Assembly: GCA_026014595.1 (NCBI GenBank)
Contig: JAOZHY010000009.1
Span: 62,001 to 126,000, forward strand
DNA length: 64,000 nt
Direction of reading: 5' to 3'
From: Candidatus Bathyarchaeota archaeon
GTDB taxonomy: Archaea; Thermoproteota; Bathyarchaeia; Bathyarchaeales; Bathycorpusculaceae
The stretch's first letter is position 1, and each line of letters opens with the position of its first letter. Shown one piece after another: positions 1 to 64,000 of the stretch. The translations under genes were made by a program, and so were the position numbers. The notes under the pieces are model-generated. The model was not told the origin of the DNA. It did no database searches and saw only the letters and a program-made list of their open reading frames with translations.

Positions 1-2651
1 GCTAACACTGTCTCTTCGTCCAACGTTTCCACCGTAAATCCTTTTTTCTTGCATAACTGAAGCATCTTATAGTTGTCAGCCATCACGTACCCGTAGATTT
101 TCTTCACACCCATATCCCTTCCGATTTCGATAAGAGAATCCATAAGTTTTGAACCGAGTCTGAGCCCCTGCCACTGGTCGCCTACTAGAATGGCGAACTC
201 GCCGCTTTTCCCGTCGGAACTCACGATTAATCGCACAGCACCGATTATCGGCTTGCCACCTTCCTGCAACTCAGCCACTATAGCGATTTCCCGGTCGTAG
301 TCCAGATTGCAGTACCGCGTCAACATTTCATGAGGTATTTCCTTTATGATTTCGAAAAACCGGAACCGCATCGTTTCCGGAGAGAGAGACTTCAAGAACT
401 CGTCAAAACGCGCTTCGTCTTCAGGCTGTATTGGCCTAAGCAGCACTTGCGTGTCGTTTTTCAGTTTTCTGGTGGTAACGTACTTTTTCGGGTAAGCAGC
501 GATGAGATGCTCATCGTGGTGGACTGCGACTTCCCGTATGACCCTGTCCCAGTCTATAACCATCCGGGCATCGACAGCAACGGCACTGCTACCGCTAACC
601 ATCAGCGGGTTCACATCAATCTCTGCGACTTCGGGGAAGTCTGTGACAAGCTGCGAAAACTTCACCAAAATTTCCTCAAGAACGCCGACGTCAAGAGGCG
701 AACCGCTGGCTAAAGCGTGCTTGTAGATGGCGGTGCTCTCAATTAGCTGTCTTGCAAGCACTTGATTCAACGGCGGAAACCCAACGCTCATGTCTCTGAA
801 CAGTTCAGTTGCGGTTCCGCCTGCGCCGAAGATGATAACGGCGCCGAATTGAGGGTCCTTCTTGGAGCCTATGATTAGTTCATAGCCTTTTTCGCGTATC
901 ATGGGCTGGATTGCGACGCCTTGGAACTCGGCTGTGCTGTTGTGGTTCTTGACGCGCCAGGAGAGTTCCTCGAAAGAGAGGGCAGTTTCCGAGGGAGAGC
1001 AAACAGTTAAGACGCCACCGATTCTGGATTTGTGCGTGACCTGAGGCGACAGGGCTTTCATGACGGCGGGGTAGCCCAGTTCGGAAACCAGCACCTGAGC
1101 TTCTTCGGGACTTCGCGCTACTATGGTCTTCACAGTTGGAATCTTGTACTCTTCCAAGAAACGCAGGGACTCAGGCAAGCTAAGGACTTTTCGTCCTTCG
1201 CAGAAAGCGCGTCTGAGGATTCCCTTGAGAAAAGCAGGGTTGGTTTGCTTCACGTAAAGGTCCTTCGGCGTCTGGTAAAGCAGCGCCAGGTTTTGGGTGT
1301 AGCTGTACATGTGCATAAAGGTTGACGCTGCATCTTCAGGGTTTGCGAAAGAGGGAATGCCGTTCCGCCGCAGAAATCTGCGGGCTTCCCTGCAGCGGCT
1401 GTCTTCACTCATCAAACACGTGAGAAACGGCTTCCCAGTCTGCTTCGCCAACGCCACAATGGTCTCTGCGAGGGCAAGGGGGTCAGTTGCGCCCTGAAGC
1501 GTGTATATGACGAGGAAACCATGGCTTTGCGGGTCTTTCAGGCAAATTTCTATGACGGCCCTGAACCTGTCAGGCGTCGCTTCCTCATGGATGTCGATAG
1601 GGTTGGCTGCGCGGCAGTAAGGCGGCAGAACCTTCTTCAAGGCTTGTACGGTTTCGGCGCTCAGCGGTGAGAGTTTTCCGGCTTTGGCGATGAGGTGGTC
1701 TGTGGCCATTATGCTTGGGCCGCCCGCGTTCGCGATTATCGTCAAGTTAGGGCCAGTCGGGTTGGGCTGCATCGCCAAAGCCTCGGCGCAGTTGAAAAGG
1801 TCGTTGATGGTATAGACGCGGACGATTCCCGCGCGTTTGAATGCGGCGTCGTAGACTGCGTCTTCTCCGCTTAAAGCGCCCGTGTGTGTAAGTGCTACTT
1901 CGATGCTTTCTCGGAAGCGTCCAGCCTTAATTAGCACTATAGGCTTAGTCCTCGCAAATTCGCGTGCGGCACTCATGAATTTCCGCGGGTTCTTTAGGTA
2001 TTCAACGTAGAGTACGATGCTTCGGGTCTGCGGGTCATTTCCGAAGTAGTCGATGAGGTCACCGAGTTCCACGTCAAGCATCGAGCCCGTGGAGACGACG
2101 GCGCTGAATCCAACCTGAGCCTCCCAAGCCCAGTCTAAGGCTGAAGCACATAACGCGGCGCTCTGGGATATGAACGCGATTTTTCCTGGGATGGCTTGCT
2201 TGTCGGCGAAGGTGGCGTACAAGTTGTTTTTGGGTCTTATCACGCCGAAACTGTTGGGTCCGATGATGCGCATACCAAAAGTTTTCTGGTGTTCGAGCAC
2301 CTGTTTTTCAAGTACGGCGCCGTCCGCGCCTGTTTCTCTGAAGCCTGCGGAGATTATTATTATTCCTGAGACTCCGGCTTTTCCGCATTCCTCAACGATT
2401 TGCGGGACCGTGTGCGCTGGTGTGGCTATGATGGCGAGGTCTATTTTCTGGGGGATTTTGCTAATGCTGGAATAGGCAGCGATTCCCTGCACTGTTTTTC
2501 TGAAAGGGTTCACAGGAAAAACGGCGCCCGTGTACCCAGCGCCTGTCAGGTTTCGGATGAGTTTGGCACCTATGGAACCTTCTCTTTCACTGGCGCCTAT
2601 TACGGCGATGCTTTTTGGGTTGAAAATGCGACCGAGGTTCTCGATTCCCAA
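1..2651 (-). CDS. ADP-forming acyl/acetyl-CoA synthetase fused to C-terminal GNAT acetyltransferase (partial)
   Basis: The reading frame runs leftward off the window, with about 883 codons visible and no stop. The N-terminus is the CoA-binding Rossmann domain (SIAVIGAS). A succinyl-CoA-ligase-like domain follows with the phospho-histidine segment THTGALSG near residue 254, where the catalytic His of archaeal ACD alpha subunits lies. An ATP-grasp (beta) domain spans about 470-700, and a GNAT domain (LRPIQPEDE, then GDQWQGLRLG) spans about 735-883. The family interconverts acetyl-CoA, ADP and Pi with acetate, CoA and ATP. The same fusion with a catalytically dead N-terminal part is the bacterial Pat protein-lysine acetyltransferase, but here the His is kept. 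I chose the TTG at 2651 because no in-frame ATG or GTG precedes the domain; a CTG seven codons upstream is the alternative. Only the last few residues seem to be missing. Confidence 0.9.
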   Translation of the reverse strand, partial: MGIENLGRIFNPKSIAVIGASEREGSIGAKLIRNLTGAGYTGAVFPVNPFRKTVQGIAAYSSISKIPQKIDLAIIATPAHTVPQIVEECGKAGVSGIIIISAGFRETGADGAVLEKQVLEHQKTFGMRIIGPNSFGVIRPKNNLYATFADKQAIPGKIAFISQSAALCASALDWAWEAQVGFSAVVSTGSMLDVELGDLIDYFGNDPQTRSIVLYVEYLKNPRKFMSAAREFARTKPIVLIKAGRFRESIEVALTHTGALSGEDAVYDAAFKRAGIVRVYTINDLFNCAEALAMQPNPTGPNLTIIANAGGPSIMATDHLIAKAGKLSPLSAETVQALKKVLPPYCRAANPIDIHEEATPDRFRAVIEICLKDPQSHGFLVIYTLQGATDPLALAETIVALAKQTGKPFLTCLMSEDSRCREARRFLRRNGIPSFANPEDAASTFMHMYSYTQNLALLYQTPKDLYVKQTNPAFLKGILRRAFCEGRKVLSLPESLRFLEEYKIPTVKTIVARSPEEAQVLVSELGYPAVMKALSPQVTHKSRIGGVLTVCSPSETALSFEELSWRVKNHNSTAEFQGVAIQPMIREKGYELIIGSKKDPQFGAVIIFGAGGTATELFRDMSVGFPPLNQVLARQLIESTAIYKHALASGSPLDVGVLEEILVKFSQLVTDFPEVAEIDVNPLMVSGSSAVAVDARMVIDWDRVIREVAVHHDEHLIAAYPKKYVTTRKLKNDTQVLLRPIQPEDEARFDEFLKSLSPETMRFRFFEIIKEIPHEMLTRYCNLDYDREIAIVAELQEGGKPIIGAVRLIVSSDGKSGEFAILVGDQWQGLRLGSKLMDSLIEIGRDMGVKKIYGYVMADNYKMLQLCKKKGFTVETLDEETVL

Positions 2652-2712
2652 GTTAGCTTCTGCCTTCTTCAGAGAGGCGGTTTCTGAATGAATGTATAGA
2701 GGTTGCGAGTGG

Positions 2713-2721
2713 CTTTAAATT
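2713..2721 (-). promoter_or_regulatory. TATA box of the acyl-CoA synthetase gene
   Basis: Read on the minus strand this is AATTTAAAG, about 25 bp before a probable transcription start near 2690 and about 60 bp before the chosen TTG start. Inference from archaeal promoter spacing only. Confidence 0.4.
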
Positions 2722-2861
2722 TTCTGTGAGCTGCCCAGCGTGAAAGATTGCTAAGTATTTAGCAGGTTTCGGGAAAGACCCACGGTTTTTCCTCGAAGGC
2801 GAGATAATCTTCTTATCGTACAATTGGCTCTCCTCAAACAAATGATGAGAGGTGCTGCTGC

Positions 2862-3620
2862 GTGGGCGCCGTTAAGGTGATAGCTGTTGAGAATTTGCCG
2901 TTAATTAAGAAAGGAGATAACCTAGCTGAACTAATTTTTAAGGCGGTTGAAAAGCAGAATACGCCTTTGCAGGAGGGTGACGTGATAGTTGTTACTCATG
3001 TTGCCGCTTCTAAAGCCGAGGGAAATGTCGTCAACCTCGATGAAGTTGTTCCGTCGGAGCGAGCTAAAGAAATAGCAAAGCAGACGGGGAAGGAGCCTGC
3101 TGTGGTCGAGGTTATTCTACGAGAAACAAAAGAAATCGTGCGCATGGGCAACAACAGCCTAATCGTAGAAACCAAGAGCGGCATTGTCTGCGCAAACGCT
3201 GGGGTGGACAGGTCGAATGTTGAAGGCGAAAGAAACCTGGTGTTGCTGCCGAAAGACCCTGATGCGTCCGCGCGGAAAATCAGGCAAGACATAAAGAAGC
3301 TCACAGGTTGCAATGTTGCAGTGATAGTTTCTGACACGCATGGAAGACCGCTAAGGAGGGGGGAGATAAACGTGGCGATAGGTGTGGCAGGAATAAAGCC
3401 CATCCGGGACAGACGCGGCGAAAAAGACCTGTTCGGTTACGTTCTAAGGATAAAGCAGACGGCAATCGCCGACGAGTTAGCCTCAGCAGCAGAGCTTGTA
3501 ATAGGACAAGCAGACGAAGGGGTTCCTGTTGCCATCATCAGAGGATACAAATACCGCGCAGATGAAAACGTGTCAGCACGAGAACTCACCAGACCGAAAG
3601 AAATAGACCTGTTCAGATAA
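2862..3620 (+). CDS. cofE: Coenzyme F420-0:L-glutamate ligase CofE
   Basis: This cytosolic enzyme adds L-glutamates to F420-0 with GTP, the last steps of coenzyme F420 synthesis. The 252-residue product matches the usual single-domain archaeal CofE length. Visible family signatures are the start IAVENLPLIKKGD, VVTHVAASKAEG, CANAGVDRSNV, VSDTHGRPLRRGE (metal and GTP site) and the AIADELASAAEL helix. The start is GTG, with GAGAGGTG about seven bases upstream as ribosome-binding site. It leads a rightward cluster with the aldolase at 3695 and the SCP2 protein at 4370. No FbiB-like C-terminal nitroreductase domain is present. Identification is firm. Confidence 0.97.
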   Translation: MGAVKVIAVENLPLIKKGDNLAELIFKAVEKQNTPLQEGDVIVVTHVAASKAEGNVVNLDEVVPSERAKEIAKQTGKEPAVVEVILRETKEIVRMGNNSLIVETKSGIVCANAGVDRSNVEGERNLVLLPKDPDASARKIRQDIKKLTGCNVAVIVSDTHGRPLRRGEINVAIGVAGIKPIRDRRGEKDLFGYVLRIKQTAIADELASAAELVIGQADEGVPVAIIRGYKYRADENVSARELTRPKEIDLFR

Positions 3621-3694
3621 GCTTTAAACTCGAAACGATAGTCATTTTTTGAACGACCTTAAACGATTATTTTGGTGAAGGCGGAAGCACAAAA

Positions 3695-4342
3695 ATGAAC
3701 GCTAAAACGATTGAGGACATCGGCAGAAAGCTATCGAAAGCGGGCAAAAGACTTCATGAGCAAGGGCTGGTAATTGGAAGTAGCGGAAACATAAGCGCCA
3801 GAATACCCGGCACAGAGACATTTCTGATAAAGCCTTCTGGTGTGCGAATGGGATTCTTGAAGCCTGAAGAACTGGTGCTCGTAAACCTTGAAGGAAAAAA
3901 GGTCAAGGGAGAACTAGACGTTTCTTTGGAAACCCCTATGCACGCGGCTATCTACAGAGCACGAGGAGATGTCCAAGCGGTCGTGCACACGCATCCGCCT
4001 ACAGCAACAGCTTTCGGAATCGCAAAGATGGAAGTTCTCCCGCTGCAGATTGAGATGTTCATGCGTTTCCCAAACGGCGTCCCAGTCGTTCCTTTCGAAG
4101 CGCCGGGCTCAAAAGCGCTCGCGGAAACTGTGCAGAAAAAGATTGCGAACTGCGACGCCTTGATTCTTGAAAACCACGGCATCGTCACTGTGGGCTCAAA
4201 CATCGAAGCCGCTTGCGACTTGAACGAGATGGTTGAGGAAGCTGCCAAGATTCAGTTTATTGTCACGCTTTTAACAGGCAAAGACGCAGTGAATTTAGCG
4301 GAACTAAAGCAAAAGTTCAAAACAGAGAGCACTGTAAAATAG
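3695..4342 (+). CDS. Class II aldolase, L-fuculose-1-phosphate aldolase-like
   Basis: A zinc-dependent class II aldolase/adducin family protein of 215 residues, the usual single-domain size. It shows the phosphate-binding SSGNISAR motif (residues 29-36), the zinc ligands in VVHTHPP, a glutamate in the QIEMF segment and the third zinc site in LENHGIV. Known relatives cleave fuculose-1-phosphate to lactaldehyde and dihydroxyacetone phosphate. The methanogen homologue is thought to supply lactaldehyde for the lactate moiety of F420. Its position 75 bp after cofE, on the same strand, fits that role, which remains inference. A ribulose-phosphate or methylthioribulose-phosphate substrate cannot be excluded from sequence. 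Confidence 0.85.
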   Translation: MNAKTIEDIGRKLSKAGKRLHEQGLVIGSSGNISARIPGTETFLIKPSGVRMGFLKPEELVLVNLEGKKVKGELDVSLETPMHAAIYRARGDVQAVVHTHPPTATAFGIAKMEVLPLQIEMFMRFPNGVPVVPFEAPGSKALAETVQKKIANCDALILENHGIVTVGSNIEAACDLNEMVEEAAKIQFIVTLLTGKDAVNLAELKQKFKTESTVK

Positions 4343-4369
4343 CAGAAAACAACCGAGGATATGTGACAG

Positions 4370-4699
4370 ATGGAAGTTAAAACGCCTAGAGAATTTTTCG
4401 AAAAAGTCTTGCCCAGCAGATTCAAGCCCGACAAAGCAGCAGGCATAGATGTCACTGTTCAAGTAAGCATCCTTGGTCCAGACGGGGGCGATTGGGTAGT
4501 TACCATTAAGAACCAGCAACTGCAAGTCGAAGAGGGAACAGTGCCTTCGCCGACTCTGCAAGTTAAGATGTCGGAAAAGGATTACTTGGACGTGATCAAC
4601 GGCAAGGTAAGTGGAGAACGTGCCTTTTTCACTGGGAAGCTTCAGATTAACGGAGACATTGGGCTAGCTTTAAAATTAAGGAATGCGGGATTCTTTTAG
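4370..4699 (+). CDS. SCP2 sterol-carrier-domain protein
   Basis: A 109-residue single-domain protein. It has an N-terminal helix (TPREFFEKVLPSRF), a beta-sheet core with the GGDWVVTIKN turn, the SPTLQVKMSEKDYLDVINGK region and the terminal GKLQINGDIGLALKLRNAGFF, all typical of the SCP-2 fold. The fold holds a hydrophobic ligand such as a lipid or acyl-CoA. The archaeal ligand is unknown. It starts 27 bp after the aldolase and is probably cotranscribed with it. The gene ends 7 bp before the opposed lrp gene. Confidence 0.85.
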   Translation: MEVKTPREFFEKVLPSRFKPDKAAGIDVTVQVSILGPDGGDWVVTIKNQQLQVEEGTVPSPTLQVKMSEKDYLDVINGKVSGERAFFTGKLQINGDIGLALKLRNAGFF

Positions 4700-4706
4700 A
4701 CGCGCT

Positions 4707-5234
4707 TTATTCCGTAATTTTATTGTTCATCTTTAACAATTCCGTGGCAAGAAAAGCAAAAGTGAAAGGCAGAGTGCTTCTTTCTTCTTCAAGGTTGATT
4801 AAGAATGTGTTCAGTTCCACAATGCTTGAGTCCATGTTGTTTTTTGCGTTTCTTCGGAACGCATCGTAGGAGGCATAGTTTTGATGAAACGAAATGATTA
4901 CAGCGTCGTAGCCCAAACCCATTCCACGCTGAATTAGAACAACTCCTGAAGGAGTTTTGCCTACGGTTTCTGGATGTGTGTTCCGAAACGCATCTATTTC
5001 TTTTTTGGTTAATTTAGGGTCTAATTTCACAAAATTCAAAGCCATGATTGTGTAACCAATTTTGCTGAAGTTAGGAATAATCGTGTATTCCTTGATGTAC
5101 CCTTCTTTTTCCAGCTTGCTCCTCAACCTAGTTGTAGTGGGCTGCGACGCACCTATCGCTTTGGAGAGTTCTCTGTCACTTCTCCGAGAATTCTTCATAA
5201 GTTCAGACAATAATCTTCTCTCGATTTCTTTCAT
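4707..5234 (-). CDS. Lrp/AsnC-family transcriptional regulator
   Basis: A 175-residue protein with an N-terminal helix-turn-helix: LLSELMKNSRRSDRELSKAIGASQPTTTRLRSKLEKEGYI is Lrp-like, and PTTTRLRSKL is the recognition helix. An alpha/beta ligand-binding half follows (YTIIPNFSKIGYTIMALNFV). The C-terminal half is longer and less typical than a standard RAM domain, so the effector cannot be named. The start is supported by AGGGGAAGGGAGAA upstream in its own reading direction. The promoter contains a palindrome just downstream of the TATA box, which suggests autoregulation. It is convergent with the SCP2 gene. Confidence 0.85.
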   Translation of the reverse strand: MKEIERRLLSELMKNSRRSDRELSKAIGASQPTTTRLRSKLEKEGYIKEYTIIPNFSKIGYTIMALNFVKLDPKLTKKEIDAFRNTHPETVGKTPSGVVLIQRGMGLGYDAVIISFHQNYASYDAFRRNAKNNMDSSIVELNTFLINLEEERSTLPFTFAFLATELLKMNNKITE

Positions 5235-5261
5235 TCTCTTTTCTCCCTTCCCCTATCTGTA

Positions 5262-5288
5262 AGTACCTTAGGTACTACCAATATATTT
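5262..5288 (-). promoter_or_regulatory. TATA box and palindromic operator of the lrp gene
   Basis: The interrupted palindrome AGTACC-TTA-GGTACT occupies 5262-5276, and AAATATATT (minus strand) at 5279-5288 is a TATA box. In the minus-strand direction the palindrome lies directly downstream of the TATA box and upstream of the start codon at 5234. A bound dimer there would block polymerase. The binding protein is probably the adjacent Lrp, by inference. Confidence 0.6.
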
Positions 5289-5344
5289 GTCGTCAGAAAA
5301 ATAATAAATCTTCCTTATTAATCTGTCGCAAAACGTACATAAGG

Positions 5345-5890
5345 CTATGCCAACGCAAGTTTATCGACTGCTTCCTTCGGCAGAAGATCCTCGCCCACCT
5401 TAAACGTCTGAGGTTCCTCAATCTCTAATATTGCCTGTAAAGCTTCCGCGCCGAGCTCGCAAATAAGCCTCAGGAGTTCTGCCTTGGCGACTTCGAAGTG
5501 CTGTTTAAAAGAAGCAGAGTTGCTGTATAGTGTTCCGGCAAACGCACATATCTCGGATTTTTTCAGGTACCATTCCACCTTCCCGGTTCGGCGGTTTATG
5601 TCGAAGGTAACTGGTCCAGCCCTGCAGGTTTCAGGCTTCACTGGATGCACTATGCACTTGCTCGCGTTTTTGTCATAGAACACGCAGAAACCAAGCTTAT
5701 CAACTGCTGGATACGAATAACGTGCATGCGAAAAAAGTGTCTCAACGTGAATTTTTTGCTTCTCAAGATACTCCGTAATGATTTTTTGGCGGCTCTCAGT
5801 TAGCGGTGGTTTTGCGTCTCGGCAACAGGTGCCTTTGCAGGTGCAGCATATCTGGAAAGCGCAAGTTTTTTCCGCAGAGTCTTCGGACAT
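5345..5890 (-). CDS. YkgJ-family cysteine-cluster protein
   Basis: A 181-residue protein with the N-terminal cysteine cluster CCTCKGTCCRDA, then CVFYD..CIVHPVKPETCR, the pattern of the YkgJ/UPF0153 family proposed to bind zinc or an iron-sulfur cluster. The cysteine spacing (four in the first cluster, then singles in GFCVFYD, SKCIVH and ETCRAG) fits an 8-Cys family. The biochemical role is unknown, and the relatives are mostly annotated as Fe-S or zinc oxidoreductases without proof. It starts 22 bp downstream of the GCS2-like ligase on the same strand, so the two are likely cotranscribed. Confidence 0.8.
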   Translation of the reverse strand: MSEDSAEKTCAFQICCTCKGTCCRDAKPPLTESRQKIITEYLEKQKIHVETLFSHARYSYPAVDKLGFCVFYDKNASKCIVHPVKPETCRAGPVTFDINRRTGKVEWYLKKSEICAFAGTLYSNSASFKQHFEVAKAELLRLICELGAEALQAILEIEEPQTFKVGEDLLPKEAVDKLALA

Positions 5891-5911
5891 ACAGGTCTTT
5901 CTATAACTGTT

Positions 5912-7081
5912 TCAGAAGTAGGGTTGGTTATCAGAAAGGCACTTAATAAGTTTTGTATAAACGCTAACAACAGCTTCCTTAAAATCTGTTCTTTGAGCCT
6001 TCTTCAGAACATCGCCGCGTATAAGCTCAGACAGGTTGCCTTCATCAATTCTTTTCTTTACTATCCACAGATACTTGGCCTCTTCCTCACTAGCGTTGTC
6101 CACCGCTACATTGAAGAAGTGCTGGCAAACCTCCCGTGCCGATGCGCCTCCAAGATGTCGAACTTTGGCGTTCAATCCATCCGCCACCACAGCGTTGAAG
6201 TCTTCGATGAGAAGCTGATGCGGCAAAGGCTCCACCTCCTCAGAAAGCAAACCGCGGAGGGCGGCGCGAATGAAACAGCTTAAAGCCACATCGGATTTAA
6301 CGCATTCTTGCTCATCCATCACACGCACTTCTAGGGCGGAACGGTCAAATCTGAAGATGACGCCCCGCGAGTTCACCCACTCCTTGAAGAGAAGTGTTTG
6401 CCCAACCCCAGCCTCAGCTAGGTCCCGCGAGTACCGTCCAATAACTTCTTGCCTGTACTGGTCAAACGACAAAATAGGTTCTGGAATGACCTCGCCGGTC
6501 ACTGATGGAATTTCCCGCTGATTCAGCCTGTAAAAACTCAAGCGATTATCCACGTTTGGACCTATGGCACCCTCGTAGATTGGTGAGGATGCAGAAACGG
6601 CGGGAAGATAAGCGCACAAGTAACCGAGCAGATTGTGCAGTTTAACGCCGGTTTTCTCTTTGGCGTATGGAAGGTTGAGGTGATAACTCTGAATGTTTAG
6701 CCAGCCGTGCTGTTTGAGGTTAAAGACCTTGCCGTATTCCTCGTAGATTTTCCTGTGGCGGTGAGACCACACGCGGGTTTCGTCAAGCCTAAGCAGCGGG
6801 TGCATACCCGTTCCCAGAAGACCTGCGTGGTATTTCTTCCACAAGAAAGCCAGCAGAGTCTCCACGGCGCCCTGCATAGTCTCCTCAAACGCCAAAGGCG
6901 ACTCAAAAGGCTCGTTAGCCTTAATCTCCATCACGTGCAATTGGAGTTCTTTCCCGAACGTGAAAGCGGGCAACTCCACGAAGTTGGTGATTTTCCCGCT
7001 GAAGTCCTTTATGACCTGGTCGACGATGGGCAAAGCCTTCAATTCTTCGTTAACAAGAGAAAACTCGTGCTCGGGACCCAT
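5912..7081 (-). CDS. Glutamate-cysteine ligase (GCS2)-family carboxylate-amine ligase
   Basis: A 389-residue protein of the GCS2/YbdK ATP-dependent ligase family. Recognisable parts are the N-terminal EHEFSLV (equivalent of the EEEF nucleotide/metal motif), the GTGMHPLL and HGWLNIQSYHLNLPY segments, the SASSPIYEG loop, and RFDRSALEVRVMDEQEC near residue 252. The family joins an amino acid to glutamate or another carboxylate using ATP. The substrates are not predictable here. The ATG at 7081 is the only canonical start before an in-frame stop, although it leaves a very short leader before the EHEF motif. Its partner is the YkgJ protein 22 bp downstream. Confidence 0.8.
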   Translation of the reverse strand: MGPEHEFSLVNEELKALPIVDQVIKDFSGKITNFVELPAFTFGKELQLHVMEIKANEPFESPLAFEETMQGAVETLLAFLWKKYHAGLLGTGMHPLLRLDETRVWSHRHRKIYEEYGKVFNLKQHGWLNIQSYHLNLPYAKEKTGVKLHNLLGYLCAYLPAVSASSPIYEGAIGPNVDNRLSFYRLNQREIPSVTGEVIPEPILSFDQYRQEVIGRYSRDLAEAGVGQTLLFKEWVNSRGVIFRFDRSALEVRVMDEQECVKSDVALSCFIRAALRGLLSEEVEPLPHQLLIEDFNAVVADGLNAKVRHLGGASAREVCQHFFNVAVDNASEEEAKYLWIVKKRIDEGNLSELIRGDVLKKAQRTDFKEAVVSVYTKLIKCLSDNQPYF

Positions 7082-7375
7082 GACCTCTAGAGGCTTGTAC
7101 GTTGCAGTTCCTCTCTACTCATCAGTTAACGCGAGTATAATGCAAAGATGATTTAAACGTAACTGCAAAAAATTTGCAAACAGACCAGCCAACACAGATG
7201 CCACGCGAAAGTCCAAGCTCTATAAAAAGGAGCTATAGTCTTTTCCGAGCGCTAGTTCCAGCTAAAAGAGCATGCATTCTGAGTCATCTGCCTGAAACAA
7301 TGCCTAATCGATACAGATAAATTTTTCATCGACGGTGATGTTAGCTGTCTTCAAGGGTGAACTCGTATCTTAACC
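7082..7375. other. Divergent intergenic region between GCS2-like ligase and cbiB
   Basis: This 294-bp region separates divergently transcribed genes. It contains an imperfect inverted repeat, AGCTCTATAAAAAGGAGCTAT, at about 7214-7234 that includes a TATA-like CTATAAAAAG. A second TATA-like GATAAATTT lies at about 7316-7324, placed suitably for cbiB. I see no tRNA and no convincing open reading frame. No cobalamin riboswitch is recognisable. Confidence 0.4.
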
Positions 7376-8344
7376 GTGCTGCTTGCTGTCGCCGTTCTCG
7401 TGTTAGCCATAGTCCTAGACTTGATTCTTGGTGACCCTTCGCCGAATTATCCTGAGAAAACAGCGTTCAAGCTGCATCCAACCGTGCTGATGGGCAAATT
7501 CACCAAGCTGCTGGAACCGCACTTCAAAAGCCCAGACCCGCAAACAGCCAAGCTCCTCGGAGTTCTCTTGGCTTTGACGGTGATTGCCACATTTGCGGTT
7601 CCCGTTTACCTCGGCTTGTGGGCGCTTTACACGCTGGTCAGCGTCTTCGTTTACGCTTTCTTCGGCATCATCCTCCTCAAACTCACCATATGCATAAAAC
7701 TTGAAACCGACTGGGCGAAAGCCGCAGCCAAAGCCATCCAGCAAAACGACCTCACAGAAGCAAAAAAATACAGCCACTTCAGCAGAAGAGACAGCAAAGA
7801 CCTAAACGGCGCCCAAATAAGCTCAGCGGTCATCGAATCCATGGCGGAGAACCTCATAGACTTCAAACTCAGCCCAATCCTCGCATTCGCCCTCTTCGGC
7901 GTCACAGGCGCCATCGCGTTCCGCGCAGTCAACACGCTCGACGGCATGGTTGGCTTCAAAGACCCCGAACACCTGCACACAGGCTGGTTCAGCGCCAACC
8001 TCGACCACGTTGTAAACTTTATCCCTTCGCGGTTGACAGGCATCCTGATCGTAGCAGCCGCAGCCATTCTTGGCGAAGACTACAGGAACGCTTGGACGGT
8101 TGCCCGCAGAGACCACCAAAAAACGCCAAGCCGAAACCACGGCTGGCCAATGGCAGCCATGGCTGGAGCACTACGAGTGCAGCTGGAAAAACCTGGACAA
8201 TACGTTCTCGGCGACGAGTTGGAGCCACTGTCTCCCGACAAGATATTGCTTGCGCTGAAGCTTCGGAACATGGCTGTTGTCCTGTGCGTGCTGCTGAGTT
8301 TGCCCATTATCCTGCTTGTGCGCTTGTACTTTTTGCCGCTTTAG
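7376..8344 (+). CDS. cbiB: Adenosylcobinamide-phosphate synthase CbiB/CobD
   Basis: An integral membrane protein of 322 residues that attaches aminopropanol (or its phosphate) to adenosylcobyric acid in cobalamin synthesis. Family motifs are LDLILGDPSPNYPEKTAFKLHPTVLMG at the N-terminus, SRRDSKDLNGAQISSAVIESMAENLID in the centre, FRAVNTLDGMVGFK, and DHQKTPSRNHGWPMAAMAGAL (each seen in the expected order). Hydrophobic spans lie at about 2-18, 60-100, 165-185, 215-235 and 295-320. The start is GTG. It is a lone cobalamin gene in this window, so corrinoid synthesis depends on genes elsewhere. Confidence 0.95.
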   Translation: MLLAVAVLVLAIVLDLILGDPSPNYPEKTAFKLHPTVLMGKFTKLLEPHFKSPDPQTAKLLGVLLALTVIATFAVPVYLGLWALYTLVSVFVYAFFGIILLKLTICIKLETDWAKAAAKAIQQNDLTEAKKYSHFSRRDSKDLNGAQISSAVIESMAENLIDFKLSPILAFALFGVTGAIAFRAVNTLDGMVGFKDPEHLHTGWFSANLDHVVNFIPSRLTGILIVAAAAILGEDYRNAWTVARRDHQKTPSRNHGWPMAAMAGALRVQLEKPGQYVLGDELEPLSPDKILLALKLRNMAVVLCVLLSLPIILLVRLYFLPL

Positions 8345-8645
8345 GCAGCAGTGCGCGTTTTTACAAACATGTTAATAATGCGCAACAGAGTCTCTTCGAC
8401 GCCAAAGTTTAAGCTACTTCAGCGGTAGGCGAATTTGACTGATTAATCCACCGAATATTCAGCCGAAAGTATAGGGAAATCCACCGTGTTTCTGCCATCG
8501 GCTTGGTGTATGTGGCAGCGGTACTTGAGAAAGCGACACGCAGAGTGGGATTTGCTGGGGTTCTGGATTCGCAAATTAAAGAAGGAAAATCGCGATGACT
8601 ACAGCCATCGTGAGTTTGAATTGAAGGTTTATTGGAAAGTTGTGT
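8345..8645. other. Intergenic region after cbiB
   Basis: About 300 bp between the ends of the convergent genes cbiB and tfs. I see a duplicated AATCCACCG at about 8445 and 8479, and no supported gene. The antisense reading frame crossing it is an overlap of tfs in another frame. Confidence 0.4.
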
Positions 8646-8993
8646 TTAGCTGTATTCTCTGAATGTGTAGCTGCATTTTGTACAGCGAAGGAACTGAGTT
8701 GAAGATTCATCAGAGCCACGTGTCTGGACTTGCCAAACGTAAGCCGTGTTGTTGCCGCATTTGGGACATTCGATTCGCACCGTTGGGAGGGTCCGCAGTT
8801 TCTGTTCCTCCTTGCCAATCACGGCTACGAACTGCTGAGGATTATGCTGAATGACTTTGCCGACTTTGGCGTCAATCTTGCCTGGTTCCTGCTTCTTGTA
8901 CCCGCATTTGGGACAGACAAGCATCAACGTAGATTCCTTACCCTTGGCTTTCTTAGGTTCAAGCCGAGTACCACACTTGGGGCAAAATTCCAT
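8646..8993 (-). CDS. tfs: Transcription factor S (TFIIS/RPB9-like)
   Basis: A 115-residue archaeal TFS with two zinc ribbons. The N-terminal one is MEFCPKCGTRL with VCPKCGY, and the C-terminal one is IECPKCGNNTAYVWQVQTRGSDESSTQFLRCTKC. The acidic DE pair in GSDESST enters the RNA polymerase secondary channel and stimulates cleavage of backtracked RNA. The length is the usual 100-115 residues. A TATA box (GGTTTAAAAGC on the minus strand) lies at 9038-9047. It sits in a leftward informational cluster but appears to have its own promoter. Confidence 0.96.
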   Translation of the reverse strand: MEFCPKCGTRLEPKKAKGKESTLMLVCPKCGYKKQEPGKIDAKVGKVIQHNPQQFVAVIGKEEQKLRTLPTVRIECPKCGNNTAYVWQVQTRGSDESSTQFLRCTKCSYTFREYS

Positions 8994-9065
8994 AGTTCGC
9001 TACTCCGCTATCCGTTTTTGATTCCCTTTACTTGCAAGCTTTTAAACCTTTTCCAATTCAAAGGC

Positions 9066-9689
9066 TTATGCGCCGCCGATTCCAGAGGCGATAAGGTGCG
9101 CGACACGCAACGGTTCAGGAATGCTGCTTCGAGTTGACGTTAAACGAACAATTTTTTCAGCGTCTTTAACGCTTATCCCGACTGTTTGGACGTATATTTT
9201 CTCCTGCTCGTTCCTCGTGGACAACTCGAAGGGTTCTCCAGCGTCGAGAATCAGTTTCCAGCGGCGTTCGCTTTCAGGCAAATTGTGCAAAGCCTCACGA
9301 ATTTCATCCAAATTCGGTTTGTCGCGAGTCACTGTGATAATCGGCAGATTCGTCGCCTCGTTAAGCGCTTTAAGGTCCACCACGTTGAAGCCAGCAACCG
9401 TTATCCCGTTCAGCATCACCACTCGCAACTGTTTGCAGTGGGAGGAACGCGTTATCATAGCCGCTATCTTGTCGGTAGCGTCAAAACCGTCCACTTCTAC
9501 TCGCGTGTGCAGGACGCCGTCAAGCCAGTAGCCGCCTCGAAAGACAACGCCCACGACCAGCACGTGCCCCTTCACGTGGGGAACGAATTTTCCATCATCC
9601 ACTCCCAAGACACGAATTTCAGGCTTGACGACACGAAAACGTTTGGGTTTCAAAACGGCTTCACAGTAAATTGGAGTTATCATAGACAA
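9066..9689 (-). CDS. DUF99 family protein (proposed endonuclease dU family)
   Basis: A 207-residue protein of the conserved archaeal DUF99/UPF0215 family. Signatures are VLGVDDGKF near residue 28, VVFRGGYWLDGVLHTRVEVDG, VVMLNGITVAGFNVVDL, ITVTRDKPN and the C-terminal PEPLRVAHLIASGIG. The family fold resembles RNase-H-like nucleases, and the acidic DD and D residues near the start look catalytic. Some members are described as nucleases acting at deoxyuridine in DNA. I did not verify this for the present branch. It is 58 bp from rpoL and probably part of the same leftward block. Confidence 0.85.
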   Translation of the reverse strand: MSMITPIYCEAVLKPKRFRVVKPEIRVLGVDDGKFVPHVKGHVLVVGVVFRGGYWLDGVLHTRVEVDGFDATDKIAAMITRSSHCKQLRVVMLNGITVAGFNVVDLKALNEATNLPIITVTRDKPNLDEIREALHNLPESERRWKLILDAGEPFELSTRNEQEKIYVQTVGISVKDAEKIVRLTSTRSSIPEPLRVAHLIASGIGGA

Positions 9690-9747
9690 GTTATAAGCTT
9701 ACCGAGTGTTCAGCCTATGAAGCCGCTTCATCCGCCGAAGTGGCAAA

Positions 9748-10029
9748 TCAGGCTTTAAGAACCTTATCCAGCTCTTTGCTGAAGGCGGTGTTGGCTTCGC
9801 GCGCTTTCTCCGCAGCCTTCCTCAAAGCCTCTTCAGGCTTGGCGTTGCCCTTCATCCTGACGTAAATAACGGGATTTGACGCCAATGGATGGGGGACGTC
9901 GTAACCTGCCATGTCCACATTTTTGTCTTCCAGAAGCTTCTTCTGCAGCAGGTTGCAGAGACCGTGACCTGAGCCTTCGATTTCGATTCTTAGCTCGTTG
10001 CCTGTTTTTTTCAAAACTTTAACCTTCAT
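9748..10029 (-). CDS. rpoL: DNA-directed RNA polymerase subunit L (Rpb11-like)
   Basis: A 93-residue polymerase assembly subunit that pairs with subunit D. The family pattern is MKVKVLKKTGNELRIEIEGSGHGLCNLLQKKLL, then AGYDVPHPLASNPVIYVRMKG and KPEEALRKAAEKA (each a separate block). A longer open frame reaches 10140, but its extra 37 residues overlap csl4 and do not resemble the family, so I take the ATG at 10029. It begins 5 bp after the csl4 stop, indicating an operon. Confidence 0.96.
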   Translation of the reverse strand: MKVKVLKKTGNELRIEIEGSGHGLCNLLQKKLLEDKNVDMAGYDVPHPLASNPVIYVRMKGNAKPEEALRKAAEKAREANTAFSKELDKVLKA

Positions 10030-10034
10030 TTTTG

Positions 10035-10616
10035 TTACAGCTCCTCTTTGCCATAATCCGAAGCAGTCTTGCGCTTCTCGATGTTGCCGCACTTCGGACA
10101 CTGCATCTCTTGCCGCTTCGTCTCCAGCAAGTTTCCGCATCGAGAACAGAAACCGTACATCACGCCTAAGTCTTTGTTGGCGGTTGATAAATGGTAAATC
10201 TGGTTCTTGTCGCTTATGACCTTAGCCCGTATTATGTCGCCAGGCTTGCACACGTCATTCATGGATTTCACATAACGCTCCGCTGCGTCAGAGACGTGGA
10301 GGATGCCTGTGAAAACGCCCGAGACTTTCTTCGGACCTACCTTGAAGATGCGTACCAGAACGTTGTCTGACTGCGCGTTGCCGACTTGCCCCACCACTGT
10401 GTCTGAGACTTTCGGAACGGTTACGCCGCTGATTATGGGGTATACGGAGACGCGTTTGTTCAGCAAATCCATCAGCGCGCGACCGATAATCTTGGAGTAG
10501 ATCACGCCGTCTTTGACGTATGTTCCAGAGTCTGGAATGTATTCTTCGATGACGCCGAGGCGTTCTCCAGGTAAAACTAGGTGACCACTCTTCTGTTCAG
10601 GTGCTTTCAAACTCAT
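10035..10616 (-). CDS. csl4: Exosome subunit Csl4
   Basis: A 193-residue RNA-binding cap subunit of the archaeal exosome. The N-terminal domain starts with LVLPGERLGVIEEYIPDSGTYVKDG. The central S1 domain holds GVFTGILHVSDAAERYV and CKPGDIIRAKVISD, and a C-terminal zinc ribbon holds CSRCGNLL with MQCPKCGN. Length and domain order are typical. It leads csl4-rpoL. A TATA box (GCTTATATCTT on the minus strand) lies about 20-30 bp upstream of the start. Confidence 0.95.
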   Translation of the reverse strand: MSLKAPEQKSGHLVLPGERLGVIEEYIPDSGTYVKDGVIYSKIIGRALMDLLNKRVSVYPIISGVTVPKVSDTVVGQVGNAQSDNVLVRIFKVGPKKVSGVFTGILHVSDAAERYVKSMNDVCKPGDIIRAKVISDKNQIYHLSTANKDLGVMYGFCSRCGNLLETKRQEMQCPKCGNIEKRKTASDYGKEEL

Positions 10617-10751
10617 GTGCTTTCCCTTTTGCCGTAAGATATAAGCGGATGAGACGCTTTATTGGATGGGTATATCTGTAAGTTTCTACGCTGCGCAATA
10701 AACCTTTTGATTGCCAGAACTGGAAAAGGCTGCGAAAAGGCACCTGTTAAG

Positions 10752-11447
10752 CTAGCTGCTTCGTTTTAAGATGTACAGGTCAACTACAAAGTCATGCTTG
10801 GCTTTCATGTGAAAATCGAACATCCGCGGAATAGTCATCAACAACGCGTAAACCGCTTCAACCAAACCACCGTGCTCCTCTACAAACCTCTCCAAAAACG
10901 GCGAAGGCGCAACTTGCAACAAGCCTCCTTTATCTGCCTTAAGCTGCTTTACCAGTTGTTTGTCTGTGCTTGGGTGGTTGTGAAGAGAGTAGATTTTGAC
11001 GCCTACTTCCAGCGCTTTCTCCAAAAACTTGCGGTCAGCAGCGCGTTTTTGCACGCCGAATGGTGGATTCTGAAGGACTGTGTCAAACGTGCCAGTGACT
11101 GCGCTGATGTCACCGGCAATCCAGTGGGCATCTCTGAACGCCAATTTCTTCGAGGTAGTCCAAGCACTCTTTGCTAACTTGTCAATGTCGATGCCCACAA
11201 CACTTCTTGCCCCCAGAAATGCAGCGCCCAGAGCCAGACGCCCAGTGCCGCAGCCCAGATCCAAAACGTTCTTGCCAATAACATCGTCGTTCACGTAGGC
11301 GGCTAAGTACAGCATCGACGCCGCAACCGCTTCCGAGATAGTGTACTGCTCAAGACTCGCTCGTGGAGAAGGATGCGGTTCTATCTGGGACAGAAACCGT
11401 TCCAGGTCTAACTTTCGAACAAGCCTTTTTTGAGCAGGTTTTCCCAT
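10752..11447 (-). CDS. METTL5-like class I rRNA/DNA N6-adenine methyltransferase
   Basis: A 231-residue SAM-dependent methylase. Motif I is VLDLGCGTGRLALGA near residue 62 and motif IV is NPPFGVQ near residue 125, the signature of N6-adenine methylation on nucleic acid. The N-terminal RKLDLERFLSQIEPHPSPRASLEQY segment matches the archaeal METTL5 family, which in eukaryotes modifies 18S rRNA A1832. The archaeal rRNA site here is inferred only. Its first 40 bp overlap the end of dph2, so translation is probably coupled. Confidence 0.85.
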   Translation of the reverse strand: MGKPAQKRLVRKLDLERFLSQIEPHPSPRASLEQYTISEAVAASMLYLAAYVNDDVIGKNVLDLGCGTGRLALGAAFLGARSVVGIDIDKLAKSAWTTSKKLAFRDAHWIAGDISAVTGTFDTVLQNPPFGVQKRAADRKFLEKALEVGVKIYSLHNHPSTDKQLVKQLKADKGGLLQVAPSPFLERFVEEHGGLVEAVYALLMTIPRMFDFHMKAKHDFVVDLYILKRSS

Positions 11448-12418
11448 GAATATTCGCCAGAAACCACCCTGAACTCGTTCACCGTCAGCACGGGTTTAGA
11501 AAATTTTGAAGGGGCCTCCAGAGATATTCTTGGACAAGCAGTGTTAACGTATGCATCGACTGTCGGAAACTCCAGCAGTACTTCGGGAACAACTTCTCTG
11601 ACCGCCAAGAGAATAGCGGTTTTCCCGTTCTTCTCGGCAGTTTCCTTGACTTTTACGGCGTCGTCAAGGCGTTTCTGTCCAAGCTTCAAGCCCACAAGGA
11701 CACCGAAGGTTTTGGCGCGACCTGCTTCTTCGATGCACGCCCAGCGTTGCTTCAGAACCTTCTGTGCTTCATCATCTATCGAGTACGCACGCTTGTCGTA
11801 AGGGTCGGCGATTACCGTGGGCTTAGCCGTGCTGAGTGCGATGCCCAAGGCGTGGAAGCGACCGCCCCCGATGAAAAGGAAAGCTTCAACGTCGTTGGCG
11901 ACGGATTTAACGTTGCTGTAGTCGCAGCCAATCACTTGCCCTGCGTAATTCATTCGTCCCGCGTCGCCGATTACCACGGTTTTCCCCGCTCTGACGAGAA
12001 GTTCTCTGGCATCTGCGAGCGTCTGCAGGTGCTGCACCGTGGTTGCTAAGCCAATTTTGCTCCATCTGCTCAACAGCGGAAGTGACGCCTCTACAGCGTC
12101 GTCAACGGTCATGGTTGCTCTGGCTTCAACATAAACTGTTGGAACCGCTTCATGCTTAACCAGCTTAGAATGCCCAAAATGCACGATAAGGTCGGCACCT
12201 AAACTCTGGGCTTCAGCGGTCGCCAAGTCGCAAGCGCCGTAACATGGGTCAGCTGAGACTATGGGAAGGGCACCTGCCTTTTCAACAACTTTTGCCAAGC
12301 GAGGCGCTTCAGGTTTTAGCCCTTCAGGCAGTTGAAGCAGAACCCGTTTTGCACCAAGTTTCGCTATTTCCTGTTTTATTCTCTCCTCTTCAAAATCAAA
12401 CCCTTTCAATCCATGCAC
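11408..12418 (-). CDS. dph2: Diphthamide synthase Dph2
   Basis: A 336-residue archaeal Dph2, a noncanonical radical SAM enzyme that transfers a 3-amino-3-carboxypropyl group to a histidine of elongation factor 2. The three cysteines that bind the 4Fe-4S cluster are visible in DPCYGACDLA (about 58-66), VIGCDYSN (about 164) and NTACPRIS (about 289). The N-terminus ILLQLPEG-like segment is VLLQLPEGLKP. It is transcribed ahead of the METTL5-like gene, with a 40-bp overlap. Confidence 0.95.
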   Translation of the reverse strand: MHGLKGFDFEEERIKQEIAKLGAKRVLLQLPEGLKPEAPRLAKVVEKAGALPIVSADPCYGACDLATAEAQSLGADLIVHFGHSKLVKHEAVPTVYVEARATMTVDDAVEASLPLLSRWSKIGLATTVQHLQTLADARELLVRAGKTVVIGDAGRMNYAGQVIGCDYSNVKSVANDVEAFLFIGGGRFHALGIALSTAKPTVIADPYDKRAYSIDDEAQKVLKQRWACIEEAGRAKTFGVLVGLKLGQKRLDDAVKVKETAEKNGKTAILLAVREVVPEVLLEFPTVDAYVNTACPRISLEAPSKFSKPVLTVNEFRVVSGEYSWENLLKKGLFES

Positions 12419-12497
12419 CTACATGCCAGAGCATAATCGATAAAGCAAGGAGATAAAGGACGGGCAATTTACGCACTATTTCGCTGTCTCGTTTCGG

Positions 12498-14948
12498 TTA
12501 CGGGCACCATTCCCAGTCAGGAGTGGGCTTCTTCAGCGGGCGCCCAGCAGTAATAGCGGCTTGCTCAGCGAGGCGTTCAAGAACAATCTTCTGCTCTATG
12601 CTTGCCACCAAGCTCTTCGTTGCCACAACTGCGTCGTTGTTAACGGATATGCTGTCAATCCCCACGCGAACCAGGAACTCGGCGAAATCCGGCAGGTTCG
12701 ATGGCCCTTCGCCGCATATCGAAACCGTGCATCCGTTTTCATGCGCTACTTTAATGAGGTGCGCGATTATCCGCTTAACCGCTGGGTCACGCTCATCGAA
12801 GTATCCCATCTGACCGAGGCGCTCGGAGTCACGGTCAATCATCAGTATGCCCTGTGTCATGTCGTTTGAGCCTATAGAGAAGCCGTCGACAAGCTTGGAA
12901 AACTCGTCCGCCATTATAGCAATGGAAGGCGTTTCAGCCATGAACCACACTTTGAAGTCGCGAGACCTTTCTAAGCCTTCTTCTTTCATGATTTCAAGGA
13001 CCCTTTTTGCTTCCCAGACGGTTCGCACCATAGGAAGCATAACCCAGACATTCTTTAGCCTCCATTCTATGCGGCACTTCTGAATTGCTTGGCACTCAAG
13101 TCTGAACGCTTTCTCGTACCATTTGCTAATGTAGCGACTGCAACCTCTCCAGCCGAGCATCGGGTTTTCTTCAACAATTTCGTACTTGTCGCCGCCTTTC
13201 AAATCTCGGTACTCGTTGGTTTTAAAGTCGCTAAAACGAACCACTACAGGGCGGGGCTGAATCGCTCGAGCAACCATAGCGACTCCTTCGGCCATTTTGT
13301 CCACAAATTTTTGGCCTTCACCTGTATCCACGAACATCATGGGGTGCTGTCCGATGTAGCTCGCCAAGATGAATTCAGTGCGCATTAAGCCGATGCCCTC
13401 AAAAGGCAAATTCTTGTAATCGTCAATCTTCTCGGGAACACCCAGGTTCATGTATATCTTAGTACCGGTTACAGGCACCACGGTTGCTGCTTGAACCATA
13501 TTGGATGCTGCCATGGTGGCTTGTGTTGTCGATGCTGACTGCATGGCGTCAGATATTATTCCTTCGTAGATTATGCCGTTTCTTGAATCAACTGTGTATT
13601 CTTGACCCGTTTTCATAACTTTAGTAGCCGTTTCTGTGCCCACAACGCAGGGGATATTGAGTTCACGGCTCACAATGGCTGCGTGAGAGGTAATTCCACC
13701 CTTGTCGGTGACTATGGCGCTGGCGATCTTCATGAACGGAACGAAGTCGGGGTTAGTCATGTCGGTCACCAGAATATCGCCTTTGCGCATTTGGTTGTTT
13801 GCGTCTTCAGGGTTAAAGACAACTTTGGCTATACCCGCACCGTATCCTCTTTTTCCAGCTGAGATTCCCTTGGCAACTATCTTTAACTGCTCTTCAGCTT
13901 TCTTTTCTTCAACTGATGATGCAGTTGCGGCTTCCATAGGTTTAGCACTCCATACCGTTTCCGGACGAGCTTGCACTATGAACATATTCTTTGGAAAAGG
14001 TAAGTCTTTGTCAATCGCCCACTCAATGTCCATAGGTTTCTTGTAGTGCTTCTCTATTAGCTTGGCTAGTTCGGCGAGTCTACCGATCTCCTCGTCGCTC
14101 ACGCAGGGAAGTTTCTGCTTATCTTCCGGCACTTCTGCATGAACCGTCTTGCCCGTGCTCGGGTCGCGGATGTACTCGACGGTTTTGCGCGCGATGCGTC
14201 GTTCTTTAATCTTCATGGTGCTTTTGTCAACCACAAAGTCGTCAGGGTTAACTGCGCCTGAAACTACACTTTCACCTAAACCATAGCTGCCTTCGATTAC
14301 GATTTCATCTGGATTCCCACTAACAGGGTTAATAGTAAACATCACTCCAGCAGCTCGGGAATTAACCATCTTCTGAACACCGACGCTAATGAACACTTTC
14401 TCATGCGCAAACCCCTTTTCATTTCTATAGAAAATGGCTCTTGGAGTGAAAAGGCTAGACCAACATTTCAAAACATTCGCTACCAGCTCGTCGAAACCTC
14501 TGACGTTCAGGTAAGTTTCTTGCTGCCCTGCAAAAGATGCGTCGGGAAGGTCTTCAGCTGTGGCGCTCGACCTCACTGCCACAAACGTGTCCTTCAAGTT
14601 TAGCCTTTTGTTGAGCTCTTGATAGGCCGATTTGATTGCGCTTTCTATTTCTTTCGGAATTGGAGTTTTCTCAATAAGCGCACGTATTTTCTTTGAAGCG
14701 GTATCATACAGTTTTGGATCGTTGGGATCCGTGATTATTTCCTTGATCAGTTTGTAGATTTTTTCAGCGATTCGCGTCTGTTCAATGTAGCTTTCGTAAG
14801 CGTAAGCGGTTACGGCAAAACCAGGAGGAACAGGCATTCCAGCGCTTATCATCTCACCTAGACTTGCGTTTTTGCCTCCAACTATGGGAACATCGGTGTT
14901 TCTCAGGTTTTCAAACCATATGACAAAGTCTCTTTTTGACGCGCTCAA
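12498..14948 (-). CDS. ppsA: Phosphoenolpyruvate synthase
   Basis: An 816-residue PEP synthase converting pyruvate, ATP and water to PEP, AMP and Pi, the first gluconeogenic step. The N-terminal ATP-binding domain has VPIVGGKNASLGEM and AVRSSATAEDLPDASFAGQQ. The central phosphohistidine domain has GGITSHAAIVSRELNIPCV near residue 425. The C-terminal TIM barrel has CGEGPSN and GSNDMTQG. Length is usual for the family. Its start overlaps the L10e stop by 4 bp, so it is cotranscribed with the ribosomal protein gene. Confidence 0.97.
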   Translation of the reverse strand: MSASKRDFVIWFENLRNTDVPIVGGKNASLGEMISAGMPVPPGFAVTAYAYESYIEQTRIAEKIYKLIKEIITDPNDPKLYDTASKKIRALIEKTPIPKEIESAIKSAYQELNKRLNLKDTFVAVRSSATAEDLPDASFAGQQETYLNVRGFDELVANVLKCWSSLFTPRAIFYRNEKGFAHEKVFISVGVQKMVNSRAAGVMFTINPVSGNPDEIVIEGSYGLGESVVSGAVNPDDFVVDKSTMKIKERRIARKTVEYIRDPSTGKTVHAEVPEDKQKLPCVSDEEIGRLAELAKLIEKHYKKPMDIEWAIDKDLPFPKNMFIVQARPETVWSAKPMEAATASSVEEKKAEEQLKIVAKGISAGKRGYGAGIAKVVFNPEDANNQMRKGDILVTDMTNPDFVPFMKIASAIVTDKGGITSHAAIVSRELNIPCVVGTETATKVMKTGQEYTVDSRNGIIYEGIISDAMQSASTTQATMAASNMVQAATVVPVTGTKIYMNLGVPEKIDDYKNLPFEGIGLMRTEFILASYIGQHPMMFVDTGEGQKFVDKMAEGVAMVARAIQPRPVVVRFSDFKTNEYRDLKGGDKYEIVEENPMLGWRGCSRYISKWYEKAFRLECQAIQKCRIEWRLKNVWVMLPMVRTVWEAKRVLEIMKEEGLERSRDFKVWFMAETPSIAIMADEFSKLVDGFSIGSNDMTQGILMIDRDSERLGQMGYFDERDPAVKRIIAHLIKVAHENGCTVSICGEGPSNLPDFAEFLVRVGIDSISVNNDAVVATKSLVASIEQKIVLERLAEQAAITAGRPLKKPTPDWEWCP

Positions 14949-15484
14949 GTCGGTTCCGCCTCCGCCTTCGACTGGCTTGTCTTAGCTGGGGATTCTATTT
15001 TTGTAACTACTATTTTGCAGGGGATGGGGAGTTTGGCGGCTCCTCGTTTCAAGGATTCCTTGGCGGTTTCCAGGGCAGGCGCTTTGACTTTCACGGTTAT
15101 GAGGGTTTGATCGGGTTCAATTCGGGCTGCTGTGCCGATGGCGGTTCCGAATGACCTGCGCATTCCCTGCTGAAGCCGGTCAGCGTGAGCACCAAATATC
15201 ATCTTGTTTTCTCTGAGAATGATGTGCGGATAAGGGTGAACCTGCATAAAGTAATCGTTAATCAGCTTATCCATGAGCACCCGATTCGTTGCCACCCGCG
15301 CTGCTTCCAAGGCGCTGTGGCGAACCTGCGCTCTTTTCAACGCTACAAGTTTTGCTTCGTAATCAAAGTTTGCTTTGGTATCTCCCATCGTGAACTTGAC
15401 TATTTTTGGGGGTGGAAATCCCTTGGCAAACTCTTTTCTGGTGTAAGCTTGTCCTTTTACGGCGCGATAATTTCGTGCATGCAT
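14945..15484 (-). CDS. rpl10e: Ribosomal protein L10e (uL16)
   Basis: A 179-residue large-subunit protein near the tRNA acceptor and peptidyl-transferase region. Family segments are MHARNYRAVKGQAYTRKEF (slightly shifted start), PYPHIILRENKMIFGAHADRLQQGMRRSFG and PIPCKIVV. The ATG at 15484 begins the conserved arginine-rich N-terminus. A TATA-like TTTAAATATT on the minus strand near 15520-15529 supports a promoter. The last residues are low-complexity (SKAEAEPT). The 4-bp overlap with ppsA is an unusual pairing of translation and gluconeogenesis genes. Confidence 0.95.
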   Translation of the reverse strand: MHARNYRAVKGQAYTRKEFAKGFPPPKIVKFTMGDTKANFDYEAKLVALKRAQVRHSALEAARVATNRVLMDKLINDYFMQVHPYPHIILRENKMIFGAHADRLQQGMRRSFGTAIGTAARIEPDQTLITVKVKAPALETAKESLKRGAAKLPIPCKIVVTKIESPAKTSQSKAEAEPT

Positions 15485-15620
15485 GCTGCATTCCCTTTGG
15501 TTAGCTTACTTCTTTGGGAATATTTAAACGATTTGTAACTTCCACCGAGGATTTTTGTACATCTTTCGATTTTCAACGCCAGAGCAACGAGGCTTACCCT
15601 AAGCTTTCGCGGGTCGTTTG

Positions 15621-15630
15621 CTTATATATT
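15621..15630 (+). promoter_or_regulatory. TATA box of the Trm-G10 methylase gene
   Basis: CTTATATATT lies about 30 bp before the ATG at 15656. An upstream TTG at 15635 would fall before the likely transcription start, so this site decides the start codon. Confidence 0.6.
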
Positions 15631-15655
15631 CAGCTTGAACTTTAGCATTATAGGC

Positions 15656-16969
15656 ATGTCGCGCACCAGTAGAGCCATGTTGTTTATTCCCGGCAAGAAT
15701 TGGATGCTTTCGCTAGCGGAGCTTGCTGCATACTTTCAAGCGAGGAACGTTAAATTCGAGATTGCCGTTTATTCAAAGGCGTTTTTTGTCATAACAGTCG
15801 ATGAACCAACCGTGATAGATGTTGCGGGTTTAGGCGGAACCATAAAAGTCGGCGAGATAACTGCAAAACTTCTCACACAGACGATGAAAAAAGCGTTTCT
15901 GGAAGATGATAAGCAGGCTCAAGCGGAAATTAAAGAGGCGCTTTCTTCAGGAAACCTGACAAGGCACATGTTTGAGAAATCCTCGGCTGGGAAAGCTGTT
16001 TTCGGCGTTAGCGTTTACTGGGCTGACTCGGCTTTTCGCCCAGTTGCCAGAAGAATGCAGCGGTTTGTCGGTAGCGCCGTGAAGAAGGAGCTGGCGGCGG
16101 AAGGTAAGCGGGCGAATTTTATGGGGTTCGCCAAGGATAGGATGTATCCGCAGCTTAGCCATGTTGAGGTTCTGAAGAAAAGCATGGTTGAAAACAGGGC
16201 CGAGGTGCTGTTTTGTGTGGATAAGGAGCAGACGTTTGTGGCTGTCACGGTGGCTGTGCATGACCCGTTTGAGTTCCAGAAACGTGATGTTGGCAAGCCT
16301 AGTCAACGGAAAATTTTCGCCATTCCTCCACGTCTGGCGAGGATTATGGTGAACTTGGCTTTATGCGGGGAAGGCAAGGTGTTTTTGGACCCGTTTTGCG
16401 GGGTTGGCACGATTCTCCAGGAAGCGCTGTTGGCAAGAGCGAAAGTGGTTGGGGTGGACGTTAACCGCTGGTGCGTGGAAGCTGCAAGGCGAAACCTTGA
16501 GTGGCTCGCGGATGAGTATTCACTGGAAAATGCAGAGTACCGGATTCTTCATGGAGACGTGCGCAAGCTATCCGAAAAGGTGGGACGGGAACAGGTGGAC
16601 TGCGCCGCCACAGAGCCTGACTTGGGTCCTGCGCTGCGGCAAGTTCCCACAACCTCATATGCCACGCGGCTGGTTGAGCGGCTTGAGCCTCTGTATCATG
16701 TCCTCTTAGAGGAAGCGTATAAAGTGCTGCGATGGGACGGGCGGTTGGTGTTTGTGTCGCCTTACGTGAAAACTCGTTCTGGGCAGCCAGTGACCATGCG
16801 GGTTGAGGAGAAAGCGTTGGCTGTCGGCTTCAAAAGGGTTTATCCTTTCCAAAAGGAAAATTTTGCTGGGGACCCCGTGGGTCTTGAGGAGCTGACGGCG
16901 ATGGCTTCGCTTGTGGATGTTGAGGAGAGGCACCTGATCGGCAGGGAGATCCACGTTTTCCAGAAGTGA
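15656..16969 (+). CDS. tRNA (guanine-N2) methyltransferase, Trm-G10/Trm11-like
   Basis: A 437-residue protein with an N-terminal ferredoxin-like/THUMP region (about 1-170) and a C-terminal Rossmann methylase. Motif I is VFLDPFCGVGTILQEALL, followed by VGVDVNRWCVEAARRNL. The catalytic DPPY position reads EPDLGP, a departure typical of some TIGR01177 archaeal members. The family makes m2G and m2,2G at tRNA position 10. A frame beginning at the TTG of 15635 exists, but the TATA box at 15621-15630 favours the ATG at 15656, close to a leaderless start. Confidence 0.85.
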   Translation: MSRTSRAMLFIPGKNWMLSLAELAAYFQARNVKFEIAVYSKAFFVITVDEPTVIDVAGLGGTIKVGEITAKLLTQTMKKAFLEDDKQAQAEIKEALSSGNLTRHMFEKSSAGKAVFGVSVYWADSAFRPVARRMQRFVGSAVKKELAAEGKRANFMGFAKDRMYPQLSHVEVLKKSMVENRAEVLFCVDKEQTFVAVTVAVHDPFEFQKRDVGKPSQRKIFAIPPRLARIMVNLALCGEGKVFLDPFCGVGTILQEALLARAKVVGVDVNRWCVEAARRNLEWLADEYSLENAEYRILHGDVRKLSEKVGREQVDCAATEPDLGPALRQVPTTSYATRLVERLEPLYHVLLEEAYKVLRWDGRLVFVSPYVKTRSGQPVTMRVEEKALAVGFKRVYPFQKENFAGDPVGLEELTAMASLVDVEERHLIGREIHVFQK

Positions 16970-17038
16970 GACGACTCGGTTTAGGTTTATTAATTTGTTT
17001 TGTAAACTATGCTATGATTGTTCAGGGCAGGGAGACTG

Positions 17039-17524
17039 TTGACTGAGAAATCGAGACCTGATTGGGACAGGTACTTCTTGGACCTCTGCGAAGCTGTTGC
17101 AAAACGTGCCACCTGCGACAGGGGAAGAAGCGGCTGCGTCATCGTCAAGGATAAGCGGATTATGACGACTGGTTACGTTGGGGCGCCTGCGGGTTTGCCG
17201 CACTGCGACGAAGTTGGGCACGACATGCGCAAGGTAATTGACTATAATGGCAATATCAGTCAGCACTGCGTGCGCACGCTACATGCGGAGCAGAACGCGA
17301 TTATCCAAGCGGCGAGGTTCGGCATTCCCCTTGAAGGGTCAACACTTTACTGTAAGATGACGCCGTGCAGAACCTGCGCGATGATGATAATTAACGCGGG
17401 GATTAAGCGTGTGGTTTGCGAAAAGCGTTATCATGCTGATGCCGACACGAGGAAACTGTTCAAGCAGGCTGGCATCGAACTGGTCATCATGAACGATGAG
17501 GTTGAAGAGTACGATCAACAGTAA
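17039..17524 (+). CDS. dCMP deaminase family protein
   Basis: A 161-residue zinc deaminase of the dCMP/ComE type. The zinc site is HAEQN (HAE) with the PCRTCAMMI motif. An extra zinc cluster is suggested by RGRSGCVIV, GLPHCDE and HCVRTLHAE. The family makes dUMP from dCMP for thymidylate supply. The frame is open to a TTG at 17018, but GGCAGGGAG at 17026-17033 is a ribosome-binding site at the right distance for the TTG at 17039. The gene lies just upstream of PCNA, in keeping with DNA precursor supply. Confidence 0.9.
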   Translation: MTEKSRPDWDRYFLDLCEAVAKRATCDRGRSGCVIVKDKRIMTTGYVGAPAGLPHCDEVGHDMRKVIDYNGNISQHCVRTLHAEQNAIIQAARFGIPLEGSTLYCKMTPCRTCAMMIINAGIKRVVCEKRYHADADTRKLFKQAGIELVIMNDEVEEYDQQ

Positions 17525-17580
17525 AAGCAATTTGGCTGGTTGCGGTTAAGGCGTGTGGAAAACACTTCTGCTCTGAGGTG

Positions 17581-17640
17581 ACCCCTCCCCTCTATAGTTT
17601 CTGCAATGAATCTCTATTAGGCTCCAAATAGGCTCGCGTC
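17581..17640 (+). repeat. Dispersed intergenic element, copy 1 (upstream of PCNA)
   Basis: This 60-bp block matches 62841-62900 at about 52 of 60 positions without gaps. Two blocks are identical: CCCCTCTATAGTTTCTGCA and a 27-bp block at 17614-17640 containing CCAAATAGGCTCGCGTC. A diverged third copy lies inverted at 36481-36529. It contains the dyad CTATT-AGGCTCCA-AATAG. It sits about 110 bp before PCNA, in the direction of that gene. Confidence 0.85.
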
Positions 17641-17707
17641 TTCATGCTTCACGCCGTTTCTGTCTGATGAGAGCGATCGGATTTGTTTCTTTTAACGTAC
17701 TGCAAAT

Positions 17708-17716
17708 CTTTTATAC
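17708..17716 (+). promoter_or_regulatory. TATA box of PCNA
   Basis: CTTTTATAC lies about 34-42 bp before the PCNA ATG. GAGGAAAAAGG just before the ATG is the ribosome-binding site. Confidence 0.6.
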
Positions 17717-17749
17717 CCCATATTATATGCTTTAAGCGAGGAAAAAGGT

Positions 17750-18505
17750 ATGTTTAAGCTTAAAGTGTCTGACGCTAAACTCCTAAGAGACATGGCAACC
17801 GCCATCTCCATTCTCGTGGACGAAGCCACCTTCAAAATTGAACCCGAAGGCATGAAACTGCGCGCGATGGACCCGTCCCGCGTTGCCATGATAGATTTTG
17901 AATGGCCCAAAACAGTCTTCGAGGAATACGAGTGCGCTGAGCCTACAAAGATGTGCATCAACATAAGCGAACTGCTGAAGCTGCTGAGGCGGGCGGGCAA
18001 GGACGAAGCAGTAGAGTTGTCACTTGACGAAAAAACGGGTCGGCTCCAGGTGAAGATAACGGGCAAGTACAGCAGGAACTTTACGATGCCGACGCTTGAA
18101 GCCTCGGAAGAGGAAGTGCCGACGCCGAAGATAAACTTCAACGTGAAAGCCAAAACCACCACGCAGGGGCTGAGCCAAGCCATCGAAGACGCCCAGCTCG
18201 TAAGCGACCATGTGCGGATTGAAGCGGATTCAGAGAAGCTGATTCTGAACGCTTCAGGCGACTTGATGGGTGCAACCATTACGCTGCAGAAGGGAAGCGA
18301 CACGCTGCTGGATTTGGAGGCTAAAGAAAACTCGAAGGCAACCTTCAGCCTAAGCTATTTGACCGAAATTATAAAAGCCGCGTCAGCCACATCAGACATC
18401 GCCACACTGGAATTTTCAACCGACATGCCCATAAGGATAGATTTCCAGCAGACAAAAGAGGGAAAACTGACCTTCTTCCTCGCGCCCAGAATCGAAACTG
18501 AATAA
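17750..18505 (+). CDS. pcn: DNA polymerase sliding clamp PCNA
   Basis: A 251-residue clamp, the normal archaeal length. It begins FKLKVSDAKLLRDMATAISILVDEATF, has the conserved MRAMDPSR-like LRAMDPSRVAMIDFEWP, the interdomain loop KARFTMP-like NFTMPTLE, and ends LTFFLAPRIETE, with the hydrophobic pocket strand intact. It encircles DNA and tethers PolD, FEN1 and ligase. The downstream gene is priL, 14 bp after the stop. The dispersed repeat and a TATA box lie upstream. Confidence 0.97.
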   Translation: MFKLKVSDAKLLRDMATAISILVDEATFKIEPEGMKLRAMDPSRVAMIDFEWPKTVFEEYECAEPTKMCINISELLKLLRRAGKDEAVELSLDEKTGRLQVKITGKYSRNFTMPTLEASEEEVPTPKINFNVKAKTTTQGLSQAIEDAQLVSDHVRIEADSEKLILNASGDLMGATITLQKGSDTLLDLEAKENSKATFSLSYLTEIIKAASATSDIATLEFSTDMPIRIDFQQTKEGKLTFFLAPRIETE

Positions 18506-18519
18506 CGAGAACTGCAAAA

Positions 18520-19572
18520 ATGCAAATGGAAACGGTGAGATTCACCGAAAACGACCTGGCAAAATACCCTTTTCTGAAAGAAACAGCAGAGTACATGAAA
18601 AAACTAGGGTTGAAAATCGAGGAACTTGAAAACCCAGAGATGGCGCCCATCCTTGACCGCGCCCAAGAAAGAGTGAAAGAAGCAATATTATCCGTCGGCG
18701 TCGGCAGAAAACGCGAGAACTACGTGGAAATCCCATCCTTTCCCGTTGCAATCATGCTGGCGATAGCGACCAAAAACTCCTTCATCAAAAAACGTTACGC
18801 TCTGGCAGAGGCAAAGCAAGCTTTCAGCGACATGCAATATGAAACCAACGAAAGGATAATGGCGATAGCCGCCGACTTCGACTGGAACATCGCGCTGAAC
18901 CGAAACCCCGCCATTCCTCTCGAACTCGCGGTCAACTTCACTGACTACCTTAGAAACACCACACACCTGCGCGACAAGAACTGGAAGCTGGTGAACCGCC
19001 TGTTGGCAAACGGCAAAGTCTATTTGAACAAACATGACGCTGCGCGGCTTCTGCAGGAAGAAGTCCAGCGCCGCATCGAAAAAAGACTGGAAGCAAAGGA
19101 ACTCCCCAGCCTCCCAGAAAAGATAACCGCAATGGCAGAGCAACTGCTGGAACTAGCCAGAGAAAAGATTGGCGAGCAAGAAATGGAAGGCTTCCCCAAA
19201 GTGGTCAGCCAATCAGCTTTTCCGCCATGCATCATCGCACTCTACGAGGCAGCGTCAAAGGGGCGCCACCTTTCCCACGTAGGACGGTTCACGTTGACCG
19301 CTTTCCTCGTGAACATCGGAATGCCACCAGAAAAGGTTGCCGAACTGTTCAAAAGCTTCTCAGACTACAACGAAAGACTCACCCGCTACCAAATCGAGCA
19401 TATCGCAGGGGAAAGAGGCTCCAGAACACAGTACACTTCACCCCAATGCAGCACCCTGCAAACCCACGCTGTCTGCACAGGCAGCGATGCCTTATGCCGC
19501 AGAGTGCATCATCCTCTGGCGTACTACCGAATTAAACTAAGGCAACGGACAAGCGAACCGCCTAAAAAATGA
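18520..19572 (+). CDS. priL: DNA primase large subunit PriL
   Basis: A 350-residue regulatory subunit of archaeal/eukaryotic-type primase. The helical N-terminal half includes VEIPSFPVAIMLAI and DYLRNTTHLRDKNWKLVNR. The C-terminal iron-sulfur domain includes SAFPPCIIALYEAASKGRHLSHVGRFTLTAFL and the remaining cluster cysteines in SPQCSTLQTHAVC and DALCRR (each block separately seen). The four cysteines are all present. It is 14 bp after PCNA. The Met at codon 3 is an alternative start. Together with priS at 20466 it completes primase. Confidence 0.95.
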   Translation: MQMETVRFTENDLAKYPFLKETAEYMKKLGLKIEELENPEMAPILDRAQERVKEAILSVGVGRKRENYVEIPSFPVAIMLAIATKNSFIKKRYALAEAKQAFSDMQYETNERIMAIAADFDWNIALNRNPAIPLELAVNFTDYLRNTTHLRDKNWKLVNRLLANGKVYLNKHDAARLLQEEVQRRIEKRLEAKELPSLPEKITAMAEQLLELAREKIGEQEMEGFPKVVSQSAFPPCIIALYEAASKGRHLSHVGRFTLTAFLVNIGMPPEKVAELFKSFSDYNERLTRYQIEHIAGERGSRTQYTSPQCSTLQTHAVCTGSDALCRRVHHPLAYYRIKLRQRTSEPPKK

Positions 19573-19639
19573 TTTTGGGCTTGCCCCAGCTACGAAGCTT
19601 TATAAATTTATCACCACTGCTTATGATTTAGAGGGTTTG

Positions 19640-20386
19640 ATGTCTTATCAGTTAACAGGCAGCTTAGGCAACGCGGAAGTCGGCGTGATTCTCCCCACGT
19701 ACCGAGAAGCCGAAAACATAGCAAAATTAATAGATGAAATCAAGAACCTCCCGTTAAACGCGTCCATACTGGTCATAGACGACTCCAGTCCAGACAGGAC
19801 TGCGGAAACTGTGAGGAGCATGCAGAAAAAATACGGTAATATTCTTCTTTGTATCAGACCCAGAAAAAGTGGACTGGGAACAGCCATAACAGACGGATTT
19901 AAAATATTCCTGTCCTTGAAAACCACACCTAAGTATGTCATCGCCATGGACGCCGACTACTCACATGACCCCCAAGCCATACCTCAACTTCTTTCGGAAG
20001 CACGGAGCGGATGCGGCATTGTCATCGGAAGCAGATACTGCCGCGGCGGCGGAACCGCAGGATGGCCGTTTACGAGAAAAATAGTCAGCCGCGTTGCGAA
20101 CCTTGTGGCTAAATCTATCGTGGGCTTTAAGCTCCATGATTGTACGAGTGGTTTCCGCTGCTACTCCACAGAATTCCTGAAAGTAGCTGTCGGTGGCTTG
20201 CACAGTCAAACCTACGAGATTCAAATCGAAACCGTGAGGCAAGCCCTCTCACGCGGGTTCAGCGTCAAAGAAACACCCATTCTGTTTGCCAACAGAAAAC
20301 GCGGGAAATCCAAGCTTTCCTTGACCGAGATCTGGAGCTATGTGTCCTACACTTTGAAGACGCTGCTGCGCGGAAGGGGCATGTGA
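19640..20386 (+). CDS. Polyprenyl-phosphate mannosyltransferase (GT2, DPM1-like)
   Basis: A 248-residue soluble family 2 glycosyltransferase. It shows VILPTYREAENI, VIDDSSPDRT, the nucleotide-sugar DXD in AMDADYSHDP, GSRYCRGGGTAGWP and DCTSGFRCY, the DPM1 pattern. It moves a sugar, probably mannose, from GDP to a polyprenyl phosphate at the membrane for protein glycosylation. There is no C-terminal membrane domain, so it is the short DPM1 type. The TTG three bases earlier is possible; the ATG at 19640 is preferred. It lies inside the primase/PCNA cluster without an obvious functional link. Confidence 0.9.
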   Translation: MSYQLTGSLGNAEVGVILPTYREAENIAKLIDEIKNLPLNASILVIDDSSPDRTAETVRSMQKKYGNILLCIRPRKSGLGTAITDGFKIFLSLKTTPKYVIAMDADYSHDPQAIPQLLSEARSGCGIVIGSRYCRGGGTAGWPFTRKIVSRVANLVAKSIVGFKLHDCTSGFRCYSTEFLKVAVGGLHSQTYEIQIETVRQALSRGFSVKETPILFANRKRGKSKLSLTEIWSYVSYTLKTLLRGRGM

Positions 20387-20465
20387 AACACACCGCGAAT
20401 GAGCCGCAGGTCTTTCTGCAGCGTGAGGTTAACGTTAAATCTGGCGACGTGAAATCATTACACGC

Positions 20466-21719
20466 ATGGCGGAGGACGGGAATGCTGTGGCTTCACGCGA
20501 GTTCATTTATGAAAAATTCGCTGATTACTACAGCAACAGCTCCCTAAATGTCCCCCAGCCAACACTGATGGGTCAGAGAGAGTTCGGCTTCCTACTTTTG
20601 AAAGAGCGTGCCATGGTCAGACACAAAAGCTTCATGGAAATCAAAGACCTTAGACGATTCCTCAGCGAGAATGTGCCCTCAGACGTTTACCATTCCTGCG
20701 CGTATTATGAAAACCCATCGTTTGAGATGGACAAGAAAGGCTGGCTTGGCGCCGACCTAGTCTTCGACATCGACGCCGACCACATCCCCACATTATGCAA
20801 CAAGATTCACGACGAGTGGACTTGCGGCAAATGTGGCTTCGCGGGGAAAGGCATTACGCCCGAAACCTGCCCCGTCTGTGGCGGAGTCAAGTTTGACACT
20901 AAGACGTGGCCGTGTGAGCTATGCTTGAACTCAGCTAAGGAAGAAACTGTTAAACTGGTTGATATGCTTGAGAAGGATTTCGGGTTCGCGTCCAAGGAGA
21001 TTCGCGTGTTTTTTTCAGGTCACCGAGGATACCACGTACAAGTTGAGGCAGAAGCAGTGCGGATGCTGGACGCCATGGCACGCAAAGAAATAGTTGACTA
21101 CGTTTCTGGGCTGGGCTTAGCATTACTGGAGGAGCAAGCATCAGAGAAAACGGTGACGGGGAGAAGGCGGCGGCGCGGTTCAGGCAGTTTCAGCCTGCAC
21201 GATTTCGGTTGGAACAAGCGCCTGAAGGCGGGAATGCGGAAGTTCATTCTAAACGCCACGAAGGATGACTTGAGAGCGGTTGGCATCCGAAGCTACGCGC
21301 TACTGCAGAACAAAGACGCCGTTCTTAGCCGCTGCCTAGAAGAGGGCAGGTGGGACAGCGTGAAAGGCGTCAGCGTCGAGACATGGCGGAGAATCGCCCG
21401 ACACGTTAAGGAACTGGAGTCAGCAAAGATTGACACAGTGGTCACCACAGACCTGCACCGCCTAATCAGGATGGATGGCACATTGCATGGCAAAACGGGA
21501 CTGCTGAAGAAAGAGTTTCCCGCCGAACGCTTAACAAGTTTCGACCCGTTTGTGGAGGCAGTAGCTTTTAAAGAGGGCACGGCGAAAGTTTCTATCTCTG
21601 ACGCACCAGAGTTCAGGCTGAGTGGAAAAGTGTTCGGACCGTACAGGAATGAGGTGGCTGAGCTGCCCACGGCTGCGGCTGTGCTGCTCATCTGCAAGGG
21701 CAGAGCGGAGGTCGTCTAG
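20466..21719 (+). CDS. priS: DNA primase catalytic subunit PriS
   Basis: A 417-residue catalytic primase subunit. The two catalytic aspartates are in VFDIDADH near residue 100, and the FFSGHRGYHVQ segment holds the conserved SGxxGxH. A zinc-binding insertion has CGKCGF and CPVCGG, with CELC just beyond. The size is slightly larger than many archaeal PriS proteins. The GINS gene follows with only two bases between stop and start, giving a priS-gins operon. Confidence 0.95.
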   Translation: MAEDGNAVASREFIYEKFADYYSNSSLNVPQPTLMGQREFGFLLLKERAMVRHKSFMEIKDLRRFLSENVPSDVYHSCAYYENPSFEMDKKGWLGADLVFDIDADHIPTLCNKIHDEWTCGKCGFAGKGITPETCPVCGGVKFDTKTWPCELCLNSAKEETVKLVDMLEKDFGFASKEIRVFFSGHRGYHVQVEAEAVRMLDAMARKEIVDYVSGLGLALLEEQASEKTVTGRRRRRGSGSFSLHDFGWNKRLKAGMRKFILNATKDDLRAVGIRSYALLQNKDAVLSRCLEEGRWDSVKGVSVETWRRIARHVKELESAKIDTVVTTDLHRLIRMDGTLHGKTGLLKKEFPAERLTSFDPFVEAVAFKEGTAKVSISDAPEFRLSGKVFGPYRNEVAELPTAAAVLLICKGRAEVV

Positions 21720-21721
21720 AA

Positions 21722-22276
21722 GTGAGCCTGTACGATGAACTTTATACTGTTTGGCGGCGTGAAATCGGAAACGCCGCGCTCTCGGGTTTGCCGCCTGATT
21801 TTTACGTGCGGATTGCAGATTACCTGCGCCGACTAAGCGAAGAACGCAGAATGCTTGACAAGAAGACGGTGAAGGCGACGCTGCTGGAGCATGAGGAAGA
21901 ACATGTTAGGCGAATGGTTGAAGAGTTGGTCTGGGCGCGATACAAGAAACTGGTCAAGCTGGTAACGGAGAGCGGAAAAGTGCCAGAAGACCTGCTATCA
22001 GCCGAGGAAGCACGAATGTTCGAGGGTTTCATTCCTTTTGCAGCGGCGTACCAACAGTTTGCAAAGGGACTGTTACAGGGTCAAATCACGCAGGTGGAGG
22101 CGGAGAAGCCGCACAAGCGGGTTACCCTCAGGTTTGTGAAGCCTGTTCCAGCCATCATCGGCGGGGACATGAAGGCTTACGGTCCTTTCATGGTTGAGGA
22201 TGTCGCGTCGGTCCCCGTGGAGAACGCCAAGCTCCTAGTCAAGCAGGGTTTGGCTGTACTGGTAGAGGTTTCTTAG
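21722..22276 (+). CDS. GINS complex subunit (Gins51/Sld5-Psf1 type)
   Basis: A 184-residue GINS protein. The A domain is helical (SLYDELYTVWRREIGNAALSGLPPDFY, then the EERRMLDKKTVKATLLEHEEEHVRRMVEEL helix), and the C-terminal B domain includes VRFVKPVPAIIGGDMKAYGPF-like residues. The A-then-B order is the Gins51 (Psf1/Sld5) arrangement. GINS activates the MCM helicase and links it to primase and RecJ/GAN. It starts with GTG two bases after the priS stop. Its last 38 bp overlap the end of the opposed archaeosortase gene. Confidence 0.9.
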   Translation: MSLYDELYTVWRREIGNAALSGLPPDFYVRIADYLRRLSEERRMLDKKTVKATLLEHEEEHVRRMVEELVWARYKKLVKLVTESGKVPEDLLSAEEARMFEGFIPFAAAYQQFAKGLLQGQITQVEAEKPHKRVTLRFVKPVPAIIGGDMKAYGPFMVEDVASVPVENAKLLVKQGLAVLVEVS

Positions 22277-23273
22277 CGTTTCTGTGGATAAGGCTCTGAG
22301 TTCCCAAGATTATCAGCGGGTACGCCACAATCCACGCGATGGAGTAGAGCGGTCCGTAATAGTTGTGGAAAAGGCGCACAGCATCGGAGTTTACGCCATT
22401 GTCCACGCCGATGATGAATATCGTGACTATGCGCAGCACGTTTATGAAATAGGTGACGGCGGCGCCGACGGCGAAGTATCCGACTTTGGCTTTAAGGCTC
22501 ATGGGCATGCGCTTGAGGAACAGGAGAGCGACTACGGTGAATATGAGGAAGCTTTCTATGCCCGCACAGGGCCAAGCGATGGCAAACGTGGCGGTTCTAG
22601 CCGAGTTTGCGGGGTCAGTGGCGGTTAGGTAAGGCATGGTGCCCGACCCCGGAAGCGTGTTGACAGTGTAGACTGTGGTGTAGCCCATCAGACTGAGGAC
22701 ATTTGCGGCGAGTGTCGCGGTTGTTGGCACTAATAACTGTAATGGGGCGAAGGTTCCGTAAGGATAGACGTTATCGATGGTGTATATGGCGCCTACCATG
22801 CCGAGAAAAAATGCCGGTACAGAGAAGCCTGTTAAGCCCTTCTTTCCGAAGATCAAGAAAGCTATGAGGCAGAAGAGTGCAGTGAAGGTGAGGTACTCGA
22901 TGGCAAGCGGCATGTTTTCTGAAAAGAAGACGCCGTTCTGCTCTGACACCGCAGCGATTGCCGCGTTTAGTCCTATGTAGTTGGCGATTACCACGTACAT
23001 AGTAGGCAGCAGCAACGCCACGATAAACGCGAGGGTGCGTGCCGAAAAGGATTTGGCTACGGGGTTGGGCTTGATTTTCTCCCAGTCCAGAATCAGCTCT
23101 AACGCGACGAGCCAGATGAAGAACAGCTGGAAGGTTCTGCCCTTCCACATCATCTCAAACGACGCCGCATCCAACAAGTATAGCCACAGGATTGGAACGG
23201 CGAACGCCAGCAACGGTAACAGCTTCACAAGTGCCTCTTCGTGCTTTTTGATGACAGCAAATATGCCTTGCAT
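22239..23273 (-). CDS. Archaeosortase/exosortase-family membrane protease
   Basis: A multi-span membrane protein of 344 residues. The three catalytic residues of the exosortase/archaeosortase family are visible: Cys236 in AWPCAGIESF, Arg281 in INVLRIVTI and His303 in LFHNYYGPLYSIAW. The family cleaves C-terminal sorting tripartite tails of surface proteins and probably joins them to lipid. A longer open frame reaches 23369, but its first 32 residues are not hydrophobic family sequence and overlap the upstream divergent gene's control region, so I use the ATG at 23273. No substrate with a sorting tail is visible in the window. Confidence 0.85.
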   Translation of the reverse strand: MQGIFAVIKKHEEALVKLLPLLAFAVPILWLYLLDAASFEMMWKGRTFQLFFIWLVALELILDWEKIKPNPVAKSFSARTLAFIVALLLPTMYVVIANYIGLNAAIAAVSEQNGVFFSENMPLAIEYLTFTALFCLIAFLIFGKKGLTGFSVPAFFLGMVGAIYTIDNVYPYGTFAPLQLLVPTTATLAANVLSLMGYTTVYTVNTLPGSGTMPYLTATDPANSARTATFAIAWPCAGIESFLIFTVVALLFLKRMPMSLKAKVGYFAVGAAVTYFINVLRIVTIFIIGVDNGVNSDAVRLFHNYYGPLYSIAWIVAYPLIILGTQSLIHRNAKKPLPVQPNPA

Positions 23274-23434
23274 TCCACGGTACCAAACCTGAATTGAATA
23301 AGATGTAACGTTCAGTCGCGGTCTAAAAAAGAATATGCAATGTGCCCAGAAAGGCTTCCATGAAGGCACTCACCGACAGATCCTGTAAAGGGTTTAAATC
23401 CATGTCCGCTTATTCTCATCAGGGAATTCGGGAA

Positions 23435-24046
23435 ATGTCTGGCTCTGTAGAGAAGGTTGCTGACGCGCTTTACGGGTCTGGGTGCTTGAAATTTGGCAGT
23501 TTCAAAATTAAGTCAGGAGCCCAAAGCCCTTACTACATTGATCTTGCAGGTTTGCTCTCGGAGCCAAAGGCGCTGTGTAGCGTCGCCGAAACCGCGGCGG
23601 ACGCGATCAAGCAAATCAGGGTTTCCGAGAGAATCGATAAACTGGCATCCATCGAGCTGAAAGGTGCGTTGATACTGCCCAGTATCGCCTGCAAAGTTGA
23701 CTTGCCCTGCGTCGTAGTGCGGAAAGAGGCGAAAGCGTACGGCGTCACGGGCAGGATTGCAGGCGCAGAAATAGCGGAAGGCGACAACTTGCTGTTTTTC
23801 GACGACGTAATCAGCGAAGGATTATCCAAAGTCGAGGGGATAAAGCCTCTGCAGGAACTCGGAGCAGAAGTCAGGCACCTGATGGTGGTCGTGGACAGGG
23901 AGCAGGGAGGCAGAGAAAAACTGGAGAAACTGGGCTACAAGGTGCATGCGCTGGCACGGATTTCCGACGTAGTCAAAGCATTGCATGAGGCGCAGAAAAT
24001 CTCAGAGGAGCAAGCAAACGCCGTTTTAAACTACATCAAGAAATAA
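23435..24046 (+). CDS. pyrE: Orotate phosphoribosyltransferase
   Basis: A 203-residue type I phosphoribosyltransferase that makes orotidine 5'-phosphate from orotate and PRPP. It shows CLKFGSFKIKSGAQSPYYIDL at the start (orotate site), VRKEAKAYG and the PRPP motif LLFFDDVISEG. The open frame extends upstream to 23342, but a TATA-like GGTTTAAATCC at 23389-23399 places the start of transcription near 23420 and favours the ATG at 23435, with GGGAA before it. The C-terminal helix (EEQANAVLNYIKK) is family-like. It is divergent from the archaeosortase. Confidence 0.92.
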   Translation: MSGSVEKVADALYGSGCLKFGSFKIKSGAQSPYYIDLAGLLSEPKALCSVAETAADAIKQIRVSERIDKLASIELKGALILPSIACKVDLPCVVVRKEAKAYGVTGRIAGAEIAEGDNLLFFDDVISEGLSKVEGIKPLQELGAEVRHLMVVVDREQGGREKLEKLGYKVHALARISDVVKALHEAQKISEEQANAVLNYIKK

Positions 24047-24118
24047 CAGGCAAATAACCCGCTAACAGAGAACACGTGAAGGTGAGGAGGATTTCCAGCT
24101 TTCAGTTAAAGTCGGCAG

Positions 24119-24229
24119 TTAGGATGGTGGCTCTCGAGTGTACCATTTCAAAATTTCCATTGCAGCTTTGTCAGAATATCCATAGTCTTTAAGTGCCTTC
24201 TTCAAGTCCTCGATTGTCTCGACTTCCAT
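24119..24229 (-). CDS. Small conserved-looking 36-residue protein
   Basis: A short gene of 37 codons including stop, reading MEVETIEDLKKALKDYGY and continuing SDKAAMEILKWYTREPPS. The pattern YGYSDKAAxEILKWY resembles a widespread archaeal micro-protein type that I recognise only by appearance. The gene has a ribosome-binding-like GGTGGGA just before the ATG, a TATA box and an upstream palindrome (24261-24290), so it looks expressed. The sequence is acidic at the N-terminus and amphipathic. No function can be given. Confidence 0.6.
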   Translation of the reverse strand: MEVETIEDLKKALKDYGYSDKAAMEILKWYTREPPS

Positions 24230-24260
24230 TTTCCCACCGTAAAATATTGAGGTTGAATCC

Positions 24261-24290
24261 GTATTTATACTTTCATTCCGACATCGGAAT
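24261..24290 (-). promoter_or_regulatory. Promoter and palindromic site of the 36-residue gene
   Basis: On the minus strand GTATAAATACGG (24260-24271) is a TATA box about 40 bp before the ATG. Just upstream of it lies the 16-bp palindrome ATTCCGACATCGGAAT (24275-24290), broken only at its central two bases. A site upstream of the TATA box fits an activator or a shared regulator. The bound protein is unknown. Confidence 0.5.
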
Positions 24291-24381
24291 ATGTCAGATA
24301 CCTCACCTAACAGATACTCCTATATGGCTCACAGAATTTTGTTAACACCAAGATGCATCTCTGAGAGGAGAGAACCGGCAG

Positions 24382-25389
24382 ATGATTGCTCAGAAACAGG
24401 TCGTGGAAGCTTTAATGAAGCCTGAAGCCTACGACGAAGACCCCGGCAGCATTGAGCTGGTGCAGACACACATATCCTTCGTGTTCTTAACCAACCGCTT
24501 CGCCTACAAGGTTAAGAAAGCCGTAAACTTGGGATTTCTGGATTTCACAACGCTTGAAAAAAGGCGTTTCTACTGCGAAAAAGAGCTGGAGCTCAATAGG
24601 CGCCTGTGCAGGGACATGTACGTTGAGGTTGTTTCAATCAACAAGTCAGACAGAATCAAGATAAAAGGCGGCGGAGAAACCGTCGAGTACGCCGTGAAGA
24701 TGAAAAGAATATCCCAAGAGCAAATGTTGAGCACGCTTCTCGAACAAAACGTCGTGGACACCAAATTGGTTGACCGGATAGCGAAAATCATCGCGGAATT
24801 CCATGCAAAAGCCGAAACAAACCGCAGGATAAGCGAGTTCGGTTCGCTGCCGACGATAGAAACCAATTGGAAAGAAAACTACGACCAAACCGAAGAATTC
24901 ATCGGCAAAACAATATCCAAGAAAGATTTTGAATTAATTCAGGGCAAAATTAACGATTACATGAGGCGGAACGCGGCGTTTTTTGAGAAGAGGGTGGCAC
25001 AGGGCAGGGTCCGAGATTGCCATGGCGACATCCACTCGGGCAACATTTTCGTGACAAACGGCATCTACATCTTCGACGCTATAGAATTCAACGACAGGTT
25101 CAGGTACTCCGACGTTGCCTCCGACGTAGCTTTTTTGGCCATGGACCTAGACTACAAACAACGAGCTGACCTATCCGATGCCCTCATAAAAAATTACGTT
25201 GAATATTCTGGAGACCAAGAGCTAACCCAGCTTCTTCCATTCTACAAGTGCTACCGAGCTTACGTGCGAGGAAAAGTCGTCAGCTTCAAACTCAAAGACC
25301 CCAATGTACGTAGTAAGGATAAGAAATCAGCGATAAAAGAGGCAAAGGCGTACTTTAAACTGGCAGCCGCCTACGCAAAAGCGCTTTGA
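24382..25389 (+). CDS. Aminoglycoside-phosphotransferase-like kinase (COG2187 type)
   Basis: A 335-residue protein of the APH/choline kinase fold. The catalytic HGDIHSGN is at residues 214-221 and the DFG-equivalent aspartate lies in IFDAIEFND. The N-terminus (ISFVFLTNRFAYKVKKAVNLGF) carries the ATP-binding lysine. In bacteria this domain is usually fused to a P-loop kinase. Here that second half appears as a separate gene at 26277, in the opposite strand, with a PHP phosphoesterase between. The substrate is unknown; antibiotic resistance is not implied. Confidence 0.8.
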   Translation: MIAQKQVVEALMKPEAYDEDPGSIELVQTHISFVFLTNRFAYKVKKAVNLGFLDFTTLEKRRFYCEKELELNRRLCRDMYVEVVSINKSDRIKIKGGGETVEYAVKMKRISQEQMLSTLLEQNVVDTKLVDRIAKIIAEFHAKAETNRRISEFGSLPTIETNWKENYDQTEEFIGKTISKKDFELIQGKINDYMRRNAAFFEKRVAQGRVRDCHGDIHSGNIFVTNGIYIFDAIEFNDRFRYSDVASDVAFLAMDLDYKQRADLSDALIKNYVEYSGDQELTQLLPFYKCYRAYVRGKVVSFKLKDPNVRSKDKKSAIKEAKAYFKLAAAYAKAL

Positions 25390-25395
25390 GCCCGT

Positions 25396-26265
25396 TTAAA
25401 GCCTGAATTGGTCAGCAACATAATCAGGAACAGGCACGGTTCCCATCACGACTGGTTTCTGGTGGCAGTCGCTTCCGCCCGTCATCAATAAGCCGTGTTC
25501 TTTAGCGAACTTCACGTAATGGCTAGTTGACGCGGGGTCGCTTCTCGAGTGCCAGCACTCCACACCATCGATGAACTCTAACATCGATTCCGCTATTATC
25601 GTGGTTTGCTCGGACAGAGATTTGGTCAGCGTCACAAGCGAAGTGCCATGAGGGTCGTTCGGGTGGGCTAGGACTATTTTTCCGCCTGCGTTATGCACGA
25701 GCCTAGAGGCTTCTTCGAGGTAAAGGGGATACTTGGGAACGTCGAAGCGTACAAGGTACTTGTCGAAGGCTTCCTGTCTGGTTCGGACGATGCCTTTCTT
25801 CACCAGATAATCCGCGATGTGGGGTCGCCCTAGCACGCCGTCCACGGAAGCTTGAATCTCCTCAAAATCCTTCCGCGTTAACTTCTCTATTCCTTCCTTC
25901 TCGAACGCGCCGTTAAGGTTTTCCAGGATTTTCGCGGCTCTTTCTTCGCGGTACTCCGCCATTCGCCGCAGTTTCTCCGATAGCTCCTTGTTTTCTGCGT
26001 CAAACTGGTAACCCAAGAAATCAAGCGACACCGCCTTGCCTTCATGATATTTTGGATGTGAGAAGGCCACGTTCAACTCGACACCCGTGACGTAGCGGAT
26101 TCCAGCCTTCCCAGCCAAATCTATGGCTATAAGTTGGCAGCCAATTGAGTCGTGGTCTGTGATGGACATGAAGCTTATGTTTCTGAGTTTGGCTTCCCTG
26201 ATGATTTGTTCAACCGTGAAGGCTCCGTCGGAACTCTGCGAGTGAATATGCAAATCTATAATCAT
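25396..26265 (-). CDS. PHP-domain phosphoesterase
   Basis: A PHP metal-dependent phosphoesterase of 289 residues. Metal ligands are seen in DLHIHSQSSDG, ITDHDSIG, the ELN segment after VTGVE, LAHPNDPHG and GGSDCHQ. Relatives remove the 3'-phosphate from nucleoside 3',5'-bisphosphates, or act as histidinol-phosphatase-like enzymes. I infer the first type from the middle helical insertion (AEYREERAAKILENL). The frame is open to 26307, but the conserved MIIDLHIHS start at 26265 is standard. It starts 11 bp after the kinase gene. Confidence 0.85.
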   Translation of the reverse strand: MIIDLHIHSQSSDGAFTVEQIIREAKLRNISFMSITDHDSIGCQLIAIDLAGKAGIRYVTGVELNVAFSHPKYHEGKAVSLDFLGYQFDAENKELSEKLRRMAEYREERAAKILENLNGAFEKEGIEKLTRKDFEEIQASVDGVLGRPHIADYLVKKGIVRTRQEAFDKYLVRFDVPKYPLYLEEASRLVHNAGGKIVLAHPNDPHGTSLVTLTKSLSEQTTIIAESMLEFIDGVECWHSRSDPASTSHYVKFAKEHGLLMTGGSDCHQKPVVMGTVPVPDYVADQFRL

Positions 26266-26276
26266 GAGCTGCCCAG

Positions 26277-26882
26277 TTACCTTTTTTCGATCCCGATAAC
26301 ATACCATTTATCGGGGGCATCATGGCACGTGTCGACTGTCAGATGCACTATCTCAAGCTGTGGATAAAGCCTCTTTAAATCGTCCACGTTAACGGGCTCA
26401 AACTTTGCCTTGTTGGCAAGATAGGCCTCCACTGTCAAAGCGTTTGACTCGTACTTCTCCCTGGTTCTTCTCTGAATCCTCGCAATCGACACTTCCTGAG
26501 GACAGCTAGTTTCAAGAATAACAAAGGGCAATCCGTGCTTTGCCGCAATTTCAGCCGCGCGCCTCCGCAGTTCCTGAGTGACGAAAGTGGCGTCCATTAT
26601 CACACCCGTTTTGCTCTTTTCGAGAAGTTCGTCTGCTCTGCGGAACATTTCGTCATAAACAGACAGCCGTTTGCTCATGTTCCCCGCAACTTTCTGGTCA
26701 AACACGTCTTCGCCCTTAAGAACCTCCAAGCGAATCAAGTCGCTTCGAAGAATGGGATAGCCCTTGATTTTTGACACTTCTTCAGAAGTCTCTGTTTTCC
26801 AAGTACCGGGAAGCCCGCAGGTAATCAGCAGGGTTTCGGAGCCTAGCTGAGCGTTGATAAACTGGGTGAAGGGTTCCCTCAC
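26277..26882 (-). CDS. P-loop kinase (COG0645-like) with altered Walker A
   Basis: A 201-residue P-loop NTPase resembling the kinase half of bacterial APH-kinase fusions and the zeta-toxin/polynucleotide-kinase group. The Walker A is GLPGTWKTE (residues 23-31), with Trp28 where Gly normally stands. The lid arginines are in RIQRRTREKY, and an acidic pair lies in VIMDATF (Asp97). Loss of the P-loop glycine may weaken nucleotide binding, but a natural variant is possible. It precedes the PHP gene with an 11-bp gap, and with the APH gene forms a three-gene group. Confidence 0.75.
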   Translation of the reverse strand: MREPFTQFINAQLGSETLLITCGLPGTWKTETSEEVSKIKGYPILRSDLIRLEVLKGEDVFDQKVAGNMSKRLSVYDEMFRRADELLEKSKTGVIMDATFVTQELRRRAAEIAAKHGLPFVILETSCPQEVSIARIQRRTREKYESNALTVEAYLANKAKFEPVNVDDLKRLYPQLEIVHLTVDTCHDAPDKWYVIGIEKR

Positions 26883-27047
26883 TTACACACGCCTCTGAGT
26901 TAAGTTCAGGTAAAAACATAATTAAACCTTTTTGGCAGACCGTACCTGCCTGGGAAAGCGCTTCAAAGCCAAAATTCTTATGCTCAGTGTGAAGCAAAGC
27001 TAAATAGTCAGGGCTGTTATCCTTTCCTAAAAAGAAGGCCAACATAA

Positions 27048-28304
27048 ATGGAAGAATTCCAAGTTAAAGACAAGACTCTCGCGCCGCAAGGACATCTGCA
27101 GATTGAATGGGCTTCAGCACACATGCCCGTCCTAAACCAAATTAAAAGCCGCTTCAGCAAAGAACAACCTCTGAAAGGCTTAACGATAGGAGCATGCCTC
27201 CACGTTACCAAAGAAACAGCCGTACTGGTAGAGGCGTTTCTGGCAAGCGGCGCCAAAATCGCGCTGTGCGGTTCCAACCCGCTTTCCACCCAAGACGATG
27301 TGGCAGCTGCGCTGGCGGAAAAAGGCGTTCACGTTTTCGCTTGGCGAGGACAAACCACGGAAGAGTACTATTCATGCATCGAAAAAGTGCTGGACTACAA
27401 ACCTCAGATAACGCTTGACGACGGCGCAGACCTCGTCGGCACACTGCACGGCAAAAGAAAAGAAGGACTGCAACACGTAAAAGGCGGAACCGAAGAAACC
27501 ACCACCGGCGTGATTCGGCTGAGAGCCATGGAAAAGGACGGAAGCCTGAAGTACCCCATCATAGCCGTCAACGATGCATACACAAAGTACCTTTTTGACA
27601 ACCGCTACGGAACAGGCCAAAGCACCATAGACGGCATACTACGCGCCACAAGCGTGCTCTTGGCGGGCAAGAACTTCGTGGTCTGCGGTTACGGCTGGTG
27701 CAGCCGAGGCATAGCCATGCGCGCACGAGGAATGGGAGCAAACATCATAGTCACCGAAGTGCAACCCACCAAAGCCCTGGAAGCAGCCATGGATGGTTTG
27801 CGCGTGATGCCCATAGCTGAAGCAGCAGCAGTAGGCGACATATTCGTAACCGCCACAGGCGACATAAACGTCATACGCAGAGAACACATGGAGAAAATGA
27901 AAGACGGCGCCATAATCGCCAACAGCGGACACTTCAACGTGGAAATCAGCCTGAAAGACCTGGAAGCATTGTCCGTGGCGGCAAGAACTATTCGACCTAA
28001 CTTGGTGGAGTACAAGCTGAAAGACGGCAGAAAACTCTACCTTCTTGCTGAGGGTAGACTTGTAAACCTGTCAGCCGCGGAGGGGCACCCGTCTGAAGTG
28101 ATGGATATGTCCTTCGCAAACCAAGCATTAAGCGCAGAGTACATCGCCAAATCCGCGAAGATGCCGCCGAAAGTTTACACCGTCCCCAGAGAAATAGATG
28201 AAACCGTGGCAGAACTCAAACTCAAAGCCATGGGAGTAAAAATTGACGAGTTGACGCCAGAGCAGAAAAGGTACTTGGCAACGTGGGAAATGGGCACAAC
28301 ATAA
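27048..28304 (+). CDS. ahcY: Adenosylhomocysteinase
   Basis: A 418-residue NAD-dependent enzyme that splits S-adenosylhomocysteine into adenosine and homocysteine, relieving product inhibition of methylases. Family blocks are [57 protein letters not shown], the NAD site [18 protein letters not shown] and NSGHFNVEI (all present). It lacks the C-terminal KPxxYRY tail of eukaryotic enzymes, as archaeal forms often do. It has its own upstream A/T-rich promoter region. Confidence 0.96.
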
Positions 28305-28370
28305 AGGCGGGTACGGTAAACTTTAAATGGATTAAGACTATAAACATGGCTTATAAGTGGTGAAACCTTA

Positions 28371-28718
28371 ATGAGTAAAGATCAAGCAATAGGTGGAGCG
28401 ATATTCATCGTATGCATAGTTGTCGCTATAGGCTACTTAGTAACACTGTTCTATCCAGACTGGCTTGTACAAATCGGATTACTCAGCAGTACCGCAAACG
28501 TTCAGTTCTGGGTCATAGCTGTGCCCGTCTTCATAGCCTTCGTAGCAATAATGTTCATCGGCGCATGGATCGGCTGGACCATGGCTACCACACCCCCGCC
28601 AAAACCGATCGAAGAAATCACGACTGAGATAGAGGAGAAGAAGGAAGAGGCAGCAGAGACAAGCACGACGGAAGCAGCTGGAGAAGAAAAAGCGTCAGAG
28701 AAGAAAAAGAAAGCCTAA
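28371..28718 (+). CDS. Small two-helix membrane protein with charged tail
   Basis: A 115-residue protein with two membrane spans (about 8-28 and 47-70) and a low-complexity Glu/Lys/Thr tail (PPPKPIEEITTEIEEKKEEA). The tail composition is common in archaeal cytoplasmic-facing anchors. No domain is recognised. It has a TATA box (CTTTAAATGG near 28320) and a GGTGAAACC before the ATG, so it is a likely real gene. The neighbours are SAH hydrolase upstream and a convergent single-span protein downstream. Confidence 0.7.
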   Translation: MSKDQAIGGAIFIVCIVVAIGYLVTLFYPDWLVQIGLLSSTANVQFWVIAVPVFIAFVAIMFIGAWIGWTMATTPPPKPIEEITTEIEEKKEEAAETSTTEAAGEEKASEKKKKA

Positions 28719-28763
28719 ACCTAGACCAAAGCCACAATCCACGTTCGAGAAACCTATTTCTAC

Positions 28764-28780
28764 AGTTTTTTTGCTTTTAG
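28764..28780 (+). terminator. T-rich terminator between convergent genes
   Basis: A run of seven T followed by GCTTTT lies about 50 bp after the small membrane gene's stop, on the plus strand. This is the usual form of archaeal terminators. Confidence 0.35.
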
Positions 28781-28806
28781 ATGATTTAGCTAAATTTTGA
28801 CGCCGT

Positions 28807-29178
28807 TCATATGCCAAGCATCGGAAAGATAAAGTGAAAACCAGCGGTAACCGCGGCTGAAACAGCAAAAACGATTAAAAGTATCTTCGGATTAATCGAG
28901 AAGGAGCTTTCTTCACTCTTTGGTTGCACATCGTATTCTCTGATTTCACGCGTGCTGTTGCCTATGCGAACGACAGCCGTGAATTTTTTTGTCTCCACCT
29001 CAACCGTGTAGACTTCGCCTTCCAACGAAACCCGCCGGGGCTTCAAACCGCCTTTGTGCCCAATTCTTTTCAGGAAGGCTGTAGCCATGGTCGTGACTGT
29101 TTCAGCGTTCAGTTCCTTCTGTTGAGGAACCGTAGAAGTGACAGCGTTGGGTACAGTTTCCTGCGAAGCCACCGACAA
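28807..29178 (-). CDS. Unknown tail-anchored protein
   Basis: A 123-residue protein with a polar N-terminus, a central globular segment (ATAFLKRIGHKGGLKPRRVSLEGEVYTVEV) and one C-terminal membrane span (about 99-120). The middle looks like an alpha/beta domain, but I cannot name a family. The start is TTG at 29178. The sequence TAGGAGAC about 7 bp before it is a ribosome-binding site. An ATG six bases upstream is out of frame. It may be cotranscribed with the zinc protein at 29255. Confidence 0.6.
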   Translation of the reverse strand: MSVASQETVPNAVTSTVPQQKELNAETVTTMATAFLKRIGHKGGLKPRRVSLEGEVYTVEVETKKFTAVVRIGNSTREIREYDVQPKSEESSFSINPKILLIVFAVSAAVTAGFHFIFPMLGI

Positions 29179-29254
29179 CCATGTTGTCTCCTATCTGTAT
29201 CTAGGGGAACCAGTTGAAAGGTTAAAAAGAGATGTGCGTATCACGGAAAACTGA

Positions 29255-29635
29255 CTACGCCTTCATCCTCTTAAGCATACATTCAACGATGTCCTTGCAC
29301 GTCATACAGCTGTCAGGAATCTGGTCTTTCGATGATCGCTCACTCAAATAACCAAGATGATAACCACAGCCATGCGCTTTCTCAGACGCATCAATCGTAC
29401 TTTCCACAGGTTCCAGTTCTTCCTCAACCTCAACCATTTTCGGCTCGTCAGATTCAACTGGCAACTCGTTTTCCACCGTTATCTCGGTTAAGCAGTATGG
29501 ACATGCGTCGTATGGTCCTGCCGCATTCGCTTGAAGATTCAATGCCTTAATGGGTTTGACGAAGACCCTGCCGCAAGAATCATTCGGGCAAGTGAAAGTG
29601 CTGACCTTTTTAGATTTTGTTTCAGTTTGAGACAT
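29255..29635 (-). CDS. Zinc-ribbon-like hypothetical protein
   Basis: A 126-residue protein with a probable zinc ribbon made from CPNDSCGR near residue 16 and CPYCLTEI near 45. A long acidic linker follows (PVESDEPKMVEVEEELEPVES), then a Cys/His-rich end (HGCGYHLGYL, SCMTCKDIVECML). The second cluster could bind metal or an iron-sulfur centre. A TATA box (CACTATAAAC on the minus strand, about 29677-29687) and GGAGG before the ATG show it is a separate unit from the upstream transporter operon. Function unknown. Confidence 0.65.
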   Translation of the reverse strand: MSQTETKSKKVSTFTCPNDSCGRVFVKPIKALNLQANAAGPYDACPYCLTEITVENELPVESDEPKMVEVEEELEPVESTIDASEKAHGCGYHLGYLSERSSKDQIPDSCMTCKDIVECMLKRMKA

Positions 29636-29710
29636 GAAATAGCCTCCTGATAAAAGGGAATTAACAGTTACAAGTTTATAGTGTTAACGAATTCGAAATA
29701 AGTATCCAAA

Positions 29711-30310
29711 CTATTCAACTTTGCACGTCTGTTCTGGAGAGGCCAGCTTCTTTAGGTCTTCAACGCCTTTGGCGTAGCCCGAAGCAAGCAAGACATCTCC
29801 TGAATAAATCACCGTGTCCGGTTTGGGGCGCAAGCTTTTTTCGCCGCGTTTTATGGCTAAAACCCACATACCTGTTTCCTCATGCACTCGCGCCTCCTTC
29901 AGAGTCTTGTTCACAAGCGGGGAATCGGCAGTCACGCATGCTTGGGTAACGGTTTCTTCAGCTTCTTTTATGGCTAGCTTCAGCACGGGATGCGGTTCAA
30001 TTCCTCTAAGCACGACTTCAGCTATCTCAGCGGCTGCATCTGCAATTTTTTCCGTCGCCACACCCAACCTGATGAGCCCTAAAAAGCCAGATGCTTCTTC
30101 TTTCTTAAAATCGCTAGTTAATGCCAAAAGCTCGAAATCCGTGTGCAAGTTGTCCACGTATTCTTCAAGGCGCTGCACCTCGTCAGCTAGTTCTTTGCTG
30201 TTTAGCATGAGCGAAGAATAAGCTAGATCAATCATGAGTTCCGAGGTGTTTTTTAGCTCGACGAACCGTGCAACGATCTCTTCGAAGACCCCTCGCTTGT
30301 TTTCTACCAT
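29711..30310 (-). CDS. PhoU-TrkA_C protein B
   Basis: A 199-residue protein with an N-terminal PhoU-like helical bundle (SELMIDLAYSSLMLNSKELADEVQRLEE) and a C-terminal TrkA_C/RCK_C domain (MWVLAIKRGEKSLRPKPDTVIYSGDVLLASG). TrkA_C domains sense small ligands such as c-di-AMP in related transport systems. It is a paralogue of the next upstream gene and starts 2 bp after its stop, third in an operon with the tandem-MgtE transporter. The likely role is gating or regulating that transporter. Confidence 0.85.
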   Translation of the reverse strand: MVENKRGVFEEIVARFVELKNTSELMIDLAYSSLMLNSKELADEVQRLEEYVDNLHTDFELLALTSDFKKEEASGFLGLIRLGVATEKIADAAAEIAEVVLRGIEPHPVLKLAIKEAEETVTQACVTADSPLVNKTLKEARVHEETGMWVLAIKRGEKSLRPKPDTVIYSGDVLLASGYAKGVEDLKKLASPEQTCKVE

Positions 30311-30312
30311 GC

Positions 30313-30921
30313 TTATTCCGCCAACTCCCTGAGTTTTCCCTCAGCCAAGTCTTTAAACTCTTTAATTCCCATAGGAGCCCCGCGAGTAATCAACGTGTCT
30401 CCGCGAAAAACGCGCTCATCATCCCTGGGGTCAAGTATCCAGTCTTTGTTTCTGCGGATGGCAATTATGTCCACGCCCATTCTTGCAGCTAAGTCAAGGT
30501 CTTCAATCCGCTTCCCCGCGATTACAGAACCTTCATTCACCGTTACCTTCATCAAGCGCTCTTCAACTTTTTCGAAAATTTCGCCGATTATCGGGTGGAT
30601 TCCGATGTTACGAGTTACAATCGCCGCGATGTCAGCGGCAGCATCGGAGATCTTGTCTGCGGCGGCAGCAACCGTTGACACCCCTATCAAGGACTCCGCA
30701 TCCTTGGCGTCTCGGGCTGCAATCATGATTTCCATGTCCAGAAGATACGCCAAGTTGTCAGTGCGCCCTTCAAGTTCAATAACACTTTCGGCAAGCTCTT
30801 TGTCATTAAACAAGGCAGCGGAATATGCCAAGTCAATCATAAGCTCGGAGATGTTCTTCATTTCAAGAAGAAGATCGCGGACTGGGATAGGCTTGTATTC
30901 GATCTTTTCAAACTTTGGCAT
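30313..30921 (-). CDS. PhoU-TrkA_C protein A
   Basis: A 202-residue protein with the same layout as its neighbour at 29711: a PhoU helical half (SELMIDLAYSAALFNDKELAESVIELEG) and a TrkA_C half (MGVDIIAIRRNKDWILDPRDDERVFRGDTLITRG). The two paralogues are diverged, suggesting distinct subunits rather than a recent copy. It lies 64 bp after the transporter stop, on the same strand. Confidence 0.85.
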   Translation of the reverse strand: MPKFEKIEYKPIPVRDLLLEMKNISELMIDLAYSAALFNDKELAESVIELEGRTDNLAYLLDMEIMIAARDAKDAESLIGVSTVAAAADKISDAAADIAAIVTRNIGIHPIIGEIFEKVEERLMKVTVNEGSVIAGKRIEDLDLAARMGVDIIAIRRNKDWILDPRDDERVFRGDTLITRGAPMGIKEFKDLAEGKLRELAE

Positions 30922-30985
30922 ATTCTTGGAGGCCGCTCCGCGGTTAGATATTGGTTTTGAAATATTTTAATTATACTCTTCAGGG

Positions 30986-32185
30986 TTACCCGACCAAGAC
31001 CAACGCCACGAGCAAGGCAATTGAGGTTACGCTGTCAGCGAATGAGCTCTCTATCGGAACAACAAAATTATCTGGGTCTAAACCCTTTTTGAACGTCAGG
31101 ATCGAGATTGAGTAAGACACAAGCACTATCGCGGCGACGGCGATGATGTTGGCAATCAGCAGGATAGAAAACAGGTTGAGGAAAGAGTGGAATGAGAACA
31201 CGTTGTTTATTGCCAAAGATAAAACCGCCAGAATCACAAACACTATGAGGGAGGATGACCAAGCACTAAAAATGTTCTTCGAATGGTTCCGTATGGAAGC
31301 CAAAGAAGGAGAAAGCAGCCCTAGGGCAAGTTTCGTGGTTGCAGTGGAACCTACAACAAAGCCAACATCGCCGATCATGTCAATCAAAGCTGGATAAACC
31401 GTTAAAACTTCTTTCCTGTCCGCCACAAAATAGTTTATTTGCTTAAGAACGGTTCCAGTCACGTTAACTATGAAAGCCACCAGCAACATCGTAGTCATGG
31501 ACTCCTTGATTGTTTTAACGAAATCAGCGTCATGCATATTCCGAGGCAAGATAAACAAAACTAAAAAACCAAAAGCTAAGGCCATAGCGGCAATTACCCA
31601 ACGACCCCAAAAACTGAGGAAAAACAGGCTGATAACCCCAACGTATAAAAGGGTTATGAGAATGTCGGCAGCGGTAGACATGATGGGGTAAACCACGATG
31701 TCTGGATCTAAACCCCGTTTGAACGTAACAAAAGCCACTTTTATCGTAATCAAAGAAATAAGAAGACCAAAAGCCATAGTTGCCAGTACAACCGACAAAA
31801 TCGCGGGAAAATCAGCAAAAGTTATTCCCCAAAACATGCTCCCGAAGACAATGGCGATGCTGCCCATCGCGACACTCGTTGCCAAGTTTATGACGATTAT
31901 AGCCTCAAATAGCTTGTAGAAACTATTGGTGTTCTTAAAAAATCTAGGATGAATGGTGCCGAGGTGCAAGGCGGTGCCTAAACGACCACTCAGCAAACCT
32001 CCGATGACTCCTTTCGCGCTCACAATAGCGGGGTAAACAGCGATAGCCCAAGGTGAAAGAAGGAAAACGCCAAGTTGAGAAGCCACCATGAAGCCCGCGA
32101 GTAAACCGCCTATATCGAAAAAATAGGCCATTGAGGTTTCTTTAAACATCCCGACGAAGCTTTTTGAAATGCCAGCATGCGACAA
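30986..32185 (-). CDS. Tandem MgtE/SLC41-type divalent-cation transporter
   Basis: A 399-residue membrane protein with two homologous MgtE halves. Each half contains FKxGLDPDxxVxPIxSxxAD: FKRGLDPDIVVYPIMSTAAD and FKKGLDPDNFVVPIESSFAD. Two MgtE repeats without the cytosolic N and CBS domains is the SLC41 layout, so Mg2+ is the likely ion, and regulation must come from elsewhere. The two PhoU-TrkA_C genes that follow are the natural candidates. The start is TTG, supported by GGGAGGCGATGA immediately upstream. The start of a promoter is not clear. Confidence 0.85.
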   Translation of the reverse strand: MSHAGISKSFVGMFKETSMAYFFDIGGLLAGFMVASQLGVFLLSPWAIAVYPAIVSAKGVIGGLLSGRLGTALHLGTIHPRFFKNTNSFYKLFEAIIVINLATSVAMGSIAIVFGSMFWGITFADFPAILSVVLATMAFGLLISLITIKVAFVTFKRGLDPDIVVYPIMSTAADILITLLYVGVISLFFLSFWGRWVIAAMALAFGFLVLFILPRNMHDADFVKTIKESMTTMLLVAFIVNVTGTVLKQINYFVADRKEVLTVYPALIDMIGDVGFVVGSTATTKLALGLLSPSLASIRNHSKNIFSAWSSSLIVFVILAVLSLAINNVFSFHSFLNLFSILLIANIIAVAAIVLVSYSISILTFKKGLDPDNFVVPIESSFADSVTSIALLVALVLVG

Positions 32186-32577
32186 GAATCATCGCCTCCC
32201 TATGGTGTTCGGCGGTGTCAGAAAGGAACTGTCAGGAAAGCTTTGTAAAAATAGCTTGCTATTAACTGATGCTTGGCAATGTTTTGGTGTCCCAGAAGCT
32301 GAGGCTACAGAAACATGGTATCGTGGATGGGAATGGGGTTCTGGTTTCATGTTGTCCGCCTCTGTTTTCGGCTATCCACAAGCACGATTCTGATTGGACC
32401 TGTGCTTGCAGGTTGCCAAGCAACACTTCAACTTGCACTCCTGAATTTTTATTGAGATGAATCAGATTGCTTAAATAGATTTCTAATATGGTACCCGAAT
32501 CTGTAGCAGATTTTCACAACCGTTTTAATCGTTCCATGCAAAGTTATCTTTGCGGCTAACTTGAAATGTGAGACTCA
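32186..32577. other. Intergenic region upstream of the transporter and the 47-residue gene
   Basis: About 390 bp. It holds the start region of the leftward transporter and a TATA-like GCTTAAATAG near 32470 that could serve the rightward 47-residue gene. The open frame that crosses 32169-32393 has no recognisable features. I see no structural RNA or repeat. Confidence 0.4.
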
Positions 32578-32721
32578 ATGTACTCGGTATGGATTAAAAT
32601 CGACAACAGTTTGCCATGGATTGAACTCGAGGAAAACTTTCAAACCAGAGCAGAAGCACGAGCAGCGATGAAAGGAAGACGAAGCACGTTCAAGGCAAAA
32701 ATCGTCAAAGTATCAAAATGA
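32578..32721 (+). CDS. Small basic 47-residue protein
   Basis: A short gene of 48 codons including stop. The product starts MYSVWIKIDNSLPWIELEEN and continues with an alanine/arginine helix (TRAEARAAMKGRRS) and KAKIVKVSK. Beta-alpha-beta with a basic end suggests a small nucleic-acid or SPOR-like fold, but no family is recognised. It is on the plus strand between leftward genes, with GTGAGA about 6 bp before its ATG and an A/T-rich promoter-like region upstream. Confidence 0.5.
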   Translation: MYSVWIKIDNSLPWIELEENFQTRAEARAAMKGRRSTFKAKIVKVSK

Positions 32722-32819
32722 AATATGGAAAACTGCAGTAGTCGTGGAAACGATAACTCTTCTAACCAAACAGAGTCACATCAACCATCGCAGTAGCATT
32801 GCCAACCGGAATTCAAGCT

Positions 32820-34904
32820 TTATTGAGAAGAGGCTTTCGGCTGGTAAACACACCAAGGATCCTCAGCCAAATAGTCTCCATTCAACTCTCCCGGCTCATG
32901 GAGGTCGCCGCAGTAGTCTATAAAATCGCTTGAGAGACCATAAGCGCGCGCACGGCAGCCCCCGCATATGCTTCGATGTTCACACACGCCGCATTTGCCC
33001 TTTAAGGCGTCAAAGTTGCGCATCGTTTTGAAGACCTCGGAATTAAACCAGATTTCTTTGAATGCTTTTTCGCGTATATTGCCGAGCTTCACCGGCAGAT
33101 AAGGGCATGGAGTGATGTCGCCGTTGGGATAAACGCGACAATAATAAAGCCCTGCGATGCAGCCTCGAATCCACTGTCGCATGTCCAAGCCCACATCCTT
33201 CGCGATTCGCATAAACTGCGGCGCGCACGAAGGGCGCACATTAAGCTTGCGCTTGGCAGCTTTCGCAAAAACCGTCCATATCATGTGTTCGTACTTTGCG
33301 GGGGATATGTCGGCGATTTTCACGCCTCTTCCCGTCGGCACGAGAAAGAACAGGTGGAAGTTCTCAACCCCGAGACTTTCAGCCAGCGTCATGATGTCGT
33401 CGATTTCGCCGTAGTTTTGCTGGGTCACCGTCGTGTTCACTTGAACGAGTACATTGTTTTCTTTCAGAGCCTTAATGGCGCCGACGGCTTTTTCCCAAGA
33501 ACCCTTCATGTTCCTGAATTCGTCGTGCTTTTCGGGAATGCTGGAGTCCAGACTCACGGAAACCGTGGTTATACCTGCTTCCTTTAGCCCCTTCGCCACC
33601 TTGCCATCGATCAGGGTGCCGTTGCTTCCGAGACCCATCTTGAAACCTTTACCAGCGCCATAACGGACAAGCTCAAAAATGTCTGTGCGCAAAAGAGGCT
33701 CTCCGCCGCTCAGAATCAGCAGAGGGCGGCTGACTTCGGCTATTTGATCCATGAGGCTCTTCGCTTCTTCGGTGCTGAGTTCGTTCTGGAGCTCTTGTGT
33801 GGTGGCGTTGATGTAGCAATGCGGGCACTTTAAGTTACATTTTCGAGTCACGTTCCAAGAGAGAACAAGAGGGACAAAATTTGCGGGTTGCGCTGTAGGC
33901 GAATGTGCAAGCTTGAGGTAAAACTCGCACTCTCCATGCGTGGCAATCCGCTTGGGCTGCCAAAGGGTAAACGTAAAAGGAAGCACTGTGTTCAACATAG
34001 CCTTTGCGTGCGCGTAGCAGAAGTAGGTGCAAAACAGAGCCGACACCTCATCGCTCACGCCTAAATGCGCAGTCATGTACTGGTGGCTGCCAAAGATTGG
34101 ACAGTTCAGAAACAGCATACGCCCGTCCAGCTTTGCCACGCTCATGGTGTAGTTGATGAAGTGGTCGCTCAGCATTATGGACTGCAGTTTTTCTCTCCGC
34201 ATTCCAACTTTAAGCGTCACGTCGAGGGCGATTCTGACAGTTTCCTCGCCGAATTTGTCCTGTACATTGTTCATGAAAGCCTTAAGCCGTGGAACACCGA
34301 TGCTTTTAGCCAGCTCCGCCATAAAGAGAAAACCCTTAATAGTTTCATATTCTTGCCGCAGACGCATTTCAGCTATGTGCTGCGACCAATCAAGGAACAA
34401 GCTTTCGAGACGGCCAACTACATTAGGATTTCCTGCACTCAGCGTTTTTTCCAGGGTTTTGGTCTTCTCTTTCAAGCTGGTGAACAAACGAATTTTCTCT
34501 TCAGCACTCAAACTGCCATTGGCTACCACTTTGGACGTGTTGAACTTCAACGGAACAGTTGCTTTCGTAAGCGCGGCGGCGTCGGAAAGGAAATCCCCGT
34601 AAAATCGCAACTCCTCATCTACATCAGGCAAGCATGCATGAAACTCGTTAATTAGCAAGTTGGTTTCAGTCTCCATCTTGGTAACCATAGCCATGTGGTA
34701 CAAAAGCGACCCCGCCATGCCTGGGTCAGAACGGTCGCCAGCGGAGACTCCGTAAAAAACCTCGGAGAACAAGCGCTTCGCCACATCAAGGTCTTCCGCG
34801 GCTAACGCGGTCAGAATCCGGTCCAGCTTCAGCCGCCTTTCACGCAGGAGCAGAGCCCATTTGTGGCAGTGTCTCTCATCGAATTTTGTTACTGCAACCA
34901 CCAA
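32820..34904 (-). CDS. Radical SAM/SPASM protein with large N-terminal domain (AhbC/AhbD/NirJ-like)
   Basis: A 694-residue protein. Residues about 1-340 are a helical region ending in a segment with LNCPIFGSHQYMTAHLGV, SALFCTYFCYAHAKAML and HGECEFYLKL, similar in look to DUF6125/aminothiazoline-hydrolase-like domains. The radical SAM core follows, with cluster motif CNLKCPHC and ILSGGEPLLR. The SPASM-type C-terminus has RVYPNGDITPCPYLPVKLGN and CGVCEHRSICGGCRARA, closely resembling the alternative-heme enzymes AhbC and AhbD and heme d1 enzyme NirJ. The fusion of these parts is not one I know. No heme genes are adjacent, so peptide modification is an alternative. Confidence 0.8.
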   Translation of the reverse strand: MVVAVTKFDERHCHKWALLLRERRLKLDRILTALAAEDLDVAKRLFSEVFYGVSAGDRSDPGMAGSLLYHMAMVTKMETETNLLINEFHACLPDVDEELRFYGDFLSDAAALTKATVPLKFNTSKVVANGSLSAEEKIRLFTSLKEKTKTLEKTLSAGNPNVVGRLESLFLDWSQHIAEMRLRQEYETIKGFLFMAELAKSIGVPRLKAFMNNVQDKFGEETVRIALDVTLKVGMRREKLQSIMLSDHFINYTMSVAKLDGRMLFLNCPIFGSHQYMTAHLGVSDEVSALFCTYFCYAHAKAMLNTVLPFTFTLWQPKRIATHGECEFYLKLAHSPTAQPANFVPLVLSWNVTRKCNLKCPHCYINATTQELQNELSTEEAKSLMDQIAEVSRPLLILSGGEPLLRTDIFELVRYGAGKGFKMGLGSNGTLIDGKVAKGLKEAGITTVSVSLDSSIPEKHDEFRNMKGSWEKAVGAIKALKENNVLVQVNTTVTQQNYGEIDDIMTLAESLGVENFHLFFLVPTGRGVKIADISPAKYEHMIWTVFAKAAKRKLNVRPSCAPQFMRIAKDVGLDMRQWIRGCIAGLYYCRVYPNGDITPCPYLPVKLGNIREKAFKEIWFNSEVFKTMRNFDALKGKCGVCEHRSICGGCRARAYGLSSDFIDYCGDLHEPGELNGDYLAEDPWCVYQPKASSQ

Positions 34905-35061
34905 CTTGGAAAGTTAATACATATACAGGTTCAGTAAAAAGCTAACGGTATTAAACGCCTGAGCCTGCAACCGTTGAAAAAAGGAAGAGGCCCGGCTGCG
35001 ACTAGATAAGCTATTAAAGCCCGTGGACATGACAGTACAGACTGTTGAAAGGTGACAAACA

Positions 35062-35385
35062 GTGATTCCAGACTGGATTTACGCGTTAATAGGCTTCCTG
35101 ATAATGTTCGGCGTGCTGGTCGGCATCGGCATAAACCAGCCACGGGGCACAAGCATAAAAACATGGTGCTACGGCTACCTCACCATCAGCATAATCTTTG
35201 ACGTACTTGTGGTTTTGGCGCTGGTGAATGCCTCACAGTACGTCTGGCTCAATAACCTGCTACTGGGACTTTCAGCGGGCGCCGCTACAGGCTTAGGCAT
35301 CCATGTAGCACACCACATATCTGAAGAAGGAGAACATGAAGAAGGCGCGGGAAAGAAGAAAGAAGCGTCGATCTTTGGTTTTTAA
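35062..35385 (+). CDS. Small three-helix membrane protein
   Basis: A 107-residue protein with three predicted membrane spans (about 5-24, 39-58 and 64-85) and a charged C-terminal tail (HHISEEGEHEEGAGKKKEASIFGF as a block). It starts GTG. It is divergent from the radical SAM gene and ends about 13 bp before the tRNA gene of the opposite strand. The overall layout resembles the 28371 gene (short membrane part and Glu/Lys tail), but I see no sequence similarity. Function unknown. Confidence 0.7.
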   Translation: MIPDWIYALIGFLIMFGVLVGIGINQPRGTSIKTWCYGYLTISIIFDVLVVLALVNASQYVWLNNLLLGLSAGAATGLGIHVAHHISEEGEHEEGAGKKKEASIFGF

Positions 35386-35397
35386 CGCTCAGAACGA

Positions 35398-35510
35398 TGG
35401 CGCCGGGGAAGGGACTCGAACCCCTGCGAGCCAAAGGCCCACTGGCTGGCTTGCCCACTATGCAAACTTGGATCTCGAGGCCAGCGCGATAACCACTCCG
35501 CCACCCCGGC
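35398..35510 (-). tRNA. tRNA-Ser (CGA) with intron
   Basis: Read on the minus strand the acceptor stem is GCCGGGG/CCCCGGC, the discriminator is G and CCA is encoded. The T arm is AGGGG-TTCGAGT-CCCTT. A long variable arm (GGGCC/GGCTC) marks a class II tRNA, and anticodon CGA gives serine. The anticodon stem CTGGC pairs with GCCAG only after removing a 22-nt intron at 35452-35473. The junction fits a bulge-helix-bulge: helix CTCG/TGGG with 3-nt bulges AG^A and CA^A. The intron lies at the canonical position 37/38. Confidence 0.93.
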
Positions 35511-35548
35511 TTGACTAGGAGAGTTGCAAGCGGGTCTAAAAGAGTTTT

Positions 35549-36367
35549 TCATTTCGAAGTTAGAAGCGAAGGGTAAAGCCAGCGCTTCTTACTCTTTCTT
35601 TTCTTAGCGTCCCATTCGTTGAGTATTTTTACGGCTTCGTTGGCGATTTTTATGGCGCTTTCTTCGCCCGCACCTGCCTTAAACTCACCTGTGAAGTGAC
35701 TGTTATAAACTGCCAGCACTGCGCCCGCACGAAGCCCGAAGAGACTGGCTAACGTGTAAAGGGTGGCTGTTTCCATTTCCACGTTCAGCACACTCGCCTT
35801 CTGTAACGTAGGCACCAGGTTTGACATTTCGCAGGTCTCGCACAGTCGGTTGGGACGATTTTGACCTGCGTAAAAGTCAGCGGTTGTCGCCGTTACGCCC
35901 ACATGATAGTTTGAGAGGCCTAGGTTTTCGGCTGCTTCAACGAGCGCCAACAACACCTCATAGTTTGCTGCCGCTGGATACTCAGGAATGATGTAGCAGT
36001 TGCTTGCGTAGTCTAGGCGCACGGCTGCGGAAGATATGATCACGTCGCCGCAGTTGATGCCAGGCTGTATAGCACCCGTGCTGCCTACCCGGATGAAAGT
36101 GCGCACGCCTATGTTGGCGGCTTCGTTGACAGCGATGGCCATGCAAGCCGGACCTATCCCGCTGGACAAGGCGGAGACAGAGACGCCCTTGTATTTGCCT
36201 GTGTAACTGCGAAATTCACGGTTGCTGGAAACCTCTTTCGCCGTGTCCCAGAAGCGGGCGATTCTTGGAACGCGGTCAGGGTCACCGGGCACCAGAAGCG
36301 TCTCAGCTAAGTCGCCTCGTGCGCAGGCTATGTGGTACTGTTTACCATTGGAAGACTTTGCGTGCAC
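35549..36367 (-). CDS. Uridine phosphorylase/purine nucleoside phosphorylase family
   Basis: About 272 residues of the NP-I nucleoside phosphorylase family. The phosphate site is in VPGDPDRVPRIARFWD, with RVGSTGAIQPG and the ribose/base segment SVLNVEMETATLYTLA. It cleaves nucleosides to free base and ribose-1-phosphate for salvage. The frame is open to a TTG at 36409, but a TATA-like GTTAAATCC at about 36400-36410 would place the transcript start near 36380 and favour GTG at 36367, with GGGTGGTG as ribosome-binding site. GTGs at 36376 and 36379 are alternatives. Copy 3 of the dispersed element lies upstream. Confidence 0.88.
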   Translation of the reverse strand: MHAKSSNGKQYHIACARGDLAETLLVPGDPDRVPRIARFWDTAKEVSSNREFRSYTGKYKGVSVSALSSGIGPACMAIAVNEAANIGVRTFIRVGSTGAIQPGINCGDVIISSAAVRLDYASNCYIIPEYPAAANYEVLLALVEAAENLGLSNYHVGVTATTADFYAGQNRPNRLCETCEMSNLVPTLQKASVLNVEMETATLYTLASLFGLRAGAVLAVYNSHFTGEFKAGAGEESAIKIANEAVKILNEWDAKKRKSKKRWLYPSLLTSK

Positions 36368-36480
36368 ATGCTTCACCACCCTTACGTATGGCAGCAGGGG
36401 ATTTAACAATGACGCCCAGTCCTACAAGTGGCATGTACGTGGTAAAACGCTCCTTCCAGCCTCACGCTGGCAGCGCAGAA

Positions 36481-36529
36481 GCTATTTGGCACCTATTAGC
36501 GGTTCGTTGCAGAAACCTATAGAGGGGGC
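36481..36529 (-). repeat. Dispersed intergenic element, copy 3 (upstream of the phosphorylase)
   Basis: In inverted orientation this 49-bp stretch keeps the core pattern of the copies at 17581 and 62841: CCTCTATAGGTTTCTGCA, then GAACC, then CTAATAGGTGCCAAATAG. One base is inserted after CTATAG. It is on the same strand as the downstream phosphorylase gene and about 110 bp before its start, as for the other copies. Confidence 0.7.
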
Positions 36530-36664
36530 TATCGCTATTGGCGCAGAAAACAGCCAAACCATATTGAAAATGGGCTAAACTCATCAATTTATAATTCCTT
36601 TAACAAGGGGGTATAGACAAAGAAACATACGTCAGTTCAGCCTCAGTTATGGAGGAAAAGTAAG

Positions 36665-37654
36665 TCATACAACTAGGTCCGCCAAGTCCACACTGTGCTC
36701 ATAAATCTGCCTCAGAAAAGATGCTGCAGCCAAGATCTGCGGCAATACCTCAACCTGTTGCTCCTTCGCAACCTTCTCGATGTTCACGAACACGGGTTCA
36801 ATCTTCTCGCTCATTTTCCGGACGTTTTCAGCCAAAGCTATGTCCTTGTTAACGAAGGCTTTCAGCGCCTGTTCATGAGCTTCATAGCATACAGCCTGCA
36901 AACCAGCCAGCAGCCGCTGCAGTTCTTCAGAAGGCTTGACCCCATTAAGCTCTACAGTTTTGGTAGCTACCTGCACACAAGCGTCCCCGATAGCCTCAAT
37001 CAAACTCGCAGCCAAACGGTAGTCCACACATTCTATCGCAGTTAACCCTAGCTTGTCACTTAAGCGAGGATTCTGAATAATCGTACGTAGAATGCGCACC
37101 AACAAGAAATAAAGCCTGTTGCTCTCGTCATCTCGAGCTATAACGCTCTTAGCCAACTGCACGTCGCCGTTGATAAAAGAGTTCGCTGCGTCACGATTCA
37201 TTCCGCTGACTATAGCGTAATTTCGCCGCAAAATCTTCTCGGGCGGAAAACCAGAAGGCTCCAGCAAAGATTGCAAAACTATCTGATTGTAACTTTCCTC
37301 AACAATCTCCAACCCTATCAAAGAGCCCACAGCATCCTTAACAAGGTTCCTAACCTCAAAATCGATGCGGTCCTTTGCCTCGATGCGAATCATGTCAAAG
37401 CCTAAAAGATAACGTCCTATAATCTCACGCCGCAGGTACGGGCCAGCGTTTAAAGTCACAACTTTAGGCTGCTGCTCAGCATTATATTTTGGATCAACGA
37501 AGAGTTTGCCATCGGTAGTTTCATCAAGAGCCACCAAACTGCCTTTCTTCAAACCGTGAAGCTCAGCCCAAGACCTGGGCAAGCAAACAAAAAAAGTGCC
37601 AGTGCGTGTGCGCTGCACCTTCCGCAAATCACCCATTACAACTACCTCAGCCAA
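36665..37654 (-). CDS. AbrB-PhoU domain regulator
   Basis: A 329-residue protein. The N-terminus (GDLRKVQRTRTGTFFVCLPRSWAELHGLKKGSLV) is a SpoVT/AbrB DNA-binding domain, and the rest has two PhoU-like helical repeats (DAANSFINGDVQLAKSVIARDDESNRLYFLLVR, then AHEQALKAFVNKDIALAENVRKM). The family is annotated as phosphate-uptake regulator in archaea, and the helical bundle binds metal clusters. No pst phosphate transporter genes are nearby. The Met seven codons in (37636) is a possible start. Confidence 0.88.
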   Translation of the reverse strand: MAEVVVMGDLRKVQRTRTGTFFVCLPRSWAELHGLKKGSLVALDETTDGKLFVDPKYNAEQQPKVVTLNAGPYLRREIIGRYLLGFDMIRIEAKDRIDFEVRNLVKDAVGSLIGLEIVEESYNQIVLQSLLEPSGFPPEKILRRNYAIVSGMNRDAANSFINGDVQLAKSVIARDDESNRLYFLLVRILRTIIQNPRLSDKLGLTAIECVDYRLAASLIEAIGDACVQVATKTVELNGVKPSEELQRLLAGLQAVCYEAHEQALKAFVNKDIALAENVRKMSEKIEPVFVNIEKVAKEQQVEVLPQILAAASFLRQIYEHSVDLADLVV

Positions 37655-37924
37655 TTCAACCTACATATTTGAATTAACATATCTAAAAATCAAAGCAGCT
37701 ATATAAACCTGAACGCATATGATGGAATTTAAAGATAAATGTACAATCAACATGTTGAAAATTGCCCAGTCTACACCTACCCAGTCAAAAGTGAATAAAC
37801 TAATAGAGGAGAACACACATAGAACCAGCCACCGCCACGTGGTTGCTGTGCGGTAGTTACCAGCCACAAGAATGAAAAGAGAGCGAGTAAACAAATAAAC
37901 CAAAAAGAAGGAACGCCTTGAAGC

Positions 37925-39484
37925 ATGGATGAACAAGAAAGACTACAGAAAGCCGTTGAAACAACGATTGCAGCAGGATATCAATTAAACAGAGAAGCTT
38001 TTGAACTCTTACGCTCAGCTGCAGCCATCAGCGACCCAAATGCGATAATAAACAATGCGCTGCAAAGAATAGAGGAGTTGGACGAAAAACCAATATTCAT
38101 AGACAGAAACTTCCTGGAAACGCTCCTAAAACAGTCAGAACCCGAAGAAGCCCAAGTTCAGACGCCACCTCAAGAGAAAGAAACAGCAGAAATCCCAGAA
38201 ACACGCGTAACCGAAGGCGGAAGCACTTTTCACCCTTACGCAAAGGATGTAGAGGCAAAAATCACCATAATAGAAGACCCTACAGGAAAGCTTAGCTCCA
38301 ACGGAACCATCGAGGAATACCTCCAATATTTTCAAGACAGGTTTAAACGAATTGAACGCCTCCTAAGGCAAAGAATTGACGTTAGAGCCGCAACTCCGAT
38401 AGCAGAGGCGCTGAAATCGGCAGCAAAGACAAAACTGAAGATAATCGGCATGGTCGCTGAAAAACGCGAAGCTAAGAAGCAGATGATGCTAATAATCGAG
38501 GATTTACAGGCAAGCGCCACGATTCTAATATCTCAAAATGCACCAGAAGAACTCCACAAAAAAGCCCGCAGTCTTATCCCCGACCAAGTTGTATGTGTAG
38601 CAGTCGTGAAGACAAGAAGCAACCTATTCCTAGCTGAGGACATAATCTTCCCAGAAGTAGGCCAAAAACCTCAACGCAGAGCCACCGAACCTGTTTACGC
38701 CGTGCTAACCTCAGACATCCATGTGGGAAGCACAAAATTCAACCGAGAAGCCTTCAACCGCTTCATCCTGTGGCTTAACGGCAAGTACGGAAACGAACAA
38801 ATGAAAGAGATAGCGGCACACGTGAAATACGTCTTAATCGCAGGCGACATCGTTGACGGCGTGGGAGTTTACCCCAACCAAATAGAGGAACTCGTAATAA
38901 AAGACGTCCACAAACAGTACAAGCTTGCCGCAAAGCTAATCGAGCAAATACCAGACTACATCGAAGTCGTAGTCTCTCCTGGAAACCATGACGCTGCAAG
39001 AAACGCGCTGCCTCAACCAGCGATCTCGGAGGATTTTCTAGGAACTCTTCAAGAGAAAAGAAAGATACATTCCCTTGGAAACCCCTGCCTAGTAAGCTTG
39101 CACAACGTAGAAGTTTTGATGTACCACGGCCGCAGCCTTGACGATGTCATAAGCTCAGTCCCAGGGCTAAACCATGAGCACCCTGAAAAAGCAATGAAAC
39201 TTCTGCTGCAGAGCCGCCATTTAGCTCCCTTGTACGGAGGAAAAACAATGCTATCTCCCGAAAACCGAGATTTCTTAGTCATGGACCGCGTTCCAGACAT
39301 CTTTCACTCCGGACACGTGCACGTAGTAGGCTACTGTAATTACCGAGGCGTGTTAGTCGTAAATTCAGGCGGCTGGCAGGAACAAACAGAGTACATGGAA
39401 AAGCTGGGGTTAATGCCAACGCCTGGAAAAGTGCCAGTTGTAAACTTGCAAACGCTGGAAACAACTATTCTGCCATTCATTTAG
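37925..39484 (+). CDS. polB: DNA polymerase D small subunit DP1
   Basis: A 519-residue exonuclease/regulatory subunit of the archaeal PolD replicase. After a low-complexity N-terminus (about 1-130) there is an OB fold, then the calcineurin-like phosphoesterase with SDIHVGS, IAGDIVDG, PGNHD and HSGHVHVVGY, all metal ligands intact, giving 3'-5' proofreading activity. Length is normal. It is followed convergently by orc1/cdc6, 58 bp away. Its partner DP2 is at 49609. Confidence 0.96.
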   Translation: MDEQERLQKAVETTIAAGYQLNREAFELLRSAAAISDPNAIINNALQRIEELDEKPIFIDRNFLETLLKQSEPEEAQVQTPPQEKETAEIPETRVTEGGSTFHPYAKDVEAKITIIEDPTGKLSSNGTIEEYLQYFQDRFKRIERLLRQRIDVRAATPIAEALKSAAKTKLKIIGMVAEKREAKKQMMLIIEDLQASATILISQNAPEELHKKARSLIPDQVVCVAVVKTRSNLFLAEDIIFPEVGQKPQRRATEPVYAVLTSDIHVGSTKFNREAFNRFILWLNGKYGNEQMKEIAAHVKYVLIAGDIVDGVGVYPNQIEELVIKDVHKQYKLAAKLIEQIPDYIEVVVSPGNHDAARNALPQPAISEDFLGTLQEKRKIHSLGNPCLVSLHNVEVLMYHGRSLDDVISSVPGLNHEHPEKAMKLLLQSRHLAPLYGGKTMLSPENRDFLVMDRVPDIFHSGHVHVVGYCNYRGVLVVNSGGWQEQTEYMEKLGLMPTPGKVPVVNLQTLETTILPFI

Positions 39485-39542
39485 AAACGCGTAAAATAAC
39501 AGGGCATCTCGCCCAGCCGCTTTTCAAGATTAACGCACCTTA

Positions 39543-40748
39543 TCAAGCCTTGTCAAAAATATGCCCCAGCCTTGCATCGCTGCTGAAGACTTCTTTGACC
39601 AAAGCACGGGATATCTCCAGTCTTATCTTCTTGGTGCGACCGTAACGCCCCATGCTCACAACCTTCGCGTTTAGCAGCCCCATTGCATCAAGTTCATTAA
39701 CCAGAGTGCCTAAACGCCTTTGAGTGAGAAGCCCAGCGCCTAATTCATCGCAAAGTTTGTTGTAAACATCGTATATTTCGCCGGTTGTGGCAGTTGACTT
39801 GCCTAAGCGGTAAACGCTTAAAAGCACCAACTTAGAATGGAGAGTGAGATTCTTTAGCGCTTCCATCACTCTATCATGCTCTATGTGTTTTTCCGCCTCC
39901 TTGACGTGCTCTTCCGTAACCATTTTAGCGCCTTGGCGTTCCGCGATTTCACCCGCAACCCGTAACAAATCTAAAGCCCGCCTCGCATCTCCATGCTCCG
40001 CGGCAGCCAAAGCAGAACAAATACTTAAAGCGGCATCAGACAAGGAACCTTCATAAAAAGAAATCTTGGAACGTTCAAGAAGAATGTTCCTCAACTCACT
40101 TGCATCATACGGTCTAAAAACTAGTTCTTCCTCGCTTAACGAACTGAAAACGCGTGGATCAAGAAACTCTTTCAACCGAAGATCATTGGAAATGCCTATG
40201 ATTGAAACCTTGCTCTTGGCGAGCGTTTCATTTATCCGGGTCAACTCATACAGAAGGCCATCGCCTCGGTTTTTAATCAAAGCGTCTACTTCGTCTAAAA
40301 CCACAATGAAAATTGTCCGTGTGGCATCAAGACTGTTGCGGAATCTATCGAACACTTCGCCAACGGACAATCCGGTGAATGGGATAGCTGCTCCCAAACT
40401 TTGGCTTAGACTCGCGAACACGCGATATTCTGACCCTGTCATTCGACAGTTCACATAACAAAATTTGACTGGTGAGCCGTACTCTTTTGCTTTAAACTCT
40501 AAGTGGCTTAGAACATACTTTGTTACAGCGGTTTTACCGGTTCCAGTTTTGCCGTAGATAAAAATGTTTGAGCATCGTGCGTCCTTTAAAACTGGTGCGA
40601 CTGTTTCGCCAAGAAGCCTTATCTGTTCCTCTCGGTGAGGTAGTTTTTCAGGAAGGTAATCATGCCTTAAGGCTTCTCGATCTTTGAACAGTCTAGTGCC
40701 ATTGACAAACTTGTCGAATACGCTGTCGAGTATATTTGAGTCCCCCAT
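39543..40748 (-). CDS. cdc6: Orc1/Cdc6 origin-binding protein
   Basis: A 401-residue initiator. The AAA+ core has IFIYGKTGTGKTAVTKYV and the Walker B VLDEVDAL, with sensor region IGISNDLRL and sensor 2 in GDARRALDLL. The C-terminal winged helix (TGEIYDVYNKLCDELGAGLLTQRRLGTLVNELD) binds origin repeats. A longer open frame reaches 40907, but its 53 extra residues run through an origin-type repeat, so the ATG at 40748 (MGDSNILDSVFDKFV) is the start. Origin repeats lie just upstream, as usual for archaeal cdc6 genes next to their own origin. Confidence 0.96.
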   Translation of the reverse strand: MGDSNILDSVFDKFVNGTRLFKDREALRHDYLPEKLPHREEQIRLLGETVAPVLKDARCSNIFIYGKTGTGKTAVTKYVLSHLEFKAKEYGSPVKFCYVNCRMTGSEYRVFASLSQSLGAAIPFTGLSVGEVFDRFRNSLDATRTIFIVVLDEVDALIKNRGDGLLYELTRINETLAKSKVSIIGISNDLRLKEFLDPRVFSSLSEEELVFRPYDASELRNILLERSKISFYEGSLSDAALSICSALAAAEHGDARRALDLLRVAGEIAERQGAKMVTEEHVKEAEKHIEHDRVMEALKNLTLHSKLVLLSVYRLGKSTATTGEIYDVYNKLCDELGAGLLTQRRLGTLVNELDAMGLLNAKVVSMGRYGRTKKIRLEISRALVKEVFSSDARLGHIFDKA

Positions 40749-40900
40749 TGTATTTGCCCTTCTCCTATTTTCAGAGGCACCACCGTTATTTCTGGTGGAG
40801 CAGATAAAGGGCACAGTACAAAAAAATAGTTTCGAAGCATAATATTCTTGCAGAATATCAGTAACTTTGTGTGGAAAGCAAATAATGAAGGGAAACGCCC

Positions 40901-40922
40901 ACCCCAAGGTTTCTACTGGAAA
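40901..40922 (-). repeat. Origin recognition box 1
   Basis: On the minus strand TTTCCAGTAGAAACC, then TTGGGGT, matching the archaeal ORB consensus of a TTCCAGTGGAAAC core and a G-run. Confidence 0.8.
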
Positions 40923-41088
40923 TATACTTTAATCATAAAAGCAATATTGATTTCCTTTTTCTGGAAATATACTCTGAATGTTAAATAACGTTAACGATAT
41001 AAGAATTATTACATAAAAGAAATTAGATAATCAAATAAACAGATTTTTTGCCATACTCTTACTAAAATAGCGGCATTATATCTCGATA

Positions 41089-41105
41089 GGAAACAGAGGG
41101 GTGCC
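41089..41105 (+). repeat. Origin recognition box 2 (opposite orientation)
   Basis: GGAAACAGAGGGGTGCC on the plus strand, the mini-ORB pattern with the same GAAAC-3nt-GGGG spacing as box 1. Confidence 0.7.
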
Positions 41106-41326
41106 AGTGTTTGTTATGATGTTTTTGATATGCTTATGCTTTTTGTATACACTTTCAAGGTCAAGATATCTTACAGTAAATAATTATTGTCCAGCTTTTT
41201 CGCTAATCCGCTTCTCTTCCTTCACATATCTGTGAATCCATTGTGAATTTACATAAAAATCTACGTTTTGCTGTTACTATTTCCTAAAATTTACTCTCTT
41301 CTTGTTCCTTTTCTGTGAAAGAGACA

Positions 41327-41348
41327 CCCCTAAACTTCTACTGGAAAG
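41327..41348 (-). repeat. Origin recognition box 3
   Basis: On the minus strand TTTCCAGTAGAAGTTTAGGGGT; it differs from box 1 at a few positions and shares TTTCCAGTAGAA and the GGGGT end. Confidence 0.75.
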
Positions 41349-41544
41349 AGTGAACAAGGCAAAGCTTGTCATTAATTATTCAATCCAAATTCATGTGAAA
41401 CATGTTACTGCGAAAAAATGGAAATTTTAGGCGCTTTCGCCTTTTACTCAATAATACTGCCTTTTTGCAAATTCTTCTTTCACCATAACAGCTATAAGTT
41501 GTGAAGTGTAAAGCTTGTGAACACCGCTTTAGGTGCGCACCGCA

Positions 41545-41976
41545 ATGCCGGCTCGAAAAATGCGCGTAGAGCTCTTCGATAGTGAAGGCAATCGCTACAC
41601 TATTGCGTTCGAAGGGCAAATAACGAGAGAAAAAGCACTACACTTGCTAGATCTTGTAGAATTGTTAGGCGGAATGCCGGCTGAAGGAGCAAATTCAACT
41701 ACCGCAAGCCCGGTTAAGAGTAATAGTTTTTCAAGGTTCGAAAAGGTTACTCTACTTATCCAGAAGAATTTTCCGCTGATTTGGTTCTCCTCTAAAGATG
41801 TTCAATCCATCTATGAACAGGAGTTTAAGGAACCCATCAGCCTTAGCACTGTTTCCACATATCTTGCCCGAATGACTTCTAGAGGGATGCTTCTAAGGAG
41901 CGGTGGAGCCAACAACTTGAAGTACAAGGTGGTATCTAATGTTCCTCAAGCAGCGGTGAAACAGCGCTTGCGGTAA
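41545..41976 (+). CDS. Winged-helix-like hypothetical protein beside the origin
   Basis: A 143-residue protein. The N-terminal part (VELFDSEGNRYTIAFEGQITREKALHLLDLVELLG) is beta-rich followed by a helix, and the C-terminal half (SKDVQSIYEQEFKEPISLSTVSTYLARMTSRGMLLRSG) is a winged helix. The frame also opens at a GTG at 41533, but AGGTG at 41531-41535 is correctly spaced for the ATG at 41545. A TATA-like GCTATAAG lies near 41491. Its position between oriC and nurA-herA is suggestive, but its function is unknown. Confidence 0.75.
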   Translation: MPARKMRVELFDSEGNRYTIAFEGQITREKALHLLDLVELLGGMPAEGANSTTASPVKSNSFSRFEKVTLLIQKNFPLIWFSSKDVQSIYEQEFKEPISLSTVSTYLARMTSRGMLLRSGGANNLKYKVVSNVPQAAVKQRLR

Positions 41977-42082
41977 TACCTCTAATAACATTTATAGTTG
42001 GCTATAAATTTTCTCTTTTTCGGTGAAAAACATAAAACCTTCTAAAGCGTAAAAAGAATACAACCTACACCGGGGTCTGCTG

Positions 42083-43099
42083 ATGAGCAATATTCCGTTA
42101 GATTTCGCAGATATGGAAATGAAGCTAAAATGCTACGTTGATAGAGGCAAAGTTGCTGGCGGAGTTGAAGTTAGAACGGAACCTTTAATTGCTGTCAAGC
42201 CTGATGTGTCGCTGATCAAACCCCTAAGAAGAGTTAACTTTCACGACGGATGTTTTATGGCTGTCGACTGCTCAACCCGCGCTCTAAAAAGAGCCAACAA
42301 TTGGGGAATCTACTTGATGCGTGCCGCATGCGCTACGGTTAAAGGGCGTTCAGTTGACTGGAATTATTCCGAGAGAATATGCACTGTTGTTGGGGATGCC
42401 CATGTACGTAGGAGTTATCTACAGGATTTTCGAATCGAACTTGAAAGCCAGGTGGCTCTGAGGGCGCTCAACGAAGCGCTTTCTGGCTCTTACTACGTAC
42501 ATGGCGATGTACGTAGTATGTATCTACTTTTAGACGGCGGCGGGTACTTCGGTGGAGAAAGGAAGTTCCGTGTGTCTCTTTATGAAGAATGCGAGAAAAA
42601 TGGAGTAAGGCTTTTGGCAATTAGCAAAAACTCTCCGTCTTTACATGATGAAAAGGGAAGGGATTTAGTGGCTACTACGTACATGATGGCTCCTTACGAT
42701 ATCTGGGTTTACTATCCAGTGAGGAAAGCTGACAAGGACAAAAGCCTCTATGGAGACATAACCATCGTGAAGTTGTGCGCCGAGAGCTCACACGTTTTTC
42801 GCTGTGACATAATGGATTACCTTACTCAACAAGACATCAGCGAGTTGCTCTCGCCCTTAACCAGCGTGTCCGAAGACCCCAGATGTGTCGGCTATCCTAT
42901 AAGCCTTTATTTAGCGCATGAATTTTCTGCACCTTCCGACTCGATGCTGCTCTCTTATCACGATCAGATTGAGGAGAAACTGGCCGCAGCAGGCCTTCTA
43001 GATGCTCTGAGAAGTGAAGAGCGCTCATGCAGTTTCGCAGATGAAATTCACGGTGTGAAACATGCTTTTGAATGGGAGTGGTGGAATGACCAATACTAA
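42083..43099 (+). CDS. nurA: NurA domain nuclease
   Basis: A 338-residue 5'-3' nuclease that partners HerA in DNA end resection with Mre11-Rad50. NurA motifs are FMAVDCSTRALKR (motif I, near residue 60), LLLDGGGYFGG, the AISKNSPSLHD segment and the C-terminal GYPISLYLAHEFS. Motif I keeps its Asp. The gene overlaps herA by 14 bp and they form an operon. An exact 28-bp inverted repeat lies inside the coding region at 42491-42518. Confidence 0.92.
   Translation: MSNIPLDFADMEMKLKCYVDRGKVAGGVEVRTEPLIAVKPDVSLIKPLRRVNFHDGCFMAVDCSTRALKRANNWGIYLMRAACATVKGRSVDWNYSERICTVVGDAHVRRSYLQDFRIELESQVALRALNEALSGSYYVHGDVRSMYLLLDGGGYFGGERKFRVSLYEECEKNGVRLLAISKNSPSLHDEKGRDLVATTYMMAPYDIWVYYPVRKADKDKSLYGDITIVKLCAESSHVFRCDIMDYLTQQDISELLSPLTSVSEDPRCVGYPISLYLAHEFSAPSDSMLLSYHDQIEEKLAAAGLLDALRSEERSCSFADEIHGVKHAFEWEWWNDQY
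42491..42518. repeat. Perfect inverted repeat of TACTACGTACAT within nurA
   Basis: The 12-mer TACTACGTACAT at 42491-42502 is followed by GGCG and then its exact complement ATGTACGTAGTA at 42507-42518. Further exact copies of the 12-mer lie at 25304 (complement), 42673 and 45485, and a 10-bp copy at 42402. In the coding frame the stretch encodes YYVHGDVRSM. Confidence 0.8.
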
Positions 43100-44618
43100 C
43101 TCAATAGGGTTTGTCTGCGGGACAAAAGGCGATTCAGTTTCTTTCCTGGCTCACAAGGATGTCAGTTTGTCTTTCGGACAGATAGTGCGCATAGATTCAG
43201 CAGAGAGAACTTTTTACGCGCGAGTCGTCAATTCTGAAAGCAGCTCAACACTTGAAACAATAGAACAGCTACGCGAGGCTGAGGGCAAAGAGGCTTTTGG
43301 GCCATACTCTTCTTTTCGTAGCGTGAATGCGGTTTTGTTTTTGGAAAAGAAGGCGGGTAAGCTGCGTTCTCCCACTTTCAACCCAAATTACAGGGACAAG
43401 GTTTACGCGGCAAGCGAGGAAGACTGCGCTATACTAAAGCTTTCTGGAGAACTAGAAATAGGACGATTGCGTTCAGAAGACCAGCTTCTAGGCACCGTTG
43501 GCATAAACATAGATGCTATACCGCGAATGATGGGAATGTTCGGGATGACTGGTTCTGGAAAAACGAACACTGAGCTCATTTTGAACGCCCAAATAATTGA
43601 TAACAGTCCTCGAACAGTGGCTCTCATTTATGATTTTGCCGGGCAGCTTTTGGATGGAAAGGAAATCAAACCTCAACGCGGCTTGAAGGATCACCCTCTC
43701 TTTCACAGCCGCGTCCAATACTACTCGGCGAAAGATGGAAAAATGGCTGTCGGTCTTAGAACTTTAACTCCCGCAAAACTGGATACTCTTTTCCCCGACA
43801 TTCAACCTCCTCAGAAGAGACTCGCATGGGCATTGTACCGACAATTTGGACCAGACTGGATTGAACGCACGCGGGAAACCTATAAAGCTGAAGGCACCGT
43901 CGGCGTTCGTGCACAGAAAGTGGTCATCGAGGCTCTCCTGCAAAAGCTTTCTTCGTTGTCCCATGACCTTTTTCCTGCGTCAAATTACACTTTCGTTGAA
44001 AGTGCCCTGCAGAATATATGTAACGGCGTAACCTGTTTGATTGACATTTCAGGCCTTCGTTCCGAAGACCAGAACCGCATCGTTTGTTTATCTGCCTCCG
44101 CAATCGCAGAGCACTACAAGCGCATGTGGGAGGAAAACTATGAGGGATGGCGGAAACTTCCCACTTTGCTTATCACCCTTGAAGAGGCTCATGAGTTCCT
44201 TGACCCGAACAAGCCTAAGACAATATTCTCAGATATAGCCTTGACCTACCGCAAGTACCGTGTTGGCATCAACGCCGTCACACCACGGCCTTCCAGGATT
44301 AACTTTGATGTTTTTGCTGAGTTGTGGACTAAGGTAATAATGAAAACGGAGTTGAAGAAAGATCGCGTGTACTTGACTGAAAATACCCCGTATATGGAGT
44401 ACAGCGAGACAGAGATTAAGATGCTTGATGTGGGCGAAGCTTTGCTCATATCTGAGCCGAAGATCAAGTTTGCGGTTCCGATAAAGGTCACACACTACCC
44501 AGAGTACTTGGAGGCTCATGCAAAGGTAGACTATGGATTACCCTCTTCCTCCAACTTGACTGAGATGGATAGTCGTCTCAAGAAACTAAATGAGCAAGAC
44601 AAAATTACGTTGGAATAG
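43086..44618 (+). CDS. herA: HerA-type DNA translocase
   Basis: A 510-residue hexameric bipolar translocase/helicase acting with NurA. An N-terminal HAS-barrel (GFVCGTKGDSVSFLAHKDVSLSFGQIV) is followed by a RecA/FtsK-like ATPase with Walker A FGMTGSGKTNTEL and Walker B LLITLEEAHEFLD. The YRKYRVG motif follows. The frame is open to 43062, but the ATG at 43086 begins the expected N-terminus and overlaps the nurA stop, so translation is coupled. No mre11-rad50 genes are nearby. It is convergent with the next gene, one base between their ends. Confidence 0.93.
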   Translation: MTNTNSIGFVCGTKGDSVSFLAHKDVSLSFGQIVRIDSAERTFYARVVNSESSSTLETIEQLREAEGKEAFGPYSSFRSVNAVLFLEKKAGKLRSPTFNPNYRDKVYAASEEDCAILKLSGELEIGRLRSEDQLLGTVGINIDAIPRMMGMFGMTGSGKTNTELILNAQIIDNSPRTVALIYDFAGQLLDGKEIKPQRGLKDHPLFHSRVQYYSAKDGKMAVGLRTLTPAKLDTLFPDIQPPQKRLAWALYRQFGPDWIERTRETYKAEGTVGVRAQKVVIEALLQKLSSLSHDLFPASNYTFVESALQNICNGVTCLIDISGLRSEDQNRIVCLSASAIAEHYKRMWEENYEGWRKLPTLLITLEEAHEFLDPNKPKTIFSDIALTYRKYRVGINAVTPRPSRINFDVFAELWTKVIMKTELKKDRVYLTENTPYMEYSETEIKMLDVGEALLISEPKIKFAVPIKVTHYPEYLEAHAKVDYGLPSSSNLTEMDSRLKKLNEQDKITLE

Positions 44619-45332
44619 TTAGATCTGTGGGCTTTCGGATTTCTTCAAAAATTTTTCCATTTCCTTCTTGACACTGTACCTGAACGGGATTTTGCCCGTT
44701 TCTCTTTCCAAATACCCTTTCTCGTAGAGCTTCTTCATCAGCCTCGCCGTGTGCTCCCTGCTAAGTTGCACCCTCTCCTTGATCTCTGGTGCTGTTTTCG
44801 CACCCTCCGTGAATAACATTTCCAACACTGCAATTTCTGTATCTGTTAACGCCGACATCGCTTTGTCTCTTTTGATAGGTATCACTGGTTCAATAGGTAT
44901 GTCGGGCACAGCGGTTAACTTCTGCAATTGCTCCTCTACCCCCGATATTTTTGATTTAAGAGCCTCTTGTTCTGCTTCGAGGCTCTGCACTTTTCTGTTT
45001 GCTTCGGATACTTGCGAAAGAACGGCTGCCTGCGTTTTAGCTATTTCACCCAGTTGGTTTTCTAAGGGTTCAATTCTCTTCTCGAAGGCGTCAACCCTTT
45101 TGGTGTTTGCATCCGCTTTGGCGCTGCTTCCCTCTATCTTGTACGCAACTATCTCCAACCTTTCGGCTTCCCTTTTGAGTTCCCGATTGAAACTTAGCAC
45201 GATGTCTTCAACGGCGCTCTTGGCTTTTTCATACTCTTTTTGGGCTTCACGTAGGCGCCTGTAATACTCAACCGAAGCGAAGACTGTAACCACGACCAGT
45301 ACGCCTAAGAACACCGTTAGAACATCAATCAA
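44619..45332 (-). CDS. Membrane-anchored coiled-coil winged-helix protein
   Basis: A 237-residue protein. One membrane span at residues about 3-22 is followed by a long coiled coil (about 23-140, heptads in AKSAVEDIVLSFNRELKREAERLEI and later EANRKVQSLEAEQEALKSKI), a short linker, and a C-terminal winged helix (SALTDTEIAVLEMLF, ELREHTARLMKKLYEKGYL-like). The layout suggests a membrane sensor or tether with DNA binding. TGTGATG repeats lie upstream in its own promoter region. No family is recognised. Confidence 0.75.
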   Translation of the reverse strand: MIDVLTVFLGVLVVVTVFASVEYYRRLREAQKEYEKAKSAVEDIVLSFNRELKREAERLEIVAYKIEGSSAKADANTKRVDAFEKRIEPLENQLGEIAKTQAAVLSQVSEANRKVQSLEAEQEALKSKISGVEEQLQKLTAVPDIPIEPVIPIKRDKAMSALTDTEIAVLEMLFTEGAKTAPEIKERVQLSREHTARLMKKLYEKGYLERETGKIPFRYSVKKEMEKFLKKSESPQI

Positions 45333-45342
45333 TCTGTTTCAC

Positions 45343-45616
45343 TTCTGTGATTTATGCGTGATTTGAACGGTTGCATCACACATCACAGTTATCCATAGAG
45401 AATTTAAGTTTTATGGTGATCTTGACATGCTGTTCTATATGACGTCACACATCACAGTTGACCTTGGATGTTTGGCACGCCTCTTACTACGTACATGGCA
45501 CAGAAATCTCTGATATTTGCGCTTATTTCTGCTTTAAACGCTTGTTTGGCAGCGTTTTTATTTTTTGGTTTTTGAGGCGTATTTGGTGTTGTTTGATGTG
45601 ATTTGTGACGTCACAA
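45343..45616. promoter_or_regulatory. Cluster of TGTGATG / TGACGTCA operator-like sites
   Basis: Sites are GCATCACACATCACAG near 45373-45388 and GACGTCACACATCACAG near 45441-45457 (one strand), TGTGATTTATGCGTGATTTG at 45346-45365, and the 14-bp perfect palindrome TTGTGACGTCACAA at 45603-45616. They lie upstream of the coiled-coil winged-helix gene (minus strand) and overlap the end of the gene at 45611. The pattern looks like direct-repeat binding sites. Confidence 0.55.
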
Positions 45617-46090
45617 AGGCTCTTCTGATGGACTAGAAAGCCGATTTAGGCTTGTTTCTAGCTCCTGTCTTATGATTTCTATGACTTTTAGGTGGTCTTT
45701 TAGGTCTTCACCTTTTGAGGGTATGTCTTTATGTGCTTCAACATATTCATGCAGTTTGTTAGCTATTTCAAGGTAAGGGTCAAGAGTTGTGGTTTCAAAC
45801 ACTCCTAGGTACCCTAAAAGCAACACTGTGTAAATCGATTTTATTACGTTTTCTTTGGACTGTTTTAATGTCCTGTTGAAGGAGCCGCGACTTATTTTAG
45901 CCTTTGTTAGCCTTAACATGGCTTTTTCATCGTATTTTAGCTGTTTGCCAGACATATTTTCGGCTAAAATGTCTATTAAGAGTGTTTCGAGCTGTGTTTT
46001 AGTTAATTGGCTGTTTTTGGAGAGTATTTTAACTATGGGGTCGTTTAGAGCCCCATTTAACCACGCTTGAACGCTCTCTTTTAATTTCAA
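45611..46090 (-). CDS. Hypothetical helical protein
   Basis: A 159-residue, mostly helical protein (MKLKESVQAWLNGALND, then QLTKTQLETLLIDILAEN and ENVIKSIYTVLLLGYLGVF). A helix-turn-helix in the RGSFNRTLKQSKENV region is possible. No known domain is recognised. It ends at 45611 within the operator cluster, and another cluster lies upstream of it at 46505-46615, so it may be the regulator of both or regulated by both. It is the middle gene of an orphan area between herA and the nitrilase. Confidence 0.55.
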   Translation of the reverse strand: MKLKESVQAWLNGALNDPIVKILSKNSQLTKTQLETLLIDILAENMSGKQLKYDEKAMLRLTKAKISRGSFNRTLKQSKENVIKSIYTVLLLGYLGVFETTTLDPYLEIANKLHEYVEAHKDIPSKGEDLKDHLKVIEIIRQELETSLNRLSSPSEEPL

Positions 46091-46283
46091 TTTCCTTCCC
46101 TCTGCATTATATTGAATGGATACACTTTTGTATACTGGCTCTGCATTTAAACTTAATCTCCGACGTGTTAGTGAGGAATCTGTCTTAACACTAAAAAAAT
46201 AACCTGCTAAAGTTGTTTAAATCAGAATATACCACATTTTGGTGTCTTTGAACCATTTATAAGCGGTAATCAATGCTTATTCC

Positions 46284-46424
46284 TTGAATAAGGCTCAAAA
46301 AAAGATTTATGCTGAAATTTTAACATCGCTTGCTACCGCTCCAGCTATCTTAGAAGGATTCGCTTCAGCACTAAAACGAAACATTTCCAGGAATCAAAAA
46401 CACCTCTTTAGATTGTTACTTTAA
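46284..46424 (+). CDS. Possible leaderless 46-residue protein
   Basis: A frame of 46 codons plus stop starting at TTG (LNKAQKKIYAEILTSLATAP, continuing AILEGFASALKRNISRNQ). It is helical and basic. A TATA-like ATTTATAAG about 25 bp upstream would place the transcript start at or near the TTG, the pattern of a leaderless gene. The start codon is noncanonical and there is no other support, so it is uncertain. Confidence 0.25.
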   Translation: MNKAQKKIYAEILTSLATAPAILEGFASALKRNISRNQKHLFRLLL

Positions 46425-46504
46425 GGCTCAGATGTCCTAAAACCACCACTATCTTTGTATGAAGTTTACCTTCACTCCTTATCAAGTAGCGGTATTTGTC
46501 TATG

Positions 46505-46615
46505 AAGTGTGACGTCACTTTCCAAGAGAAATCACATGTGATTAATACCATCATTCTTTGATGTCACGGACTGGTGTGATGCATCTGTGATTTGGTGTGT
46601 GATGTGATATCAAGC
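46505..46615. promoter_or_regulatory. Second cluster of TGTGATG / TGACGTCA sites
   Basis: GTGTGACGTCACTT at 46508-46521, AATCACATGTGATT at 46530-46543, GATGTCACGG at about 46560 and TGTGATGCATCTGTGATTTG followed by GTGTGTGATGTGATATC at about 46575-46611. They resemble the sites at 45343-45616 and bracket the hypothetical gene at 45611. Confidence 0.5.
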
Positions 46616-46648
46616 CAAGTGGCTAGACGCTGATGAAGGATTGTGAAA

Positions 46649-47482
46649 TTAGAGCTGTTCGGAGCGTCTCTTAAGTTCTTCAAAAAGTTCGGGGCGCAAA
46701 TCCCTGAGTGTAGGGATGAAAGTTTCTGCTGCTACCAAATCGTTATAGTCTGCTTCGCAGATGACAAGATCTTCCTCATCGTACTTTGCTTTTGCGAGTA
46801 CGTCTCCTGTCGGACTCACCAGCCTGCTTCCTCCCCAAAACTGCAGCCCATCCTCCACACCCACCAAATTGACGAATGCAAGAAACGCCGTGTTTTCTAA
46901 AGCTCTGGCAGCCGTCAAGATCTCAAAGTAGCTTCTGCGCACAGCTGGGGAGGCTGAGATGACTACGATCAGCTGTGCTCCCATAAGCCGCGTAAGACGA
47001 AACACTTCTGGGAAGAAGACGTCGTAGCATATGCATAGTCCTATGTTTCCCAATGGTGTTTCGAAGGCAGCTGTGTGGCACCCAGGGCGAAAGTATCTTT
47101 TCTCCTCGAAAACGCTGTGAGTGGGAAGGTACCTTTTGCGGTACTTGCCAATGAAGCCTTCCGGTCCCACCAAAACCGCTGTGTTGAATATTGTGGCTTT
47201 TGTTTTTTCGCTAAGTTCTGGCATGCCGAAAATGATATGCATTCCTGTTTTCTTGGCTAAGTCCTCCACAACCCTGATTGATGGCCCCGGTATTGTTTCA
47301 GCCAATTCGTAAATTTGGTCTCTCACCACATAACCGGTCAATGAGAGTTCTGGGAAAATGGCGAGGTTCGCGCCTTGTCCTTGTGCTTTTACGGTGAGTC
47401 TTTCGATTTTTTTCAGATTTGCCTTTTTGTCCTCGCGTTTGCTGCTTATCTGGGCAAGCGCGATTTTGATCTTTTCTGCCAT
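46649..47482 (-). CDS. Nitrilase-family amidohydrolase, probable NadE glutaminase partner
   Basis: A 277-residue carbon-nitrogen hydrolase. The catalytic triad is Glu45 (FPELSLTG), Lys116 (KYRKRYLP) and Cys152 (ICYDVFFPE). The family cuts amide or nitrile bonds. In glutamine-dependent NAD synthetases this domain supplies ammonia to the NadE synthetase domain. Here a separate nadE lies 22 bp upstream in the same operon, so this is plausibly its glutaminase subunit. That is inference; substrates such as omega-amides are alternatives. Confidence 0.88.
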   Translation of the reverse strand: MAEKIKIALAQISSKREDKKANLKKIERLTVKAQGQGANLAIFPELSLTGYVVRDQIYELAETIPGPSIRVVEDLAKKTGMHIIFGMPELSEKTKATIFNTAVLVGPEGFIGKYRKRYLPTHSVFEEKRYFRPGCHTAAFETPLGNIGLCICYDVFFPEVFRLTRLMGAQLIVVISASPAVRRSYFEILTAARALENTAFLAFVNLVGVEDGLQFWGGSRLVSPTGDVLAKAKYDEEDLVICEADYNDLVAAETFIPTLRDLRPELFEELKRRSEQL

Positions 47483-47504
47483 ATTCTATATTTCCTCTCT
47501 TTGC

Positions 47505-48347
47505 TTAGTATGTGTTTCGTGGGAGTCTGAAGTCTGTTCCAACGGTTCTGTACTCGAGTTTTGGGGTCAAGAGGACTCTTCTCTTGTGTTCTGTCGATAG
47601 CCACCTGCTTTTAACCTTTTCAACAAGACTCTTGTCAATGCTTAGTTGTTGTGCGATGTCTTCTATTGTCATGAAGTGTTCAAGTCCGTAAAGGATGAGA
47701 TCAAGCGTTTCATATTTGACACCGAGTTCTGTTTCAGCGAATTGGTTAGGCCACAGGGCAGGAGTGGATGGTTTTGCTGCCAGTTCAGCTGGGAATCCAA
47801 GATAAACGGCAAGTTTGCGTACTTGTGTTTTGTATAAGTCCATTATTGGTGATATGTCGGCGGCTACGTCTCCCCACTTGGTGAAGTATCCCATCATAGT
47901 TTCTGACTTGTCAGAGCTCCCGCAGACTATCCTGTTGAGTTTATTCGCGTAATAATACAGGTAAATCATTCTGGTTCTTGCTTTTATGTTGCCTTTGCAA
48001 AGCTTTTCTGCTGAGTCGAATATGGGTATGGTGTTGTAAATTGCTTCTAGGGCGGGTGTGATGTCACAGACTTGTGTTTGTAAGCCGAATTTCTTCGCAA
48101 CGAACTTTGCATCCTCAACGTCTTTGGGGTTGTACGTTTCCTTTTCTGGAAGCAAAAGGCCTAAAACCTTCCCTCCCCCTATTGCCAGACTGGACAATGC
48201 GGCTGTTGTGCTGCTGTCAATCCCGCCTGACAGGCCGACAACGATACCTTCTACTCCAGAGTTTTCTACGTACTCTTTGATGAACCGTCTGATTCTTTTT
48301 TCGACCTCGGGCCAGTCCAAATCTAGGACAGAAGGTGACAATTTCAT
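47505..48347 (-). CDS. nadE: NAD synthetase
   Basis: A 280-residue ammonia-channelling synthetase domain making NAD+ from nicotinic acid adenine dinucleotide. It has VVGLSGGIDSSTTAALS (ATP PP-loop), KARTRMIYLYYYANKLNRIVCGSSDKSE, GYFTKWGDVAADISPIMDLYKTQV and KPSTPALWPNQFAE (each block seen). The frame is open to 48500, but the ATG at 48347 begins the conserved WPEVEKRIRRFIKEYVE region. There is no built-in glutaminase domain. The nitrilase gene that follows could provide it. Confidence 0.95.
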   Translation of the reverse strand: MKLSPSVLDLDWPEVEKRIRRFIKEYVENSGVEGIVVGLSGGIDSSTTAALSSLAIGGGKVLGLLLPEKETYNPKDVEDAKFVAKKFGLQTQVCDITPALEAIYNTIPIFDSAEKLCKGNIKARTRMIYLYYYANKLNRIVCGSSDKSETMMGYFTKWGDVAADISPIMDLYKTQVRKLAVYLGFPAELAAKPSTPALWPNQFAETELGVKYETLDLILYGLEHFMTIEDIAQQLSIDKSLVEKVKSRWLSTEHKRRVLLTPKLEYRTVGTDFRLPRNTY

Positions 48348-48447
48348 CTGTCTGTACTTCCTATGCTCTATGGCTGTAGGCAAGTATTTAAGGGCAAGCA
48401 TAAATATTAAAGGAGCGTAACCAAAAACGTTGCAGAAGGCTGTTACA

Positions 48448-48711
48448 ATGGGGCGAAGAAGAAAAAAAGTTGTTCGCGTTCCTAAGAAGCGTTTGCCCAA
48501 ATTCTTCTCTTGCCCAAAATGTGGAAAAGAAACCGTTAGGGTGGAAATATTCAGAGAAGAAAATCGTGCCGTGGCAGGCTGTAGCAGTTGTGGCCTTCAG
48601 GAAGAATTTCAAATAAGGCCTGCTCAAGGCGAAGTTGACGTTTATTGCATGCTTACCGATAGAGTATACGGCTCTTCAAAAAGAACAGCCATAAACACTG
48701 GAAATGCTTAA
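48448..48711 (+). CDS. elf1: Transcription elongation factor Elf1
   Basis: An 87-residue zinc-binding protein. It starts MGRRRKKVVRVPKKRLPKFF, a basic tail, followed by the zinc ribbon CPKCGKE near residue 22 and CSSCGLQ near 47, and the GEVDVYCMLTDR block. It is the archaeal homologue of eukaryotic Elf1, which binds elongating RNA polymerase. The frame is open to 48430, but the MGRRRK start is typical. It is divergent from nadE, and GGGPS follows 18 bp downstream. Confidence 0.88.
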   Translation: MGRRRKKVVRVPKKRLPKFFSCPKCGKETVRVEIFREENRAVAGCSSCGLQEEFQIRPAQGEVDVYCMLTDRVYGSSKRTAINTGNA

Positions 48712-48729
48712 CCACGAGGTGATTAATGC

Positions 48730-49482
48730 ATGCCTGGGCTTGTTGAGACGTACTTACTCGAAAAAATAAAGGCGGAAGGGTCAATTCATATAACTCTTGT
48801 TGACCCTGAGAAGATAACGCCTCCTCAAGCGTCCCGGGTTGCGGAAAACTCCAAAGCAAGCGGAACCGCTGCTATAATGATTGGTGGCTCAACTTTTGTT
48901 TCACAGGCTCACCTTGATGATGTGGTCAAAGCTATCAAACGAACCGTTGACCTTCCAACAATCCTTTTTCCGAATAACGTGACTGGGATAAGCCGACATG
49001 CGGACGCCATATGGTTTATGTCTCTTCTGAATTCAGTGGACCCCTACTTCCTCATAGGCGCCCAAATTTTGGGAGCCCCTCTTGTGAAAAAGTACGGTTT
49101 GGAACCGATTTCTATGGGCTACATAATAGTAGGCGAAGGCGGCACCGCCAGCATAGTAGGCAAAGCAATACCTGTGCCGTATAACAAGCCAGAGCTTGCA
49201 GCCGCACACGCCCTTGCCGGCAAGTACCTTGGCATGCGCTTCATATATCTTGAAGGCGGCTCGGGAGCCAAGGACCCTGTGCCTCCTGAAATGATTCGCA
49301 CGGTTAAACATTTCGTAGAGATTCCTCTAATTGTAGGTGGTGGAATAAGAACCAAGGAGCAAGCGCTAACTGCCGCTTCCGCGGGCGCAGACATAATTGT
49401 CACTGGCAACCTTATTGAAAGCACCGACGCGCAGCAAAGGGTCTCTGAGATTGTCAATGGGATAAAAAGGATGAAGCCCTGA
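48730..49482 (+). CDS. Geranylgeranylglyceryl-phosphate synthase
   Basis: A 250-residue TIM-barrel prenyltransferase that joins geranylgeranyl diphosphate to sn-glycerol-1-phosphate, the first committed step of archaeal membrane lipid synthesis. Family signatures are HITLVDPEK, MIGGS, FPNN, YIIVGEGG and the phosphate-binding FIYLEGGSGA, IVGGGIRT and TGNLIE blocks. The length is usual. An ammonium-independent relative (PcrB) lacks these archaeal blocks. A T-rich stretch (GTTTTTTCGTTTTTC) about 45 bp after the stop is probably a terminator. Confidence 0.95.
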   Translation: MPGLVETYLLEKIKAEGSIHITLVDPEKITPPQASRVAENSKASGTAAIMIGGSTFVSQAHLDDVVKAIKRTVDLPTILFPNNVTGISRHADAIWFMSLLNSVDPYFLIGAQILGAPLVKKYGLEPISMGYIIVGEGGTASIVGKAIPVPYNKPELAAAHALAGKYLGMRFIYLEGGSGAKDPVPPEMIRTVKHFVEIPLIVGGGIRTKEQALTAASAGADIIVTGNLIESTDAQQRVSEIVNGIKRMKP

Positions 49483-49608
49483 ATTTTTTGAGCTGAATCC
49501 GCTGAAGTGACTTTCGCATTGTGAGGTTTTTTCGTTTTTCATGCTAGAAAGCCAAAATAACGCTGTGTTTAGTAATGTACGTGGGGAGCAAACTGCTTGA
49601 ACGGTAAA

Positions 49609-52600
49609 ATGAGCGAGGGCTACAACGCCTACATTGAGAGCATGGAGCGCCAGCTCAAGCAGTTATATGCAATAAGCGATAGCGCAAGGGCGAAGGGATT
49701 GGACCCGACGCTAAAGACTGAATGCGTGATTGCGAATGACATTGCCGACCTCGTAGAAGGTCTCGTTGGACCCAAAGGAGTGGCTGCCAGCATCCGGGAA
49801 TTAGGAGCAAAACTGCAACGGGAAGAAATTGCATTTAAAATTGCGGAAGAAACTGTCTACGGTAAGTTTGGACGCATGGAGCCTGAGAGGGCGGCGGAAC
49901 AGGCTATTCGGACGGCGCTTGCGATATTCACGGAGGGTCTTACTGCGGCTCCGATACAGGGTGTGGCGCAGGTTAAAATAAAAGAGAACTTGGATCGGAC
50001 GCGGTACTTGGCCATATATTTTGCAGGTCCTATACGGTCCGCCGGGGGCACTGATCAGGCGCTGACTCTTGTTGTTGGAGATTTTGTGCGACGCCTCCTT
50101 GGATTGGACAGATACAAGCCGACAGCGGAAGAGATTTCTCGATTCATTGAGGAACTGAGATTATACGAGCGTTCGGTGGGGCGCTTCCAATATCATATTC
50201 CCGATGAAGAACTGAAGAAAGCGCTGGAATGGCTTCCTGTTGAGGTTACAGGCACAGAATCCGATCCTGTAGAAGTATCTTCTTTCCGAAACCTTCCAAG
50301 AGTAGAGACCAATCGCGTGAGAGGTGGGGCTCTCCGGGTTGTCAACGACGGCATCGTGGGGCGTGCTCTTAAAGTTTTAGTTATCATAGAAAAGCTGGGT
50401 TTTCAAGGGTGGGATTGGCTTAGAGAATTCCGCGTAAAATCTGAAAAGAAATCCTCGGGGTTTATGGATGACGTGATTGCGGGGCGCCCAATTTTCTCGT
50501 TCCCGTCTAGGCGTGGAGGCTTCAGGCTTAGGTACGGCAGGTCGCGTAACACTGGGCTTTCAGCCGTAGGGGTGCACCCGGCGACCATGCTTGTGGTGGA
50601 TAAGTTTTTGGCGGCTGGGACTCAGATGCGTCTGGAACTGCCTGGAAAAGGAGGCATTACAGTGCCAGTGGATACTCTTGAACCTCCTGTTGTCTTACTG
50701 AAGGATGGTTCTGTTGTCCGTGTTTCCCTCGAAAACTATAACAGCCTAAAGGACAAGATTGCTAAAATCCTGTTTTTGGGTGACATCCTGATCAGTTACG
50801 GGGATTTTCTTTACACCAACAAGGCGCTTCCTCCTTCGGGTTACGTTGAAGAATGGTGGGTTAAAGACTTGAAGAAGGCGGTCGCTGAAAGGTTTGGCGG
50901 TGACATAACTAAGGCTGCGGAAGGTGCTAAAGTTTCAGAAAAGAGGCTGCGCACAATTTTGGAAAATCCATTCAACAGCAAGCCCACCGCACAAGAGGCA
51001 ATCTCCCTTTCTGTGACACTTAAGGTGCCGCTGCATCCCCGCTTCGTCTTTTTCTGGTCAAACTTGCCTTCAATTCAGGAAGTTGAGACGTTGCGGAGAT
51101 GGCTGGAGGCTTCCGCTGTGGTTCTTGAGGCAGGATTGGTTCACAAGATTGTGGGAGCAAACGACCCGAATGTAGCTCAGGTGTTGAAGCTGATTTTTGC
51201 CCCCCATACTCTGTTGGATGGAAAAATAATTCTTGAAGGAGAAGACGCATGCGCTCTCGGTTTCTGTCTTGGCTACGGTTCGTCGCGCACTTTGGAGGGC
51301 GCTTCCGTAGGCTCCGTGTTGGAGGCAGTAAGTTTGCTTTCCGACGTTGAAGTGAAGGAAAAAGCCCCCACGTTTGTGGGAGCACGTATGGGCAGACCTG
51401 AAAAGGCGAAGAGGCGGGAGATGAAACCTTTGGTGCATGTCCTTTTCCCAGTAGGTTTGGCTGGTGGCTCTCATCGAGATCTTGTGGAAGCAGCAAAAAA
51501 GAACTCTGTGTTTGTAGAGTTTGCCAGACGCGTGTGCCCTCAATGCAAGACTTACACTTTTAAGGTGAAATGCCCCAGTTGTGGCGGTGAAACCGAGGCT
51601 GAGAAGAGTTGCCCGCGGTGTGGCAGAGTTTTAAAGAATGATGCTTGCCCAACATGTAAAGCTTCGGCAGTTCGGTATCAGAGGCAGGAGGTCAACTTCA
51701 AGGCTTTGCTAGAGGAAACTCATCAATCGCTTGGTGTTCCTGTCCCCAAAATCTTAAGGGGCGTTAAGGGCTTGACGAATGAAGATAAGACGCCTGAGAT
51801 TATCGAGAAGGGTGTTCTGCGGGCGAAGTATGATTTGTCGGTTTACAAGGATGGGACGATTCGATTCGACGCCACGAACGCGCCTTTGACGCATTTTAAA
51901 CCTGCCGAAGTCGGAGTGGCGGTTGAAAAACTCAGGCAACTTGGTTATACATATGACACAAACGGTGCACCCTTAATTAGTCCAGATCAAGTTTGCGAGC
52001 TTAAAATTCAGGACGTTGTTATTCCATGGAAAGCAGCGGGGTACTTCGTGCGAGTGGCGAACTTCATAGATGAGCTTCTAACACGAGTCTATAAACTTCC
52101 AAGCTACTATAACGTCAGAGTTCCAGACGACCTTGTTGGACATTTGATTACGGGCTTGGCTCCTCACACCTGCGTCAGCATCCTAGGCCGTATAGTCGGC
52201 TTCACAAACCTTAATGTCTGTTATGCACATCCTATCTGGCACTCAGCCAAACGCCGAGACTGCGACGGCGACGAAGACGCGGTTTTGCTGGCGTTGGATG
52301 CGCTTCTTAACTTTTCTAGGCGATACCTGCCTGCGCAGATCGGCGGGATTATGGACGCTCCTCTGCTGCTTATCCCCTTTGTTAACACTGGAGAGGTGCA
52401 GCGTCAGGCTCATGACTTCGATGTTGACAGGTCTTACCCCTTTGAGTTTTACGAAAAGACTTTGGAACGGTTTGAGGCTAGACAGGTCAGTTCCATGATG
52501 GATATAATTAGCCATAGACTTGGGACTACCGCACAGTTTGAAGGATTCAACTTTACGACGCCTGTTTCGGACATAAACCTCGGCAACGCTGAGAGCTCAT

Positions 52601-53013
52601 ATAAGCAGTTTAAGTCGATGGTTGAAAAATTGGACATGCAGTTGGAGCTCGGCGAGAAAATCGACGCCGTGGATGTGCGCCATGTTGCATTGAAGGTTTT
52701 GACGACTCATTTTATCCGTGACATTGCTGGTAACATGCGGGCTTTTTCCACGCAGGGCTTCAGGTGTAAATCCTGCAACAAACGTTTCCGACGTCTGCCT
52801 CTTCGCGGTAAGTGCCTCTTCTGCGGTGGACCGTTGACTCTGACAGTTTACCGTGGCGGCATCGAGAAATATCTTGAGGCAGCTCAGCGGTTGATTGACA
52901 AGTATGAATTGCCGAAGTATTATGCTCAGCGGATTGCCCTCATTAGGAACGAGATCGCATCTATGTTTGACAATAATAAGCCTAAGCAAGCCAGCCTCTT
53001 CGACTTCGCTTAA
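49609..53013 (+). CDS. polC: DNA polymerase D large subunit DP2
   Basis: A catalytic subunit of 1134 residues and normal length, without an intein. It has the N-terminal domain (GYNAYIESMERQLKQLYAISDSARAKG), the KH-like and double-psi barrel parts, zinc ribbons (CPQCKTYTFKVKCPSCGG, CPRCGRVLKNDACPTC), the catalytic acidic loop DCDGDEDAVLLALDALLNFS near residue 888, a C-terminal zinc finger CKSCNKRF with CLFCGG, and the PCNA-binding tail QASLFDFA. A TTG twelve bases upstream (49597) is an alternative start; GGGGAG lies about 11 bp before it. Confidence 0.96.
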   Translation: MSEGYNAYIESMERQLKQLYAISDSARAKGLDPTLKTECVIANDIADLVEGLVGPKGVAASIRELGAKLQREEIAFKIAEETVYGKFGRMEPERAAEQAIRTALAIFTEGLTAAPIQGVAQVKIKENLDRTRYLAIYFAGPIRSAGGTDQALTLVVGDFVRRLLGLDRYKPTAEEISRFIEELRLYERSVGRFQYHIPDEELKKALEWLPVEVTGTESDPVEVSSFRNLPRVETNRVRGGALRVVNDGIVGRALKVLVIIEKLGFQGWDWLREFRVKSEKKSSGFMDDVIAGRPIFSFPSRRGGFRLRYGRSRNTGLSAVGVHPATMLVVDKFLAAGTQMRLELPGKGGITVPVDTLEPPVVLLKDGSVVRVSLENYNSLKDKIAKILFLGDILISYGDFLYTNKALPPSGYVEEWWVKDLKKAVAERFGGDITKAAEGAKVSEKRLRTILENPFNSKPTAQEAISLSVTLKVPLHPRFVFFWSNLPSIQEVETLRRWLEASAVVLEAGLVHKIVGANDPNVAQVLKLIFAPHTLLDGKIILEGEDACALGFCLGYGSSRTLEGASVGSVLEAVSLLSDVEVKEKAPTFVGARMGRPEKAKRREMKPLVHVLFPVGLAGGSHRDLVEAAKKNSVFVEFARRVCPQCKTYTFKVKCPSCGGETEAEKSCPRCGRVLKNDACPTCKASAVRYQRQEVNFKALLEETHQSLGVPVPKILRGVKGLTNEDKTPEIIEKGVLRAKYDLSVYKDGTIRFDATNAPLTHFKPAEVGVAVEKLRQLGYTYDTNGAPLISPDQVCELKIQDVVIPWKAAGYFVRVANFIDELLTRVYKLPSYYNVRVPDDLVGHLITGLAPHTCVSILGRIVGFTNLNVCYAHPIWHSAKRRDCDGDEDAVLLALDALLNFSRRYLPAQIGGIMDAPLLLIPFVNTGEVQRQAHDFDVDRSYPFEFYEKTLERFEARQVSSMMDIISHRLGTTAQFEGFNFTTPVSDINLGNAESSYKQFKSMVEKLDMQLELGEKIDAVDVRHVALKVLTTHFIRDIAGNMRAFSTQGFRCKSCNKRFRRLPLRGKCLFCGGPLTLTVYRGGIEKYLEAAQRLIDKYELPKYYAQRIALIRNEIASMFDNNKPKQASLFDFA

Positions 53014-53030
53014 GACTAAAGCTTTTCAAT

Positions 53031-53327
53031 GCAAACCGTGAATCTATCCTTGGTGAAGCGAAAATCAACAAGGCATTTCATCCAAACGCTTACCTTCGGA
53101 AGGTAAGGAACGTACGGAACGGGCTTAGAGCCAGAACCAAAATACTGGGAATTCTAGAACAGCGGGCTTCTGGCGCAGCAGGCATTGCAAAAGAAACGTC
53201 TTTGTCCTACAACGTTGTGATGCATCATTTGAGGCTCCTCCAGCATGAAGGAACAGTCATCCGCAGAGGAGACAGACCGTACGTCTGGATGTTGACGGGT
53301 TTGGGACAGAAGCGGTTGGTGATTTAG
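53031..53327 (+). CDS. Winged-helix protein without a canonical start
   Basis: Downstream of DP2 a frame of about 99 codons encodes FHPNAYLRKVRNVRNGLRAR, then RTKILGILEQRASGAAGIAKETSLSYNVVMHHLRLLQHEG and PYVWMLTGLGQKRLVI, a clear ArsR/MarR-like winged helix with a conserved-looking N-terminal arm. The frame has no ATG, GTG or TTG before the conserved part. An ATG at 53029 is in another frame that stops soon. Either an unusual start, a frameshift or a 5' truncation explains this. The first base of the feature is an estimate. It overlaps the opposed MazG gene by 4 bp. Confidence 0.6.
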   Translation, partial: ANRESILGEAKINKAFHPNAYLRKVRNVRNGLRARTKILGILEQRASGAAGIAKETSLSYNVVMHHLRLLQHEGTVIRRGDRPYVWMLTGLGQKRLVI

Positions 53328-53611
53328 AAGATGCATTGGCATGGCGCTTGCCGGCACTTCGGGCATATGCCACTGTACTTGTTGATGGCTGCATTTTCAA
53401 GGTCTACCCCCGTTATGTTAGCTAGGGATGCAAGCCATGCGATGACGTCTGCAAACTCTTTTTCAGCTGCTTCCTTGTCTTCCTCTTGTAGGGCTTCACC
53501 TAATTCTTCAACTTCGTCTGAAAGCCACTTGTACGTGCCTGCTATTCCGCGTTCCGAATCCCTCTGGAAGTATAAGCGTTTCATCATTTCCTGAAATTCA
53601 TGTATGTGCAC
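53324..53611 (-). CDS. MazG-like nucleotide pyrophosphohydrolase with zinc tail
   Basis: A 95-residue MazG-type protein. The metal-binding acidic helices are in KWLSDEVEELGEALQEED and FADVIAWLASLANITGVDL. The enzyme family hydrolyses non-canonical NTPs to monophosphates. A C-terminal CPKCRQAPCQC motif, not part of standard MazG, could bind zinc. The gene is convergent with the winged-helix gene. Confidence 0.85.
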   Translation of the reverse strand: MHIHEFQEMMKRLYFQRDSERGIAGTYKWLSDEVEELGEALQEEDKEAAEKEFADVIAWLASLANITGVDLENAAINKYSGICPKCRQAPCQCIF

Positions 53612-53770
53612 TTTTTCACCAGAGTTTAGCTATGTTTTCAAGAGTTTAAAACTTGGCGATTGGAACGATTTACTCATAAGCACGGCTCAAGTTTTCGATG
53701 GAATGCGCAACATTAATAATGTAGAAAATTATAGACTGTATTGCTTCCCAGTAGCAGAAGGAAAAACTCG

Positions 53771-53944
53771 ATGAGCAAGAAAAAGAAAGAAACTGGTCCA
53801 ATGCCCGCAGCGAGCGCGGGGCTGCTGAGGTTCTTCGAAGAAGAAACTGAAGGCATCAAAATCAGACCAGAGTTTCTTGTGGTTTTTTCGGTGGCTCTGA
53901 TAGTTGTTTCTGTTTTGGCTAAAGTGTTCTTCCCCGTTGGCTAA
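53771..53944 (+). CDS. secG: Preprotein translocase subunit Sec61-beta (SecG)
   Basis: A 57-residue tail-anchored subunit of the archaeal Sec translocon: MSKKKKETGPMPAASAGLLR, then FFEEETEGIKIRPEFLV and a single membrane span (about 36-54). The pattern PAASAGLLRFFEEE.. KIxPE is diagnostic. The longer open frame begins at 53741, but the ATG at 53771 matches family length. It lies between unrelated genes. Confidence 0.92.
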   Translation: MSKKKKETGPMPAASAGLLRFFEEETEGIKIRPEFLVVFSVALIVVSVLAKVFFPVG

Positions 53945-53964
53945 CTCCGTTTTTCTGCGCTTCC

Positions 53965-54252
53965 TTAGCGTCGTGGAGGGGCATGCAAAACTTCTATACG
54001 TTGAACTGAATTGAGATGAAGGAATAACTCGCTTCTTTCTTCTCTGCTTGCGACTTGAGGTATGGGCTGAGCAATTGTTGACCTTAAAACCACCGCCTCA
54101 GCGTCTGAGAGCCATATTCCAGGAGGTTCATGGGTTACAGCGGCAAGAGTACCTTCAAAACCGTATGCTGGATCCAGAATGACCCTGATTTTCTTGCCCA
54201 GATTCCTTTCGAGCATGTGGAATATGGAAAGAGGCGGTTCTTGCTCTGGCAT
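53965..54252 (-). CDS. Sm-like domain protein (putative)
   Basis: A 95-residue protein whose core (IFHMLERNLGKKIRVILDPAYGFEGTLAAVTHEPPGIWLSD) has the beta strands of an Sm/LSm fold. The strand pattern IRVIL, FEGTLAAV and ELFLHLNSVQRIEVL fits Sm1 and Sm2 motifs loosely. The long loop between them is atypical. If correct it would bind U-rich RNA as a ring. No family member is recognised with certainty. It is convergent with secG, 20 bp away. Confidence 0.5.
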   Translation of the reverse strand: MPEQEPPLSIFHMLERNLGKKIRVILDPAYGFEGTLAAVTHEPPGIWLSDAEAVVLRSTIAQPIPQVASREERSELFLHLNSVQRIEVLHAPPRR

Positions 54253-54508
54253 AGACTTGACTTCGCGGAATTACTATAATTAGCGGTCTAAAGATAAATC
54301 AATTGCTCTTATAAATCATGCTGTGCCCCATATGTCTTACGCAGGCGGACGTTGCTCTGCTCTGCGTTTTTTGATTACTTCCTGTTTAAAAGTTTCAGAT
54401 ATCGTCGCCAATTTATAAGGGAAAATGTGTCAACTGTTAAAGTGATTTCCTCCCTGACTTAGCTAAATTTTAATAGTCCCCTTTAATTTCATAAGAAACT
54501 CCTTTGAG

Positions 54509-56335
54509 ATGGTGGAAGTGACGACTGAGAACTCGCTGAATCATTCGATGAATAGTGCACTGAAGCATTACTCATCCATGTTCTTTCTTCCACCATTCAA
54601 AAAAGCCGTTGCCGCATTGGCTGTAATATGCATCGGCGTTGCAGGGCTATCCGCTCTTTTCTTCTCCACCTTCGAAGGGTTACTGACCAGTCTCGTTTTT
54701 GGCGTTTCACTTTTCGGCGTGACCCTTCTGTGTGATGTTGCAACAAGTAAACTTGTTCTTGGGAATGATCCAATATACGTTTTGAGACGAGCGGTCGCGC
54801 TTTCTCTCTTCGGCTGGATTCTCTGGGCTTTTTTCATCATCATCGGCGTCGTCTGCGGCATCGCGTTCGATTTGTGGTGGTGGATTAAACTCTGCCTCTT
54901 AGGCTTTGCCGCCTTGTTGACTTTCCGTACTGTTGTGTTCATCTCCACGTCATCAGTGGCTTTTTCGCGCTGCTTGCTGGCTTCTTTGCTTCAACCTTTC
55001 TTCTGCATATCTGTGTTTGTGATTTTTTGGATCCAATTCGCAAACGCTACTTTGGTCCAGTTTCTGCCTTTCTTAGTTATTGCGCCAATAGCGAGCTTTG
55101 CTGCAGCATTCCTCTTCCTTTTTTCCATAGACAGACTTGGCCACAAAGCCTTCGGCATGCCGGCGTTTCCGCTTTTCAGGGCGTTCATGTTAAACTGGGT
55201 GGTCGGTCTCAACGCGCCTTTTGAGGCTTTTCTTGAAAAACTTGGTAAAGACGAGGATGTCGAAGTTACTCTGTTGAAGTTCGATTCTTCTAAGCCTAAA
55301 GCCGCAGTCATCGTTCCTCTTGTTCACCCAGGTCCCTTCAAGAACATTGGCAGTAGCCTTCTGCCGTCTATGCTTAAACGGGGTTTTGAAAAGGAATTTA
55401 GCTGTGACACGTGCGTTCCCCTTGGAATTCTGGGTCATGAACTTGATTTAGCCTCGCAAGCGCAGAACCAGAGAATAATCAATGAGGTGATAAAATCTGC
55501 TAGGTTCCCGGCGTCTGCCGAGAAGGCAACGCCTTTCGTCAGGGTCTCAGAGGGGTATGTCACTGCTTCTTGCCAAGTGTTTGGAAAAACCGCTTTCCTT
55601 TCGTTTACTCTTGCTCCCAAAACCACCGAGGACTTGCCGCAGGAATTAGGCTATATTGTTCGTGAAGAAGCGGAAAAACTCGGTCTTGACTGCACCGTGG
55701 TTGTGAACGCCCACAACAGTATAGACGACACGGCAGAGATGGAAGAGTCTTTAGACACGTTGCGCGCGGTAGCTTCTAAATGTCTCAGAAAAGCTGTGTC
55801 TCTCACTTCTAAACCGTTTCAAGTGGGCGCAGCTACAGTTTATCCTAAAGAATTCAGCCTTAAAGACGGCATGGGACCTGGCGGGATCACAGCCATCGTA
55901 GTTAAAGTCGCTGAGCAGAAAACAGCCTATGTTGTCATCGACGGCAACAACATGATCTCAGGGCTGCGTGAAAAAATCCTTTCCGCCCTAAAGTCCGCAG
56001 GGTTTGATGAGAGCGAAGTTTTCACCACAGACACGCACGCGGTGAGCGCGGTAGTTCTAGGACGGCGCGGTTACCATCCAGTGGGCGAAGTTATGAACCA
56101 TGAAACGCTTATCAGCTACATACAAGGGGTCTCAAAAACTGCGATGGCAAATTTAGAGGAATGTAAAGCTGGGTGCCAACGTTTAACCGTGCCTAACGTC
56201 AGAGTAATCGGAGAAGCTCGTTTAGCTTCGTTGTCGCTGCTTGTTGACAAAGCTCTTCGAAGGGCAAAACGAACGGTTGTTCCAATCTTCGCGGCTGAAG
56301 GGTTCCTTTTGATACTGCTTCTCGCCATCTTGTAA
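54509..56335 (+). CDS. DUF2070 membrane protein
   Basis: A 608-residue member of the archaeal DUF2070 family. About seven membrane spans occupy residues 30-230, followed by a soluble region with the conserved blocks LVHPGPFKNIG, VVNAHNSIDD, KDGMGPGGITAIVV and FTTDTHAVSAVV, and a last membrane span near 590-608. The conserved His/Asp pattern (HPGP, NAHNS, DTH) suggests a metal-dependent hydrolase or phosphatase-like site, but no activity is known. Its neighbours give no clue. Confidence 0.88.
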   Translation: MVEVTTENSLNHSMNSALKHYSSMFFLPPFKKAVAALAVICIGVAGLSALFFSTFEGLLTSLVFGVSLFGVTLLCDVATSKLVLGNDPIYVLRRAVALSLFGWILWAFFIIIGVVCGIAFDLWWWIKLCLLGFAALLTFRTVVFISTSSVAFSRCLLASLLQPFFCISVFVIFWIQFANATLVQFLPFLVIAPIASFAAAFLFLFSIDRLGHKAFGMPAFPLFRAFMLNWVVGLNAPFEAFLEKLGKDEDVEVTLLKFDSSKPKAAVIVPLVHPGPFKNIGSSLLPSMLKRGFEKEFSCDTCVPLGILGHELDLASQAQNQRIINEVIKSARFPASAEKATPFVRVSEGYVTASCQVFGKTAFLSFTLAPKTTEDLPQELGYIVREEAEKLGLDCTVVVNAHNSIDDTAEMEESLDTLRAVASKCLRKAVSLTSKPFQVGAATVYPKEFSLKDGMGPGGITAIVVKVAEQKTAYVVIDGNNMISGLREKILSALKSAGFDESEVFTTDTHAVSAVVLGRRGYHPVGEVMNHETLISYIQGVSKTAMANLEECKAGCQRLTVPNVRVIGEARLASLSLLVDKALRRAKRTVVPIFAAEGFLLILLLAIL

Positions 56336-56427
56336 TGCTTCCTGCTGGTGCTCTCGATTTTTTTATTACGTAAAGGTTAATATGGCAATGGCCTCTTCCT
56401 AGTCGCTATCTTTTGGAGGAAAACGCA

Positions 56428-57765
56428 TTGGCTGATTATCCTAAAATATTGGTTTCTCCGCCTGGTCCCAAAGCCCGGGAGCTTTTGCAGAAGGATGAAT
56501 TGTTCATTTCGCCTTCTTACGTGAGGTACTACCCGCTCGTCGTTGAATCTGCGAACGACTGCATAGTAAGGGATGTTGACGGAAACGAGTATATCGACCT
56601 CAACTCAGGCATTGCGTGCATGAACGTGGGGCACGGTCACCCTCGGGTGGTGGAGGCCATCAAGCGCCAGTGTGACCGTTTTCTGCATTACTCTAACACG
56701 GACTTCTACTATCGTGAAGCGATAAACTTGGCAGAGAAGCTGGCTGAAATCACTCCCATCGGCTCAGAGAAGAAGACGTATTTTGGCAACAGCGGCACTG
56801 AGGCGGTTGAAGCGGCAGTAAAGCTTGCCAAGTGGCACACTCGCAAGCAGCTATTCATAAGTTTCATCAACGGTTTTCACGGGCGGACGATTGGTTCTTT
56901 ATCGTTTACTGCAAGCAAGCCTGCACAGAGGCGGCATTTCTTTCCTTTGATGCCTGGAATAGCCCACGTGCCATACGCTTACTGCTACCGCTGCCCCTTT
57001 AAACTGACTTTTCCTGAATGCCACTACTGGTGCGTGGACTTCATCGATGAATTCGTCCTGCAGAAGTATATGCCGCCGGAGAACGTGGCTGCTTTTATTT
57101 TTGAACCTATTCAGGGTGAGGGCGGCTACGTGGTTCCTCCGCCGGAGTACTTCCAACGGCTGAAGAAGCTTGCTGACAAGTATGGCATTTTGCTTGTCGC
57201 TGATGAGGTGCAGTCTGGCATCGGGAGGACCGGCAAATGGTTCGCCATTGAACACTGGAACGTTGAGCCCGACATCATTTGCATCGCGAAAGCCTTAGCC
57301 TCTGGACTGCCAATAAGCGCAACCGTTGCTAGGGCGAAGCTTATGGATTGGACACGTGGCTCTCACGCGAGCACTTTCGGCGGGAATCCTTTGGCATGTG
57401 CCGCCGCAGCCGCGGTTTTGGAAATCATAAAGGAGGAAAACCTGTTTGACAACGCTGCCAGACAGGGGGCTCACGCTTTGAAAAGGCTTAACGAGTTGAA
57501 GGAACGTTGTGCACTGGTGGGCGATGTTCGGGGGAAGGGTTTGATGATTGGTGTTGAGCTGGTTGAAGACGGGGAGAACAAGAAGCCTGCCGCCCAGAAA
57601 GCTGCGGAAGTGATTTTGCGTTCGTGGAAGCGCGGAGTTGCCGTTGTCACCTGTGGGGCTTCGACAATTCGGATAGTGCCGCCGCTTACTATACAGCGTG
57701 AGATGCTGGATTCGGCGTTGGACATTGTTGAAGACGTTATAGAAGAGGTGGCGAAGGAAGCATAA
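56428..57765 (+). CDS. Class III PLP aminotransferase or amino-acid racemase
   Basis: A 445-residue fold-type I enzyme. It shows NSGTEAVEAAVKLAKW, FHGRTIGSLSFT, FEPIQGEGGYVVPP, the VADEVQSGIGRTGKW block, the PLP lysine in IAKALASGLP near residue 290 and STFGGNPLACAAA. The sequence is like Thermococcales enzymes labelled 4-aminobutyrate aminotransferase, some of which are broad amino-acid racemases. The true reaction cannot be chosen. GGAGG at 56415-56419 fits the TTG start at 56428; an in-frame TTG at 56413 overlaps it. Confidence 0.85.
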   Translation: MADYPKILVSPPGPKARELLQKDELFISPSYVRYYPLVVESANDCIVRDVDGNEYIDLNSGIACMNVGHGHPRVVEAIKRQCDRFLHYSNTDFYYREAINLAEKLAEITPIGSEKKTYFGNSGTEAVEAAVKLAKWHTRKQLFISFINGFHGRTIGSLSFTASKPAQRRHFFPLMPGIAHVPYAYCYRCPFKLTFPECHYWCVDFIDEFVLQKYMPPENVAAFIFEPIQGEGGYVVPPPEYFQRLKKLADKYGILLVADEVQSGIGRTGKWFAIEHWNVEPDIICIAKALASGLPISATVARAKLMDWTRGSHASTFGGNPLACAAAAAVLEIIKEENLFDNAARQGAHALKRLNELKERCALVGDVRGKGLMIGVELVEDGENKKPAAQKAAEVILRSWKRGVAVVTCGASTIRIVPPLTIQREMLDSALDIVEDVIEEVAKEA

Positions 57766-57807
57766 GCGCCGAACTGGCGAATCTAACTTGGGCATTTTTC
57801 GTGCTTT

Positions 57808-58314
57808 TTAGGTCTTAGCTGTTCTTCGCGGTTTTCTTTTCAGTTCTGTGCCGCAGACCGTGCACGTTGTGGAGCTGTAGTCCGCTGGGTACTCTGTGTG
57901 ACAGGCGGGGCAGTACCTCATCCACTCTAGAAGGCGGCGGATGCCGAAGGTGGCGAGGGAGGCGAATTCTATTCCCATCTGGGTGGCGACGTTCTGTATC
58001 GAGTAGTCGTCAGTAATGATCTGGGGGTTGAAGCCTTCTGCCTTAAGTTCTAGAGCTAAAGCCAGAAGCTGAGTGTCGGTTTCTGAGAGAAAAAAGGAGT
58101 CACCGACCTTGCTTGCAGAAGCTTTTGCCTTGTTCCAGCGTTCTTCTGTGGGCGTCTTAATCTTTATTTTCCCGTTTTCCGCTGCTGTTTTGAACCGCAC
58201 CCACGCCATCGAGTTAGTTCTTAACTCCTCTTCCACGCTGGGCACTGTAACTTGGGGGTCGTTGACTGAGAAAGGGTCGTATCCGGCTAAGAAGGCAGAT
58301 GTGTCAAGCACCAT
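57808..58314 (-). CDS. nob1: rRNA maturation endonuclease Nob1
   Basis: A 168-residue protein with an N-terminal PIN nuclease domain and a C-terminal zinc ribbon. PIN acidic residues are in VLDTSAFLAG, SVEEEL, ETDTQLLALALEL and TDDYSIQN. The zinc ribbon is CPACHTEYP with CTVCGTEL near residues 134-155. The family cleaves the 3' end of pre-16S rRNA. It follows NAD kinase by 33 bp on the same strand. Confidence 0.93.
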   Translation of the reverse strand: MVLDTSAFLAGYDPFSVNDPQVTVPSVEEELRTNSMAWVRFKTAAENGKIKIKTPTEERWNKAKASASKVGDSFFLSETDTQLLALALELKAEGFNPQIITDDYSIQNVATQMGIEFASLATFGIRRLLEWMRYCPACHTEYPADYSSTTCTVCGTELKRKPRRTAKT

Positions 58315-58347
58315 TACACGTTTGGACTCGTGGTTGCTATGAATTTT

Positions 58348-59196
58348 TCATCCCATTCCCTTGAACAGCAGTCTACATCGTAGTCGATTGTAGAAGTCGT
58401 CTTTAAACCGGATGAAGGAGGTTTCGTTCTTGGAGCGTGTGACGGTTACTGTGGGGTCTTTGGCCGTTACGAGTTGACGGTAGTTTCCGTCGATTAAGAC
58501 GAGCATTCTTTTCGGTCTGATGGCTTTTATCGTTACTTTGGAGTCTGCTGGAAAGACGAGTGAGCGAAACACTGTCAGGGAACAGATGGGTGTGAGAACG
58601 AACGCGTCTACCTCTTTGTCTAATACGGGTCCTCCTGCCGAGAGAGAGTAGCCTGTGGAGCCCGTCTGTGTGGAAACTATGAGCCCGTCTGCTTGGCATT
58701 TCAGGATAGGTTTCTCGTCTTTGCATATTTGCGTGTACAGTATCTTTGCAGGTTCTCCCGCCGAAATGACAACGTCATTTAAAGCGTCGGGGGTTGCTTC
58801 TTCGCCCGTGGACACTGCAAGCTTGGCGCATTTCTCGATTTTGTACTCTCCGTTTAGACATTTTTCTACGGCTTGATGGGCGTCTTTGGGTTCTACTTCT
58901 GTGAGGAATCCCCTGACGCCCATGTTGATGGCGAGTATTGGTGGTTCAGGCTTGGGCGCGGTGATGCTTGTTCGGAGGATAGTTCCGTCTCCGCCGATGG
59001 TTATTATGAAGTCCGTTTTCATGCTTTTGAGCGGAACCATGTTTGCTTCAGTTCTAACTTTACCAGCAAGAGAATCTTCTATGTGAACGTCCAAGCCCTT
59101 CTTTGTGAGGTGCTCTGCTAGCTCTTGGGCGAGCTTTAACGCCTGTTTCTTGTCGTAGCGGGCGACTATTCCCACGCTTTTAAACACGTTTTCCAC
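58348..59196 (-). CDS. nadK: NAD kinase
   Basis: A 282-residue enzyme phosphorylating NAD+ to NADP+. The GGDGTILRT motif is at about residues 68-76, followed by NMGVRGFLTEV, NDVVIS and the QADGLIVSTQTGSTGYSLSAGGP loop. The length is usual for archaea. It lies upstream of nob1 in the same direction, and its divergent neighbour is the methyltransferase gene. Confidence 0.95.
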   Translation of the reverse strand: MENVFKSVGIVARYDKKQALKLAQELAEHLTKKGLDVHIEDSLAGKVRTEANMVPLKSMKTDFIITIGGDGTILRTSITAPKPEPPILAINMGVRGFLTEVEPKDAHQAVEKCLNGEYKIEKCAKLAVSTGEEATPDALNDVVISAGEPAKILYTQICKDEKPILKCQADGLIVSTQTGSTGYSLSAGGPVLDKEVDAFVLTPICSLTVFRSLVFPADSKVTIKAIRPKRMLVLIDGNYRQLVTAKDPTVTVTRSKNETSFIRFKDDFYNRLRCRLLFKGMG

Positions 59197-59369
59197 TGCT
59201 CACGTAAATAGCGTTACCTTAATCTATATAATCGTTTGCGGAAGCGAATCGCCCATTCTCGCATCTCCATCCCTCTTTTTTCTTTCTATCCAACTTGTTA
59301 ACGATGCGGAGTAATTGCTTAAGATTAAAATTTATAGCGGTATTTAATATAGGATAAGAACTGGTACTC

Positions 59370-60578
59370 ATGGTTACAAAGAAGCTAAAAAAGAAAGAAG
59401 TAGAATTAGGATTCATCCAAATCCCTTCTAAAGATAGGCAGCATCTTTTTGCCGAGTCTACCCTCCCATTAGAAACCAAACTTAATGGGTTTCCAGCCAA
59501 AGTTGATAAGCATGCTCGATTGTGGTGTCGAGAATATCTAAAAAGTAAATTTCCTGTGAATACTGAAGTGAACTTAATCCGAAATGAGGCTGGGTTTCAA
59601 GTTATGCCGAAAACAGCTACGCAAGAAACTGAAACAAATACTAATGAACAAACTATAGTTACCCCACCTGAATCTGAGAGCGAGCCTGTTTTGACATCTT
59701 CAGATGTTTCAGGATTAAATGAAACCTGGCACAAGATCATTCAGGGTGACTGTCTAAGATATCTCAATAGCGAAGCAATCGGCGATGTCCATCTGACTTT
59801 TTTCGACCCTCCTTACCTGCAAGGCAAAGCTTACCGGTTCTTTGATGACAACCAATCAGATGGAAAATACTGGGACTGGGTAAAATCAATAATCAAAGGA
59901 GTCTATAACGTAACTGCAGACGGCGGAGCAATCTATTTCATGCACAGAGAGAAGAATGCTGAACGGGTATTAAGGATACTTAGAAAGGCTGGTTGGAACT
60001 TTCAGAACTTGATAATTTGGAGGAAAATGACCTCTGCAGTACCGATAGAGACAAGGTTTTCAAAGCAGTATCAGATAATCGTCTACGCTATCAAAGGAGA
60101 AAAGCCGCGGGTTTTTAACAAGCTTCGCATAGATCCGCCGCCTCTTCCATGGCATAAATGGCAGCATGAAGAAGGCGTCTTCTTAACTGATGTTTGGGAT
60201 GACATTAGAGAATTGACGTCAGGGTACTTTGCAGGAGAAGAAGCCCTAAGAGACAAGGAGGGTAACCGACTGCATATTCAACAGACTCCAGTTGCGCTGT
60301 TACTCCGCATAATTCTTTCATCAACCCTTCCAGGCGATGTGGTGCTAGATCCTACTGCTGGGACAGGAACTGCTTTGGTGGTTGCTAAACAATTAGCCAG
60401 GAGTTCTATCGGAATAGAAATTGACCCGTTGTATATTGAACTAATTAAGAAACGGTTGACAAACATTAGAGTAGCTGATGATGTTTCAAGACACTTCGAG
60501 TATTACAAGTTCACTTCAAATCTAAAGCAGATCTGGCCACTCGAGAAGCCCGACCTCAAGCAGCAAAAATTGTTATAG
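59370..60578 (+). CDS. DNA methyltransferase, DPPY beta class (putative N6-adenine)
   Basis: A 402-residue SAM-dependent DNA methylase. The catalytic DPPY is at residues 146-149, before motif I (VLDPTAGTGTALV, Asp327), the order of beta-class enzymes such as HinfI and CcrM. DPPY rather than SPPY favours N6-adenine. The N-terminal 110 residues hold a small domain (FPAKVDKHARLWCREYLKSKFP) and a Thr/Glu-rich linker. A TATA box AAATTTATAG lies at 59328-59336. The region looks more A/T-rich than its neighbours. The next gene is an HKD-fold protein, 62 bp away. Confidence 0.85.
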   Translation: MVTKKLKKKEVELGFIQIPSKDRQHLFAESTLPLETKLNGFPAKVDKHARLWCREYLKSKFPVNTEVNLIRNEAGFQVMPKTATQETETNTNEQTIVTPPESESEPVLTSSDVSGLNETWHKIIQGDCLRYLNSEAIGDVHLTFFDPPYLQGKAYRFFDDNQSDGKYWDWVKSIIKGVYNVTADGGAIYFMHREKNAERVLRILRKAGWNFQNLIIWRKMTSAVPIETRFSKQYQIIVYAIKGEKPRVFNKLRIDPPPLPWHKWQHEEGVFLTDVWDDIRELTSGYFAGEEALRDKEGNRLHIQQTPVALLLRIILSSTLPGDVVLDPTAGTGTALVVAKQLARSSIGIEIDPLYIELIKKRLTNIRVADDVSRHFEYYKFTSNLKQIWPLEKPDLKQQKLL

Positions 60579-60640
60579 CTGACTTGAAATGGGCTTATCT
60601 CTCTTCTAGGCTTTTTTACCAAAAATGTTAAAACTCTATA

Positions 60641-62206
60641 ATGCTTGATAACATTTCAAAGTCTGTCGGATGTGGCGAATTGGCAGAAACATCATGTTTT
60701 CTAAGTCAAAGTGCTGAACCTATTTGTAATTTCATATCTTCATCCAAAAAATTCTTGAAAATTGTCACTTTTCGATTTGATTCTGAGATTTTTTGCGATT
60801 TGCTTTTGGAAAGGGCGAGAAATAATGTTGAAGTTGAGGTTATAACCACCCCTCCGGATAATGTTGCTAAAGACAGCCTTAGATCGACTGTAGAGGCAAT
60901 GTACGAGAACCTGAAGAACAATCATGTTGCAATGCATTTATGTACATGGGAAGCTGGCGAGCCACGACTTACCACAACCAGTATGAGTGGAAACCAAAGT
61001 GCAGGAATAGGAGAAAAATGGTATTCTTTGCATCTGCAGATTTTAATTAACGAAAATGAAGCGCTGATCACATCAAGGCCGCTAACAAACGATGTCACCC
61101 TTGACATTTTCTATAGAAGCTTCCAAAAAGGCTTCGTTAATGAAGCGTTAACCAAGTTTGAAAAAATCAAACGATTATTTTTTGAGCCTAAAAAGGTTGA
61201 CGCTTTAACCATACCTGGCGAAGCTGTAAATTTCCTTGATCAGAAAACGCTCAAGGAAACTATTGCCCTCTTTGAAGCAACAGGGAGGCTGAACGCTAAA
61301 CATTATGAAGTACAAAAACTCCCGAAAGCGACACTGTCTAAGGGGATTTTTATAAGTCCTTTTGATGGAAAAATGCGGGATCAGCTTTACGACTTTATAG
61401 ATTCCGCGAATCAATATGTTTACTTCTTTTTGGAGACATTTTTCGACGAAGAACTTGTTGGGAAGCTTCAGGAAAAACGAGCTTCCGACCCAAACATTTC
61501 GATTAAGATTATAACCTGTCCTTCTGAACGGATTCGGCAGAGTCCCCAAAAAGCTAGAGAATTAATTAGCCAAGTTCTCAGTTCAGGCATCCAAATCGGA
61601 AACCTCCCAGACATCCAGGCAAAGTTTTGGCTTAGTGATAAGTGGTTAGCACTCTCTTCAGGAGATTTTAACAGAATGAATCTGGGTCATACCACAAGTA
61701 GTCGATACTGGAAGGCAGATACCCAACTTCTACTTCTCGACGACAATCCACACTTGATAAGTGAAATGAAAAGGATGTTTGAGGAAAGGTTTAATCCGAT
61801 TGATCAGGGCAAAATTTGCATTAAAGATGTAACCCTTGTGCTCAAGAGGTTGGCAAGAAACAATAATTTGTCAGGGAGTGCGGCTGCTTGTAGATATCTC
61901 TCTCGTTTCAAATCCGCGTTAATGATTCGGACTGAACAAGACGTTAGATCTGTCATAGATGCTGCTATCAAAATGGCTAAATTTGATGGCAAATCCAGGC
62001 TTGAAGGTGCCTACATGTTGATGGCAATAATTCTCTACTATCTTCAGCGTAGAGAACACAGGCTTGATGAAATTGTGGAGAAATTAGAGGGCATAGAAAG
62101 TGAAACTGAAATTAAAACCTTGGTAACGCGGATGGAACAAAGGGGTCAACTGTTAAATAGTGGCGACTTCTACAGGATTGCCCCAAAAATAGGGGGGTTC
62201 CAGTAA
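60641..62206 (+). CDS. Phospholipase-D-fold protein with two degenerate HKD motifs
   Basis: A 521-residue protein. The first HKD-like site (LHLQILINENEALITSRPLT) keeps His131 but has Gln133 for Lys and Glu138 for Asp. The second (IQAKFWLSDKWLALSSGDFN) keeps Lys328 and Asp333 and the GxxN end, but has Gln326 for His. Between and after are alpha/beta segments (VITTPPDN, IKIITCPSER). The C-terminal 150 residues are helical with a winged-helix look. A single composite active site from both halves is possible. PLD nucleases occur in restriction systems such as BfiI. With the adjacent methylase this suggests restriction or defence, by inference. Confidence 0.7.
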   Translation: MLDNISKSVGCGELAETSCFLSQSAEPICNFISSSKKFLKIVTFRFDSEIFCDLLLERARNNVEVEVITTPPDNVAKDSLRSTVEAMYENLKNNHVAMHLCTWEAGEPRLTTTSMSGNQSAGIGEKWYSLHLQILINENEALITSRPLTNDVTLDIFYRSFQKGFVNEALTKFEKIKRLFFEPKKVDALTIPGEAVNFLDQKTLKETIALFEATGRLNAKHYEVQKLPKATLSKGIFISPFDGKMRDQLYDFIDSANQYVYFFLETFFDEELVGKLQEKRASDPNISIKIITCPSERIRQSPQKARELISQVLSSGIQIGNLPDIQAKFWLSDKWLALSSGDFNRMNLGHTTSSRYWKADTQLLLLDDNPHLISEMKRMFEERFNPIDQGKICIKDVTLVLKRLARNNNLSGSAAACRYLSRFKSALMIRTEQDVRSVIDAAIKMAKFDGKSRLEGAYMLMAIILYYLQRREHRLDEIVEKLEGIESETEIKTLVTRMEQRGQLLNSGDFYRIAPKIGGFQ

Positions 62207-62270
62207 AACCTTAATCTATATATGGATGTTGTTCTGAAATGCTTGGTTAGAAGTAAGTATTGGTGAGTGT

Positions 62271-62663
62271 ATGAGCAGACCAGTTGATGTTGGAAGCTTG
62301 CGCGTTGGCGGTTACATGATTATAGACAACGAACCGTGCCGCATAGTGGACATAGCTAAATCGAAACCTGGAAAACACGGGTCCGCCAAAGCCAGAATCG
62401 TGGCTATCGGCGTGTTTGACGGTCAAAAGCGCCAGTTCGTCAAGCCCGTGGACAGTAGCGCTGAAATCCCCATTATCGACAAGCGGCCTGGTCAAGTGTT
62501 TGCTGTGAACCCCAACGGTGTGCAGATTATGGATTTGGAGACGTATGAGTATGTGGATGCGCCTTTTCCGGATGAGGAGGACTTGAAGGCTAAGCTTACT
62601 CCGGGCGCTGAGATCGAGTACTGGAAGATAATGGGCAGAATAAAAATCGTAAGAGCCAAGTAA
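62271..62663 (+). CDS. eif5a: Translation factor aIF5A
   Basis: A 130-residue factor. The N-terminal SH3-like domain carries the hypusination loop SKPGKHGSAKAR, with Lys50 or a near residue as the modified lysine, and the C-terminal OB fold ends VRAK. It promotes peptide-bond formation at difficult sequences. Length is usual. The gene lies 64 bp after the PLD-fold gene, with its own TATA-like sequence just before it. Confidence 0.96.
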   Translation: MSRPVDVGSLRVGGYMIIDNEPCRIVDIAKSKPGKHGSAKARIVAIGVFDGQKRQFVKPVDSSAEIPIIDKRPGQVFAVNPNGVQIMDLETYEYVDAPFPDEEDLKAKLTPGAEIEYWKIMGRIKIVRAK

Positions 62664-62730
62664 TCCCCATTTTCTGTTTTCTTTCCGTCAAGGTTTATTT
62701 TCCTGTTTGCCACAGCTTATTCTGAAGCCG

Positions 62731-62778
62731 ATGATGCATGAAGAGCCGTCTGAATTGTGAAGAGCTTATAGGGGCTGA
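62731..62778 (+). ncRNA. Possible C/D box guide RNA
   Basis: In order: C-like ATGATGC (62731-62737), 12 nt, D' CTGA (62750-62753), 3 nt, C'-like GTGAAGA (62757-62763), 11 nt, D CTGA (62775-62778). Spacing is that of archaeal C/D sRNAs, though both C boxes differ at one position from RTGATGA. The two guide stretches are ATGAAGAGCCGT and GCTTATAGGGG. No target was checked. Confidence 0.35.
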
Positions 62779-62840
62779 GGCTTCACTGCCGCTCATGCCT
62801 TATTTGCTCTGGTGGCAGACCCGCCCTGTGGAGCCTGTTT

Positions 62841-62900
62841 GACCTACCCCTCTATAGTTTCTGCATAGAACCACTATTAGGCTCCAAATAGGCTCGCGTC
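62841..62900 (+). repeat. Dispersed intergenic element, copy 2 (upstream of SRP54)
   Basis: This 60-bp block matches 17581-17640 at about 52 of 60 positions, with the blocks CCCCTCTATAGTTTCTGCA and CCAAATAGGCTCGCGTC identical. It lies about 150 bp before SRP54, in the direction of that gene. The remainder of the gap 62664-63050 contains the possible guide RNA and a T-rich stretch near 62945. Confidence 0.85.
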
Positions 62901-63004
62901 TGCTTTATCTTCATGATTTTTTACTCTTCCCTTATTTTAGGTTCATTTTTTTTAAGCAAGCCTTCCGTTAATCTTTGATGATGAGTCACCGTTTTTTGCT
63001 GCAA

Positions 63005-63014
63005 CATATATAAA
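63005..63014 (+). promoter_or_regulatory. TATA box of SRP54
   Basis: CATATATAAA lies about 40 bp before the SRP54 ATG at 63051. Confidence 0.6.
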
Positions 63015-63050
63015 TGCGCCAACCGTGCTTTTTAGGATTGGAGACCACTC

Positions 63051-64000
63051 ATGGCTTTAGACCGCTTGGGTTCGTCGCTAACTGATGCCATCAAGAAAAT
63101 CTTCCGCGCTGGAGTAGTTGACGAAGCAGCAGTGAAGGAACTGGTGCGCGATATACAGCGTGCGCTGCTTCAGGCGGATGTGAACGTTCAGCTTGTGCTC
63201 GCCATATCCAAGCGAATCGAAGAGCGCGCTCTCCAAGAGAAGGTTCCTCCTGGCATCTCGAGGCGCGAGCACGTCATCAAAGTTGTCTACGAAGAACTAA
63301 CCCGCTTTATCGGCGAGAAACCTGTCCCGGTCAAGTTGGAACCAGGCAAGAAAAAAATAATAATGCTGGTCGGCATTCAAGGCTCGGGAAAAACCACCCA
63401 AGCCGCTAAACTCACCCGCTACTTCCAGAAGAGAGGGCTGAAACCAGCGATGATTTGCGCGGACACTTACCGCCCTGGCGCGTACGCGCAGCTTGAGCAA
63501 CTGGCGAAGCGCATTAACGTTCCGGTGTACGGTGACCCTAAGGCTAAGGACCCTGTTAAAGTGGTGACAGAAGGACTGAAGCAGTTCGCCGACAAAGATT
63601 TGATAATCGTCGATACAGCAGGGCGCCACAAGGAGGAACAAGAGTTAATCAAGGAAATGAAGAACCTCGAGAAGCGTATCAATCCTGACGAGGTCATGAT
63701 GGTGATTGACGGCACAATCGGGCAGCAAGCACTGGTTCAGGCAAAAACCTTCCATGAAGCCACGCCCATAGGCTCCATCATCGTCACGAAGCTTGACGGT
63801 TCAGCCAGAGGAGGCGGCGCTTTATCAGCGGTTGCAGCAACAGGCGCGCCGATAAAATTCATCGGTACAGGGGAGAAAATCGAAGACATCGAGCCCTTTA
63901 TTCCGTCGCGCTTTGTCGGGCGCCTTTTGGGCATGGGAGATTTGGAAACCCTTCTTGAGAAGGTACATGAAGCCGAAATCAAGGTTCCCCAGAAAAAAGC
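63051..64000 (+). CDS. srp54: Signal recognition particle subunit SRP54 (partial)
   Basis: The first 316 codons are visible and the gene runs off the right edge. The N domain ([22 protein letters not shown]) and the G domain are complete enough to show [14 protein letters not shown] (G1), [32 protein letters not shown] and the beginning of the M-domain approach ([12 protein letters not shown]). The methionine-rich M domain lies outside. It targets ribosome-nascent chains to the membrane with 7S RNA. No 7S RNA gene is recognised in the window. Confidence 0.97.

Follow-up and report, generated by a model that had tools for sequence, protein, structure and literature searches.

What does a radical SAM/SPASM enzyme do with a long uncharacterised region in front of its catalytic core, and on what kind of compound would it act? 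The question is raised by a gene in the genome (2.06 Mb) of a Candidatus Bathyarchaeota archaeon, within a stretch of 64,000 nucleotides (assembly GCA_026014595.1, contig JAOZHY010000009.1, positions 62,001 to 126,000) that we call the window and whose numbering is used throughout. We argue below that the gene product probably modifies a pigment- or lipid-like compound.

The fusion gene and its distribution

The gene occupies positions 32820-34904 of the minus strand and encodes 694 amino acids from a TTG start, joining a putative ligand-type N-terminal region to a radical SAM/SPASM enzyme. Ahead of the catalytic core lie about 345 residues, in agreement with the approximately 340 given in the initial annotation. 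The two segments bearing cysteine and histidine that it had singled out in this region, LNCPIFGSH (starting at residue 266) and FCTYFCYAH (starting at residue 291), are present in the sequence and in the alignment of its relatives.

When 84,980 species genomes were scanned, the N-terminal region turned up at 54 loci, in records titled Bathyarchaeota, Bathyarchaeum, Bathycorpusculum, miscellaneous Crenarchaeota groups, and unplaced Crenarchaeota or Nitrososphaerota. Both halves lie in a single frame at 51 of the 54 loci, two others being cut by a contig end and one being frameshifted. The 694-residue reading frame is therefore real, with chance or a chimera ruled out by the intact loci. The N-terminal region is present in 54 of the 90 genomes of the source's GTDB family. 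A sample of 398 genomes from the whole phylum contains it in 31, which all belong to one order of Bathyarchaeia. At the order level, 53 of 116 genomes (each at least 85% complete) have the fusion, and one genome (G015) holds two copies. Among the genomes searched, the fusion is confined to two lineages of one order, and the N-terminal region without the radical SAM half was seen in none of the family, phylum, order and species sets. The archaeal search suggested by the initial annotation thus returned relatives of the N-terminal domain only as the fusion and only from one order of Bathyarchaeia; no sequence relative with a known, unrelated role emerged outside it. We conclude that the fusion is a genuine family restricted to one group of uncultured anaerobic archaea.

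Residue conservation is given for alignment A3, which comprises 47 of the 54 loci plus the window (48 rows) and omits L053 and L065 (contig ends), L102 (frameshift), and L069, L075, L084 and L096 (brevity). Alignment A5 comprises 52 of the 54 loci plus the window, with L096 and L102 left out.

The catalytic half

The radical SAM core (PF04055, E 1.2e-26) spans residues 351-507, encoded at 33384-33854 (-), and carries the CX3CX2C motif as C356/C360/C363, invariant in the 48 aligned rows. Together with the SPASM match (PF13186, residues 582-641, E 2.1e-10), it makes the protein a member of the radical SAM/SPASM enzymes. The top NCBIfam models are NirJ2 (TIGR04055, 371.5 bits) and AhbD (TIGR04545, 365.9 bits), and the fusion reaches neither of their cut-offs, both 500 bits; the AhbD from the AhbABCD cluster of genome G062 is likewise below the TIGR04545 cut-off, at 441.3 bits. 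The likeness to AhbC, AhbD and NirJ claimed at the outset consequently holds for NirJ2 and AhbD, and is weaker for AhbC (180.9 bits) and NirJ (205.5 bits).

The scores also bear on another reading, in which the fusion is a maturase of RiPPs or proteins like SuiB, PqqE or SkfB. Peptides are the substrates of many SPASM enzymes, and a Foldseek comparison of the full predicted model gave only radical SAM enzymes among the 50 rows listed, with SkfB and SuiB as the best and with 7bi7, which we take to be NifB, among them. However, the NCBIfam scores are nearer AhbD than the maturase models, the Pfam comparison revealed no peptide-recognition domain, and a 47-residue ORF at 32578-32721 (+) is absent at that site in most carriers. 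With neither a recognition domain nor a universal precursor, the peptide part of the original proposal loses ground, and we regard a maturase as very improbable.

Eight SPASM cysteines (C560, C582, C600, C638, C641, C647, C650 and C685), located in residues 560-685 and encoded at 32850-33227 (-), do not vary in any of the 48 aligned rows. Their spacings of 21, 17, 37, 2, 5, 2 and 34 match the full AhbD motif of methanogens and sulfate reducers, given in the excerpted text of PMC10452713 as CX20-33CX17CX36-37CX2CX5CX2CX17-35C. Two auxiliary [4Fe-4S] clusters are therefore expected. Since the eight-cysteine pattern is widespread among SPASM enzymes, it is evidence of competence rather than of substrate. 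C589 and C665 are further invariant cysteines of the catalytic half in the 48 rows, and the motifs CAPQ(F/Y)xR, RGC(I/M)AG and VPTGRG are common to the fusion and the local AhbD, with small changes.

The tree contains 38 sequences, chosen from the available hits rather than covering all radical SAM proteins, and was flagged for long branches (rSAM375_G160 and others), which stayed in. It places the fusion as sister to a free-standing NirJ2-like protein of genome G160 with support of 100/98, the two being 52% identical over the catalytic half. This pair next joins the AhbD proteins of Bathyarchaeal AhbABCD clusters (95/93), and the clade of a 473-residue AhbD-like protein of the source genome branches outside. 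The catalytic half thus belongs to the AhbD/NirJ2 clade of SPASM enzymes, and the overall description in the initial annotation, namely such a half behind an uncharacterised N-terminal region with invariant cysteines and histidines, is supported.

Two of these relatives have neighbourhoods of their own. In G160, a Bathyarchaeum-type genome, the NirJ2-like gene (at L186:7781-9979) immediately follows another radical SAM gene, and the surroundings of this pair resemble a histidine-biosynthesis cluster. The 473-residue protein (L192:6029-7450) has its radical SAM cysteines at 127/131/134, carries an N-terminal domain and may be Gms. In the loci L192 and L193, on contig C8 of the source genome, about 26 kb contain nine radical SAM genes; several of them look B12-binding by their starts, and large secreted-looking proteins lie between.

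The front region

For residues 1-334, a Pfam comparison with E values of up to 10 gave no family, V4R included, and the sequence matches to PDB chains were confined to the catalytic half, one of them starting at residue 314. H14, H70, H248, C268, C292, C296, H299 and C326 are invariant in this region across the 48 aligned rows. Structure prediction of the full protein, proposed in the initial annotation, was carried out with AlphaFold2 and gave a pLDDT of 80.3. Because the 50 Foldseek rows listed for this model were all radical SAM enzymes, the front domain was predicted by itself, and residues 1-341 alone reached a pLDDT of 88.7 and a pTM of 0.90. The prediction consists of a helical bundle at residues 10-160 (34425-34877, minus strand; without a Pfam family at E up to 10), followed by a pair of long helices, a first beta hairpin (250-265), a further pair of helices (269-307) and another hairpin (312-332). 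The term helical domain used earlier is therefore apt for the bundle, and fails for residues 162-334 (33903-34421, minus strand), which are predicted to be alpha/beta.

In the Foldseek comparison of the front region, no match reached an E of 0.001. Palmitate-bound TRAPPC3 heads the list (E 0.016, probability 1.00), and the other early rows are mostly PoxR, MopR, TRAPP subunits, AxCeSD and H-NOX, with several designed proteins among them. The 50 rows listed by VIA comprise 20 TRAPP/Bet3 entries (one being 3kxc, presumably TRAPP/Bet3), 23 H-NOX or guanylate cyclase, 2 MopR, 2 BcsD and 3 others, with a top Z of 6.6, which is under the tool's caution line of 8. According to the excerpted text of PMC10933270, TRAPPC3, the V4R domain of PoxR, H-NOX, AxCeSD and guanylate cyclase are structurally similar and have cavities for hydrophobic ligands, members of the group bind palmitate or phenols or depend on heme, and a four-cysteine zinc site occurs in Thorarchaeota TRAPPC3 and in PoxR. 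In the fusion, C268, C292, C296 and C326 form a candidate Cys4 site that is invariant in 48 of 48 rows.

The profiles of the front region and of Bathyarchaeal ATC_hydrolase/V4R-like proteins (12, then up to 16, all from one archaeal family) were compared with no significant result (probability 5%; sub-groups 0.2-4.4%). One sub-group alignment, also not significant, is colinear with the expected pairing of C268, C292 and C326. Since the sequence profiles are not significant, it is the fold that carries the V4R resemblance. We think that the resemblance is real because the structural matches agree on one group and the four cysteines are invariant, the Z score being insufficient by itself. Provisionally, residues 162-334 appear to resemble the hydrophobic-ligand folds of TRAPP-Bet3, V4R and H-NOX proteins, and the possible cofactor-binding character suggested earlier is in keeping with this resemblance (Z at most 6.6).

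The heme-propionate motif of H-NOX proteins is YxSxR. It is absent from the N-terminal 345 residues of the window protein and is found anywhere in the first 360 residues in 3 of the 48 rows; membership of the H-NOX family was accordingly rejected. Kinship with the N-terminal region of the source genome's candidate Gms was also rejected (hhalign 0.3%).

A V4R-like domain might be allosteric, as in PoxR and MopR, so that the protein would be a sensor-coupled enzyme whose catalytic substrate is something else. V4R-effector fusions that bind hydrophobic ligands and signal in cis or trans are described in the excerpt of PMC2253512. However, the front region was never seen without the radical SAM half in the genome sets searched, and such constancy is more in line with a substrate domain than with a sensor that moves between proteins. 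We consider a sensor role decidedly unlikely.

A domain of the same kind could instead hold a membrane lipid or a quinone-like chain, with the SPASM half making or breaking C-H or C-C bonds, as in a lipid- or isoprenoid-modifying enzyme like Gms or Tes. Within this fold group, palmitate is a ligand of TRAPP-Bet3. Gms, the GMGT lipid synthase, is a GDGT-coupling SPASM enzyme near AhbC/AhbD, and its N-terminal helical domain has a hydrophobic cavity that may bind the lipid, as far as the excerpted text of PMC11186832 goes; the fusion carriers that lack HemC (see below) pose no difficulty for such an enzyme. Nevertheless, the fusion groups with AhbD/NirJ2 and apart from the clade of the source genome's candidate Gms, which served here in place of a verified Gms sequence. 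The motif CAPQ(F/Y)xR is common to the fusion and AhbD, whereas the candidate has TAPQ, and two lineages of one order are a narrower range than the archaeal spread of Gms reported in the same excerpt. We therefore see a lipid substrate as serious but somewhat unlikely.

Gene neighbourhood

The initial annotation stated that no heme genes surround the fusion, and none was found among the 50 window ORFs compared with Pfam. The sole other tetrapyrrole-related gene among these encodes CobD/CbiB (cobalamin; 7376-8344), about 24 kb away, and no NirJ1-like partner lies beside the fusion in the window. That no tetrapyrrole gene adjoins the fusion among the ORFs scanned counts against a tetrapyrrole as substrate.

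At 18 of 21 loci, a gene for an MgtE-type transporter is found downstream of the fusion in the same orientation, with gaps of 130-1476 nt. It is followed in most loci by PhoU-TrkA_C genes and, farther off, by S-adenosylhomocysteine hydrolase, whose cluster was found in 19 of 21 loci. An operon with the transporter was rejected in view of these gaps and of a conserved, putative leader element that intervenes in the window, and the arrangement looks like a conserved order rather than an operon.

The intervening element is a conserved stretch of 93 nt bearing a hairpin (TTGGCAGCCCGCA ... TGTGGATGGC) at 32361-32453 (-), upstream of the transporter gene. It occurs once each in 6 of 18 genomes with weak covariation, its covariance model finds the same site in the untrained loci L049, L040 and L041, and no Rfam family matches it. 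We regard it as a possible leader element or riboswitch of an archaeal metal transporter. The 47-residue ORF mentioned above, convergent with the fusion gene and 49-62% identical in several genera, is the only conserved small ORF adjoining the fusion. A tRNA of 110 nt by Rfam, missed by default ARAGORN, lies at 35401-35510 (-) and probably carries an intron. Elsewhere in the window, an exosortase/archaeosortase-like membrane protein (PF09721, E 1e-9) is encoded at 22239-23369 (-), beside DNA primase and GINS genes.

Co-occurrence with tetrapyrrole genes

At the family level, 54 of the 90 genomes carry the fusion and 43 carry HemC, with both in 41, HemC alone in 2, the fusion alone in 13 and neither in 34. 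The order-level counts, which rest on tallies and matched rows, give 53 genomes with the fusion and 44 with HemC out of 116, with both in 43, HemC alone in 1, the fusion alone in 10 and neither in 62 (phi 0.82, kinship ignored). HisD, taken as a control, is present in 76 of these 116 genomes with a phi of 0.67. Since the 76 include all 53 carriers, part of the HemC signal is attributable to prototrophy and lineage. Within the HisD genomes, the phi between HemC and the fusion is 0.71, implying, with kinship ignored, a tetrapyrrole signal beyond general prototrophy.

The co-occurrence with HemC thus points weakly to tetrapyrroles, and to that extent fits the tetrapyrrole part of the original proposal. 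Against a tetrapyrrole substrate, 10 of the 53 carriers have no HemC, and in genus g3 all three genomes searched (91-96% complete) have the fusion without it. In the excerpt of PMC11697101, Bathy-6 genomes make B12 and most Bathy-8 genomes do not; this difference may explain the HemC pattern without the fusion gene. The source genome has what looks, on reading the translations by eye, like a cluster of hemA, hemB, hemL, hemC, hemD, cobA and cbi genes, with HemC alone confirmed by a profile.

AhbA/B are present in 17 of the 90 family genomes, not counting one weak single hit in G024, and 16 of these 17 are fusion carriers. Some Bathyarchaeal genomes therefore probably make heme; an AhbA/B-AhbC-AhbD cluster is seen, for instance, at L183:3777-7099. 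The fusion itself could serve these archaea as AhbD, the heme synthase, with a domain added to it, as its full AhbD cysteine pattern and its place in the AhbD clade would allow. However, AhbA/B are missing from 38 of the 54 carriers, the source genome included, and the four tree genomes with AhbA/B (G062, G015, G008 and G031) each hold a separate, higher-scoring AhbD together with AhbA/B and AhbC. The presence of such clusters alongside the fusion in some genomes implies that its role is not just that of a missing heme synthase. Since the score is under the AhbD cut-off and the pathway context disagrees, though the cysteines and the clade agree, we do not file the fusion as AhbD, and consider this the least probable of all the readings. 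The co-occurrence check proposed in the initial annotation thus speaks against a direct tie to ahbA-D, and a role inside an ahb cluster was rejected on the same 38 carriers.

Proposed function and comparison with known systems

We tentatively favor, as possible rather than established, an oxidative enzyme of the AhbD/NirJ2 clade with a hydrophobic-ligand domain in cis. The ligand, the substrate and the reaction that we infer are as follows. The V4R/TRAPP/H-NOX-type domain on its helical bundle would have the task of holding, delivering or sensing a large hydrophobic small molecule, and the conserved Cys4(His) set would form a structural metal site. The SAM-cleaving catalytic half would take hydrogen from a side chain of the bound molecule, and the two auxiliary [4Fe-4S] clusters would accept the leftover electron. 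The reaction is modelled on AhbD, which turns propionates into vinyl groups, and an AhbD assay is described in the available portion of PMC3942049.

The likeliest substrate would be a tetrapyrrole, though not the one on which AhbD usually acts. We place tetrapyrroles first and lipids second, because Gms gives a clear lipid precedent; its position near AhbD, in the excerpt of PMC11186832, also demonstrates that enzymes from this part of the superfamily do not act on tetrapyrroles alone. A more specific version, in which an AhbD-related synthase with a V4R/H-NOX-like porphyrin holder makes an undescribed heme- or corrinoid-related cofactor where AhbA/B are absent, seems to us unlikely. In the case of a tetrapyrrole substrate, these uncultured archaea may produce an undescribed cofactor; in the case of a lipid, the fusion would add one more membrane-modifying enzyme to the short list explaining sediment biomarkers.

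Among known systems, AhbD is like the fusion in its radical SAM core with the eight-cysteine SPASM pattern, in CAPQ(F/Y)xR and VPTGRG, and in clade, whereas the N-terminal region of about 345 residues, C665 and a last loop longer than that of the local AhbD set the fusion apart. NirJ2 is the best-scoring family, and the sister in G160 is NirJ2-like and stands beside a second radical SAM gene; the fusion differs in being joined to the N-terminal region, in scoring under the cut-off and in having no adjacent NirJ1-like partner in the window. Gms, as excerpted in PMC11186832, shares a SPASM half near AhbC/AhbD, an extra N-terminal helical domain and obligately anaerobic hosts, but its N-terminal region is about 120 residues long, as judged from the mutants C123 and C127, whereas that of the fusion is about 345 and includes an alpha/beta domain. 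The N-terminal domain of Gms is short and has six helices.

Proteins of the V4R/TRAPP/H-NOX group have an alpha/beta fold of four helices and four strands with a hydrophobic cavity, and in the zinc-bearing V4R and TRAPPC3 proteins four cysteines tie the sheet to a helix. The front region shares with the V4R, TRAPP-Bet3, H-NOX and PoxR-MopR proteins the predicted layout of helices, hairpin, helices and hairpin, and its four invariant cysteines recall the four-cysteine zinc sites of PoxR and Thorarchaeota TRAPPC3. It differs from these proteins in having no Pfam match and no conserved YxSxR, and in being joined to a radical SAM enzyme. The combination of a V4R/TRAPP/H-NOX-like domain with a radical SAM/SPASM enzyme was not found in the libraries used or among the papers listed by searches of the open-licence PMC literature. 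In comparison with these systems, the chemistry proposed for the fusion is known and its architecture is new.
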